Below, piece by piece: positions 1-64,000 of a stretch of DNA of 64,000 nucleotides. Both the position numbers and the translations under genes were made by a program. The notes under the pieces are model-generated. The model saw only the letters and a list, made by a program, of their open reading frames with translations, searched no databases and had not been told where the DNA came from. Source of the DNA: Brachionus manjavacas (lineage: Eukaryota; Rotifera; Eurotatoria; Ploima; Brachionidae). Position 1 is the first letter of the stretch, and the number at the start of each line of letters is the position of its first letter. The DNA is taken from assembly GCA_019054805.1 (NCBI GenBank), contig JAHQIY010000016.1, forward strand, positions 930,001-994,000, given 5' to 3'.

Positions 1-339
1 AAATTAATATTATTTACCAAAAAGATATTAAAACAAATGATACAAATTTAGATCAAGTCATGTTGGATATTTGTTTTTCTTTAAGAAAAAATTGCATTCA
101 ACTTGTACTTTATTGTTCTAATCAGCCTATTGATATATTGTCTATAAAAAAAACAAGTGTTTTTTATTTTAAAGCACTTTATATTCAAATTGCGCAATTT
201 AGATAAGCCTGGTTCAAGGCTTTAATTGGAAAAATACCCTCGACGATAGTTTAAACTCTTTAGGTAATAGCTTATCTATAGCTGAGTAAGTTTCTTTTTT
301 CTCAGTCCTTAGAAATTCATGCAATACTTGGAACAATTT

Positions 340-1320
340 TTCAAGTATTTTTAAGATTGATTATCTGATGAATAGAAAGGAAATATTAAAGAAAAGATGA
401 TTTTTTTTTTCAAATAATTCAAATAAGTCCAGCTGACAAAATTTTTAGAAAATTTGAAATTTGTCTTTTCTCACAAACTTATGGTCTATAATTTGGCATT
501 GTGAATTTTGGAGCAAAGAATAAAAACAAAAATTTTAAAATGAAATAACTTTTTTACTATGAGTCTAAATATTTTTCAGCAAAATTAATCAGCTGATACA
601 AACTTTGTGACACCCAAATTAGATCTCAGCAAAAACTCTGCAAGTCTCTAAAGCACTAAATGTATTAGAAAACCATTAAAATTACTCATCAAAAAATTAA
701 CTATTTTGTGAATACTTGCGGTATTTGTAATATTGATTATCTGTTGAAAAGAAGGGAAATATTAAAGAAAAGATGATTTTTTTTCAAAGAATTCAAATAA
801 GTCCAGCTGACAAAATTCTGAAATTTTCTTTTTGAGAATAATTTTAAAAAAAAATTTAAATGTGTCTTTTTTCACAAACTTAAAGTCTTAAATTTTTTAA
901 ATTATAAATAAAAATGTTTGAAAAACCATCCTAAATGTATCTTGAAGAAAAAGAAAAAGATTTTAAAAGCCAATACTCAACCAAAAATTAACTAGTTTGC
1001 AGAAAACTTGAGGTATTTGTAAATTTTATTATCTGTTGAAAATAAAGTAAAATGTAAAAGAAAAGACAATTTTTTTCAAACAGATCAAATAAGTCCAGCT
1101 GAAAAAATTCTGAAATATTGTCTTTGAAATCTATTAAAAAAAAATAATTTTATTATATTTAAAAATGTGTTTTTTCTCATAATTTCTGATAAATAAAATG
1201 TTTGAAAAACCGTTCTTAGTTAATCTTAAAATAAGAGAAAAAAATTTTAAAAGCCATTACTTAACCAAAAATTAACTATTTTGCTGTAAAAGGTAAGAAT
1301 CAAGTATTTGCAGGTGTTCT
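340..1320. repeat. Degenerate tandem repeat, about 3 units of 300-370 bp
   Basis: Three copies of one block recur at about 358, 733 and 1027. Each starts near 'attatctg(t/a)tgaaaa', runs through 'attaaagaaaagatga', a T-run, and then 'aaataagtccagctga'. A second block containing 'aaaattaacta' and 'ggtatttgtaa' precedes the copies and recurs near 700, 985 and 1265. Units differ by substitutions and indels, so this looks like an old satellite-like array or an internally repeated dead element. No coding potential seen. Confidence 0.6.
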
Positions 1321-4300
1321 CTACTGAGTATAGATAAAAGTCATTATCTTATCAACTGAGAATATTTGATTAAGTGAAAATTAGCTTTTTTGTAGAAATT
1401 AAAATTTCAACTGTTTATTTTCACTTAGTTTTTGGTATACTGATAAATTCAAAAATTGAACATTATCAAAATAATTAAGTGTCTAAATTGTAATTAAATT
1501 GACTTGGCTGACTTAAAACTTAGACTCAATTTAGAGCATTCAAATAAACAAGTAGCAAATTAACATAGACAAGAATAGATAGAATATTTGTATTTCATTT
1601 GTTTATTTTCTTGAAATCGACACTATCTTAAAAAAATCAAATTAACAGTAGCTCTACTCTGTTTCGAGATTAATTACCGCTCAAAGTGGCACTAATTTTG
1701 TTCAAAAATTCTGCTCGCAGAAAGACGATAAATCAATTGTTTAATTAAAATGTTCCAAGTGTTGTCTGTAGAGTCAAATGTATTTTCTTTCAAGGACCCG
1801 AGTCAATTATTTGAAAATTCAAAAAGAAATATTGCAAAAATATGTCAGTCAATAGATTCACTGCTATTTGAAATTTGATATGAAAAATAGATTTTCGGCT
1901 TGATTAAACCTTGAAAATTAAACTACTCAATATGCTGCATTTAAATTTATATTCAAGTTGCGCTTAAGAACATTAATAAATATAAAGAATCAGAAAGAAC
2001 ATTCATTTGACTTTTTGACAATAGCAAGCAATGTAGAAGGCATATCAATTTTATAAATTAGAGACTAGAAGCTGCTGTCAAACGATTCAAAATTAACATG
2101 AAATTTAAATTAATTTAATTCGAAATAAAACTGTTAATAATAAAAATTTCCTTATCTTTTTTTTGTTATTATTAACAAAAATTCAAAATTTTAACAAAAT
2201 TTTTTTCAAAATTCATAATTAACAAGAAAGCAAATTTACTTGACGACCTAAAAGTCGGTTTAAAAATTTATTTGAAATTTTTTTATACTAATTGAAGAAT
2301 TGAAGCATACTAAAAAAATGAAAAAAATATTTTCACAAAATTTTGATTTCATAATGCAATTTTTATACATAAAATAATCAAATATGAATAAGATTATCAA
2401 AAAAATTGTAATTTTTTAGAATCAACTTTCAAAAAATTAAATTTTTAAAATTTCGGTCAAGTTCAAAAAGTATCAATAGATGAATAGTTAATTTGTGAAG
2501 CAAGTTATAATTGTGTATTTGTAAGAAAATTAAGATTTTGGTCAAATTTTAATGATCATTATCAAAAATTGTATCCATAAGAGGATTTAATTAATTTTTA
2601 ATGGCTTTTATTATGAACTCATTTTTTTCAATGTATTTTTAATTAAGAATCTTTTTTTTTTAATTTTCATTTTTTATTATTTTATTATTTTTTTAATATC
2701 AAATTGAAAAATATAAAATTCTTTAAGTAGCTCTTGATGATGAAAATCAAACAAACTTAAGAAAGTTTTTTTTATTTTTTAATCTGATCTTCTTACTTAT
2801 CGCTAATTGAAATAATACATAAACTTTCAAATAAATTCAATAAAGAAATAAACATTGATTCTTTTGAATGTTAGTTATTTTCTATTAAATTAATTTTTAA
2901 TTCAATTTAAATAAAATTAGTAATTATTTATTAATGATAACTTTTTTTTACAATTCAAATATTGATATTGAAGCATGGTTTTTAATTAAAATAAGCATCT
3001 AATGATATTCTTTCTAGTGAAAATTGGAAACGAGGTAAACCAGAAATAGCCAAAAAGGTATTTTTAAATTCAAGGAACTGAGTTAGAAAAATTAAAAGAA
3101 ATTACCATAATCAAAAAATAAAAGGGAAAGGCTTCCGGGATCAATAATTAAAACCTAATTAGTTTAAGATGACCAACTTCGAAACAAAAGATCAAAATCA
3201 ATTAAACTTTTTTCCCATTCTTAATTTTTTTGTTTAATTTTTAAAAGCTTTAACAAAAAATTTTAGGCCGTATTTAAAAAATTTAGACAAAAAAATTTTT
3301 TTTTAGAGATGCCATATTTTGATATTATTTTTGTAAGAAAAATAAAAATGAAACTTGAAATTAAGTTAAAAGGACCTCTTAGACACATCGTTAGCTCTTG
3401 ATTAAAAGTCTCGTTGTCCCGATGTATTTTCTCCACCCCTTCTCGTTTTCTCATCCGGACTTAGGACCCGCCAAAGGTAGAGTTAGCAGTTTTGAATTTT
3501 CTTTGGAAGATATATCTAATAAAATAAAAATAAATAATCTGAGCTAAATAAAATAATAAATCTAAAATAATTTTTCCTTTAAATCAATTTTTTTATTCAA
3601 AAAGATCTTTGAATCTATCAAATAAGCAACTCGAGTTGAATTAATATCCTCTTAAGAAACAGATAAGACCTACTGAACTGAAAATTGGCAAATTAAAAAG
3701 AAACTTATTATAGATTTTCATGATGCTTGGTTGGCCAAATAATTAAGTTTATTCATATTATTATTATTATTTATTTATTTATTAAATTAATTATAAAATT
3801 TACAATAAATTTTCAATTTTTTAATTATTTTTTATATTTAGAAAAAATTAAATTTTATATTTCGTTTTAGGATTTTACGAAAATATTGTGTGATTTTAAG
3901 ATTAATTAATTAACGAAATCTTTCAAATAATTACGTGAATAACGTAATTTCACTTATTAAGGGCTTTTGGTAGAAAAATTGTAGCATGGACAAAACTTCC
4001 ATTAGCCATTTTTCTTCCAATTTTATTTATGGTAATTTTCTACAGTAAAAATATTTTTTAAACTTTTTTTTAAATAAAATATGAGCTTGATTTTTTATTT
4101 GAAAATTTAAAAAAAAATTAGCCTGAGCATTTTTTTCAAAAATTTATGCTAATTATAGAATCGATTAAGGAAAATTAATTTTTAAAAATCGATTAAAAAA
4201 TTTTAGTCGATTTGAAATTTAGCCAATTTTATATAATCGTATATCAAGGATTTTTTATTTTTTTATTTTATGATAAACCTTGCTTTAACCTTTCTAAAAT

Positions 4301-4490
4301 ATGAAATGAATGAAAAATGAACTAATTTTAATACATTTTTTTATTTTTACAATTAAAATTCAGTTATTTCGCTTAAATTTTTAGTAATCATTAACAATTA
4401 TCATTTAAAAATTCATCTAAAAAAACAATTAATAGTAATAATTTTTCAATAATTCTTTAAAAAATTTTAAAAAATCACAATAGCAAAATT
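1320..4490. other. Intergenic, AT-rich, no supported gene
   Basis: Long A/T runs with stops in all frames and no recognisable domain. The short minus-strand open frame near 3263-3454 has no recognisable motif and biased composition, so it is not called. Confidence 0.6.
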
Positions 4491-5828
4491 TCAAATGTTT
4501 CTAGTAGGTGACATTCTCTGTCTGATGTAGGCATTGTTTTGTATTAAATTGGCATTGTTCGATTGAACAACTGCAATACAAGGTGCTGACGGAAGAACTG
4601 AAGTGCTTTTTGAGCTCATGTTAGCATAGAAATTTTCTGAATCTGAATATGTTGGCGGTGGAACTTTAGGTGGTTCTTCCTCACTAATCTTTTTCAAAGA
4701 AGGATACAAATTGTCCCTGCTGTTTTCTACATCACTTATTTTTCGTGAAAGAGTACAAGATTTCACTTGAGCTTTTCCTTTCTTCACTTCAATGACTGGT
4801 TCTTCTCCAAATTGACCACTTATCACATGAATTGTGCCATCTTGACTCTCCAAAACATTTTTTTGGATTAAAGAAGATGAGCTCAATGAACTTAACTTTT
4901 TCTTCGCGGCAGAGCATATATCTTCTGTGAATTTCTTATTCTTATAAGCTATGTCATTTATGTTATCTACTTCTTCACCAGAAACATCAGGTATTTGATC
5001 CAACAAGCTCTAAAATAAAAATAAAAATGAAAAAGCAATTTTTTTTTTTCTCAAAATCCAGATTTCCTACTTGCATAGCTTCAATTAGTACTCTTTCAGC
5101 TTCATTTTGTCTCATCAAAGCATCAGTAAAAGTTTTTAAATTTTTTTTAAACAAAATTGATTTTGTCGTCTCAATTTCTTGATTTAACTCATAAACTTAA
5201 ATTTCATATTTTAATACTGCAAAATAAATTTTGCTACATTTATTACTTTTAATCTCGGACTTTTCTCTATCAAGTTTAGTTCTTTGATATTTAACCTCCA
5301 GGTCTCGAATGTTTTTTGAAGAGGGACATCTTTGAAAGTCTTTAAGACATTGCTTTTCTTTCTTTAAAAGAGATTGATTATTTTTTTGTAAATTTTTTAG
5401 CTGTGTATCATGTTCTTTGAATTTTTTGAATAAGTCCGACACATTTAGAAAAGATGCTGACAAAATTTTTATCAAAAAGTTATTTTTAAATTTATTTATT
5501 CTTACCAGCTTTTTCTTTGCCAAAGTCTGTGGAAAATTGTCTCATCAAAGCAGCTACTTTGCTACTCACATCCTAAAACAAACATGTCAATAAAAATTTT
5601 GAAAAAATTATCAAATTTTAATACAGTTATTGCATTGTTATTACAATCTTGTGCCCATGATTCGAGATTTTCGAAAGCTAAATAAGAAGAAAAACTTATT
5701 AAATTATTTTAAAAATTTATTAATTAAAAAAAAATACCCTTTAAATTTGATGTGAAATGTTTTTTGGTCAATTTTTTCAAATCTTCAAAAGAAGATATAA
5801 CTTTGCTAATACTTGACGAAAATATCAT
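4491..5828 (-). CDS. BAR-like coiled-coil protein, six exons, possibly FAM92/CIBAR-like
   Basis: Exons on the minus strand, inferred by frame continuity: 5828-5738, 5677-5625, 5572-5506, 5456-5247, 5195-5071 and 5009-4491. The start MIFSSSISKV is the first ATG of a frame that joins cleanly through all introns. The first ~200 residues are helical and charged, with heptad-like spacing (for example LFKKFKEHDTQLKNLQKN), and lack membrane segments. The C-terminal ~150 residues are low complexity with a proline-rich PPKVPPPTYSDSENF stretch that could bind SH3 or WW domains. The pattern resembles small BAR proteins of the FAM92/CIBAR type, which bend membranes, but I see no diagnostic motif. The exon 4/5 junction uses an AAG acceptor; using the nearer CAG at 30 nt would leave an in-frame TAA at 5197. 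The family name is inference. Confidence 0.5.
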
Positions 5829-6980
5829 TATTTTGTTTTGGATCTTAAGTTCGTTTTAGTATTTATTCAAAATCTGAAATTTATTTTTGTAATCCATTTT
5901 GATGTGAATGAAATTTTACTGCAAGTAGACGAAATAAATGTCCGTTTAGTCTCTTTCAATCAATTCAGTTAATGTTCATTCAAAAGTTAATTTTTAATCA
6001 AAAATTAGTTTTTTTTGTTTAATTAAAAATATATATATTTATTTTATTTTTCGGTGCTTTGGATACAAAAATTTTTCATTAAAGAAAATTTTTTTTAAAT
6101 AATATCAAGGGAGTTTACCTTCGATTTAATTTGATTGCCAACTTTTGGGCGATAAAAATGATAAGATTTATTTTTATTTTTTAAACTCATATTTTTTGTT
6201 TAAAAAAAGAGAAATTAAATTTTTAATTTTATTTAAACAAATTTTTTATTAAAAATTGTCATAATAATTCTGATTATTTAAAAAAAGTTAAATATTTTCT
6301 TATTTACATTAAAATAATAATAAGTCACAAATTGTAGAAATTAAAATTTTATGCTACAAAAACATTAGTTGTCACATTGCTAGCTGTTTGTTCGTTTGAG
6401 TTTGGCTCGTCGGCTGAAATCGTATTATTTATGCTGTTCAGGAAAAAACTAAAGCTGTTCGCCGCAAAAAATAATTAAAAAAAATTTATTAAAATTTTGA
6501 AAATTTAATAATTTTATTCAAATACAAAACTTGATTTTATAAAAAAATTTAATTTAAAGCTAAATTTGTAGATCAAAAGCAATATTACCAAAAATCTTGC
6601 AAAATTACACCAAAACTTTATCATATTTTGCAAAATTTTTGGCAACAAAAAATCCTAAGGACGATGCATGTGATTAGACAATCGCAATATCATGATTAGT
6701 TAATTAAATGTGTAACATCAATTTAAAAATATTAATACTTGCTAATAAGCCTACATATCGGTCACATACATTTATGTACATTTTTTTAAAAACAACATTT
6801 AAACATTCAATCGAAAGACCCTGGAGAAACTTAAATTTTAATTTAGTAAATTTCAATTTTAAAATTTCAAAAAAAATCTTATCAGCAAAAAAAACAAATC
6901 AATCATGAAAAATTATGCATCTAGTGTAGCAAAAATTTTGTGGTACCATTGCCAGAAATTAAAAGCTAAAACGCTGAGAC
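5829..6980. other. Intergenic, no supported gene
   Basis: AT-rich spacer between two minus-strand genes. It includes the likely promoter of the 4.5-5.8 kb gene and the 3' region of the RILP-like gene. The plus-strand open frame near 6708-6908 has no recognisable feature. Confidence 0.5.
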
Positions 6981-8739
6981 TCAAGAAAACAAATAGGACT
7001 TGAATTTGAAAAACCTGAACAAGTACTTATCAGTCCATATTGAAAAGTTTACATTTATCAGCGATAAAAAGCCTACTGATGATATTAAAAAAAAAGTATG
7101 CTTTAAAACAGGATAGTATAACCGTGAGATTAAAAACATAAATTTAGACATTAGAATAAAAATATTCAAAAAATTATTAAAACAAAAATAAATGTAGAAA
7201 ATGTTGAACAAAAGCGCAACAAAGCTTAAATTAGCTAGAAAAAGTGTGCTCCTATATTCCGGTTGTTTTCTATCAGGTAATTTATGATCGGTGCAGCGAA
7301 TTAGAGGTGCATATAGATTTGTGTTTAAAAACAAATCGACAACAACTAGAATATTATTAGAATCAGCAACATACAATCGTCTTATTCCGGACTGTGATTG
7401 TTTGGCCGTTGGGTCCAATTTTTCTTCCGGTTCCCTATTTATAGGCCCTTGAACTTCACCACTCAAGTTGTCTCTAAATAAATTTTAAAAAAATTTAGAA
7501 ATTATTTTTTCCTTTTATTTAAATTTGTCTAACTGGCACTTTAATTGTTCCAACTCGTCTTGGGTCTGATCAAGTCTTATTGTGAGTTCGTTCTTTTCCT
7601 GGATAACTTTTTGAAGTTCTCTGAGAGTAAACCTGGGTCGGTTCGGATCGTTGGCATCGAATACAAGCAAATTGGCTATGTCTTTGGACAGTTTTTCCTG
7701 TGAGCTAATGGCTTCTTGGTCAATTGTGTCCGGCGGCTCTTTCTTGTCAATTATTTCAGTTAAATTTTTTGTTTTAAGCCTTTCTCTAATCAAATTTAGT
7801 TGATGTTCCTTTTCGGTCAAAGTGCACTCGATCTCTGCTTTGGACTTGACCATTTTTTCAATTTGATTTTGGGCTAAGATCTGCTTGCGTCTCAATGACA
7901 GCAGGGTCGAATTAAGTCTCTCAATTTGGCTTAATAGCTAATTTTATTAAAAAAATATATTTAAAAAAAATAAAGATTTATTAAATTAATTATTTTATTT
8001 ACTCCTTCATGGTCAGAGTTTTTTTGCTCTATTTCGCGGTCTTTGAGCCGAATGGTTTCTTTGAGCCGATAGTTTTCTTCTTTTATTTGTCGAATGTAAT
8101 CAAGCTCCTCTTGTTTAATCACTTTAAATTTGACAAAATTAAATTTTGATTTCAACTAGAAAACAATTATCAAGTACCCAAAAGCTCGCTTTGCTTCGAT
8201 TCTATACTCTTATTTTGGTCCAAATATTCATTTAAACGTTTATTTTCATCTTTTAGCTTATTGATCATCGTAATAAGTTTATAAGTTTCCTGTTTCCATT
8301 TTTCATCGATTTCCTCTAATTCCTAGACAATAAAAACATTTTTTTTTACATTTTATTAAAAATAAATAAATCAAAATAAAACCTTCTCGAATTTTTCTCT
8401 TTCGTTGTTGCGCGCAGTTTTTTCCAGTTCCAAGCTATTGATCCTCATCTTCAGCTCATTTATCTGATCATTCTCTTTTTCTCTGTTAATAGTCATGCTC
8501 TCAAGCAGCTCCAGGACACTGATCACCTTGGGCATCAAATCCTTGAGAATCTCGGAGCCAAAGTTGTTGATTATTTTCTCGAGCTCGGAGCCGATGATCG
8601 CCGCATCATCGTATACATCCGACAATGTGTACTCGTAATTATTGACCTCACTAGGCGTAAACTGATTGTACGAGTCTCTACGAACCATGTTGTACTTGCT
8701 GGCATAAAATCCGTTTCCAAGAACAGGAGAACTAGTCAT
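6981..8739 (-). CDS. RILPL1-like: RILP-like protein (RILPL1/2-type Rab effector)
   Basis: Five exons are read on the minus strand: 8739-8383, 8322-8178, 8121-8003, 7937-7534 and 7473 downward. The N-terminal RH1 region shows SDVYDDAAIIGSELEKII followed by LMPKVISVLELLE, the family signature. A long coiled coil follows. The RH2 region carries DPNRPRFTLRELQ, nearly the vertebrate motif, then EKNEL and a C-terminal SGIRRL. In the known family RH1 binds dynein light intermediate chain or motor adaptors, and RH2 binds LRRK2-phosphorylated Rab8/10/36, controlling ciliary and lysosomal traffic. The C-terminus after SGIRRL is doubtful. The frame stays open for another ~135 residues rich in hydrophobic stretches, which no relative has, so the true stop may be reached through a further small intron. 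Identity is firm; the 3' boundary is not. Confidence 0.88.
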
Positions 8740-8989
8740 TTTTTCTTAATTATTCTAATTAAATTTAAAATTCACATCGCATTTTTTCATTAGTTTAAAA
8801 AAACTTTATTTTCATATCTAAAAAAATGTTAAAAGATAAGAAAATTAGCAACACGCGCTTTCATCATCACTTGATTCTAAAAACTAAGAAATTTCAATTC
8901 AAAAGCTTATTATAATCAGCTTAGGTATGAGAAAAAAAAAAACAAAAAAAATAAAAATTGAATTTAATCGTAATTTATAAAATCGATAA

Positions 8990-9420
8990 ATTTTCAAATA
9001 TTATAATAATTGCTGGGGTGTAGGAGCCCATTCGTTCCGTGAAATCTATACATCTAATTGCCATTATTTTCCCAGCGATTTTTTATTAAAAGAAATTGAT
9101 CAAGTAGGAAAATTTATTATTTAAAGAATCAATAAAATTTAAATTAGTTTTTTATTTACAGCTTATGGACTTGGTGAAAGATCGGCCTGGAGCTGGTCTT
9201 TGTATTTTTCTCAAATTGGACTCAATTTAAAGCCTCCACAAAGCCTTTGAGATAGAAGTGAAAAACCATTGACTTGAAAAAATCCAAGCGCCAATTCATA
9301 TTGCCCGCATCTTTTCCCATCTAAGATCGGCTCAACTCTTAGACATAAAAGACATTCTAAAGTATTCCTAATTGAATGAGCTCTTACTAACAAGGGCGTC
9401 TTATAATTAGATGAGATTTG
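8990..9420 (+). pseudogene. Exon-like stretch, possible decayed coding sequence
   Basis: GC content rises sharply here within AT-rich DNA. On the plus strand a frame reads NNCWGVGAHSFREIYTSNC to KEIDQ (about 9002-9101). A canonical donor (GTAGG) and acceptor (TTTACAG, ending about 9160) then join in phase to AYGLGERSAWSWSLYFSQIG. Downstream the same frame is broken by TGA codons at about 9246, 9264 and 9378 with no TAA or TAG until 9401. No protein family is recognised. The minus strand also has a 60-codon frame (9211-9393), so orientation is not certain. Either a dead gene or part of an unfamiliar element. Confidence 0.3.
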
Positions 9421-12400
9421 ATTTTAGATTTTTTTTTAATTTTATGAAGCCATTTAGATCTTTCGAGAAAACTAGTTCCACTCGCGAGGCTTCAAATCGC
9501 GACACTAGAGCTTGTCCAAATTAATCTTCATAGCCCATATTCTGACCCCAAATTGATCTTTCATTATTTTGTTTGACTTCCTTTAGAACGAGTCACGTTC
9601 AATTTTTTTCCTAAATAAAGTATTTTATTCAAATATTTATGAAGTTTGACCATTTTCTAAAAGTTAATCTCATTAGTTTCATTTTGGCTTTGATTAAAAT
9701 TTCGCATGATTCCGATTTGGTTGTCACACAATTTGCGTGAAACACTCAACCAAAAAAAAACAATTAAATTTTTGGAATATTAAAAAAAATTATTCAAATA
9801 TCAACCATTCTTGAGAATAAAAGTACTTTAAATTTTTAATAAAAAAGGGTTTATCTAAAAGCTTGATATTTTAATAGTTCCAAGTTTTTTTTCATCTTGT
9901 TAAGAAAACTTTTTGTTAAAGTTAAATTAACTTTGTTCAAATGAGTCTTTGAATGAGGCAAGTTGAAAGTCTGCTAACTGGGTCATTGGAGTTGGATAGA
10001 TGACAAAAATTAGAGATTAGAGATACACATCAAATTAAGCAGTAGAAATTTTAAGCACGCTAGGGTAGCCAGAGTCATTAAAGTTGGCATTTAGTCTAAA
10101 TGGCAACGAGCACATTCCAATCATGAATAAAATGCAAATTAGTTTTTAGCAAATTTTTCATACCTTAAATACCATGCAACAATAAATAGGGACTCGGTAC
10201 TAGCGAGTTAAAAGGTCCGTACAATCTGATGCATATTATCTATTACGCAAGCTAGTCTAAAATAACTTTGTTTTAAAAACAAAGCCTTTTGAAGCTGTTC
10301 GAACACCTTAGAGTTCGTATCTTGTTAATTAGTTTAAAAATAAAAATAACTTGAGATGCTGATAATGAAAAGATAAAAAAAGTTTTGAAAAAAATCAATA
10401 AAAAATACATATTTTATCTGTTATGCTGCTGGAAACAAAAGACGGTCGGATATAGGCAGAATTTTGTTTACGTCAATTGAAAACTGAAATTGATAAAGTC
10501 AACACATAATGGATGCTTGATGGTTTTATAAATCTAAAAAAATTCAATATCGTCATAAATAATTAGCTTCCACTTCAATTTCAATTAAAGCTCTTGAATT
10601 TGTAATTTAATTATGAATCCGCTTGTGCTGTGTGGCATGCAGACATTTGCTTTGTCTGACATATTATTCAATATGTTCAACAAACGCGTGCACATAAACC
10701 TATAATTGATTTTTGTTCGTTACTGCCTCACGGATCATTTGGATGATAAAATTATTATTCTTGATATTTTCATAAAATTTCAACTGAAAAATTTTGATTA
10801 AATTCGCTACTAAATATAAGCAAAAGCGAATATTTTATAAAATTGATTTTTTTTAAAGTACAAAAATCTAATTCAATTACGACATTTTGAATGCAAAATT
10901 TGTGTTTTTGATGTTTAAAAATTGATTTTTTAAGTTTGATTTTAAATTTTGAATAAATAAAAAATTATGATAACTTTTTTTTTTAATTATTAATATAATT
11001 AAACAGAACATCGGATACCAATTTGATTAAAGAAGGAGTGTCGTAGTGGAAAATCGAAAATTAAAAGGAAATTTTTGATTCCTTAGCCTAAATGAATTTT
11101 TTTTTGTTTCTCACCTTTAACAAGTAATCCGTGTATTCTTATCAAATTACTTCCAAAAAAAAGTAACACTGATATCTTGAGAAAGTGAAAATTGAATAGC
11201 TCCTTGATATTCAATTATTGATTTTGAAGATCACATTTCTATTAGCTTAGAATTCTTAATTAAATAAGTAAATACTTAAAAAAATGAAATTATCAGGTTA
11301 TTGAAATAAAAGATTCGCATCTAAAAAATTTAAAAATAGATGCAAAAAATTTTCTAATTTTATCAATCATTAAGATCTTATTTCGAAATATAATTAATAA
11401 ATAAAGAGAAATTTTTAAGATATTGTGATTCTAGTTCATATTATATTCCAAGGCGATCTAAATTTAAAAATTTGAAACGATTTTTATTAAAAATATAAGA
11501 TGAAATTATCTTCCATAAAATAATTCAAAAAAAGGATTATTTTCCTATGAATGTGATTATATTTAAAAGTAAAAATATTAAACCGTCATATAATTGATTA
11601 AATCGTTAAATGAAAACAAAATTGATTGTCATTTAAAAATCAAACGGGGTCCGGCAAAGAACCCTGATTTAGGGATTCGGGAATGTTTTAATTAAAAATT
11701 AAAATTAATAATTCAATTTTTTATGGACCAAAATCTTAAATTCAACTATTATTTATTTTACTTATTTATTTGTTTTATCTGTGCCGAGCTAAAGTTCCTT
11801 CAGATTAAAAAAAAAAAAATTAGACAAAATAAAATAAAAATGTAAAGAAAATATAAAAATATAATTATCCATATGACGAATTTACAATTTGATTATTGAT
11901 ATGACGGGTTAATAGGCATCGTATTTATAAGTGTTATTTACTCTTAGAAATGCCACGTAATGCTCATATTTTCCATTACCAAAAAACGTCAAATTTAAAT
12001 TTAGATTTTTGATCATTTACAAAAATTTTTTTCAAAAAAGCTAAAGAAATAAAACTAATGTTTTTTTTTGTTGTTGACTGAAACAAAAGAGTATCATTAA
12101 TATTAATTATTTTTGTCAACTTCTTGAAATTAAATGAGTGAATTTATTTTAACTATACGAGTAAAAACATGCATTTTTTAATTCTTTGCATTTAATTAAA
12201 ATTTATCCTAGAAATTCTTATAAAAATATTTTTTTTGAGTAATAACACAAATAATTTCTGTATACTTTATGAATTGAACGGAATTATTTCAATTTAACTT
12301 TAATTTTTCTACAAAAAGATTAAAAAAATCTACTATTAGATAACTTAAAAAATATGATATTGTATAATCCTTTATTAATAGAGCTTAGTATTTAGATGAA

Positions 12401-14065
12401 AGGTGATAAAGACCTTCATATGGAGAAAAATTTTGGATCTTTATGTTAAAAAAATATCAAAAATTAACTTGATACTGAGTAAAACAATAAAATATGTCCC
12501 TATAAATTATTATTTATTATTTTAATTCAAAAGAAACTGACAGATTAGTTTGATAATGGTTCAGATTGTAATATTTAAGCGATAAATCATCAAGTCCTAG
12601 CAAATATCTAAAACAATTATTAATTCTCACAAAATTAATATTCGAATAGTTTATCAAATGATTTAAAGGAAAGTCGAGCCATAAGTTTCCTTTTTTAAAG
12701 AATAATGCGCAAATATAGTCTAGTCTGATTCATTAATTTTTAAAATTTTTAATTAGTAAAAAATAAAATTATTTAATCAAACAAATTAGAGCTTCTTTTT
12801 GAAAAACACCTTAGGCTAATATCCTTTTTCTTTTATTAAATTTTTTTAAGATTTTAAATTCAAAAGAGATATTGAGCTTGAACAAGAATGCTTATCTGAA
12901 AAATTCAAATATTTGAAATATTTTCATGAAAAATTGGAATAATTGCATTTGAAAAAGAATAATTAATCGATTCAAATGGGTTAAACTAATATTCGATTAA
13001 AAAAATATATTCACTTAATTTTAAATTGACCAGAACATACTCTTTCACCATTTTAGTTTGTTATTTTTATATAGAAGAGAAAAAAAATATGTTAAAATTA
13101 ATTCTAAATAAAAAATAAAAATTATTTTTACCTTCAAGGCTAACATTTCTATTACTATGTTTTTAATTCAATTAAAAAAATCTCGATATAGAATTTAAAA
13201 GAATAGATTATTTTAACTATAATTTTGATCGATGTATAAGACTAATATATTCTTTATTTAAATAAAAAATAAATACAAATAACTTTAGCTAACCAAATTG
13301 TTTAAATTAGTTTGCTAAATTTAATTAACAGTCGGTATCGAACTAAAAAAAATAAAATTCAGTTATTAGAAAAAAAATGTTTACCTTAAAATAAAAATCC
13401 ATATTTTACTTTTTTATATTTTGATTAAAAAAACTGAAATAATGAAAGAATCATCATCATGTTATAAATTTGTATTAAAAATTTTCATTGAAAAAAAATA
13501 ATTTGAAAAAATAAGTCTAATACCAATTAACAAAATAAAAATGATACCTAAAAAAACATTCGAAATATATTGATTTAATACCAAAGCATTTGACACCTAA
13601 AAATATACTCCCATATTAAAAAATAAATACAATATACACCAAAAATTTAATTTTTAAATCTAGACAAAAAAAAACTAAAAAAAGTAGAAAATTAAGAACT
13701 TTGAACCCGCATATTTTATTAGATTTATTTTATTATGTTAAAATTGTTGATTTAAAAGTTTTTTTTTTCTATTTTTCAAAGACTTAAATATGGGAAATGT
13801 CGTCTGTCAGAATACAATTGTAATTAAGCAAAATAATTTTCAAAAAACACCAATTGTTCACGTTTAATGCAAATTTTTTGATAAAACCGAATCGAAATCT
13901 AATAAAATAAATAAATAATACGCTTACTTTATACAAGCTAATTAAATAAAAATACTCATTCATAATCTGGAAAAAATACTCTATGATTTGTATAAATCTC
14001 CTTAAAATCTAGATCAAATGGATATACAATAATTAAAAAAAAATATGAATTGTATTTTTTTTTTA
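9420..14065. other. Long intergenic region, no supported gene
   Basis: 4.6 kb of AT-rich DNA with dense stops in all frames. The only recognisable item is a degraded LINE 3' tail at 11760-11840. Slightly GC-richer patches near 10.1-10.3 and 10.6-10.75 kb have no open frame or RNA-like fold that I can support. Confidence 0.55.
11760..11840 (-). mobile_element. Degraded LINE 3' end
   Basis: The sequence 'tttatctgtgccgagctaaagttccttcagatt' lies next to an (AAAT)n-type tract. It is a diverged reverse complement of the LINE 3' end at 24262-24310, where the last bases before the tail form a GAGC-TTTA-GCTC hairpin. Only the extreme 3' end is recognisable, as expected of a severely 5'-truncated insertion. 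Confidence 0.5.
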
Positions 14066-14922
14066 TTAATTGTCTAAACAAAAAGTGTTATAATTAGCAT
14101 AACACTTGAATTCATTAGCCAAATTTCTTTCATGCTTTGGAATAAATGAACATAAACGAACCTTAAGACAGGCACCTAAAAGATCTTCCATCACAGCTCC
14201 TTCAAAAAAACAAACAACATTAAAACTAAAATAAAAATTTTATTATCTACCAGTGCAAACAATAATTTTGAAGTCATCCCTGGTAATTTTTCGTACAGTA
14301 ATTCCAGTTTTTATGTGACAGTCTTGAGATAAATACGGAGGATCTGATATAACCATGTCAAAATAATTTTCCATCCTCGGTTCCAACTCAAGTGGATGAT
14401 TATAGTCATAAAAATAGAAATCTTCTCCATACATTTCAAATCTTTTATCATATTCAAATAATTTTATGTCTATTTTTTCAATCAATTCTTCGAAATTGTC
14501 GATCTCCGACCAAGACTTTGCTTCTTTTAAATAATAGTGTAGTGCTTTGAACAGAGTTGGACATGATATGCATGCTACATTGAATTTTTCACAAGATCTT
14601 CACAAATTATCTAAATTTTACAGATTAAATATGTTTTTCACCATTACTTTAATTTTTCTTTTGCATTTAAAAAAACTTCTTTCGCCAAAGTATCGCTAGT
14701 CTTTTTATCATACCAAAATTGGCTTAATTGCTAATAGTTAAATTGTAAATAAGCCTTTGTAAAGTTTTTTTTGATGAAAAATACCCAATTTTCATCAATT
14801 TGCTTAGCTTGAGCCTCTGTTTCAGCGTAGAACTCATGTAAAGCTTTTAATGCCTCGGCAGACAATTGAGGAACGTCATCGTCGTCTTCCTGATGGTTAA
14901 TCATAATCAGACTATCACTCAT
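14066..14922 (-). CDS. EEF1AKMT1: EEF1A lysine methyltransferase 1 (N6AMT2-type)
   Basis: Four exons on the minus strand: 14922-14785, 14730-14648, 14597-14251 and 14199-14066. The protein starts MSDS and continues [18 protein letters not shown] and DENW|QLSQFWY. The catalytic SDPPYLS motif of N6-adenine-type methyltransferases follows, and the C-terminus contains [15 protein letters not shown]. These are hallmarks of the enzyme that methylates a lysine of elongation factor 1-alpha using S-adenosylmethionine in the cytoplasm. The ATG was chosen because human EEF1AKMT1 also starts MSD, rather than the in-frame upstream ATG. Intron 2 is only frame-compatible with an AAG acceptor at 50 nt; a TAG at 37 nt must be skipped. 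Total ~233 aa, close to the human length. Confidence 0.92.
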
Positions 14923-15096
14923 TTTTAAAATATTTTTATCTAAACACACATTAACTATAATAATTTGAATATTATTTTAGAATAGTTCAATATGCTCAAT
15001 CAAAAGCATTTATTTTAAAAAAATAAATTTTTTTTAAAAATTTTATTTACAAATAAAGATTAAACAAGCTAATAAGTTTAATTTTTAGAACAATGA

Positions 15097-15855
15097 CTAT
15101 TTTAATTTAATTTTTTTAGCTGGTTCATCTTCATCATCTGAAGAAGACACGTCAACATCATCAATACCTAACCAGCTTTTAAATTTTTCATTATCTTTGG
15201 TCTCAGATTTTTTTGAAATTTTATCACTATCTTCCCCATTCGATGAACTATTTTCGTCATTACTTTTTGTTTCATTTTCACTACCAGATTTTTCCGAATT
15301 GTTCAATTTTTTGCTGCATATAGCTGAAGAAATTGCATGCTCGAGGTCTTCTGTAATTTTTAACTTTTGTTCATCATATTTTGGATCTACAAACAAATGT
15401 TGTGTTGATTCCAATTTTTCTCGCTTTTTTTTCTTTTGTTCCAGTTTGTTTTTCTTCTGTTCTTCTTTTTTCTTGGCAATCTCTGACTGCTTTGACAAGA
15501 ATTCTTTCAGCCTCTTTTCATTATTGACATGACGTATGCGTCTTCCAGTTAAGTCACGACATGCTTCTTTATTTGTTGATTTTGTTATTTGTTTGCCAAA
15601 AGATCTCAGCAAAGAGCCAAAACCGCCCTTACCACCCAGTATCAAAGGACTTAATTGAATCACATCACCTTCGTTTAATACTGACTTGGAGTTAAGTTTT
15701 ATACCATTTTTCGAAAGGAGAGCGTATTGTGATTTTGAAAAACCATAATTTAACTGAATTGTCTCATAAATGCTTGCCAAAATGTCATTACCAACAACAA
15801 ATATTCTTTCCAAATTCGAATCAGTTGAATTTGCTAATTTAAGTTTAAATTCCAT
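15097..15855 (-). CDS. SDE2: SDE2 homologue (ubiquitin-fold splicing and genome-maintenance factor)
   Basis: A single 252-codon exon. Residues ~1-72 form a ubiquitin-like segment. Next comes the processing site LGGKGGFGSLLRSFG, where SDE2 precursors are cut after the GG pair to expose the Lys-initiated C-terminal fragment. The conserved KEACRDLTGRRIRHVNNEKRL block follows, then a Lys/Glu coiled coil (~115-150) and an acidic Ser-rich tail ending in VDVSSSDDEDEPAKKIKL. In yeast and humans the released fragment joins spliceosomes and, in humans, acts in replication-stress signalling. At 252 aa it is shorter than human SDE2 (about 450 aa); it lacks an obvious C-terminal SAP-like domain. It lies 175 bp downstream of the EEF1AKMT1 start on the same strand. 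Confidence 0.9.
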   Translation of the reverse strand: MEFKLKLANSTDSNLERIFVVGNDILASIYETIQLNYGFSKSQYALLSKNGIKLNSKSVLNEGDVIQLSPLILGGKGGFGSLLRSFGKQITKSTNKEACRDLTGRRIRHVNNEKRLKEFLSKQSEIAKKKEEQKKNKLEQKKKKREKLESTQHLFVDPKYDEQKLKITEDLEHAISSAICSKKLNNSEKSGSENETKSNDENSSSNGEDSDKISKKSETKDNEKFKSWLGIDDVDVSSSDDEDEPAKKIKLK

Positions 15856-16363
15856 GTTTTATTTTATGGGAATTATGATTATTAAAATTTAGATTTGCAC
15901 ATATTTATATAAAAATTCTAAAAAAAAAATAAAAAATTTTCAAAATAAACCTAAATTTTTCTCAATAACTTTGCTATTTTTTCTAGACTAAAACAATTTT
16001 TAATAATTCCTTAATTTAAACAAAACAGCGTTTTCTATCTGATATTTTTAATTTAAAATTAAATTTTAGGTCGAGAAATGGTGAGAAAGTTTTTGTTTAA
16101 TATTTAAATTTCAAAATTTTAAATATAGATAGAATGGCAAAAGCTTATTTTTATTTGTTAATTTACATAAAAATGTCTTAATTTTTTATTAATTCTTTTA
16201 ACATGCATTAAATCTTTGAATTATTCTGTAAATAAAATAAAAATATTGTTTATTATTTTTTTTCAGTAATACACTTATTTTCAAATTAGACTTTTAGATC
16301 AACTATTAAGCCAATAAACAATTTTTTAAATTTCATTTTAATAAATTAATTTTGTCTAAAAAA

Positions 16364-16544
16364 GGTATTGTGAAATTCATATACAAATTGAACAAAAATT
16401 CTTCTTCTTTTTTTGATAAATAAAAATTAAAATAAAAGAATGTTGCACTTTCTTGCAGAATTTTTTTAAAATATATTTTATTTTATTTTAATTTATCAAA
16501 AAAGTAAGAATTTTTGTTCAATTTGTATTTGAATTTCACAATAC
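16364..16544. mobile_element. Short foldback element B (imperfect ~75-bp arms)
   Basis: The left arm begins GGTATTGTGAAATTCA and runs to about 16437. The right arm, about 16470-16544, is its reverse complement apart from a few substitutions and small indels. Together they can form a long hairpin with a ~35-nt loop. The terminal sequence matches the ends of the elements at 24880-25233 and 62972-63325. No clean target duplication is left, and it is about half their length, so it looks like an old internally deleted member. Confidence 0.65.
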
Positions 16545-16559
16545 TTTTTTCTTTTTTTT

Positions 16560-19300
16560 AATTTTTAGATTTTTTCCTGTGTATGATCTAAAATTGAATT
16601 AAAAGAAAAATTAATAGAATTAAGGGAATCGTGACCTAACGAATAACAATCTACAATGTGATGAAGGCAGAGCTGGATAAGTTACTGTGCTCTAAACACC
16701 GAATACGCTAACACCCTAGCCAACTAGAGCACCGGACCCGAAGCCCCCGTCCCTCTCAACATCGAACCAAATTACCAAAAGCCAACCGTTTCTCCACGAC
16801 ACTCTTCTTCCTCTACAAATATTATAATCATCTTTTAATTAATTTTATACTGACATAATGAATTTTACTGATTAAGATATATACCACAGTTACCATAGAT
16901 GGGATCCTTATGTTTTCTATCTTCGTAAGTCTAGCTTGCAGTAACTTATATTATTATTAATTAATATTATTAAAAATTGTTCTTCTTTAAATATTTACTC
17001 CGTGGTAGTAAATAAATTTTTTTATTACATTTTTTTTTGCAAATAAATAAAAAAAAATCAAAATCAAAACTAATTTAAATAAAAAATAATGTGCGTAGTT
17101 GTCATTCATCTAACATTAGAAAACATTTGTTAGCTTAAAGCTCTTTTTCTAATAATTTTTTTCCGACTTATTTTTAATTCTTGTGCATTTCCAACTGGCG
17201 TTTACTTAAATACTTTGCCAATCTCTATTATTCAAACAATTGATGATGAGCGTTGTTATGTAGTCAATTATTTTAGCTATCAAAAATATTAAAATTTCGA
17301 CAGTAACAATTAGATTTTTTAGTAAATTATTGTAAACAATTCATAGAGTTAAAAATAAATTTAATTTTATAAATTAATTTGTATGGTAACTACATAAGAA
17401 TGGTCTATCAGACTTTTTTTTAGCAATTTTGAATCAATTTTTTTTTAACAATTATTCAAGTAGAAAAAAATTTAAATTATATTCTCCTAAATAAATTAAA
17501 AAAATTAAATTTGCTTTATTTCGAATAATTCTAATCTAATTATTTATTTGTGAGTTATACAAATAAAAAATACCTTATCTCTATTGATTAATCTATACAA
17601 AATTGGTATGCTCATGGCATTCAAAAACGGTATTTCGGCAAGCAAGCATTTTCGTCATAATCAATAATCTAAAATCTTTTTTGGGCTATTTTTGGAATAA
17701 ATAATTCAAAGCCTGCTATTTGGAATTAATATCTATTGAACATAATTTTCATTTTATTTACTGAATAATCCAGAAAGCAAACGCAAATTTTAATCTATCA
17801 AGAAAAATTTATCGAAAATGATAAAATTTGATGCCAGTGTTCAATATCAAATTTTAAGCCACTGTTCCAAGAAGATTATCCCGATCGCATCTAGAACAAA
17901 GATCATAATTCAAATAGTTTTTCTTAGCACATGATTCAAGCCAAAAATTCAAATTTTTTAAATCATTTTCTCATTTGAATCTTATGCTCTTCAGCTTGGA
18001 CTCAATTTACTCTTTTTTTAAAGCAAAGAAAATAAATTCAAACTAACAAGACTCAAATATGCATAGAAAGTTTGGTGCCCATTTTTTTTTCACATCAAAG
18101 TGTCCAAGTTTGGTTAAGTAATAAAACATACTCAGAGACAAATTTTATTATTTTTTTTATTATTTTTTTTATTGTTTTAATCCACAAATTGGGTGTATTT
18201 GTCATATGTTCAACAAATTATTATAAGTGCATCACATAGGCAACTGTCTGCTTATTAGTGGCAATAAGTTAACTTTATTTTTGTTAAATTTAATGAAGCC
18301 CTTAATTAGACGCTTTCAAGACTAGCCATTAATTTATTTATTAATCCCCAAAGTCTCATTAATCACCAACTAAAGTCTTTTTTTTTATTGAAAATATTTG
18401 AAATAAACCTTTTTTTTTGAGTTTTTTCCAAATGATTGCATTTTTTTAGTCAATTAAGCCAGTCTTTCAAGTCAAAGGTTCATCTGGCAAAAACATAACA
18501 CATCGACAATTGATGAATCCAAATGAAAAAAGAACGGTATAACATTTTTTAGAAAAAATCAAAATAAATATAAAAATTTTGAATCCAAATATGAAAAATG
18601 TGAATCTAAATATGTTTTATTTTTAAGTAGATAAAAAGAATTTTATTTTAAATACATGGATTTTAATTTTAAATAAGAAAAGTTTTTGACAAATACGAAA
18701 TGTTTTAATGTAAATATAAATAAATTCGAGTCAAATAAAAAAGTTTTTAGATGACTAATTTTTATCTAGTTCCGTAGAGCACCGTTGTTTGACTTTTTTG
18801 GTCTGCCCTCGCCTTTAATCATCACAAAATTTTCTCTCAGTGGAATTTAATAAGATATTACGTAATTTTATAAGTAAAAATAAATTTTAGGAGTTTCTAG
18901 ATGACCGAGTATTTGCAGGGACCAAATAGACTCGATCAATCAACAAAGCTCGGCCTAAATAATTTATTGATCGATTAGCTCCAAATCGATCAATTATGCT
19001 TTCAACAATGCTCGAGTCATCACCTATGTGTGTACCTTTAATTTTTTTCGTTGTCAAAGTTGCTTGATTTATGCCTAGAAAAAATGCAAATACAGCCTAG
19101 TGCGTGTACATGATTGAAATGAGCTTTTTGTTGTTGTTGTTTCTTAACCATTTCAAATTCGACTTGGGCATAAATTATACACTTTTTCGCAAATATTTTT
19201 AGTTGAAATAAAATAATTTATTCTTGTTTAGAGGGCGGCCGAGTCGGCTCAACTGCATAGCTCAGCACAATTTGCCTATATCTACACAAGAATAATTTTA
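16560..19300. other. Intergenic, no supported gene
   Basis: AT-rich with stops in all frames. A GC-richer patch at about 16640-16800 has a box A-like string on the minus strand (see rejected items). No open frame carries a recognisable domain. The last ~1 kb before 20072 probably holds the CELF gene promoter. Confidence 0.5.
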
Positions 19301-19349
19301 ATAAAAAATTTAACCTAGTTGATATGAGCACAGAGCTCGCTAGCAAGCG

Positions 19350-19600
19350 AACAGAGAGAGAACAGAGAGAGAGAAAAGAGAGAAAAAATAAAACCAAAAA
19401 TACTAAATTATTACTTTAGCTACAACACAACAATAGAGCTTCAAAGTTTATGTTGGTTCGATTGGATGGATAGCTTAGAAATTTTGTTTTGTTTTGTATT
19501 TTTGATATTATTTTTTAATAAAACTCGGAGGCCTCTTGCTCGCCTTGCTTCAATTTATTTATGTTTCTATTTTTCTCTCTCTCTCTTTCTCTAGTTCGTT
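19350..19600 (+). promoter_or_regulatory. Complementary GA- and CT-rich tracts upstream of the CELF gene
   Basis: A purine tract of GAGA-type repeats at 19350-19390 is followed about 180 bp later by a CT-repeat tract at 19571-19592, with another CT-rich tract near 19665-19681. They could pair in RNA, or act as GAGA-type promoter elements or 5'-UTR sequence of the gene starting at 20072. Their role is inference. Confidence 0.3.
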
Positions 19601-20071
19601 TAGTTTTGGTTTCAAATAGCTTTGCTACAATGGTCATTTCTACTCGCAAACTCTTTCGAAATTTTTTCTCTCTTTCTCTCCACTATTAACATCTATGATA
19701 ATTTTGATAATTTTTTTCTCTTTTCGAGTTAGTTAAATGTGGTAATTTTTTGGTTTATAAATGTGGTCCATTGTCCATTGATGAAATTTTTGCGCATATT
19801 TACGGTCAACCAAAACAAATTGTCTTTTCAGTGTGTGTCTAATTGATAGTCCTCTCCAAAGTAAAGTAATGATTAGATGGTCCGTCACTGGCCGAGAATT
19901 CCGCACACACTTTGCTTTCTTTTTTTCTCAAATTGTGTTACTTGGTAACTAGATTTTGACAACAAAAATAAAAATCTAAAAATCGATAACATAATCCAAA
20001 ACTAGGCTAGAAATGTGTGGAATTCGCTGAGCCATACTCTTTACATTAGTCTAATTTTTATTGTTTAAAGA

Positions 20072-23000
20072 ATGATTTCGTCATCAACTACTGCAACGCC
20101 GAGTGGCACCAATTCGCCTCTGCTCAAGACCAACTCGTCCACTAACCTGGCCACGCTGGAGCCAGTGTGCCACCAGGCTAGCTCGTCCACATCGTCATCT
20201 TCGTTGTCTTGCGCCAACTCGAGTCTGCCAGTGGTGGCGCATGATCAGAGCCATGGCGAGCAAGTGTTGTCGAGCGTGAGGGAGCCCGATCCGGACGCGA
20301 TCAAGATGTTTGTGGGACAGATACCGCGAAACATGAACGAGAGCGAATTGAGGACCATGTTCCAGGAGTACGGCAGTGTCTATCAGCTGAACGTGCTCAG
20401 GGACAAGCAGACAAACGAGTCCAAAGGCTGCTGCTTTGTCACTTTTCACACAAGAAAGGCCGCTTTGGATGCTCAAAATGCTCTCCACAATCTCAAGACA
20501 CTTCCCGGCGTAAGATTTGCAAATTTGCTCCTCTACCAGTCGGCTAATATTTCTATTCTAGATGCATCATCCGATTCAAATGAAGCCAGCCGACACAGAA
20601 AACAGAAATGGTAAAAAAAAAATTTTTTTCAAATTTTCTTCTGTCCGCGCCACACCTTTGGGTCTTTGAAATAATTTAATTCCATTCTTTGGTTTTGATT
20701 GAGACAAATTATTTTTTAATTTTAGCTTTTATTGTCAATTAGTAATTAGCATTTTTTTGGCCAAATTTGGCTTAGTTTAAAATTCTATTCAAAATTTTAA
20801 TTACAGTTGAGAGCACGCATTATGTGGCACACAAAATGAGTTCAATGTCCTGCTGCATTTTAGCACAATCAAATGCATTTTAAGCTCAATGAATAAATAA
20901 ATTAGTTTAGTGGAAAAAAAATAATTCTGAATCAATTTTTTATTGATTTTTATTTATTTTTTTGATTAAATTGAGCAATCTTCAATTTACCATGGCTTTT
21001 TTAGATCAAACAAAGCATCCAAAAAGACAATTAGATAGATAAAATTGATCATGAAAATATTTATTTTAATTAACTGCTTAATAATCCATCAAGAGAAAAT
21101 TAAACTTTCACAAATACGGAAAAATGTTTAATAAGAAAATGGATTAAAAAAAAAACAAAAAATTTGAAACTGTAAAATTGAAAAAAAAATTTCTTTCCTA
21201 AAATTTTTATTAATTCAACATTGGATTCTAAAACCTAATATTTTAAGAGAGAAAATTGTTTATCGGAATGATTAGTCGCATTTACGACGAGAACGACATT
21301 CGGATCATGTTTGCACCTTACGGTCAAATCGAGGATTGCACGATTTTGCGTGATTCGAACATGAAGAGTCGTGGCTGCGCTTTCGTGACTTATCTAAAGC
21401 GTCAATCTGCTATCAACGCAATAAAATCCATGCATCATTCTCAAACAATGGAAGGTTGCTCTTCGCCCATTGTGGTAAAATTTGCCGACACGCCGCGCGA
21501 TAAAGAGACCAAAAAAATGCAGCAGCTAAATGGTTCTTTAATTCAGCAATTTTTGAATACCAATGGACACTCGAATGGGTTTCATCCGGCAGTCAGTTCG
21601 GTGAATCAGAATAGCAATCATTTGTTGCCACCAGGCGGATTTCCAGCAGCGAATCCGACCCAACATTTCACCGCACACTCATTTAGCCAACAGTCCTCAT
21701 TTCATCCTATTAATAGCCCTATAGTTGGTTCCAGTAACTCGCTGAATTCTCAGTCTAATCTTTCTTCGAGACCAGTCAATCCTTCTCAAAACAATAGTTT
21801 ACCAAGTAATGGTGCAAACTTAATAGGAATCGGCACATCCGGAACCAACAACTCGCTCAATTCGACGGCAAATCAATTTCCGGCTCCGAATTTAAACAAT
21901 TTGCTTCTAATGCAACAATTACTTATGTCCTTTCCTCAATTTCAAAATGTTGTCAACAATCCAGCTATGCTGCACAATCAACCAGCTTCTAATTCAGGTA
22001 TGTAGTTTTTTTTAATTTTTTAATAAAAAGCTGAGAAAACATCGATTTTAATATTTTTAACAAACAAAAAAAGAGAAAAAAGTTAACTTATTTTTTTTGG
22101 TGTTTTTTATTTTAAAAGCCTAGGTCTCTAAATTAGAAAAAATCTGACCGGAGTTCCTTTGATTATTCCTTCGATTTCTATGAGTTGGTCCGTCTTCTAG
22201 ATATAATTATAATTTTGTTGGTTATAAGATTTAATTAATTAAAATAAAGCCTTTAACTTTGCGGTAAATTTTAAATTAAAAATCGAAAGTTGAAAAAAAT
22301 TTTATTCATAAAAAATTTAAATAAAACAAAACAAAACAATTAATTGGGATAAAAATGTTAAGCAAACTCAAAATCATTAAAAATGTTTATAATTATTTTT
22401 TGTTTAAAATTCAATTAGATCAGAACAAGTAAACTATAATTGATCCTTAAATAATTAAGTTTATTTAGAATAAAATAACATAATTATTCCAATTTTACTT
22501 TTTAAGTATTTAGCGAACCAAGAAATTATAAAAAATTAGCTAAAAACAATCCGGTCAAGATTGGCTACTAGCACATTCTCAATTAAAGAGTTTATGATGC
22601 CTCAAATTTACAAAAAATTAAATCTATTTTATTTAAACATTTATCAATTTTAATACATTTATGTTTATATCAATTTTAATACATTTATGTTTATTAATAA
22701 AAATCACCGTCTTTTTATTTAATTTATATAGAAAAAGGCATCTAATTTATAAAAATTAAACGCAATCTAGAGGAATGGACAATTCATAGAATTTTTTTTT
22801 CATAGAAAACTTAAGTCATAGAAAAATAATTGATAGAATACCTTTATTAATTATTCATAGAAAAAATATTCGTAGAAAAGATTGTCATAGAATAAAATTA
22901 CATAGAATTAATTTGAAGTCAATTGATTAATTAATAAAAAAATAAAATAAAATGTTTGTCAATTATCTTATTTTGACAACTAAGCAACAATTTTTTTTCT

Positions 23001-26000
23001 CGACTTATTGATGTTATAGACTTTGTCATTGATCAAATTAGCCAATCCACCCAAAAACAAACTCATATTTTCACTTGTATAACCCTAAACACTACGTTTG
23101 AGATCTTGTTCTCTCTTTTCAAAAATCACAAGTTTCTACAGGTTCTTTAAAACAAAGTTGTTCGACGACTGATTGAAAATCGCCTACTACCGTATTCTTT
23201 GATTTTATTTTTAACTTAGATGCTGCTAAGTTACTAACATTATAGCTTTTGTATGATCTAAGCCTATTAATAATTGGTGAGTTCAAATTCATTTTACAAT
23301 TTCAAGTGTTTGCAATATATATTTGAAGTGAGAAAATCATAGTTCCTCAAGGCTCAGTAATTAGTCCTCTTTTATTTAGTATATACATTAATGACATCCC
23401 TAAAAGAAACAAAACAAATAATGAATACTCTCTGCTTTTTGCAGATGATCTAGTTACATTCTTCATTTATAACAAAAAAGGGAACCTAGAAAATAAGATC
23501 AATAAATACCTCAACGAATTAGAACAATGGCTTATTAAGTGGAAAATGAAGATATCAGTTGAAAAGTCGTGTTCATTAGTCTTTTCTAGGTACAAAAAAG
23601 ATTTGATTCTAAATTAAACTTTAATATACTGGTAGATGAAATTAAAGAGCGCTGCAATAAAAGGCTAAATATTATTAAGATATTGTCAAACAAAAAATGG
23701 GGTCTTAATCAGAACACACTAGGAAATCTATATAAATCTTTAGTCGGATCAATTTTAGACTATTCTTTTCCTTGCTTGAATTCATTTTCAGAAAATAATA
23801 TCAAAAAACTACAAGCAATTCAGAATACAGCAGTCAGATCTATTCTTAAGTTAAAATATGATACTCCCTCCAACATCGTACATCATGAGGCTTTTAATAA
23901 ACTAAAATTACTAACAGTCTCGAATCGGCTTTTTGAATTGAGTGAGAGATATGTTGGGGCAGGACTGAGTCATTCTATTCCATTGGTTGTAAGACTGGTG
24001 AAGGAATACAAAGAAGGTTTCGAATCAAGATTTATTGAATACCCAACTCCATTGTGTAATTGCTACCTTACTATTTCTTCTTTTTTTCCTGAAACTTGAA
24101 CTATTTAAACATGTGCCACATGTAACAATCTTTTCCAATTTATGTCTTTTCAACTTTCATTTTTTTAGCTTATTTACTCTATTTTGATTCTTTTTTTATC
24201 TAATTTTATTTACTTTAATTTTATTTTTATTTTATTTTTATATTTTATTTTTAACTTATTCTGAAGGAGCTTTAGCTCGGTACAGAAAACAAATAAATAA
24301 ATAAATAAATCATAAAAGAGAAATATTCTATGAAAAAAAAACTACGAGTTAATTTCTATGAGAATTTTTTTCTATAAGTTATATTCTATGAAAAAAAATA
24401 CTACGAGTTTAATTCTATGAGAATTTTTTTCTATGAAACATCATTCTATGATTTTTGTCTTCTATGAGTTTACATTCTATGAATATTGTTTTCTATGAGA
24501 TGTCACTTCATCGCAATCTATAATAAAGCTCAAATTATTTCATCATTTTATTAAAAAAAACAACAACATTTTTTACCAACGAGTATTTTCCAAAATTTGA
24601 AAAAGATAATAAGCTGTGATCTTTACAAGATAGAAGATAGAAGATAGATGTGAATTACATTTTCCTCATTCCAAAGATAGAATGAGGAAAATGAATGACC
24701 CGTACCCTTAGGCCCTCTTGTCTTCAGTGGTAATGAAACTTCGAATTCGTGTTCTAATCTTCGAGTGCTGATTATAATGAGCAATTATTTGTTTTCTTTT
24801 GAATATTTTTTCAATGAGATATTTTGAAAAAGCCTCAAAATTGAAGTATTTTGTAGAAAATTGAAAAATTACAATATTTAGTTTTGTGAAGTTCAGTACA
24901 GAAGAACAAAACAAAATTTAAAAAAATTGAATAACTATTTTTCTAATAGTTTAAAATAAATTCTGTGAATATAATTTAGTGCAAGTTGCATCAACTGACA
25001 ATGTCTGCTACTGATGTGCAAAATCTCTGCAAAATGCACTAGGCTCGATTATATTGAAATTCAATTCCTGCTAAACTCTGCAAATTTGACAGACCTTGAT
25101 AATTGATGCAACTTTAAATGTTGCACTATGTTGCATTTACAGAACTAAATTTAAACCTTTAGAAAAAAGTTATTCAATTTTTTAACATTTTATTCTATTC
25201 TTTTTATCATTTTGTACTGAATTTCACAAAACCGGAATTTTGATTTTTAAATTCCATTGATCAAAATAATATTTATTTACAATTTATTCAGATAATAAAT
25301 AGAGTCTAAGATTTAAAATAGAAGACTTTTGACTCTTTATTTATTTGTTTTCTGTACCCAGCTAGAGCTCCTTTAGATTGTTTTTAACAATAAAAAATTA
25401 AAATAAAGCTAAATGAGTTAAAATAAAATGAAAAAAAGATTAAAAAGACATATATTGAAAAAGAGTGCTACATGTTACACATGTTTACATAGTTATAGCA
25501 GGAGTAAAATAAGAAATGGTTAGGTAGCAATTAGACAATGGAGTCGCGTTTTCTATATATCTTGATTCGAAACTCGCTTTGTATTCTTCCACTAATTTGA
25601 CAATCAAGGAATAGAATGACTCAGTCCTGTCCTAACATATCTCTCACTCAACTCAAAAAGTCGATTGAGCGAAAGATAATCTTTAAATAAAATTTTCATA
25701 AAAAATTTTACTTTAAGAATTGCTTTTTTTCAAGAAAAGTAGAGTTGAAAAAAATGTTTATAGTCTTTATTTTAGCAGCTATTTTCTAATAGCCTATAAT
25801 TTGATATTTTGATAATTTTTTAATTAATTAGCGAATGGCTTATTCAAATTGATTGAAATTGCTATAATGTTTAATTTTATTTTTTTGCGTTTTTTTTTCA
25901 TTCAAAATTAAATGTGAATTTTATTAAATTAAATATAAGACATGATTATTAATCTTTTTTGATGAAAAATCAATCTCAGCTGATCTCTTTTGATAAATTG

Positions 26001-27089
26001 ATTTTTACAATTTTTCCAACTTTTTGCCCAGTGTTTTAAATTAATTAATGAGTGATTAAATTTAAAAAAATAAAAATATTTTTTTCAATAGAAGGAGGGA
26101 ATAGCAATGGTCAAAATTTCCAAAATTTGGCAAGTCTACTCCAGCTATCGCAAAAACCAGGAGTATCATCTACACCTGGCTCAAATCAGAGTAGCTCAAC
26201 TGGAAACAGCTTGAACAACAGTCAAGCATCATTGCTGCCAAATCCTTCCTCTTCAAACGGGTCTTTAGTTAGCTCGAGCTTTAACCAACCGCTAGCAAGC
26301 AATAACAACAACAATAACTTTGGCCTTGGAAATTTTAACTTTCCACAACTGGCCCAGATTCGAACACCGTCGACCTCCAATCTAAGCGCCAATTCAACTT
26401 CAACCAACAACAACTTATTTTTGCCCAACTCGCCCAATCTGCCAAACAATCTGATCAGCTTGCCGAATCAATCAAGTGCACTGAATAGTTTTAACTCGAG
26501 CGGTCCATCGAGTTCTGCCAGTGCTTCGGCCTCGTCGAGCTCCACTTCGACAAATTTGGTCAACAATTTGTCCAAAAACTTCAACAATTTAACAATCAAC
26601 AGTCAATTAAATTCGAACCAGCCCAATTTCAATCATCCGAGTCCCAACACCAGCATGAATCAATTTTTTAACTTTAACCCGAGCCAAGTGCAGCAACAAT
26701 CTAAGTTTGGCATTATGCAAAATCGGACTGGCACAAATTCGAACACATCGCCGAACTCTGTCGGCTACAAGCAGCAAGAGGGTCCGGACGGGTGCAATTT
26801 GTTCATTTACCATCTTCCGTGCGAGTTCGGCGACTTGGACTTGGCCAAAACATTTGCCCCCTTTGGTCAAGTTTTATCAGCCAAAGTATTCATTGACAAA
26901 AACACCAACTTGAGCAAATGCTTCGGATTTGTGAGCTACGACAACACGATTTCGGCAAATAAGGCAATTCAGGCCATGAACGGCTACCAGATCGGCATTA
27001 AGCGCCTTAAGGTTCAGCTAAAAAAATCCAAAAATCCAAGCAGCATGCCGAATAGCAACCCAAATCCGTCAAGCATCATTGACTACTAA
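20072..27089 (+). CDS. CELF: CELF/Bruno-type RNA-binding protein with three RRMs
   Basis: Exons: 20072-20509, 20562-20610, 21248-21997 and 26092-27089. RRM1 begins [20 protein letters not shown] and contains GCCFVTF. The exon 1/2 junction gives [14 protein letters not shown], typical of CELF proteins. RRM2 shows [18 protein letters not shown] and GCAFVTY. A long Asn/Ser-rich linker follows. RRM3 shows [18 protein letters not shown] and CFGFVSY, then [17 protein letters not shown] near the C-terminus. CELF proteins bind GU-rich elements and regulate alternative splicing, translation and mRNA decay. The protein is ~744 residues because of the poly-Asn/Ser linker. The first in-frame ATG at 20072 is used; upstream exons cannot be excluded. 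Intron 3 is 4.1 kb, unlike the tiny neighbours, and is filled with mobile elements. Confidence 0.94.
22781..22912 (+). repeat. Left 15-bp-period array with CATAGAA core
   Basis: CATAGAA-like words occur at about 22785, 22801, 22816, 22832, 22856, 22871, 22886 and 22901, mostly 15 or 16 bp apart. The 7-8 bases between words are variable and AT-rich. The core in the right-hand array (24326-24500) is the reverse complement. It lies within the large CELF intron. Confidence 0.7.
23300..24310 (+). mobile_element. 5'-truncated non-LTR retrotransposon with broken reverse transcriptase
   Basis: The region encodes the reverse-transcriptase motif [20 protein letters not shown] at about 23340-23400. The catalytic FADDL box follows, then the typical LINE thumb pattern [16 protein letters not shown] with [16 protein letters not shown]. 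The frame shifts near 23600 between the palm and the thumb, so the copy is dead. Endonuclease and ORF1 are missing. The 3' UTR ends with CTGAAGGAGCTTTAGCTC, which can form a small hairpin, followed by (AAAT)n. The arrangement resembles Jockey/CR1-type LINEs. It sits in sense orientation in the CELF intron between two opposed repeat arrays. Confidence 0.85.
24326..24500 (+). repeat. Right 15-bp-period array with TTCTATG core
   Basis: About a dozen TTCTATG words (some CTACGAG variants) recur from 24326 to 24496 at 13-17 bp spacing, most often 15. The core is the exact reverse complement of the CATAGAA core at 22781-22912. The two arrays form an inverted pair about 1.4 kb apart with the LINE between them. 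Confidence 0.7.
24658..24693. repeat. Perfect 14-bp hairpin
   Basis: CATTTTCCTCATTC at 24658-24671 is followed by an 8-nt loop and its exact reverse complement at 24680-24693. A short GATAGAA-type triplication precedes it. Function unknown; it lies in the CELF intron. Confidence 0.7.
24880..25233. mobile_element. 354-bp foldback element C (diverged arms)
   Basis: Read inward from both ends the arms are the same sequence with about 15-20% differences. Each has (G)GTTTTGTGAA, TTCAGTACA, then AAAATTGAATAACT, TTCTGT and GTTGCATC. The length, 354 bp, equals that of the element at 62972-63325. Internal words such as TTCTAA...GTTCTGTAAA and CTCTGCA are also shared. No open frame. Likely a non-autonomous DNA transposon copy, older than the one at 63 kb. 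Confidence 0.72.
25338..25675 (-). mobile_element. Second copy of the same LINE 3' end, reversed
   Basis: Reading the minus strand, the sequence matches 23930-24310 closely. It covers the same thumb-end coding block (frame of GFESRF...LCNCYL in the plus copy), the 3' UTR, the GAGC/GCTC hairpin and the (AAAT)n tail. It lies in the same CELF intron as the plus-strand copy, in opposite orientation, so the intron transcript could pair with itself. Confidence 0.8.
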
Positions 27090-29640
27090 ACAATGTATTT
27101 TGTAAATATAAATATGAGTTCTACAAAATAATTTCTTCATTTAAGCCCTTTATTTAAAATGCATCCCTGTCCAAAAGGGACTAAATTTTTCTGCTATTGT
27201 ATTGACTTGGTCTGGACCAAATGATGCCGCTTTTTTCAATATTTTATTCATTCTTGTAAAAACTGATAAATTACTAGATAGTTAAAAATTTGAAAAAATG
27301 TCATCGTTTGCTCGGATTAAAAGCTTATGACAATTAATTGTAGTTTAAAGTTAACTTGTTTTTCGTGCAATCTTGGTCTTTCATATCATTTGGCAAAACC
27401 TTCAGTTTTAATCTACGGCTAACAAAATGTATCCCGAGTGTGATTTTTCATAAAAATGGCTTGACTCATTTTTCTACTTAAATTATTTTTTGTTCATTTT
27501 TTTCTTGTTTAAGACAGAGCACAAAGAGTATATTTAAAAAATTTATGTATTTTTTTTCTAGTTTGTTTATTTTTTATATTAATAGGAAAATGTTTCTTTA
27601 TCTGCTAATTTTCGTTTAGTTTCGATTTAAATCTCAATCAATCGAAAGTTTATTTTTATAAATTTGTTAATTAAAATAATAATTAATTTTTAGAGTGAGT
27701 TTTCCTTGGTCCTGAGAAAAAAATGGTCAACGACTAGTTGTTTCCCATTAATTTAAACCGATTTGGCTGTTCAGTTAACTGGACTTTATTTGTTTTGAAT
27801 TTTGACTAATCGTGGATATTTTTTATTTAAATTTTTCTGTTTTCTTTTTATTTTTTGCAATTTGTTTCGGCAAAAGTCCGTAACTTAAAAAAAGACGAAC
27901 TTTTCTATTTCGTTCTTTTATTCTATTTTGATTTTTGTGTTTTTTTTCGGCTATAAATTTGATTTAATAGTGTTTTTAATAAGCTTATATTTTTTGTTTT
28001 CCATTATTTGTGTCAAAGATTTATCCTTTTTTAACTTAACCAATTATTGAGTATATTTTTAAAAATTTAATAAAAAATTTATCATTTAAAATTTTTTTAT
28101 TCATCAAATTAAAGAAAATTTTTTGCTAAAATCAAATATAAAATATTTTCTTTTTGATTTAAAAATATCAACAAGTCCAAAATATTAACTGATAAAAAAT
28201 TAAATTAAACTTAATTTATTTAATATATTTTTATTTTCATTTAAAAAAAGCCTATTTTTCTTTCGTCAGATAATTTTTTTTGTACTAACAAAATTATCAC
28301 ATCAGACATCAGAAAATGTATTTATTTATATTCTAATTATTTTTGCCACCGAAAAATCATTTGCCTTAAAAGTTTTTTAAAGTGTTAATTTAATTTTATC
28401 ACTTTCATTAGATCTTTTTGTCGCTAATATATTTCTTTGAATTTAATTAATTTAAAAATTAATGAGAACATTTTTATTAAAAGGAAACTAAAAATAGATT
28501 AAGAAAAAGAGAAATGAAATGAGATTTTCTCTTGGGGTACCAAGTTAGAATTAAAAAATAATGTTTTTAAACAGATGAGATCTTGAATTCAAAATTTAAA
28601 TATAAAATAGTTGATCAATCTAGATAAATAAATCCTTATTATTGAAATTTAAAAAAATTACACAGAACCCGTTTTAAAACTTGAAGACATCACAATTGCT
28701 AATCAATTGGAATATTATGGCAAAAGTTTTTAAATTTTTTTTTTCTTTGTCACTTTGAGAATCACTCAAGGTGAATTTACAAAACCATAGAAAACGAAGC
28801 TTACCAACCAGCAAGAAAAAAAACACCGATTAATATTTTCTGTCTTATAGTTTGTCTGTTTGTTTTTAAAATAAAAAAATATTTAAAAAAAAATTAAAAA
28901 AAATATTTTTGCTGTAAAAAAATTAGTTGGAAAAATCAATTTGCATTATTTTTACTTGCTGATAAAAAAAATAAGCAATGTAAAGAAAAACTTCTCTTTA
29001 AAAAATGCTGGCATTCTATTTATTTTCTTTAAAAAATAATAACTATTTGAAAAATCCTTTTATAAACATAAAATAAATTTCATAGCATTCATTGTCATTT
29101 TTATTGCGGTGGTGAAGTTTAGAGAAAAAAAAATTAAACTTAACAAAATAATTTTTAAAAATAAAATGTGAATAAACAATTTTGAAAATTTTTAATTTAT
29201 AAATTAAAAAATAGTTTTATTCAGTCAAAAAAAGTTTAAAAAAATATTTAAAATATTCGATCAGTATTTGATATAATTATGCTAAAAATATTTAAGACAT
29301 TTTTTAAAGCACTAATAAAAAAGAAGTCTCGACATTATTTGTTTTCTCTTATTCTTAAAAAAAAAAATTTAAATTAAAAAATTTCCTTGAATTCTCTAAA
29401 ATAATTAAAATTCTAAAATCGTTCATCAATGGGTATTTAACACATTTTTCATCAGTCTCTCTAAAGACTTATAAAAATATTGCACCCTTTCTTTTGTTTC
29501 AGTACCCCTCACAAAATTATTTTTTACAAGACTCTTTTTTCTCCAAAAAATTAAATAAATGCATACATTAAATTCAAATTCCATTAGTCACTTGAAATTT
29601 TCCTCAATCAAAAGACAAGTTTTAATATTTATAAATTTCA
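27090..29640. other. CELF 3' region and intergenic DNA, no further gene
   Basis: Probable CELF 3' UTR followed by AT-rich spacer. The region has T-rich runs and the words TTTTTTCTTGTTTAAG and TGTTT typical of 3' UTRs, but no clear polyadenylation signal can be assigned. No open frame with a recognisable domain. Confidence 0.5.
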
Positions 29641-29643
29641 GAA

Positions 29644-31248
<1,605 letters not shown>

Positions 31249-31710
31249 AAGGATCTTTTAACCCTTAATTATTAACATTTTTCTGTAGATTTTGGTTGAT
31301 AATATTAATGTTGATTAATCGAAAATTCTTAAATAAAATTTTCAAAATGCTTCAAATTTGATTAATTAAATATAACTTTTTTTAATAAAAGTTCTGAAAA
31401 ATCAGCTGTTTAATTTAAAATCTTAAACAATTAATTTAAGTTAAATCATAAAATGTCATTTTTTAACTCAATATTTCTATTTTGCTCAAACATTGTTCTT
31501 TTCTACTCAACTTTTTATACATTTTTCCTTTAATAAAAAAAACAATTTAAAGTTAAAAAAAGTTAAAATTGGCATATAGCATTTTTTTTCTTTAAATATT
31601 TTCGGATGATTTTGCCAAGCATTTGAAAAAATATCTCAAATTATTCTTTAGTCATTTCGTAGTTAAATTCTCTAATTATTAAATTATTACTTCCGAATTA
31701 ACAGTTTATA

Positions 31711-31895
31711 TACCGTATACCCTTGCAAATTAGTGCCCTCCTAAGACTTCTTTTAAAAAGCAAGTCTATGTTCCTTCCTTGTAAAGCATGTTTAGATCCT
31801 TATATTATTTGAAGGAAATTTTAAATCATCTAAGGGCCTAAATTCTTCAGTTAAGATACGATTTTGAGGGCGCTTATTTGCAAGGGTTTACGGTA
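31711..31895. mobile_element. 185-bp MITE with ~28-bp terminal inverted repeats
   Basis: The left end TACCGTATACCCTTGCAAAT with GCCCTC is matched by the reverse complement of the right end (ATTTGCAAGGGTTTACGGTA) with three mismatches over ~28 bp. The core is non-coding. TA dinucleotides flank the ends, compatible with a Tc1/mariner or pogo-type origin, but the exact duplication cannot be fixed. Confidence 0.7.
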
Positions 31896-32502
31896 TTTAA
31901 ATTATTGAATCGACTTTTCTTTTACAAATTTATTATTAATAATTACAAAAAGTTAGACATTCTTACAATATTTTTTTAATTCAAAAATTTTTGATACTAA
32001 ATCTTTATTATGAGGAAACTTTCAAATCATTTTCCTCTTCAGCTTTTAAGTTTTAATCGACCAAAAATTGCAATGATTCTAATATTGATCTGACAAATAT
32101 AATTATTAAATTGTTGAACTAAAAAGTGGTGTAAGAAAAATTTGAAAATTTAATCCAAAGACTTGACTAATACATTCCAAAATCTTTTATATCAGTTTAC
32201 ATCAATAAAAAATAGATGCCACATAAATTGAAAATTTTATTTTAAAAATCTTATTTTTGGCTCTTTTAAATTTGGTAAACATAATCACACGAATTACCAA
32301 ATTATCTGCTTGATTCCTATTCTAAACAAAAATAAATGAAATCTCAATTTTCTAACAATTAATAAAAAAAAAATTATTTTCAAGCCTTTTATTTAGAAAT
32401 AAATTTAAAATATATAAAAATTCGAATTTTAAAAGTAAAGATATAATGAACAAGACACTCCATTAAATGGATATCCAAAAATAAATGAGATAACATAAAT
32501 AA
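31896..32502. other. Spacer between protease and FAF1 genes
   Basis: AT-rich intergenic DNA without an open frame or recognisable element. It contains the convergent 3' ends of the protease (+) and FAF1 (-) genes. Confidence 0.5.
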
Positions 32503-34656
32503 TTAGGATCTTTCTTCAAGAGTCAATGTCTCTTGCGGGTACAATTTTAACTCATGAATAGTTTTGCCATAATCTTCCACAGTCAAGTCTTTTCTTGGCC
32601 AAGAGGACAAGAGCTTGTATTGCTCGATAAAAAACCCATGTCCGGTAATAAAATCTATTACCGACTGGAGTTTGTTGTCAATGAAAAATTTTCGTTGAAC
32701 AAATCCTCCATCCGGAAGACGGAATCGAATGCGAGTTACTTGAGAACATGCCGCGTTGTCGCCCGGCTCCTCCGGTAAGTTATCCATAGCATCCTTTTTT
32801 CGATTTAGCTTTTCCTCTATCTTAATCCGCTCTTTTTCGGCCTCGGCCTCAGCCTCTCGCCTCATCTTCTGCTCTTCTTCCAATTGCTTCTGGCGTTTCG
32901 CCTTGTCCACTTCCAAGCTCTCTTGGTAGGCAGCATCCTGCTCGCGTTTTATCTTCTCCCTTTCGTCGCGACTCTGCTCGTCGCGCTCATCACTAATTCT
33001 CTGCATTTCGAACATTTCATAGGCCTGCATCAGTCTGTTCATCATTTGGTCATTGGTGGAATCGCCTTGAATTATGGCAGCCACTTCGTTGCTTCCCCTC
33101 ACTCTAGTCACTATCAACAAAACAGGCAGTCTTTCTTTGAGAGCGCGCAAACTACTCGTAAACACACTGCCCAAATGCCTGGAGCATTTTTCATTAAAAA
33201 AGTCCTCAAATTTTTTACTAGTCAAGTCCCAGGGCCACACTACAAAATTAGCGCACAGAAAATTGACCACATTTTCGTCACACAAAGCCTTTGAGCAGAA
33301 AATGTTGTGAAAAATGGTCTTGTCGCTGTGAAGGTAGATTGCTAGCAATTTTCGCTCTTTTGCCGGACACATCAGTGCTTCTTGGATGGCATCCTCTAGT
33401 CGGCCGATAAAAAAAAGCGGAGTCAAAGGTCCATAGCGAACAGAAAATTCCTCACTAAATGCACTGGTGCATTGAAGTTCTTCACTAGGGTCCATTTCAT
33501 TTGAAATAAGGGGCTTGGGCCTCTTTATTGTCGAATCTTCGCTAATAAAATTTTCCTCCAATTCATCTGTAATATCTTCATCAAAGTCCTCGTTTTCCTG
33601 TGTGTCCATTTGTTCAGTTGGCTGCATCATTTCCGGCTTGGTGATTGTCAACAAATCGCTTAATGCGTTTCCTTCATAATCGCTCAATGTAACAACAAAG
33701 CCTATTTTTATGACATCTTCTGACGGACTCAGCTTAGAACTTTTCGACTCTTTATTTGTCAATTGATCTAAATTTTTTTTTATCTGTGCCAAGCTTGTCT
33801 GATCTTCGACCAGCGAATTGAGTGAAATCTCAAAAATTTTCTCATTTTCAACAAATTGGTGAAAAGAGTCTAGGCTATTGCAATTTTTTAGATCTTCCAA
33901 GTTATTTTCGTCCTTAAAGTAGAACCACTCCTGACTATTGACAATGCTGTTGGTCAATTTGGACAGAGATCGTCGAATTTCGATGAAAGAAGTGCTAGGA
34001 TCAAATTTGATCCGAAATGTTCTCTCAGACTGGCCAGTGTTTGCCATGGCAAGACTAGTTGATTGATTTATGATTTTGATTTGACCAGATGGATGGACTA
34101 GCTTAATATGAACCTCGTAGGTTTTGGAGTCGTAACCATTTAAATAGTTGGACGAGGAAGGCGCCTGTGAGTCCTTAGAAGTATTTGTTACATGCAAGGT
34201 TATTTCTCCCGGTAAGTTAAGATCGTGGAGCTTCATAGAGTCGATTACCACTATGGATTTGTTTAGCCATCCGCTCAGATGCTGGCTTTCAACAGGCACC
34301 TGAATTTCTTCACTTATCAAATTTTTAATTGTGCCAACAGTCTGGTTTTCTGGCACATGAAGTTGAAATTTTTGCTCAAGGTATTCGATGTTGAATGTAA
34401 TGAGGCGTTTGGGTTCGGGTATGGGCAAGGGAGTAGGTATTTCGGTGATGTCATGAGATGGTGGTTCGTAGATGGGCTCGTAGACAGGGCTTTCTGCCCG
34501 CGTCAAGCTAGTACCGCTGAAGAATGACTGAACTGCTTGGTCTATGTCCCAGTTTGTCGACTCTAGAATTGCCTGACATTGCTCAAAGTCGTCCAGGTGA
34601 GTTATCTCTTGAAATAAGGCCAGCTTCTGATCCTTGTCGTCACATTCTCCATTCAT
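32503..34656 (-). CDS. FAF1: FAS-associated factor 1 (UBA-UAS-UBX p97 adaptor)
   Basis: A single 717-codon exon. Order of domains: N-terminal UBA (ITHLDDFEQCQAILESTNWD, ~15-45); two ubiquitin-like segments (~85-155 and ~180-290); acidic linker; UAS thioredoxin-like domain starting SEEFSVRYGPLTPLFFIG; a charged coiled coil rich in KREQDAAYQESLE-type repeats; and a C-terminal UBX domain (IRFRLPDGGFVQRKFF to YPQETLTLEE). UBX carries WPRKDL where FPR is usual; the Pro-Arg pair for p97/VCP contact is kept. FAF1 recruits p97 to ubiquitinated proteins in ERAD and modulates FAS and NF-kB signalling. Human FAF1 is 650 aa and has the same order. Intronless here, unlike most neighbours. Confidence 0.95.
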   Translation of the reverse strand: MNGECDDKDQKLALFQEITHLDDFEQCQAILESTNWDIDQAVQSFFSGTSLTRAESPVYEPIYEPPSHDITEIPTPLPIPEPKRLITFNIEYLEQKFQLHVPENQTVGTIKNLISEEIQVPVESQHLSGWLNKSIVVIDSMKLHDLNLPGEITLHVTNTSKDSQAPSSSNYLNGYDSKTYEVHIKLVHPSGQIKIINQSTSLAMANTGQSERTFRIKFDPSTSFIEIRRSLSKLTNSIVNSQEWFYFKDENNLEDLKNCNSLDSFHQFVENEKIFEISLNSLVEDQTSLAQIKKNLDQLTNKESKSSKLSPSEDVIKIGFVVTLSDYEGNALSDLLTITKPEMMQPTEQMDTQENEDFDEDITDELEENFISEDSTIKRPKPLISNEMDPSEELQCTSAFSEEFSVRYGPLTPLFFIGRLEDAIQEALMCPAKERKLLAIYLHSDKTIFHNIFCSKALCDENVVNFLCANFVVWPWDLTSKKFEDFFNEKCSRHLGSVFTSSLRALKERLPVLLIVTRVRGSNEVAAIIQGDSTNDQMMNRLMQAYEMFEMQRISDERDEQSRDEREKIKREQDAAYQESLEVDKAKRQKQLEEEQKMRREAEAEAEKERIKIEEKLNRKKDAMDNLPEEPGDNAACSQVTRIRFRLPDGGFVQRKFFIDNKLQSVIDFITGHGFFIEQYKLLSSWPRKDLTVEDYGKTIHELKLYPQETLTLEERS

Positions 34657-35312
34657 TTTTCTTATTTTTTTTAAATTATAATGCTAAATTGAATAGGAAC
34701 TGCGTACACTTGGATATATTTATATTAAAATTGTTCGTAAAATAACTTAGTTTTGATTTTTAATTGATAATTTATTTTTGTTGAGAAATAAAAACTATTT
34801 TATAAAAAAAAATACGAAATTTTTACATAATATTATATAATTTGATATTGATTTTGTTTCGAAATATTTTATATTTTTAACAAGTCGTTCGTCTGTGGAA
34901 CCATAACAACTGTTCAAAATCCCGCTTATTTTTTAAATATTCCTAATTTGAGAAATTGAAAATTTAAATTTAATTTTAAAATTATTTTTATTTTTTAAAT
35001 GTTTCAAATTTTTGCTGCCAATTTAACCAAACTTTTAGATCATAGACGAAATAATCATCATTCTTTTTAAATTTTGATCACGGTTGCATTTTATTTCGTG
35101 ATTATAATCAATTTTTTTAAATAATGATTATTTAACATACACTTTATTTGCCATATTTTCAATCAAATTTCTTCTGAGCATCTGATGATTTTATCAGAAA
35201 ATTTGAAAATTTCGATTTTTCTTATTAAAAAAAATCTTTGTTTATATTTATTTTTGAACTAAGTAAAAAAATAAATAGGTTATGCAATTAAAAAACTGGT
35301 GATTCGACATAA

Positions 35313-35624
35313 CTAGAACTTGTTCCATTTAAACAAAAACAAAATAAAAAAAGACAGATTCATTTTAATTTTCTCATTGACCGATTCCGCTTCGGTATGA
35401 ATCGCTTGAGTGATATTTTTCCTTGCCGAGCATATAAACTTTGAAATTAAATTGCCAAAATCTGGATAAATTTCCTGGAAAAAATGAATAATAATTTCTA
35501 AACATACAAATTTACGCTCGGATGAGAGCAGAAAATTTATTTTTTTTGTGCAAAAAAAAATATTTTTTACCTTAATTTTAGTTGTTTTAAAATAGAAGAT
35601 ATTTTCGTCAATTTTTTTATTCAT
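35313..35624 (-). CDS. Small two-exon gene of unknown function
   Basis: Exons 35624-35571 and 35474-35313 join in phase across a 96-nt intron with GTAAAA donor and TTCCAG acceptor. The joined protein starts MNKKIDENIFYF and continues KEIYPDFGNLISKFICSARKNITQAI, then EAESVNEKIK. The final ~20 residues are hydrophobic (MNLSFFILFLFKW) and could instead be intron. The middle is helical and charged. No family is recognised. It is divergent from RASGEF1, with the starts only ~87 bp apart, so a shared promoter is likely. Confidence 0.45.
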   Translation of the reverse strand: MNKKIDENIFYFKTTKIKVKNIFFCTKKINFLLSSERKFVCLEIIIHFFQEIYPDFGNLISKFICSARKNITQAIHTEAESVNEKIKMNLSFFILFLFKWNKF

Positions 35625-35710
35625 ATTTAGTTTAAATATTATTTAAAATATAGATACAAACAAAATGTCAAGCTCAAAAATTTAATTGATTAAATTTTTT
35701 TTTAATTAAG

Positions 35711-37656
35711 ATGAGTGAAATTGAAGAAAAGCCAGCCACGTTTGATCATCTGGCAGTGCTGTTGATGAGCTCAGACCTGATTCTTTTTGACGTAATTTAA
35801 CTAAAAATTTAATTTGAATTTAAAAATTTTCTTAATAGAAATCGTTTGTATTCACCTTTTTTTTGTCTTCCAGGGTTTTCATGAGTCCCAATGATCTACT
35901 AATAAAAATTCTAGAGCAAACATTTTATTACATACTACATCATAAAGATTTGACTCAAGTATTTTATAAAAATTTTGAAAATTTTTTCTAAATTTAGAAA
36001 TTAAGACTGTTGTCAAAAAATGCATTAGTCGATTTATTTACATTCTAAATCAATGGATTCGAGGTTTTCCATCAGATTTTCGCGACGTAGATGTCATCTG
36101 TACCTTAAGGTCTATTCAGGACAAATTTAGCTCAATCGATGACTCATTTTCAGATGATTTTGATCATCTGTTTTCATTTATAGCCAAACAAGTAAACAAA
36201 TTTTAAAAGGTAGCCCAGAAAAATTTATATTTTCTAAGATATCAGACATTGAGTCATTTGAAAGAAATTTGATTCAAATTCACCAGGAATCTATAAAAAA
36301 ATTAACCAAAAAGCTATCAAATGTAGGCAGTTTTTTTTTTGAAATTTTTTTATAAATAAAATTAATTTAATAGATAAACATTCTGGATGTTTGTGATGAG
36401 CCGTCAGCCTTGGCCAAACAGTTAACTTGCATAGATTTGGAACGACTTAAAAATATTGGCGCTGAAGAATTTTTAAACTTTTACATGAATAGCCAGTCAA
36501 GCAAAGCTCCACTTAGTTCCCAGTCGGTACACATTTCAGATGTGTGCAAGAAAAATTTCCGTGTTTATCTAAATGAGCTAAAACAAGCCTGTCAAACAGA
36601 CATTCTAATCCAAAAAACAAAATACACAGATTCTTCATTCAAGCGTACTTCAAATCTTCTTGCCTATATTTCCTGGTTTAACCGTGTCAGCTGGCTTGTG
36701 TGCACCGAAATTGTCAAGATTTCAGATTTGGAAAAAAGAGTTAAGATTGCTAATTTTTTTATTGATACGGCCCTCTATTGCTACAAACTTAGAAATTATA
36801 ACTCTCTTATGGCCATTATAAGTAAGTTCCTGATAAAATTGATTGTAATTTTAAATTGTATTTTTAGCCGGCTTACAGTCTTATCCGGCAACAAGACTCA
36901 AAGAAACAGTAACCAACATATTGATTTTTAATCTTTCATCTTTTAATCTTTTTTATAAATTATTGTCACAAGTGGAACTATGTAGACAAAAATAAATGGA
37001 ACAAGTTAGTCTTTTTTTCAGACCCTTTGAACAACTATCGCAATTACCGTAATTTGTTTGACAAAAATAAACTAAAAAAAACAAATAAACTTATTGTAAG
37101 TTTAAAAAAATTTTTGAATTTTTATTAAATTTTTTTTAAGATTCCAGCATTTTCAATAATAATGAAAGATCTAAATTTCTATTTCAATAACATTTCGACG
37201 ATGACCAAAAAAAACTTTATAGGAATATCGGTAATTTGGTCAAATATTTTCGCACAGTTAAAACGAAACTTTTTTTTTCAGAAATTTTGGGAAATATCAA
37301 AATACATAATAAAAAATTTAAATAAAGAAAATATTGATCAAGTAAACTAGATTCAAGTAGATAGTTTTTTGCTTTTAGTTTAATCGGATTTAAGGCCAAT
37401 TTTCCCAACAACGTCTATGTTTCCAATTATTTGCTTACCGAACCATTGCTAAGAGAAGACGGTAATCAGCTGAAATTATTTTATTTTTTTTTCTAAACTT
37501 ATTGTTAAAGCTTGCTTGTATTTATCATTCAAATGCGAAAAACCCACCAACGAGTCAGAGCTTAAAAGACAAAAGAATTTATGGTATGCTAAAAATTAAT
37601 ATTAGATCTTAAAATAAATTTATTTTTTAAGTGAAAAATTACCGACAGTAAAATAA
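35711..37656 (+). CDS. RASGEF1: RasGEF domain-containing family member 1
   Basis: Twelve exons: 35711-35791, 35839-35958, 36006-36191, 36239-36322, 36374-36821, 36868-36909, 36973-37095, 37141-37230, 37282-37341, 37395-37461, 37511-37583 and 37632-37656. The N-terminal RasGEF_N block shows FVFTFFLSSRVFMSPNDLL. The catalytic CDC25-homology region shows DVCDEPSALAKQLTCIDLER, then AYISWFNRVSWLVCTEI, YNSLMAIISGLQS, IPAFSIIMKDLNF and KFWEISKYI. The pattern matches vertebrate RASGEF1A/B/C, exchange factors reported to act mainly on Rap2. The closing part SNYLLTEPLLREDACLYLSF matches the same family end. About 460 residues. Several introns use AAG acceptors after skipping a nearer TAG. Confidence 0.92.
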
Positions 37657-37712
37657 TATTTTTTTTTATTAGAATTAATACAAATAAAACTATTTATCAA
37701 AATCGCTTCAGT

Positions 37713-39995
37713 TTAAAGCTTAAAGTAACTACGGAATCGGCTGTCAATTAAATAGTAAAAAAATGTATCAAAAAAGATCGTAATCAGAAAAAATAGTTCA
37801 TTAAATTCTTGAATAATTGAACAGATTTTGTTATATTCTGAGCATACATTAAACAGAGAATAAAAATTGGTTGATTTTTGATAGACAATAAAGCAAAAGA
37901 CTAAAATTTCAAAAATTCTAAAAATCATTACACCTGTCATTTTAGCTTTAATTGCTCTAAAAGAATTTGAGAGCTTACCAATGTTTTGTTCAGTTTTAAA
38001 TTTGAATTTTTTTTTTTTATCTATTGCTGATCTCACACTAGCAAGTACTTTGAGCTCAGTAAATAAAAAAAGTGCTGTACAAAATAAACGATTGAGAACA
38101 AAATTTATTATATAAAATAAAAATGTACTATTGAATTTCTTAATTGATGTAACTGGCATGAGTGGTATAGAGTGGCTCAGAAAAAAGAGTTTTCTATCTG
38201 GATACTCGGCATATTGGTTCAGCTCGTCCAGTCCTATGAGAGAATAATTTAGATGATTCATCAAAATTGTAAAAACTAACTCATTTGTAAAATAGACAAA
38301 TACTAAAATTAGGCCTAAAGCTTTGACTAATTTTATTTGGTATAATCTAAATATTTTATCATTGAATTTAGAACTAAGTGTCATTAGTCTTTTGATAGAC
38401 ACTGAAAGCTGAAGTATGTTGGACAAAAATTTTAAGATATTTCCACAAAATTTTACAAAATAAATTTCAATTATTTGTGAAAAAATTTTGTAATAAATTG
38501 ATGAACAAAAAATTGAATGCGGAGAAACACATTTTCTAGACAGGTGTATCATTTCGACCATTAGAAAAAATAAATTTATCACTGAGTTGGCAAGCATCAA
38601 TTTTTCAAAAGTCTGATCCGCATTCTTTAGGCTTTTGTTTTGTATTTTGATTAGGACAAAAATATTTACACAATTTGTGAAAAAAGCTCCAAAAACCAAA
38701 AATATTAAAACTTGAAGTAAGAAAAAATCAATCATTTCAAAGTCATAGACTAAATTTGAATAAGTGTATATTGACCAAGAGTTGAATTTTCGTTTGTCAC
38801 ATTTTTCAATCATGGCCGAAAATTGACATTCGTCAATAAGTTTTTCGATTTCTGAGACATAATTACAAGCTGATGCTAGGTCATAATAGACCCAAGGTTT
38901 TAAGTCCCAAACAAACTTGGTATTTTTAAAAAGCCAGACTACTGAGCAGGAACAATTTGGAAGCTTGTCAGAATCACTACTCACTCTTGGTAAAATGAAT
39001 ACTAATCTTTTATCAGGTATGTCTTTAAAATAGCAAAAATCTTCATTTGATAATTGATAATTTTTTTCATAAAATCCCAAATAAAAATTAAAATACACAA
39101 AAATTATTCTATTTAAATTTTGCTTAATTTGTATTCGATTGGAAAAATCGAAAGACAAATTTTTGTTTAAACTTTTCAGCCATGTAAGCCCTTTTGAAAT
39201 GAAATTTTTATTTACATCTATTTTAATTTTTCGTAAATTAACTGACTCAAAGGTGTTGTCTTCGATGCTATCAACTAGACCAGTTATTATGAGAGTTGAT
39301 ACATTGGTGAAAATCATAAATTTTCTAGTCAAGGAACCTTTGAAAAAGTTTAATTCAATCGTATTTATTGTACTGTTTAAATTGTTCACATATATTGTTT
39401 GATTGAATTCAATTAAATTTTGTTTTAGAAAACAATTTGATAAGCCATGAAATTTCAGGTCAAATAAATCTGTGTTGGTAAATACCAATGGACATGTGTT
39501 GGTAAAATATTTGACTGTGAATGCGAATTCGAGCGAGTTTATTGATTTAAAAATGTTGGCATCTTTAATAATGTCACAATTATCGCCAAAAGCTAGTTTT
39601 GAATGAAATATTAATAGATATAAATTTTTCCAGAATTTTTTTAGGGGCTGAAAAAGTGACTTGTGAATAGCGAATGATTTTATATGAATAAGCATGACTC
39701 TTAATGAAGCCAAAGCTCTGAAATTGACATTTTCTAAGTCTATAAATGAAGTTAGATCTAGATTTTTGTCCGGAATTAATTCAATAAATGAAAGCCTGTC
39801 AATTCTAGAACAATTGAGATTTATTTGGGAAAAATTTTTAAAGTTTTTCACAATAAGATAAAAGTCTGTTTTTTTTTCAAAAGAAATGCTGGGTTCGCAT
39901 TCAATTATTGATGAAATTACACCAATTTGTGCTTTTAAAATAATTAATGCTATGAAGCCAAATTTTGTTTGTTTTAAGTAATAAATTAAAAACAT
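37713..39995 (-). CDS. Orphan seven-transmembrane receptor with large N-terminal ectodomain
   Basis: One intronless 760-codon frame. Residues 1-30 look like a signal peptide (MFLIYYLKQTKFGFIALIIL...). Residues ~30-420 form an extracellular region with scattered Cys and leucine-rich, loosely repeated segments (SFIELIPDKNLDLTSFIDLE; TLIITGLVDSIEDNTFES) that resemble degenerate leucine-rich repeats. Seven hydrophobic spans begin at FFLLQVLIFLVFGAFFTNCV (~425). TM3 is followed by LSVSIKRLMTLSS in the DRY position. The tail is short (DSRFRSYFKL). The layout fits a rhodopsin-like GPCR with an LRR-like ectodomain. Ligand and partners are unknown. It is convergent with RASGEF1, 57 bp apart. Confidence 0.75.
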   Translation of the reverse strand: MFLIYYLKQTKFGFIALIILKAQIGVISSIIECEPSISFEKKTDFYLIVKNFKNFSQINLNCSRIDRLSFIELIPDKNLDLTSFIDLENVNFRALASLRVMLIHIKSFAIHKSLFQPLKKFWKNLYLLIFHSKLAFGDNCDIIKDANIFKSINSLEFAFTVKYFTNTCPLVFTNTDLFDLKFHGLSNCFLKQNLIEFNQTIYVNNLNSTINTIELNFFKGSLTRKFMIFTNVSTLIITGLVDSIEDNTFESVNLRKIKIDVNKNFISKGLTWLKSLNKNLSFDFSNRIQIKQNLNRIIFVYFNFYLGFYEKNYQLSNEDFCYFKDIPDKRLVFILPRVSSDSDKLPNCSCSVVWLFKNTKFVWDLKPWVYYDLASACNYVSEIEKLIDECQFSAMIEKCDKRKFNSWSIYTYSNLVYDFEMIDFFLLQVLIFLVFGAFFTNCVNIFVLIKIQNKSLKNADQTFEKLMLANSVINLFFLMVEMIHLSRKCVSPHSIFCSSIYYKIFSQIIEIYFVKFCGNILKFLSNILQLSVSIKRLMTLSSKFNDKIFRLYQIKLVKALGLILVFVYFTNELVFTILMNHLNYSLIGLDELNQYAEYPDRKLFFLSHSIPLMPVTSIKKFNSTFLFYIINFVLNRLFCTALFLFTELKVLASVRSAIDKKKKFKFKTEQNIGKLSNSFRAIKAKMTGVMIFRIFEILVFCFIVYQKSTNFYSLFNVCSEYNKICSIIQEFNELFFLITIFFDTFFYYLIDSRFRSYFKL

Positions 39996-41763
39996 TTAAA
40001 TCTAAAAATAAAAATCGAAAATTCAAAATAAGAAAATTCAAAATAAGAAAATTCATAAAAAATAAAATAAATTAATTTCAGGACCAGTCAATGGCAAATC
40101 TTCAATTTGTCAAAATATTTTTAAGGAAGTATCAAAAGAAGAGAAATTTACAGTGCAAATTGATACTTATCTTTTTAAAATTACTTTATTTCGTAATTTA
40201 AAAGCTCTTTTGTTCCAAAATCATAATTTAATCATTTAAAAGATCGAATTACCTATGACTCAAATTTACTTAGAAATTAAAAACAAGATGATTTTAAGGA
40301 TAAAATGAGGTGAGTTGAAGAAAAGAATAAAAAAATGCTATGTAATGGAAAATATAACTATTTATTATAGTAACAATTATCTATTATAATTGGGTCTGAT
40401 TGTGAAAATATTTTTTACTTTTGATTGCATTTCTTTCAGGTATTATAATAAAGAAATTATTATAATGCAATAAGACCCAAATAATAACCAACTTTTTTAT
40501 AGAGAAGAAATTAATAATTAAAGTTACTAAGTTCTCTAGAAGTTTGTATAATAAGCACTTTTTTTTAAAATTTTCATGGAATTAAATTTATTAAATTTAA
40601 ATTTCTTATTCAAATTAAAAGCTCCTTTGAATGCAAAAATAAAATAAAATACTTTGACTTAAAAGAATTTTTTTAATCATATTCTCTTTAATTTATCTGG
40701 CAAAAAACAATTAATTTTCTAAGAATCTTCTTAAACTTACTCATTTAAATATGAAATTGATTTGAAAAAATATGACATCTACTCAACTCTGATGAAAATA
40801 TAAAATAAAAAATTCTTGCCAAAAACGTTTTTATATGATCGCTACTAAATATCACTAAAATATGTCATCTACATATCACTTAAAGAAAAATCATCTGAAA
40901 TTACAGTAAAACATCTATTTTTACTTAATTATTGAAATAGAATTCTTTTTAAATAAAACTAATTACAAACGATGATATTATTCTTTTAAATTTATAGAAG
41001 AATTTTTACAAACAAGTGAGTAATCTAATTTTGTATCTAAAGCTACTCATTTTTTTGGAATGTAGTTCACAAAGCTCTATTTTCTATCAAACTGTAACGC
41101 CAATAATTGTGAAACACAAGCAAGAATACATCAAAGAAAGTGAACATATTTATAGCAAAAAACTTTTAAAATATCACTGAAGGTCTAAGGGTCAACCGAA
41201 ATTATATTAGTTTTTCGACTGTTATTTTTTCTGAAACTAATTTCTTGCTAATTTTTAAATTTAAAAATTCAAAAAATTGAAATTTCAATAGATTTATTTT
41301 TATAGCATGGGATCGATGAGATCAAAGCCTAAAAAAGTTATTTTTAAAAATTTTAAATTTATCATAAATTACAAGTGTAGAAACCGAAAAATTTTATGTT
41401 ACTTTATTTTCACATTTTTTTTATTTTCTGATCTAAAGATCTTTTGACTCATTCTGACTCATTCTAAAGATCTTTTGAGAAAGTTTAATAGTTTTTAATC
41501 AATTAATATATCAAATCTATTGAATGAAACATTTTCAAGAGAAATAACAAAAAAAACGAATATTTTAATTTTGATTTTATTTATTAGTTAATACAAATCT
41601 TTAATAATTTTGAATTTTAACTTATTAAATTTAACTGTAGAGTGTTATTTAAAAAAGAAAAAAGTCCTGGAATATCCTTGGTAAAATTATTTTATATAAA
41701 TATGAATAAAAATTTAATTTATAATAGACAAACTGTTTACTAGAATGATTGTCCATAATTTCT
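39996..41763. other. Intergenic, no supported gene
   Basis: AT-rich DNA without a supported open frame. A 12-15 bp imperfect inverted repeat containing TTGGGTCT lies at about 40388-40485, and a short direct duplication of 'ctcattct' with 'aaagatctttt' lies near 41438-41476. Confidence 0.5.
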
Positions 41764-41800
41764 ACCCTCCAAAATTATTATTATTATTTATTTAGTAAAA

Positions 41801-41844
41801 GGCCGTTGCTCGGCCAATGACAACACGCTGTAAAATAAAGCGTG
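41801..41844 (-). repeat. Two hairpins in the LINE 3' UTR next to its tail
   Basis: GGCCGTTGCTCGGCC (41801-41815) has a 5-bp stem GGCCG/CGGCC, and CACGCTGTAAAATAAAGCGTG (41824-41844) forms a 6-bp stem. Both lie just inside the (AAT)n tail. The other LINE family in this window has a GAGC/GCTC hairpin at the same place. Such 3' hairpins can be recognised by the element's reverse transcriptase. Confidence 0.6.
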
Positions 41845-42019
41845 CAGTATTTACATAAAAAAGTCCTAAAAAAGAAAAAAAGAAAAAAAAACAGATAAAA
41901 AAATAATATATTTTATAAGTTCACTGGTTAGCCGATTTGAGTCCAGCCTGAGAAAGAAGCCTAATTTGCTCTTAGCCCAGCACTACTTTCTTCAATTAGC
42001 CAAATTAATTCTTCAAGAT

Positions 42020-42654
42020 AAACAGCAAATAGTTTGAGTGAAAGTGCACCACCTTTTCTAACCCCATAAGTTGTTTAAAAATGTCCGAACGTTTAACACC
42101 GTTCATTACAAACATTTGAGACTCTTTATATTATTTAATGATTGATTTAATTATAACTAGGCTAAAGTTTTTAGCTATTAGTTTTGACCAAAGAATGTCC
42201 CTATTCACTTTATCAAATGCCTTGGAGGCATCTATTGCACCGACATATAGACGTTTACCAAAAAATTTACTCAGTTTTATCGCATGGTTTAGCACAAAGA
42301 TCGCATGTGTGCATGATGACTTTCTTTTAAATCCAAACTGTGTCTCCTTGTCTGTGTACGTGCTTTCAATTTCTTTCAAGATCAGTGATTCGTATATGTT
42401 GGCATATACATCGGATACTGGCCTTAAGTTGGCAAAAGGACTGAGATGTTAAAGAAATGGGGTACTATTTGTTAATTTATCATTTTCCCAAATACTTTCT
42501 CTAGTATTTCATACATTAAGTCATTGTTGCCATATTTTAGCATTTCGTTACTGACCCCAGAAAAGCCAACACTCTTCCCATTCGGGAGTTTTCCCTCAAT
42601 GTCTCTCAGGATCTTTTGGTAAATCTTAAAGTTAAACATAGTGTTCTCATGGTT
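42020..42654 (-). pseudogene. LINE reverse transcriptase, truncated before the catalytic FADD box
   Basis: Three frames together give PNGKSVGFSGVSNEML, LRPVSDVYANIYE, QFGFKRKSSCTHAIF, the palm motif YVGAIDASKAFDKVN, and GGALSLKLFAVYLEEL (the usual P of the GALSP motif is L). The element then diverges before any FADD motif. The catalytic centre is therefore deleted and the copy cannot be active. Motifs are typical of Jockey/CR1-clade LINEs. Confidence 0.8.
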
Positions 42655-43626
42655 CTATAAAAAGGCAACTACACCAATATAGGCCGCTTCTATAGTAGAA
42701 GGTGCTACCGGATTTTGGTTATTGAGCATCTTAGCGTACTCATTACCCAGTCTCTGTAGATCAATATCTACCTGGTTCGGATCATTGAGTTTGCGCTTTA
42801 TCTGCTTCCAGAAGTCGTGTTTATTTAGACGGAATAATGCATCTATTTTTCTAAGACTTCGGTCTCTCTGAAATTTTAAATTGTATCTTTTCCGTCCACG
42901 GAAATTTCTCTTGGCTTCGGTGAAGTCTTTCTTGAGATTACTACCGAAATTTGAGCTTCTATATTCCAGGTTTTTTTGGGCCACTACGTTGTGCAGCTCT
43001 TGAATAGTCGAGTTCCACCAACTGTTGCGTTTGATTTTGCTGCCATTTTTCTTTCTCTTATAATTTAGTTTTTTGTTGTGGGTCTTCTTTGTCGCGTCTA
43101 TAAGTGCGTATGACAGCTCATTGATCATTTTGGTGACTAACGTTTTCAGTATACTTTTGTCCGTTTCTTGCTTTAGTTGTTTTAGTTCACAGGTAAGCTT
43201 ACGTAGGTTTTTATCTAGTTTTTGTTGGTAAACGGTTAGCTCATTTTGGTTGTGCCATTTTATTGATGGTTTTAACTTTATTTCCTCGGTACTATTAATT
43301 GTTATCCTCTCATTTTTAGAACAGTATTCTCTCATATTGGTGTTTCTTGACTGTGTTACACAGTGGTCAATCCAACTTTTGAGCTGTCTTCCATTTTTAT
43401 CTAAATGTAGGCAAGTGAAATCCACCGACTGACTTGTGTAGATGACTTTCATTGTTAGACTATTTCTGGTCAAGAAGATGGAAAGTTCTTTCGTACGACG
43501 ATTTATTTTCATTGGATCAGCGTTAAAGTCACCGATGATGACAAACTGTTTGCTATTTTTATCTTCCTGTATAATTTCGTGGAGTAAAAGTAATTCGCTG
43601 ATAATGTCGTCATCATTTTTCATAGT
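42655..43626 (-). pseudogene. LINE endonuclease C-terminal part and linker
   Basis: A 322-codon open frame begins near MKNDDDIISELLLLHEII and contains the endonuclease motif FVIIGDFNADP. It continues with SWIDHCV and a long Lys-rich linker (for example NSWWNSTIQELHNVV and KHDFWKQIKRKLN) typical of the region between endonuclease and reverse transcriptase. It ends at a stop at 42655. A one-base frame difference separates it from the part beyond the pogo-like insertion, so the reading frame was already damaged. Confidence 0.8.
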
Positions 43627-43627
43627 A

Positions 43628-44321
43628 CAGTCAATAACCGGTTATCCGGAATGCGATTCGAGCCTTTTTTTCAAAGTCTTCCGCATAATAAATTTTTCGG
43701 ATAACACGATTTGATAAGGAAAAGATGGGTAAACACAGTGTTAATTGATTTAAAGTGTTTATTTAGAACAAAGAAACAATTAAGTGAGTGCTTCGTCTAA
43801 TAGCGGATAGCTTGAAGTCTTAAATATGCTTCTGATCGCACTGTCTGGATTATCGTTTCTGAATTTGCTAATTTCTGTTGAACACTTGGCGATAATGTCG
43901 TAAATCGTAGTCAAGCCAACCATATAATCTAGCGAAAGTTTTTTTGGAAAGTACCCATTCTTGTTCTTAGTGATAATCTCCTCCCGCTGAGCAAAGTTAA
44001 GAACATCCTTCTTGCGTTTTGCAATCGTAGTATCAATAACTTTTTTACTAGCGTTCTTGTGAGGCTCAGGGACTTGATACATAGGTCTTGTCATTGTTAA
44101 TTCGAATAACAGAATGACTCACATCGTTTATGTTTGTATATTAAGGTTTAACAGGAAGTAATATGGAAGTAATGTTGTTCTAATAAGTTCAAATCCTAAA
44201 AAGAAGGAAGCGAAAAAGCCAAGTGAAAAATGTGAAAAATCAAAAAGTGCTGGTCCGAAAATTGATTCCGGATAATCGGTCATTTTGGGTAAAAAAATTA
44301 CGGATAATCGGTTATTGACTG
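43628..44321 (-). mobile_element. 694-bp pogo-like element with CENP-B DNA-binding remnant
   Basis: The left end CAGTCAATAACCGGTTATCC and the right end (reverse complement CAGTCAATAACCGATTATCC) form terminal inverted repeats. A TA flanks both sides (43626-43627 and 44322-44323), as in Tc1/mariner/pogo. A 104-codon minus-strand frame (43780-44094) keeps only the CENP-B-type helix-turn-helix region, and the catalytic DDE domain is absent. A second copy of the inner word ACCGATTATCCG lies inside the right end, giving a sub-terminal repeat. It looks like a non-autonomous derivative inserted into the LINE. Confidence 0.87.
43780..44094 (-). CDS. CENP-B/pogo-type DNA-binding domain, truncated transposase
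   Basis: The 104-residue protein has KRKKDVLNFAQREEIITKN and KKLSLDYMVGLTTIYDIIA, the homeodomain-like helix-turn-helix that opens CENP-B and Tigger/pogo transposases. It continues into the second DNA-binding part (FKTSSYPLLDEALT) and stops at 43780. The catalytic DDE part is missing. If expressed it could bind the element ends without cutting; that is inference. Confidence 0.78.
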   Translation of the reverse strand: MTRPMYQVPEPHKNASKKVIDTTIAKRKKDVLNFAQREEIITKNKNGYFPKKLSLDYMVGLTTIYDIIAKCSTEISKFRNDNPDSAIRSIFKTSSYPLLDEALT

Positions 44322-44409
44322 TACCATATTATACATGAGATAAACGTTTAATATAATCAGACATCCGATTTTCAATTTCCCGATACGATGACCATAGAAC
44401 TTGTGTGTA

Positions 44410-46723
44410 TGTTACCGTAATTTTGTAAAATACGTTATTTTGTAAAATTACTGAGTGACCAGTAAAAGTGTCAAATATATAAAATAAAATAAAGTTTTAA
44501 TGATTTCCTGACTTTTTATTTTTTTTAGTAAATAACTCAAAAGTTTTAGTAAATTACTTAAACATATTTTAATGTTTAGTAAATTAGTAAAATAATTTTA
44601 TTTGTTTTTACAAGATGAGTTTCCACCGTGACATCTTGAATTGCACAATAAACCACCTTTTTTGCAACTGCATCTATTAGTTAAACATTGACTTGTACAG
44701 TTACATTTTACCATACCTTGGCCTCCGCCAATAGATAGCTGACTAACTGCTTCACGAACACTTAAACTTTTATCTAACTTGACTTGAAAATCAACAACAC
44801 AATCCTTAATTAACTCAAAACAATTCCGGGCAAACAAGGTATTTAATACTCCAGCCCCAGAAGCAAGTTCATGAAGTGATTTGTCGTAATCTATATCGAC
44901 TATTCGACAAATCAAATTAGGAGCCTCAGTTAATCCCTTGTCAACTTCTGGAATTGGTAAAGTTACAAAATCACCAATATTCACCTCTGGAATATATTTT
45001 TTACTTCGTAACTTCATCAATTCCGCTTGTTTACCCTGATTTGTCCTGACGTTATCTCTAATACCTAACAATCTATTGGAATTTGATTCAATCTCTTCAA
45101 CTGTAGACTCAATAGGTTCAATAATCTCAATAGGTTCGATAGGTTCAATAGGTTCGATAGGTTCAATAGGTTCAAAAGGTTCAATCTCTAAATTATATTC
45201 TTTTGGATCGAATTTATCCGGGGTTGAATCAATATCATCTTCATCGTCAATGTCAATTTCTTTTTCGTCGTATTGATACCCAACGGCATCAAACAATTGT
45301 TTGGCCGTTTTTAGCTTTGACCACTCTTCAATAGGTATCGAAGTTGAAGTTAACCCTAAAGGAGTTTCAATTCCGAAAACTGCCTTATAAGGGGTACATT
45401 TTATACCTGAGTGGTAAGAATGGTTTTTTTTCAACTGAATAAATTTCAATCCCAAAGCCCACTTTTTAGACTTTTTCTCTCTCATCCAGGTAGCTAACAT
45501 TTTTTTGATGTCGGCATTAGCCCTCTCCACACTACCTTGAGATTGCGGATGACTTGCTCGGCCATGAACAAGTGACATTTCTGGTCACATTTGCTTAAAA
45601 GCTAATACGATTTGATTTCTAAACTCACGTCCATTATCAGATTGTAGCATAAAAGGAACTCCTAAAATTGAAAAAACGTCCAATAGAGCATGTGCTACTT
45701 CAATTGCTGTCTTAAACTTTAACGGTCGTAATAACACAAATTTTGTAAAATGATCCTGATAAACCATTAACCACTTGTATTCCCCGTCAGGTAGGGTCTG
45801 CATGTCTATTAAGTCCATCTGAGCTCTCGAGTTGAAATTTTCACTCGTTATTGGCTTAACTACAATTCCTGTAGTCTTGCTTCTTTTGCGATTTAAAATA
45901 CATTGTTCACACGTATTGATAAATGCTTAATTAATTATAATTAATTTTTGATATTTTTCCAGGTAAAAAGTTAACACAGTCAAAAAGAGAAAAAAAATTG
46001 AAAAAACCTGAAATCATGTCAACTGTAATATTCAGATGGTTTTTCCCACATGCGTTCAACATTACATCTCTAGCCTTATGTCCAACTTGATGGTGTATTC
46101 TATAAAATGTATCGAAAATATTTTCATATGGTACTAAAAATCGCATAGGTGAATCTGGATTTTTTTGCTTTACAATAATTTTTTTGGTTTCGCCAACGAC
46201 CAATATATCATATTTTTTCAATAAATAATATTCTCTATTTGTTTTAATAGTTGTTTTGCTTTTGGCATGTTCGATTTGCTTAATTAGTTCTTCGTACTCC
46301 TCCAGTTTCGTTACTGTCCTTGTTTTTTTCTTGTTTTTATTCGGGTTTTGTAGCTGCTCTTCGATTGATACAGTTTCAAAAACTGTATAAAATTTTTCTT
46401 TTTGTACTCGCTCTTGATCGACGTCTAACAGTTGAGCTTGGGCAACATCAGTTACCATCGAAACGATCAATAACAAAATCCATTAGCTTTTTTTTAAATT
46501 CATTTTTTTTTATTTATTTGAATCTTTTACTTATTTTTTTTAGAAAATTACTAAAAGCAATTGTAGTAAATTACTAAAGTTAAATCAGAGCTTAACAAAA
46601 TTACTATTTGATTAGTAACTTTATAAAATTACTAGTAAATTATTACAATGAAATTTATTTTACATATTTCCTAAGGCATTAGTAATTTTACAAAATAACG
46701 TATTTGACAATTTTACTGTAACA
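44410..46723 (-). mobile_element. 2314-bp Ginger-like DNA transposon
   Basis: Ends are TGTTACCGTAATTTTG...(left) and, as reverse complement of the right end, TGTTACAGTAAAATTG; the inverted repeats cover about 43 bp with few mismatches and share TACGTTATTTTGTAAAATT. The 4-bp TGTA is duplicated at 44406-44409 and 46724-46727. Ends beginning TGT with a 4-bp duplication and an integrase-like DDE protein match the Ginger group. Sub-terminal stretches repeat 'agtaaattac' words. It inserted into the LINE endonuclease gene on the same strand. One premature TGA interrupts the otherwise open integrase. Confidence 0.88.
44598..46458 (-). pseudogene. KRBA2/Ginger-type integrase-transposase with one premature stop
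   Basis: Exon 1 is 46458-46008, and an 82-bp intron (46007-45926, AAG acceptor) joins exon 2 in phase. The HHCC zinc-binding domain has HHQVGHKARDVML and TCEQC across the splice. The DDE core supplies D in QMDLIDMQ, the second D in LQSDNGREF, and E in HPQSQGSVERANADI. Between the second D and E, a TGA at 45585-45587 replaces the Trp expected in relatives (KQM*PEMSLVHGRA). A minisatellite encoding (PIE)n lies at ~45103-45190. The C-terminus is a Cys-rich CXC-type cluster (CNCTSQC, CSCKKGGLLC). The start ATG at 46458 was chosen over the longer frame opening with TTG. In active relatives this protein cuts and joins element ends. Confidence 0.85.
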
Positions 46724-46727
46724 TGTA

Positions 46728-46999
46728 TACTCTAAATTGTTATCAATTATAAATGCTAAGCCACCAGCAGCTCTACCTACTTTTGAGTCTCTTCTCGCTT
46801 TTTTAAATATAATTCTCTTTTTTAAAACATAAATTGCGTTCTCTAAATCAGTTGAATTTTCGGTCCATGTCTTTTGTAAACATACAACGTTGTATTGGAT
46901 CAAAGGCTGATTTAAAAAAATTTTGCTAAGTTCGCCAATATTTATTGACACTATTCTAAAGATTTGGTCACTGCTTTGCATTTGGTCTTGTATTGACAT
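46728..46999 (-). pseudogene. LINE endonuclease, N-terminal piece
   Basis: The frame reads FRIVSINIGELSKIFLNQ, then YNVVCLQKTWTE, then GGLAFIIDNNLEYT up to the Ginger-like insertion. It is the start of an apurinic-type endonuclease domain. The motif normally written LQETW is LQKTW here, so the metal-binding glutamate is replaced by lysine and the enzyme would be inactive. Across the inserted element the frame resumes on the other side (minus strand from 44405) as HKFYGHRIGKLKIGC. Confidence 0.75.
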
Positions 47000-47020
47000 G
47001 GCTGATAGAAAGTTTAGTTG

Positions 47021-47992
47021 CTACGTTATCTTATTTTGACTTTTCCCAAGGAGAATAGCCTTTATGGATTCTTGCTCGTCCAAGGTAGTCGTTTTAGTAT
47101 CATTCAATTTGAAGTCAATAGTTGTGATATCACGTTGTATCTTGCTGATGTCACTTTGGATTCTGTTTAAATCTCTTTGCACAATATTTACGTCATCTTG
47201 TAGATTATTTACATTACATTGTACCCTGTTTAGGTCATTCATGTTGTTTTGAGTGCTTTCCTTTACGTTGTTAAGATCCTGTCTGAAATTTTGCATTTCC
47301 GAGATTATTTTATCGACAAATTGTTCAAAACTTTTATCGTCAGCGTCAAACGGTAGCAATTCGGATAGCTGCCCTTGGTACTCTAAGTATCTCGTTTTTA
47401 TTTTTTATTTTGTCTTCCCCTAGTAGAATATCAATCGCGAATTTGTTAACTCGAATTTCTTATCTACAATCATTCTACATGTCTCGCTATTGCATTTATG
47501 TGGACCGCCGCAGTTGATGCACTTAGGCTTACAGTCAGATTTATGTTGAGCTTCACCACATTTTAGACAGCATGATTTACTTTTGCATTCTTTCTCTCGA
47601 TGATTTAGCTTACCGCATGTCTTGCAAACTCTTGTGTACATGATATTAGAGACTACTTCTTGATACTTCGAGGCGCTGTCTAAATAGATACCGCTTTTTA
47701 GTATGTTAATATAATCGATTATTGTGTTAGCTTGTGCTTTGTATTTTGAGTTCCTTCGTTTCTGACTGTCATTAACATCTCTTGTCTTTCAGTTTCCTCT
47801 AGTATTTTTCTGTGGTCTTTTATTGATGGGTATTTCGTTTTGGTGACTTTTTTTTCTTTTTTCTCATCTTCGTTTTCATTGTCAGCCTTAAGAGGTCTCC
47901 TTCTAGTGTAAGGTCTATTGGGTACTTGTGTCGTTTGTTTTATATTCGTTTTATTTTCTTGCGTGTCTTCCTCGGTTTCTCTAGCCTTCCTA
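47021..47992 (-). pseudogene. LINE ORF1 (gag-like) with CCHC zinc knuckles
   Basis: Read on the minus strand: a charged N-terminal part (RKARETEEDTQEN...), then about 47641-47480 three zinc-knuckle motifs, CKTCGKLNHREKEC, CLKCGEAQHKSDC and CINCGGPHKCNSETC. A coiled-coil stretch follows at 47359-47021 with repeating NLQDDVNIVQRDLNRIQSD heptads. The frame changes more than once between these parts, so it is not intact. ORF1 proteins of this kind bind the element's RNA. Confidence 0.75.
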
Positions 47993-48007
47993 ACCCTCCA
48001 AAATTAT

Positions 48008-48660
48008 ACTGATCTTCCTAAAATACAGGAGCCATTTTTTTTTTCAAACAAACTTTAGGGCTTAAAAAGTAAGATGCTAAACCACTTAATTAGAAATTTG
48101 ACTTGTGTCTATAGCAGTAAATAGCTAATTAAGTTATAAGCTTAGATTGAAAATTCATTTAAAAACTAAAAATCTTCAGATTTCAAATGCGCAGTACAGC
48201 AAAAGCACATTCGTTTTAAAGCCATTTTAAAATACAGAAAATTTATAAAGTCAAACAATTATACTTAAAAAAAGACAAAAAGGGCTTAAGGTTAATGTCT
48301 AAAATAATAAGATAAAAATAAAAAAGCAAACTTTTTCTTTCATTAGAAAAATATATTCTTGAAAGAATTTTTTTTCCAATTTGGTCAAAATAGGAATACA
48401 TTCTTCGTAAAAAAACTATAGAATACCATACTATAAAATAAAGCTCTTAAAATTTCTTTTTTGCTAAAATTTTTATTCATATAGGGACAAAAAAAAGGGG
48501 ACAAAAATCGATTAGAAATCCAGTAAGATTCTTTTGAAAAAAATTAGATATTTTTTAATATTTTAAATAAAAAATGCTGATCAAAAACGATATTGGAACT
48601 TAACCTAAGTAGTATTTGAATTTAATTTTAAGTGATTTTAATACTTTTTTTCCTAAATTA
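48008..48660. other. Intergenic, no supported gene
   Basis: AT-rich spacer to the right of the LINE target duplication, with no open frame or clear repeat. Confidence 0.5.
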
Positions 48661-48756
48661 AAATTTAAGATAAAAAAATGTTGATCAGCTCATTGATTTT
48701 ATCAGGAAAAAAAATGGTCCATGGTAAGCTAGTCGGCATTCTTAAGCAATCGCTTG

Positions 48757-49034
48757 CTACATTCTTTTTCCTATTCTTTTCGATGATTTTCGCTTCAGAT
48801 AGTTGATGGTGGAAATGAAGTCTTGTTGTTTGGACCACTTCTTCACCTATTAATAAAATTGAACAAAGACACTTTTTCTGATTTCTAAAAAGACAATTAA
48901 AAATTTTCGGAGAGGTACTTGTTAGAGTTTTTTCAACAAAATTTTTGGTTTTCAAAAATTACCGCTGGATGGGATTCTTTTTGGCCTTTGATACCAAAAT
49001 TTCCTTGGATTAAAGTCGGATTTGGCTTTTTCAT
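48757..49034 (-). CDS. Possible small basic protein, two exons
   Basis: An ATG at 49032-49034 opens a 24-codon exon (MKKPNPTLIQGNFGIKGQ...HPA) ending at a GTAATT donor. An in-phase TAATAG acceptor leads to a 30-codon second exon (VKKWSKQQDFISTINYLK...RM). The 53-residue product is Lys-rich with no signal or membrane span. The intron (116 nt) is longer than usual here. The frame also stays open through part of the putative intron, so the model is uncertain. It lies ~70 bp downstream of a TATA-like palindrome. Not recognised as any family. Confidence 0.25.
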
Positions 49035-49105
49035 GTTTAATTATTTTTTTAAAATTTATTAGGAAATTTTTAAGTTTGAGTTAAATGGATGGCACCAGAT
49101 CGGCT

Positions 49106-49113
49106 TATATAAA
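49106..49113. promoter_or_regulatory. TATA box-like sequence between two divergent small frames
   Basis: TATATAAA, symmetrical enough to read as TATATAAG-like on the minus strand. It lies 72 bp before the minus-strand ATG at 49034 and ~150 bp before the plus-strand frame at 49257. Its GC-richer left flank stands out from the spacer. Function is inferred from position only. Confidence 0.35.
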
Positions 49114-49127
49114 CTCGTAGAGTCATT

Positions 49128-49481
49128 AATGCATTCAAATATTAATATTTTTTAAACATATCTGATCAGATCAAAGAAACTTGTGACTTTTTCAAGTCCT
49201 GTTCATTCAAAATAAAACAAAAATTCTAAATAAAATACTTTTTATGAATTAATCGTTTGAAATTACTTTTCTTATTTTTGATAAGCCTGCAAACACTGGA
49301 AATATATTCTGTTGGTTCTTATACAGATTTGTGCAAGCATCTAGGAGCAAATTGGCAGAGAAGAATTATGAAAACCAGCCAAAAAATAGAGAACATAAAC
49401 GACACGACCATCAAGTGGGATAGCCTTAAAATTACGAAACTGGTCAGATATGTTTAAAAAATATTAATATTTGAATGCATT
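49128..49481. repeat. 42-bp inverted repeat pair
   Basis: The left arm AATGCATTCAAATATTAATA...TGATCAG (49128-49169) and right arm CTGGTCAGATATG...GAATGCATT (49440-49481) are reverse complements with one mismatch, 354 bp from end to end. No target duplication flanks them. The sequence is unrelated to the foldback family at 25 and 63 kb. Either a small transposon or the hairpin-forming ends of a transcript. Confidence 0.65.
49257..49457 (+). CDS. Possible small secreted peptide bounded by inverted repeats
   Basis: A 66-codon frame begins MKLLFLFLISLQTLEIYSVG, a clear signal-peptide pattern, and continues SYTDLCKHLGANWQRRIM, IENINDTTIKWDSLKI and a stop after TKLVRYV. Two 42-bp arms (49128-49169 and 49440-49481) flank it as inverted repeats, and the coding end overlaps the right arm. 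Only one Cys is seen in the mature part. No family recognised. It could be a real secreted peptide or a chance frame in a small element. Confidence 0.35.
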   Translation: MKLLFLFLISLQTLEIYSVGSYTDLCKHLGANWQRRIMKTSQKIENINDTTIKWDSLKITKLVRYV

Positions 49482-50554
49482 GGAAAAGATCGAGCTAGTA
49501 AGAATTCTGGCAAGAATGTTAAATAGTTCTGATTGAAGGCCGGTGTGGGTGAGTCGACTGTATTATGTCAATAGATGGCATCCAACGTTAAATCCAGGTA
49601 TGACAACCATGGATAAGATCTAAAAATATCAACTACAAAAAGTATAAAAATTCAAAATATCAAATTTTTTAAATAAATTTAAAAAAAATATGTTTAAAAA
49701 AAATATGTTTAAAAAAAATCCGCCATATAACACTCAAGATTCCACTTTGAAATATTTATGACACGAAAAGTCTAAAAGACTTCTTTTTAACATTAAATGA
49801 AAACAAATAACTATTTTGGTAATTTTAACTTTTTATAGTTTATTTTTTTTGTTATTAATAAATTAATTCAAACAGTTTAAAAAAATGCTAAATCTAAGGT
49901 AAAAACAGATAAAACAAAATAATAACCTAAAGGACCTCTAAATTTTTAAAACGTGTATTTAATTAAAATTAAAACAAAGAGTTTAATAGCTACTTTTTTA
50001 TCTTTTATTGTGCAATTATATATTATTATGAATATAAAATTAATTAAATAATTAAATAAAATATTTTAAAAATTACTGAATCTAAGAAAAAAATTGTTAA
50101 ATAACATTCCAAAATTTTTGACCAGTTTAAACATTAAAACATTTTTTTTCCCTCATAGTTATTAATTAAATTAACTTTTTTAGAAATAAAATTAAAAAAT
50201 AGAAATAAATTGAAAAATAATTAATATAAATGATAATTTATAATAAATATAAGTAAAATAATATTAAAAATTATTTTATAGAATTTTGGCTCACTTTATT
50301 TTATTTTACTACTGATAGTGGAAAAAAAATTGAAAAATTCCCGGTATCAATCTATTAAAACTGTTGTAAAGAAAACAAAGTTATAAAAAATTAAAGACAC
50401 TAACTGAAGCATTGATTCAAAATGAATTGCTTGAAAATATTTTATGAAATTATAATAAATAAATAAAAATAAAGAGTAATTTTAACAAATATATAGAAAA
50501 AAGATTATTTTTTTCTAAACACAGCAAATTGTTTTAAAAAAACGACACAGAAAA
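49482..50554. other. Intergenic, no supported gene
   Basis: AT-rich spacer. A short tandem A-rich 'tatgtttaaaaaaaa' duplication occurs at ~49687-49718. The final ~100 bp before 50555 probably contains the POLDIP3 promoter. Confidence 0.5.
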
Positions 50555-51601
50555 ATGGGCAAAAAACAAGAGGATTTGATACAATCAGGCCGGTTGAGCT
50601 TTGGTAAAACCAATCAGTTCGATGCTCGCCTAAAACTCAACCGGAAACAAAACGATGCCAGACAGTTTCTCAACCAAAAGCAAAAAAACGAGAAATTTCG
50701 TGCAGTAGTGACCAAGAATAATAAGTCCAATGATCAAATAGTCATAGTGACAGGACTTGGCAATGTTCGAAAAGACAGTTCAGGCATCAGAGTTATCAAA
50801 CCACCAAATCATCGTGTTATTACCAAAGGCTTAAACACTTTAATTACTGTAAATAACACCGATGTTAAAAAAAATGCCGAAGAAGACTTAAACATTGACA
50901 CCCCTCAATTACAACCCATCAAAATACAAATAGACAACGATTTGGTCCGAAGACGAAAGGAATCACCTCAAAAGGAAATTTTGATACGCAAAGGAACCCA
51001 CAGCTATGAAGATGAATCTATGGATTATGAGCCCGAGGAGAGAAGCATTAAATCCCGGCTATCTAGCTCAATAGGTCACGAAGCAAACGGGTTTAAACTT
51101 TATGTTTCAAACTTGCACCCCAAAGTGACAGAAGATGACATTTTGGAATTGTTCGGGGACATTGGTCCGATAAGGAGAGCAAGATTTATTGAAAGAGGAC
51201 AAGCTGAAGTAGTTTATTTAAAGCTAGAGCATGCTAAAGAAGCGATCAGGAAGTATGACCGAAACGAGCTTGATGGAAGACCAATGCGAATTGAATTCGC
51301 TGAGGGATTTGGTAAATATGCCATAAAAGACGATTCGAGAAAAACTGAATCTGAGTCACATGTCTGGAAAGATCCAGTGTCTCGATGGAAAAGTCCAGAG
51401 TTTAAAAATTCACTTTCGAATAGATTCAAATCAGTGAATTCGAACAAAAGTGACGAAGCGACTAGGTATAATTCGAGTGATAATAGGCGCTCAAGTGACA
51501 CCAAGAACAACAATTTTTCAGTTGATTCTTCAATTATACATCAAGTTTTGTTTAATAAAAAGTCAAATTCTAATCCGGTTACTTTTACTGTGAAATTGTG
51601 A
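50555..51601 (+). CDS. POLDIP3: POLDIP3/SKAR-type RRM protein
   Basis: A single 348-codon exon. The N-terminus has the DAR-repeat style of the family: FDARLKLNRKQNDARQFLNQ. The RRM begins GFKLYVSNLHPKVTEDDILE, with RARFIERGQAEVVYLKLEH and ELDGRPMRIEF. The C-terminus has the family ending VDSSIIHQVLF and a final TFTVKL, like the human VDPDTILKALF...EFKIKL. In mammals POLDIP3 binds polymerase delta, joins the exon-junction complex and links S6K1 to translation of spliced mRNAs; it is a TREX-associated export factor. The frame is intronless and slightly shorter than human (421 aa). Confidence 0.92.
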   Translation: MGKKQEDLIQSGRLSFGKTNQFDARLKLNRKQNDARQFLNQKQKNEKFRAVVTKNNKSNDQIVIVTGLGNVRKDSSGIRVIKPPNHRVITKGLNTLITVNNTDVKKNAEEDLNIDTPQLQPIKIQIDNDLVRRRKESPQKEILIRKGTHSYEDESMDYEPEERSIKSRLSSSIGHEANGFKLYVSNLHPKVTEDDILELFGDIGPIRRARFIERGQAEVVYLKLEHAKEAIRKYDRNELDGRPMRIEFAEGFGKYAIKDDSRKTESESHVWKDPVSRWKSPEFKNSLSNRFKSVNSNKSDEATRYNSSDNRRSSDTKNNNFSVDSSIIHQVLFNKKSNSNPVTFTVKL

Positions 51602-53742
51602 TGAATAGGCGGCATTTTTGGATTTTTGTAGATTTTCCAAAGACATACAATTGTGTGGTTGGCTTTGGCTCTAAGTTTTTTAGATTTTTTTAAATATGTT
51701 TTGGCATAAAGTTTGATTAAATTAGTCTGTTATTTTTTAACAAGAATTAAATAAAAAATTTTAAACCCTAAATTGAAAATTTTCTAATTTTTAATTATCC
51801 TATTTAGAAAATATAAAAGAGAAAAAAATCCTTCTTTAAATTTGAAAATTATTAAATTAATTCTTTTAAATTTTTTAATAATTTGATTAATACCCAAGCT
51901 GTGAAAAAATTGTAAAAGTTCACTAAAAGTAGAATAAACTTTTTTTTCTAATTATAATTTGATTTTTTTATAGAAAGAAATTTTAAATTTTTATCGATTT
52001 TTTTGAGAAAATTTAAAAAAGCTACTTTCAAAAATCAACTAGTATTGTTCAAGTTTTTTTAAGGAGGAATATTTTAAATACCACAAATGATCAAATCTTG
52101 ACAATAATTAAGCTATGAACTTTTTTTAAAGAAAATTTAGATTAAAGAAACATAAACGTCGCATCAAATCTCTTTTAAATTAACAAAATATAGATATCCT
52201 GAAGACTCTTTATTACTCAGACAGTAGCTTAGTCTTCCAATTTATTAATTTAAAAACAATCTACAAAATGAATTGGTAAGTCAAAACTTTTAACAAAATC
52301 ATGTCTAATAAAGAAAATTTTTGGCTGTTGGATCTTTGATATTTAATGATTTTTAATTTTGGCTTTTATTATAATGAGGGCTTTTTAAAAATTAGATAAT
52401 TGCGCGGGAAGCAAAATTTTTTTTCAAAAATAGAATTTAGATGATTGAAATTTTAAAATTAAAATTAAAAAATTATAATTAGTCGAATTTCAGTAATGAT
52501 TACTAAATTTAGAAAAAAATTACGAAAAATCATTATTTTTTCAAAATATTAATTTTAAATCTAAAATTTATTAAATAATAAAATAACTTTTTTTTTCGAC
52601 ACATAGTGTAAACAGTATTTTAACATTATCGTAAAATTTTAAAAAGATGGTGAATTTAATTTTTTATTTATAATCAAACCTAAAATTTCGCGTCGAATTA
52701 ATAAATCTAGCTTACTGAGGTCTATCTAAGAAATTCGAAATTCGGCTAAAATGGACAATTTTTTTTATTTTTTAAAATTTAAGAGTTATTTTTTAATTAT
52801 GCCCAATTAAAGGCTTAAGGGAATCTTTTATTGAGACTGTTTTTGTAGCTCATTTCTTTTGTTTGAATTTAGTTTAAAAAAACATCAAAAATTTAATCGT
52901 TGAAAAAATTAAATTTTTAATATAATTTTTTTCTTAAATTACAGAAGAAATTTTTATCTAGATTAATTTTATATTGAGACTCAATTAAATTCTCAATGAT
53001 CGCATTCAAACGAAAAATAACTTTAAAATCAAATCCATAATTTAAATTATAATACCATATAATTTACAGGAGATGAGATTTTTTTAATTCTCTCATAATA
53101 AAATCTGATTAGGGAAAAATGAAGAAGTCTTAAAATTTTTTCTAAATGCTCAATTAATTTCAATTCACAGATCAAAATCATCATTTTTGTCTAAAATTCA
53201 AAAATAAAAATAGCGATAATTTTAAAAATTGGACTTATTTGAACAGTCTATTGATTTGCCAAACTGCCAAGAAACTATTCTGATAGACAGAATGGTAGCA
53301 TAATTTGAACACAAACTTCGGGTCTTGAAAAATGTCTGAATTTTGTGTGTACTTGAAATTCAACAACAATAAGTTAATATAACGAAAAAAAAAAAACAAA
53401 AATTCAAGTTAGATACTTAAATATTTTATTTTTTAGTATTTTTATTATAATAATATAATGAAAATAAATTTCAAATTAAAATTAAAATAATAATTATTTA
53501 TTTAAAAATAAAATTTTAAATTAGTCGAAAAAATTAATTTTCAAAGCATTGAATCAAAACATTGGTGAGCATAGATAAAAGCAGTGGTGTTGGTTTTTGT
53601 ACCAAGAGCAAAATCGAGTTACCGGCCATTTAATTATTCAAAACCAACCGGTATTATTCGACATTAGACAGCCTGTTGGTAAATTTTATGACACAAAACT
53701 TTATGATCACAGTTTTTTTTTGCTGATTTGTTGCTAAATCAA
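51602..53742. other. Intergenic, no supported gene
   Basis: AT-rich with stops in all frames. The last 200 bp before 53743 are slightly GC-richer and probably contain the SUPT20H promoter and 5' UTR. No repeats found. Confidence 0.5.
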
Positions 53743-56700
53743 ATGTTTGACTCGTTTGAGGACGACGAATATGAGGAAAAAGCGAACCGAATCCACTCGA
53801 AAAAATTTAGCCAAATAGTTGAGTACGAGCCTGATGAACCAAACGACCAAGACAAATTGAGTCAACGAGAAAAACACATCCTCGAATCCGACAATAAATT
53901 AGTTTTCTACAATTCCAGCTCTGGCGACCAGTTGGCCAAAGTAAAATCGGCTTTTCTGCTTTTTTCAATTTAGTTGATAAAATTTTTGCTTTAGAAAAAA
54001 CTAGAAATGTATCTATACCGTCCGTCCAATGTTTTTTATTCAAATGCACCCACAACTTCAAGGTAACGCATTCAAAGCCCATTTAGCCTAATTTGTTTAG
54101 ATTTCTAATTAAGTCCAAGTCCACAAACGCTCAAACAACGACTCCTCCACTTGTACCTAGAAGAAAACCAAAGACAATTTAGTGAATCAAAAGTAAATTT
54201 TTTTTGACTATTTATTTAATTAAAATTTAGAAAAAAAATCATTTTTTTTAATTTGTTCCATTGCTTAATAGTATGTAAATTATTCGACCAACTTGCTCGA
54301 AAAACTTGTAAATCGTGAAAATTTGAATACTTTAGTATTAAATTTGTATGCTGAAAACGAGGGCTACTCGTTTGGTTTCAACCTCAAACTGAATAGTTAT
54401 TTTGATGATAAAATTAATTTGAACAAACTCGAAACCAAACTGGTATCCTATGAAGAAGCCGATCTATTTTTTTATATAAACACCGGTGAAATACCTCCGA
54501 TCCTAATCGATTTAGTCGATCATATGAACACAAACTTGTTCTACGATGGTTGCATTGTGCTAGAGATACGCGACTACCGGCGCAGGAGGCTGCTTTCAGC
54601 GCCCAATTCGATCAAATACGACCTAAACTTTGTCCTGCTGCAACCATCAGTGCAAACATTGCTGGCCGATATAAACAGTATGACAAAAAGCGGAAATTGC
54701 GTGTGGACCCAAGAGGATATATATGCGCTTGAGAGTCAGCTGTTGTTGGCCACATCTGCGCCACTCTGTCTTCAGCCAAGTCCACTAGTGTCAATCATCA
54801 AAAGCAAAATACTTTCTTACAAGTATAGATTAAGCAACCGGAACTTAATTAAAATGTGCTCTCGGCACTCGGAAATCAATCGCCTAAGAGCTCTTAGATG
54901 GCACGAGTACGATTTGCCGTATCCGTTTAGGATACTCAAGATACGGAAAAAATATTCACATCAAAATTCAAATTATTTGAGCAGTCAGTGCATCATAAAA
55001 AATGAGATTATTTCAAATGGTATTAGCAAAATAAGTAATGAGCAAAGTGGTAGTTCAGCGTCAAACATTGAAGATTCCAAGGTAGTTTGGTTTTATTTTT
55101 ATAATTTTTTAATTTTCAAAGTTTTTCATTAAATTATATGATTTAACTTTTTTCTTGATTCTCTAATATTTTAGAGAATAAGGTATTTTTATTAGTTTTG
55201 AGAAGAACAAGTTTTTAACATAATTTCACGATAAACAATTTATAAAATTCTCTATTTTTTTAATTAAAAGCTATTGATTTGAACACTAAACAGTATGACC
55301 AAAATTTTTGAACCTTTTTGAACCTTAAAAAAAAGGCTCTTGTTTTACATTTTAAATTATAAATGAAATGTGCCATTTAACATATTTTTTTCAGCATCAA
55401 TGATATTTTTAAATTTTGTAATCTAACTAAATTTGAATAAATAGATTATCTTTTGAGATTTAAAAAAATTAAAATACAAAATATTTTTATTTAAGCCCCA
55501 GATGTTAGTTACCAACTGAAGAAACAATTAAAAAAAATTTCTGCAGCTAATTAATCTAATAATGAATTTCAAAAGATGAAACTCAAGAGATAATAGAATA
55601 TATTTTCTTTTTTAAAATTGTTTCTTTTTAATTTAAAAAATTAATTTCTAAAAATCAAAAGGATTATTTATTAAAAATTATTCATTAAACGACAAAAAAC
55701 AAAACACTTATCATCGTCTACCAAATTACATATTTGACACCAAAGGATTAAAAAATAAAAAAAAGTGCTTTGAAGTTAAAAGCATTTAAAATCGTTGATA
55801 TTCAATTTTTAAAAATATATTTATTAACTGAGTACATTTTTTGTTAATTTTTGGTTTTGAAGAAGGCAAATTTTATTTTGAATTAAAATAAAAAATTAAC
55901 TATTAAGAACTGTTTTTCTGGATTTTAGATTGGGAAATTTTGCTGCAAATGGAAACTGTAGCTTGTTTTATGGTTATATAAAGAATGTTTCTGAAAATCT
56001 CTTTATTTATTTGGCAACATAAAAAAAAATATATTATAATGTATTTATTATTATTAAAAATATATTTTAATGTGCGAATTTTTTTGTCAGAATGTAAGGA
56101 TTCTGAATCAATACTAGTGTTTTTAAAGCAATTTAAAATTGGTTAAACATAAGATGCACTTGAGATTTATTTTGGTATTTGTGAACTAGCTTGTTTCTGA
56201 TGCTAAATGTTTTTATTTTTTTTTATCTGTGACGATCAAAGTTCTTTCAGATTAAGAAAAAAAAGTAAAGTAAAAATTTTTTAAATTAAAATGATGATTA
56301 AAATATAGAAAAAAATTAAAATAAATAAATTGCAAAGAGTGACAAGTTTAAATATAATTCATGTATGTCTAAATATTTGTATTAAACGATACACCGGCAA
56401 TAGGAACTACTCAATTATCGACTCGCTTTACCCTAATATTTTAAGGTAAATTAAGATTTTTGGTCAGGAAGCTACTTAGAGAGTTGCAGTCCTAATTGTC
56501 GTCATCTTCCACATCCCACCCCACCCAACCAACCTAGCCGAAGACTCCACTTCAAATACTATCAATATTTAATTTAATTGGTATCCTATTTAACAGCGTA
56601 ACTAATTAATATCATCACTAAAATTTTTTATAACTCATAATTAACTCTTTAAAAAAAAAAAAATTTTCTCTCAACAAATCAATAATGTCACCCCTAATTA

Positions 56701-58949
56701 TTTCTATATCATTTATTTAAACCTATCTCATTTCAAATTTTTTACACTTATATTTTAAATTTGTATTCTAAAATGCTGTCTATAAAGTAGTGCATCTACT
56801 TCTATAAAGACTTGGATGAAATAAGCCAAACCCAATAAATAAATTAATAAATATTTGTAGATTCAGGAAAAGCACAAAGCATTGCTAATTTTGGTTTAAT
56901 TTAAAAAAAAAAAATGCTATTACAAATGAAAATAATAATTAATAAAAATTTTGTGTTTTTTGAGATCAAGATTTAAAAAAAATAGGTCCAAAAACCTTTT
57001 GAACTTCGAATTGATTATTTACTATGCTATTTACCTTTTTTTCGTTCTTTTTATTGATGATTGATTTTCAGCATTCGATATATCAAAAAATTATCTCTTA
57101 CTTTAATTAATTTTATTATGTCAACCTGTATTTTGTAGAAAGCTGTTATTTGGTCATTTTGCTATTGATAGAAAATTGAAATAAAATTTTAAGAATTTTT
57201 TTAACCAAATTCATAGAATTAAAAAATACATTTAATTAAATTAACGATAAAAAATTTAACCTAATTTTTATCCCTAAAGGATTGTGACAAAATAAGGCCA
57301 GTCATAGAACTTCCGTCACAAGATTCTTTTTTGGTAAAACGATTGACCAAATGTCCCGAACAACCAAGGTATACACTGGAACCTAATCTGGTAAGAAAAA
57401 ACTTGACCACCGAATATCTAATCTAATTTGATCAATTTAAAATAAGATTCCAATCGAAGAGTTGGTGCTAGAGGCAGAGGACAAATCAAGCAAAAACAAT
57501 TACTCTAAACTACTAATTCTTCGGCAAACGAACGACGGAGTCTATCATTGTAAATTATCTCTACGAAATGACCAAAAAAACCAAATATCCTTTCGACTTG
57601 GTTCGGCACAAGATGCCGAAAAATACATTCAGCAATATGTGAAAATATTTACCGAAGAAGGACGACGCCAAGTCAATCTAAAGCACAATTTAATAGAAAA
57701 ACCCATAGAAAGTAAACCAAGCTATTCGGCACTAAAGAAACCAATTAACACCAGTCTGGTCCAAACTGGCATACCATTTCAAAATATTTCCCCAACACAA
57801 AACCTCAATGACAAGCAACTTCAATCTTATCAAATGTTTTTGCATAAAGAGTTTCAACAACAACGAAACCATCTTGAACAACTTAAACGAAGCAGATCGT
57901 CAAGCACCGAAGACTCGAGTTCCAATCTTAAAACTTTGGTAACCCAGCCTTCGACAAACCAGAAAATTTATGCCAACATCCGAAACCTAGCCCAAAACAG
58001 TCCTGTTTTGCAAACATCTCCTCATATGGTAGCTTTTAACCAAAAATGTGACTTGTCTGAAGCCCAGAACGGCACTGTACAAAGTCAAAAAGTGACCGGA
58101 AATAGTCTGAGCACTAGTTTTGCAACAACCAGCTCTGCTTTACCGAACAACAATATTATTCAGGTTTTACTACCAAAAACGACTCAAAAAAGTCAAAAAG
58201 AAAAAAAATCTCCTACTGAACCTAGTCCAGGCTTGATGACAGCAGTTAATGAGACCCAAGCTAACAAAAAGTCGCCCAAAACGCCAAAAACACCTGCTAA
58301 GCGTCAAACAAAAAAAAGAACCAATTCAGCAACATCGCAGTCTCTGATTGCGCCCAAAAGTTCCACCAACGACTCAAACGGAGACCAAAATTTTAAACCT
58401 ACTAGCACAAAGATTATAAACGCATCTAGTCTCTTTAAAAAAATAGCGATCGACAATCGGCCCATGATAGTCACGCTTAATGCTGAGTCGAATAAAATTG
58501 TGCCAAAAAAAGCCGATGATTCGGCACAAAACGCATCCAGCCCCGTAAAAACAACAACAGTTCAGTTTTTACAAAAGTCAACACCGGTGATAAGCCTCAA
58601 TTCGACCCAGAACAAAATTTATAGCCAAGAGATGACCAATTCGCTCAATTCGGTCAATTCCCCCCCAGTGAAAAAACTTAACCAAGAGCAGACAAAACAA
58701 GTCAATGAGCCGATTTATATAACATCTCCCAGTGGTATTAAACCAATTCAGTCAAGACCAAACTATATTTTTCCATCAACAGTTAAGACCATACCGATTA
58801 ATTCCAAGACTAGTCAGCAGTATTTTCCATCTAGTGCTTCTTTGGAAAATCATAGCTTATTTAATAAATCATTAAATAATAGCCAGCAAACCACCTCGGT
58901 TATTATGTTGACTAACAATTCGAATACAAATACGCCCAAGTCAAATTAA
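53743..58949 (+). CDS. SUPT20H: SPT20 homologue, SAGA complex subunit (SUPT20H)
   Basis: Six exons: 53743-53940, 53995-54062, 54114-54192, 54272-55081, 57280-57390 and 57447-58949. The family blocks are NLLEKLVNRENLNTLVLNLY, GEIPPILIDLVDHM, FYDGCIVLEIRDYRR, LLQPSVQTLLADI and WTQEDIYALESQLLLATSAP-LCLQPSP. Exon 6 opens with EELVLEAEDK and SFRLGSAQDAEKYIQQY, the distal SPT20 block. A long Ser/Asn/Gln/Lys-rich tail follows. In humans SPT20 helps assemble the SAGA coactivator and supports transcription of stress genes. Intron 4 (2.2 kb) holds a LINE 3' tail. Introns 1 and 2 each skip a TTTAG that lies under 40 nt from the donor. Confidence 0.93.
56210..56500 (-). mobile_element. Degraded LINE 3' end within the SUPT20H intron
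   Basis: The words 'tttatctgtgacgatcaaagttctttcagatt' match the reverse complement of the LINE 3' end at 24262-24310 with substitutions. The following ~280 bp show only weak similarity to its 3' UTR. A different AATAAATAAAT-type tail lies at 56845, possibly from another, plus-strand element. Boundaries are approximate. Confidence 0.4.
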
Positions 58950-60095
58950 GTCAAAAAAAGGTTGTTTTTAAATTATCCGAGTTTTCGTGGCCATGATGAC
59001 TAGTCCTAAAAATTAAAGGCCTTTGCAAAAGCCTTCACGGTGCTAAGTGACAAGTTTTTTTATGGTCAAAAGCTAGTTTAACTTCCATGATTGATTTTTT
59101 TAGCCTTTGTTTCTATTTGCTTTGATTTTGCTCTTCTCATTTGGTTTGATCTAAGTCTTTTTTTATTTTATTAAAAAAAAAAGTTAAAGCTTTTGTTTAT
59201 TTTGTAATCGATCATTCAGTGTGAATGAAAAATCGAAATTTTAAATATTGAGCTTTTGGTCATAACGCTCTTGATCTCATTTAGAATATGGAAAGTTTAT
59301 TTAAATTTTTTTGCTATTTTTCGCTATATTCGTTTTTGTTTTATTTTTGTTTTAAATTAATTTGAAAAATAAAAAATTAAAATTCAAGTTGACATAATTA
59401 AATTGTTTTTTTATTTAGTAAATTAAAAAAAAATGACACCACACCACACGATAAAAAGAAAAATAATAATCAATAAGAAAAGTATTAAGTCTATTTTTTA
59501 AAAAAGGTAACATTTTTTACTCCTATCTTGATTTTTTGTCTGCTAATTTAAGCTTATGATCTAATTCAAATGACATTAAATTAAAAATAGTTAAAATTTT
59601 AGTAAAAAATAAATATTTTATTCAAAAAACCATGCTGAAATATAAAATATGAAGGATGTGAACACTAAATATTACTTCAAGTTTCGAGACAAATTTTTTT
59701 TATCATTTTGCATCAATAGGGATTGACTCTTTTTTAAATTTTTGCCCATACTGTTTTTACTAGCCTCAGTGACAATAGGTCATCTATTGACATTCTAAGC
59801 ACATTTTCGAGTATTCATTTTTACTGATCACCCTTCCCAGGTATCGACGCATTTTAGATGGTTGTTTCCAAAAGCATTTGGTGCATAAAAATTCAATTCA
59901 ATGGTCTTAAATTTTTTGTCGGGACTTTACCTGCAGTCTAACAATTCCAGTATTTATTCTCAGTTTTTCTGTCCTCGCTTTGATGTGGCTTTGCTAATTT
60001 TGCATCCGCAAAGTCAAAAAGATTGACCTCTTGGATTGAAACACTTAATAGAAGCGAAAGGTTTCGTGGATGACATTGCCTTGATATCATGCACC
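58950..60095. other. Intergenic, no supported gene
   Basis: SUPT20H 3' end followed by AT-rich DNA. A short frame near 60052-60135 reads GFVDDIALIS, resembling the reverse-transcriptase FADD context, but stops interrupt it on both sides and the rest of the domain is not seen. Confidence 0.4.
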
Positions 60096-60097
60096 GA

Positions 60098-60345
60098 GAG
60101 CCACATTAAAGAAAAGCAGAGTTGGTCGAAAGTCAAAGTCTGACTTTGACTTTAAAATTGGAGATTGATGTGTCATTAAAGAGAAATATTTTGAAAAAAA
60201 AAAATTTTATTGGAAAATAAAATAATTTAAATTAAAATAAATCAGTTTCTTTTACAAAAAGAAACAAAAAACTAAAAAAAAACAAATAACAAAGTTTTGA
60301 ATTGACTTTGACTTTTGACCAACTCTGCTTTTGCTTAATGAGGTT
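60098..60345. repeat. ~50-bp inverted duplication
   Basis: The left arm (about 60098-60152) has AAAGCAGAGTTGGTCGAAAG and AGTCAAAGTC. The right arm (about 60296-60345) is its reverse complement with a few differences. It flanks 140 bp of AT-rich DNA. On both strands the arms encode the same KQSWSKVKV peptide, so one arm may be a rearranged copy of the other. It lies immediately upstream of the mariner relic. Confidence 0.6.
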
Positions 60346-60599
60346 CTCTGAGGAAGAGACAGAAAAGCTCTCAAAACACAATACTGAATATGTTAAAAAC
60401 ACGAGAAAAACAGAAGTTGTTTCCACCAACAAAGAACTTGATGTACCATTTGCTGTAGGAGACGGAATTTTTAAATCCGTTGATATCTATACATATTCCG
60501 ATAGAGTAAAAAAGGAGCAAAAACTGGAGGTTCTCAAAAAAACATCCAAAGTAGACTAAATTAAGGTGCACAATAAAGTAAAAAGGTTTAAAATGGAAA

Positions 60600-60995
60600 G
60601 TATCATCTGAAGTTCTGTATACCAAGGTTATAAAACGGTGGAGGATCAGCCGGTATTTGGGGATACATTTCTTACAAAAGCACTGATGTATGCAAAATTT
60701 ATCAATATTTAACAGGACGAATTAATCAATTTGTCTTCATCAACACCTTGGTAAACAATCTTTTACCATCTGTTGAACTCCTATTTGAGCAAAATGACCC
60801 TTGGATTTTTCAACAAGATGCCGCTTCGGTACATACCATTCACTCATTAGGCGACTAGGAACAGAACAAGGTTCAAGGAACAGAACATTGGGGTTCTTCC
60901 ATGGTGTGCCCGGTCGCCATTTCTCAACCTAATCGAGACCTTATGGTTATATATGAATGCCAAAATGGTAAATACTAAAGTAACCATATAACCGC
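60600..60995 (+). pseudogene. Tc1/mariner transposase relic
   Basis: In shifting plus-strand frames the text reads GGGSAGIWGYISYKS, ELLFEQNDPWIFQQDAASVH and LPWCARSPFLNLIETLW. These match mariner-type transposases: the second catalytic Asp sits in FQQDAASVH and the usual WPxxSPDLNPIE motif is degraded to WCARSPFLNLIE. Stops and frame shifts break the sequence. Terminal repeats were not found. Confidence 0.75.
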
Positions 60996-61753
60996 GAGTT
61001 ACTTTCAAAAAATTTAAGTTTTAATAATTATGGCTTGATAAGAACAATTTCGAGAATCTTCTATCAAGGGATACTGTCATTTCAAGAGAATTCCATTTAA
61101 AAGTCGCATTAAATTATTTTGAACACCACAAGGAAAGAGAAATGCAGTAAGATCAAAGATGATTTTTAGGAGAAAAATTGAAAGAGTAGATGCCACTTCG
61201 TGGTCAGGCGTTACTAAAAGGCTGTAAAGCAGAAAGCCCTTACCAATTATTTCCTTTATGCATAAACAAAGTAAAATCTTAAAAATATTTGACATCATGG
61301 GATTATAGACAAAAAAAGAAGTATTATTTTAAAAAATTTCAAAATCACTTGGCCATCACAAAAATTCAGTTAATCAAAAATTAAGAATTTTAAAATAAAA
61401 GACTTTTTGTTAACATTTATTTATCAATTGTTTATTGTTTTGAATTTTTTAGCATTTAATTTCAATCTATTGGAATTATCGAAATACACACCAAAATTTA
61501 AAGTCAGTATTTTTGGTTTAATTTTTTTTTAATATTAATTGAAGTAAATTTTTAGAAGACAATAAATTTAACTAAAAAATTTCGTTGAGTTGTATGACAA
61601 TCACTAGTCCAAAATAAGATGGGATTTGGCTGAATTTAAATAAAATTTTTCATTTTCTAAAAATAACTTTATTTTTCCTTGACTAAATTTTATAAAAACC
61701 TTTAAATGGTTGAACCGAGATAATACAATAACAAATACTATTAAAAGAGTATT
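60996..61753. other. Intergenic, no supported gene
   Basis: AT-rich spacer and likely PRELID3 3' UTR. No open frame with a recognisable domain. Minus-strand frame 61077-61298 is unsupported. Confidence 0.5.
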
Positions 61754-62302
61754 TTAAGCCGATTCGGAAAAATGGGCCACATCAGTTGCCGCATCGGTTA
61801 TGTTGTTCATTTTGTGTATAACGAACTCGATGGCCTGTCGACCGATTTGGGCGTTCGAGTTTATCTTCGATGCCATCATGTTCTCAAGATAGTCGATCAG
61901 AGGCGCGTTTTTGATAGTTATTTGGGCTTCTTGTTTGAGAAGTGTTTTGCTGCCATCTTCGGGATGAATCGAGTAGGTAAGTTTCTCGTCGACGTGAACA
62001 ATGTTATTAAAGGTTAAGTTGCGAGAGCGCAGCGAGAATTCTTTCTTTTCAAGATCGACTCTAGAATGCTCGCTCGCGTAACAAACTCGATTTCCGCCAA
62101 GGATTTTGTGTATCCAAGATGGCATTTGCCATTGGGTGGCCATCAATCTGTGTGACTTGAGAATTCCATTCTCCACCGTTCTGTCAATGACGTCAACGCC
62201 TATAACGCTGGGGTTGTACGGATTGGGGTATTTTTGCAGCGCCGCTTTGACAACATTCTCCCACTGATGGTTAAATACGTGCTCAGAAGACCAAATTTTC
62301 AT
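61754..62302 (-). CDS. PRELID3: PRELI domain protein, slowmo/PRELID3 type
   Basis: A single exon of 182 codons. It starts MKIWSSEHVFNHQWENVV, like human PRELID3B/SLMO2 (MKIWTSEHVF), so the ATG at 62300-62302 is preferred over an in-frame ATG 36 codons upstream. Family blocks are QKYPNPYNPSVIGVDVIDR, SHRLMATQWQMPSWI, VDEKLTYSIHPEDG and LKQEAQITIKNAPL, ending with GRQAIEFVIHKMN. In known members this domain carries phospholipids, mainly phosphatidylserine for PRELID3, across the mitochondrial intermembrane space with TRIAP1/Mdm35. Length is normal. Confidence 0.93.
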   Translation of the reverse strand: MKIWSSEHVFNHQWENVVKAALQKYPNPYNPSVIGVDVIDRTVENGILKSHRLMATQWQMPSWIHKILGGNRVCYASEHSRVDLEKKEFSLRSRNLTFNNIVHVDEKLTYSIHPEDGSKTLLKQEAQITIKNAPLIDYLENMMASKINSNAQIGRQAIEFVIHKMNNITDAATDVAHFSESA

Positions 62303-62963
62303 TTTTTTTTTCAAGCCAATTTCGATGTTTTTACTTGCTTTCAAATGAACTTTAAAATTCCTCTGAAGAAATCTAAAATAAAAATTTATCTCATCATTCT
62401 TATTATTCAATTTTAATTTTGAGTTTAAGGCGAAAACATTTTTTGTCGAATGCAGCGTTTTGCAACCATTCTAAATACCTTTTTTGTTTTGTTTTGATAT
62501 TTGTGTGATTTGTGCTTAATTCTAGAAAATGTATGCATTTAAATAAAATAATAATTTTGCATTTTTTTTTTATTTTTTTTTGCTAGCTTTACACAATTGT
62601 GTATGAACGCTTTTAAAATATTTATGTTCAATAGATATTCGTAGAAGACAATTTTTTTGGATTAATATTTCACAGGGTGTAAAAAATTTGAAATATTTCA
62701 ATCAAAAATCGATTTATTCTTCATCAAATGAACAAAAATTAAATTATATTAAATTAAATTTTAAAAAATTTAAGGCAAATTGAATTTTCATACAAATAAA
62801 AATAAAAATAATAATATATATATAACAAGGAGACACCTTAAAAGTCATAAGTCCTTTTATATTTATCAAAATAAAACGAAATTTATTTCTTGTACAAAGT
62901 CGTATTTTATTTCTTAGTTCATCAAAGTTGTTTGCTCTCCAGCCATTCTTATACACTTTCCTG
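62303..62963. other. Intergenic, with an unexplained open frame
   Basis: AT-rich DNA. A minus-strand frame at about 62955-62750 reads KNGWRANNFDELRNKIRLC, then runs into hydrophobic residues. It hints at a transposase tail, but no other part of such a protein is present. Confidence 0.35.
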
Positions 62964-62971
62964 TTTAAAAT

Positions 62972-63325
62972 GGCAATGTGAAATATTAGTACAAAAATTA
63001 CAGTACAAAAAGCAAAAACGCTATGATTTTTTTTCTAATTGTGTAAAAATGGTTCTGTAAACAGTACAATATTGTACAAATTTTTTAGAAACGAATACCA
63101 AGCTCTGCAAAAACTCTGAAATTTAATTGCAGATATTAATCATATATTTTTTGATGGTGTGCATTTTACAGAAAAATGCAGAGTTTTTGCAGAGCTTGGT
63201 ATTCGTTTCTAAAAAATTTGTACAATATTGTACTGTTTACAGAACCATTTTTACACAATTAGAAAAAAAATCATAGCGTTTTTGCTTTTTGTACTGTAAT
63301 TTTTGTACTAATATTTCACATTGCC
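62972..63325. mobile_element. 354-bp foldback element A with identical 147-bp arms
   Basis: Left arm 62972-63118 and right arm 63179-63325 are exact reverse complements over 147 bp, with a 60-nt loop (63119-63178). The ends are GGCAATGTG / CACATTGCC. Perfect 8-bp duplications TTTAAAAT lie at 62964-62971 and 63326-63333, which fits an 8-bp-duplicating superfamily such as hAT or P. No open frame. The identical arms suggest either a recent insertion or active homogenisation. Related copies are at 24880-25233 and 16364-16544. Confidence 0.9.
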
Positions 63326-63333
63326 TTTAAAAT

Positions 63334-64000
63334 GGACCAAAAATCTTCAATTGTTAGTACTTCTGGCACATTTTCAGGGTTTTCGCAGTTTTGCACAAAT
63401 TTGCATGTACTGTCGATATGAATGTCAATTTCTTATGGCTCATTTTGCTCAATTTGCTCAATTTACTCATTTTGCCTAATTCGTTGTTTTTGACTTTAAA
63501 AAACCATAGTTTAATCAAAAGAGAGACTTCGACAGACGTCTTTAGCTTTGGAAAGAAAGAACGAATAGTTAGATGGCGATTACACAACGGAGCCAGTATT
63601 GGCATGATATAATTTAGAATTAATCAATTTGATTTTGCAAAATTATCTGCTTCTTGTTCATGCCGATGAATGGCTAATAATCACAAGCAACAAAAAATTA
63701 CAGTTAACCTTAATTTGAGCACTAATTGACTTACCTGGGTCTCGCTAGAAACAAAGATAATTCGATAAATTTTTTGTCGGGCAAGTAATCCTAAAAAAAG
63801 TAATCCCAAAAATTTATCAATTAGTTTAACTATTATTTCAAGCTAAAAATTAATTTTTTATTTTTTTATGTTTAGTCTTTTTATTATGAATGAGCAAAGG
63901 CTTGGGACAGATTTACAAATAAGTAAAAAAATATATTTTCTAAAAAAAAGCAGGTGCAGCCAGCCGAGATCCGGATCACTGACCAGGTATAGGTAACAGC
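63334..64000. other. Intergenic, with LINE tail fragment
   Basis: At about 63515-63605 a minus-strand fragment reads LAPLCNRHLTIRSFFPKLKTSVE, matching the thumb-end peptide [15 protein letters not shown] of the LINE at 24 kb. The surrounding DNA is AT-rich. The last ~50 bp form a GC-richer patch of unknown nature, cut by the window edge. Confidence 0.5.

Follow-up and report, generated by a model that had tools for sequence, protein, structure and literature searches.

The window (the whole 64,000-nucleotide stretch of DNA that was analyzed) contains a non-autonomous, non-coding foldback MITE that belongs to a young, many-copy family. The family itself is new, and its kind, the foldback MITE, is known and ordinary. 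The element would be moved in trans by cut-and-paste, using an enzyme which, judging by linkage, would be supplied by a large transposon whose terminus is almost the same (best copy, C50:88317-101420). That transposon is predicted to encode a transposase-like protein of the P0001 family described below; the MITE would have retained the recognized ends and lost the gene, and one of its arms would at times be copied onto the other. We consider this whole account, in which a foldback MITE with arm copying is moved in trans by a P0001-family helper transposon, likely to be correct.

The window element and its family

The foldback occupies 354 bp (positions 62972-63325), starts with GGCAATGTGAAA, and finishes with TTTCACATTGCC; perfect inverted arms make up 294 of the 354 bp. 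Its parts are as follows.

62964..62971, no strand: left copy of the 8-bp target site duplication TTTAAAAT, exact
62972..63118, plus strand: left arm, 147 nt, opening GGCAATGTGAAATATTAGTAC
62972..62992, plus strand: terminal 21 nt, left end of the foldback
63119..63178, no strand: loop, 60 nt
63179..63325, minus strand: right arm, 147 nt, a perfect inverted copy of the left arm
63305..63325, minus strand: the same terminal 21 nt, right end of the foldback
63326..63333, no strand: right copy of the target site duplication TTTAAAAT, exact

The earlier note had described a mobile 354-bp foldback with perfect 147-nt arms, a 60-nt loop, and an exact 8-bp duplication; its geometry is as described, and its mobility is borne out by the copies, duplications, and nested insertion reported below. 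Folded as a DNA strand, the element reaches -172.4 kcal/mol, compared with a shuffle mean of -34.1 (z = -37), and none of 100 shuffles folds as well. At 98% complementarity the foldback arms are listed as 156 nt, and no longer single inverted repeat is listed for the window. Even when 5 mismatches are allowed, the window contains the terminal 21-mer at the two foldback ends alone. The surrounding DNA is AT-rich, and the element stands some 660 bp upstream of a minus-strand gene whose product matches PRELI (PF04707, E = 1.3e-50; window 61757-62302), and Rfam gave no match at the gathering score in window positions 62000-64000.

The window holds other repeats and frames as well. Positions 23923-25666 comprise 1,744 bp between long inverted repeats (59 nt at 93%, 109 nt at 81%) and are possibly another DNA transposon. 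At positions 49128-49481, two 42-nt inverted arms, 98% complementary and 270 nt apart, span 354 bp in total and have ends unrelated to the foldback. Positions 42655-45578 hold an endonuclease-like frame, with a weak Exo_endo_phos_2 match below the cut-off, and a second frame that we read as an integrase with a cysteine-rich tail; neither has a Pfam match above the cut-off.

A search of the genome (114.17 Mb, 61 contigs) found at least 40 near-full-length places, the window's included, each covering 325 to 370 of the 370 query bases at 91 to 100% identity. This count is a lower bound, the best 40 of 542 first-look candidates having been scored. Being near-palindromes, the copies match in both orientations. 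At up to 3 mismatches, the genome contains the terminal 32-mer 194 times, and the same sequence read backward, used as a control, does not occur. For closer study, we aligned 43 copies, taken from loci L039-L098 and the window, whose ends lie 300 to 365 bp apart; places without both ends at this spacing, being truncated or interrupted, were left out. An exact duplication of at least 8 bp flanks 39 of the 43, extending to a ninth shared base in 9 of these and to a tenth in none. L071 has a 7-bp duplication, and L046, L057, and L081 have none by the same test. The target core of the 43 copies is AT-rich with no fixed motif. Many dispersed copies, common ends, and a fixed-length target duplication are what characterize a MITE, and this family has all three.

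One locus, L072, demonstrates transposition directly. Here one foldback copy sits within another, each with its own duplication: the inner copy is flanked on both sides by CAATTTAT and the outer by AAAATATT. Once the inner copy is taken out together with one CAATTTAT, 353 bases remain, 350 of which are identical to the family consensus, and the consensus holds CAATTTAT once, at position 148, so the nested insertion has a restorable target. Perfectly identical arms could also arise as an inverted duplication or an assembly artefact that had never moved. However, the further copies, dispersed through the genome with the same ends, private flanks, and exact duplications, defeat this objection, as does the nested insertion; we count it as already refuted and give it a negligible chance of being right. 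By title and abstract opening, the literature search yielded no paper on the foldback family, which does not prove that none exists, and a text search for the string GGCAATGTGAAAT returned nothing on transposons, judged in the same way.

Copying between the arms

Copying from arm to arm can be quantified cleanly in the 43 copies. Compared with the consensus over 6,147 arm pairs, they carry 74 mirrored changes, 184 changes in one arm, and 4 positions at which both arms changed differently. If the arms mutated separately, 2.65 mirrored changes would be expected. When right arms were exchanged at random among copies, a procedure that preserves common variants, 2,000 trials averaged 10.6 mirrored changes and never exceeded 27. 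The 74 changes are not 74 events, since many mirrored variants are common to several copies and old events are thus recounted: they comprise 35 distinct variants, several of them present in multiple copies and the commonest mirrored in 11. By a stricter count, 8 of 74 variants private to one copy stand in both arms, in 8 copies. Separate mutation is too rare to account for the shared substitutions, and the statistics show that copying from one arm to the other takes place at times. We infer that the molecular step is gene conversion or hairpin-templated repair, and the copying is possibly coupled to transposition or to hairpin repair.

The arms might instead be identical simply because the family expanded in a young burst from several identical-armed sources, with no copying at individual loci. 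The median divergence of copies from the consensus (2.0%) fits such a burst, and only 8 of the 35 distinct mirrored variants are private, so inheritance from the sources can explain the other 27. The 8 private variants nevertheless stand in both arms, and the sources themselves would have had to acquire mirrored changes, which calls for arm-to-arm copying again. We therefore regard a burst without copying as unlikely and prefer copying between arms. The window copy fits either half of the suggestion that perfect arms reflect a recent insertion or gene conversion, and both halves are backed here: it carries two mirrored changes, at arm positions 42 and 54, and none confined to one arm; the change at position 54 is private to it. 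Perfect arms alone thus do not date the insertion, and arm identity is not to be read as insertion age.

A candidate helper transposon

The foldback ends led to a large candidate transposon whose enzyme piece matches no Pfam profile. The path to it runs through L055 (C3:1744500-1752000), where a transposase-like frame and a foldback end are some 1.4 kb apart. We rejected L055 itself as a helper: homologous DNA at six other places runs past the junction without the foldback, with the uninterrupted target GACTCATCT in three of the six (L102, L104, and L105) and one base different there in L100, L101, and L103. L055 is a piece of a foldback that went into a larger element. That element carries a related gene, which counts against the linkage evidence given below: insertion, too, can place a foldback end next to a gene of this kind.

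Elsewhere in the genome are sequences related to the L055 protein piece. One of these, at C9, is close to a lone end (33% over 105 residues), and a 130-residue piece from C9, P0001, was used as a query. It has 68 genome matches, the closest being C9:2330192, C50:95693, and C3:1689857 (100, 92, and 92%), with open frames of 325, 164, and 154 amino acids, respectively. Helper-type termini (GGCAATGTGAAATTTTAGTACATTTTTAAA) number 31 in the genome at up to 3 mismatches, with none in the control. Each of the three genes lies inside such a terminus, with the terminus 5' of the gene, over spans of 4,265 bp (C9), 7,760 bp (C50), and 7,525 bp (C3); on the outer side of the helper-type termini, no P0001 match occurs within 10 kb. 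The candidate helper ends at C9 and C50 equal the terminal 21 nt of the foldback with one change (nt 14, A to T), and the C3 end differs from these 21 nt at more positions.

With the three genes placed at random, 0.008 pairs would be expected for the 31 ends and 0.045 for all 171 listed ends; the group had been seen in the lists before the linkage was counted, so these chance figures do not come from a planned test. Across the 171 listed ends, there is one further inside pair, the L055 insertion, and about 1.0 would be expected over all 68 matches. The support from linkage hence rests on the three linked genes being the three closest relatives. No listed end falls within 10 kb of a fourth relative (C26:557578, 83%, interrupted by stops), and no P0001-family gene falls that close to 28 of the 31 termini. 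Outside the ends, the C50 flank is identical to those of C9 and C3 at 2 and 3 of 18 positions, respectively. Between C9 and C3, 9 of 18 flank positions are identical, as are 6 of 8 beside the end, so these two copies may not be independent insertions. Three helper-type ends about 9.2 kb apart on one strand (G000:C4:2101381-2119817) suggest tandem copies of a larger unit.

The C50 copy allowed a planned prediction: if GGCAATG at C50:88317 is a true end with the duplication TGTGCTAA, the far end should read TTTCACATTGCC followed by TGTGCTAA. This sequence has 14 places in the genome at up to 3 mismatches, 2 of them with 1 mismatch, and the backward control has 42 at up to 3, which makes the 3-mismatch matches uninformative. 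The match at C50:101409-101428 carries weight through its position (5.3 kb beyond the gene match), its strand (the predicted one), and its single mismatch in 20. The candidate element so bounded, C50:88317-101420, would measure 13,104 bp, with a duplication matching at 7 of 8 positions. Its right end does not match the 30-nt helper-type terminus within 3 mismatches; given this absence from the 30-mer matches, good agreement between the two ends is confined to the tip. The gene in this copy may be broken. Linkage and the predicted far end suggest a larger relative with the foldback's ends and a putative transposase, which would act as the helper. The mobilizing transposase, which the earlier note had called not obvious, now has a candidate on linkage evidence.

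P0001 has no Pfam match at E values up to 10, and we take the motifs of its family to be those of a DDE transposase. Pieces of the L055 protein match Pfam only below curated cut-offs, the nearest being a short otubain/OTU motif (22.8 bits against a cut-off of 24.3), and the L055 protein piece has no relative among viral contigs or in the PDB. On sequence grounds, the candidate helper protein is transposase-like and fits no Pfam family. A fuller version of the helper can be offered only tentatively: an approximately 13-kb DNA transposon with 8-bp duplications and GGCAATGTGAAA ends, of a superfamily without a curated profile, whose MITE arms are kept identical by arm-to-arm copying and whose related proteins occur in apparent 16- to 22-kb elements with an OTU motif.

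Those apparent very large elements comprise L055 and its homologues at C26:390751-412347, C8:687636-706043, and C13:1731911-1748386. Inverted arrays of a 79-bp tandem repeat bound them, about 16 to 22 kb apart, and at times the second array is only 72 to 78% alike. They carry a transposase-like gene related to P0001, and L055 also has the OTU-protease motif. One relative has a 764-amino-acid open frame at C3:1167066.

Two further loci with large inserts were examined. L039:1101-6789 (5,689 bp) has foldback ends and the 8-bp duplication GGATCCGT on both sides, but was rejected as an autonomous copy and is read as a foldback copy with foreign DNA. It holds a CENP-B_N frame (Tigger-like) and further frames that we presume to be LINE; positions 53-134 of its left arm were not found. 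The unit may be a composite that moved as a whole, or later insertions may have filled it. L054 is a foldback copy with an inserted element that bears two 252-bp direct repeats and has frames that we take to be gypsy-like.

Comparison with known systems

The earlier note had called the 8-bp duplication a hAT/P-type feature. Assignment of the family to the hAT superfamily would draw on that duplication and on the presence of at least 150 hAT dimerisation-domain matches in the genome (the best 150 of 397 candidates were scored). Yet the foldback ends do not begin with CAG, a hallmark of hAT ends. Among these 150 of 397 scored candidates, none of the 31 helper-type ends and one of 35 lone ends has a hAT match inside within 10 kb. 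Matches outside number one per set, and the inside expectation by chance is 0.87 over both sets. With hAT genes linked to foldback ends at no more than the chance level, the hAT part of the earlier label is unsupported, and we consider a hAT origin highly improbable. Duplications of 8 bp are common to other superfamilies, including Merlin (PMC8101967).

Merlin elements resemble the window family more closely. They have TIRs of 24 to 462 bp beginning with GG and 8- or 9-bp duplications; the foldback agrees in its ends, TIR length, and duplication (PMC8101967), and the genome has 60 matches to PF12762, so that its Merlin (IS1595-type) transposases might move a Merlin MITE. Against this, no DDE_Tnp_IS1595 transposase is bounded by foldback ends among 70 lone ends, those with no partner within 1.2 kb in an incomplete list (within 10 kb, 0 inside and 1 outside). 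Over all 171 listed ends, pairs number 2 inside and 3 outside; the 2 inside ones are short foldback copies whose two ends both lie close to a Merlin gene. Merlin genes are thus unlinked beyond chance, the gene piece that is linked to foldback ends is missed by every Pfam model, and a Merlin origin appears improbable. We continue to favor the P0001-family helper.

Zisupton/KDZ elements likewise share an 8-bp duplication (PMC12730594), but the genome has only 2 KDZ matches, and no KDZ transposase domain is found at C9:2330192, C50:95693, or C3:1689857. Foldback-type MITEs in general are, like the window family, short, non-coding, and mostly inverted repeat, with common ends, a fixed-length duplication, and tens of copies or more; the window family differs in that its ends and candidate helper tie to no named superfamily. 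Galileo, of the P superfamily in Drosophila, has 7-bp duplications, compared with 8 bp here (PMC3573991). As described in the same source, it nonetheless offers a parallel for the arms: they are long and inverted, those of one copy are 98 to 100% identical, and repair using another arm has been proposed.
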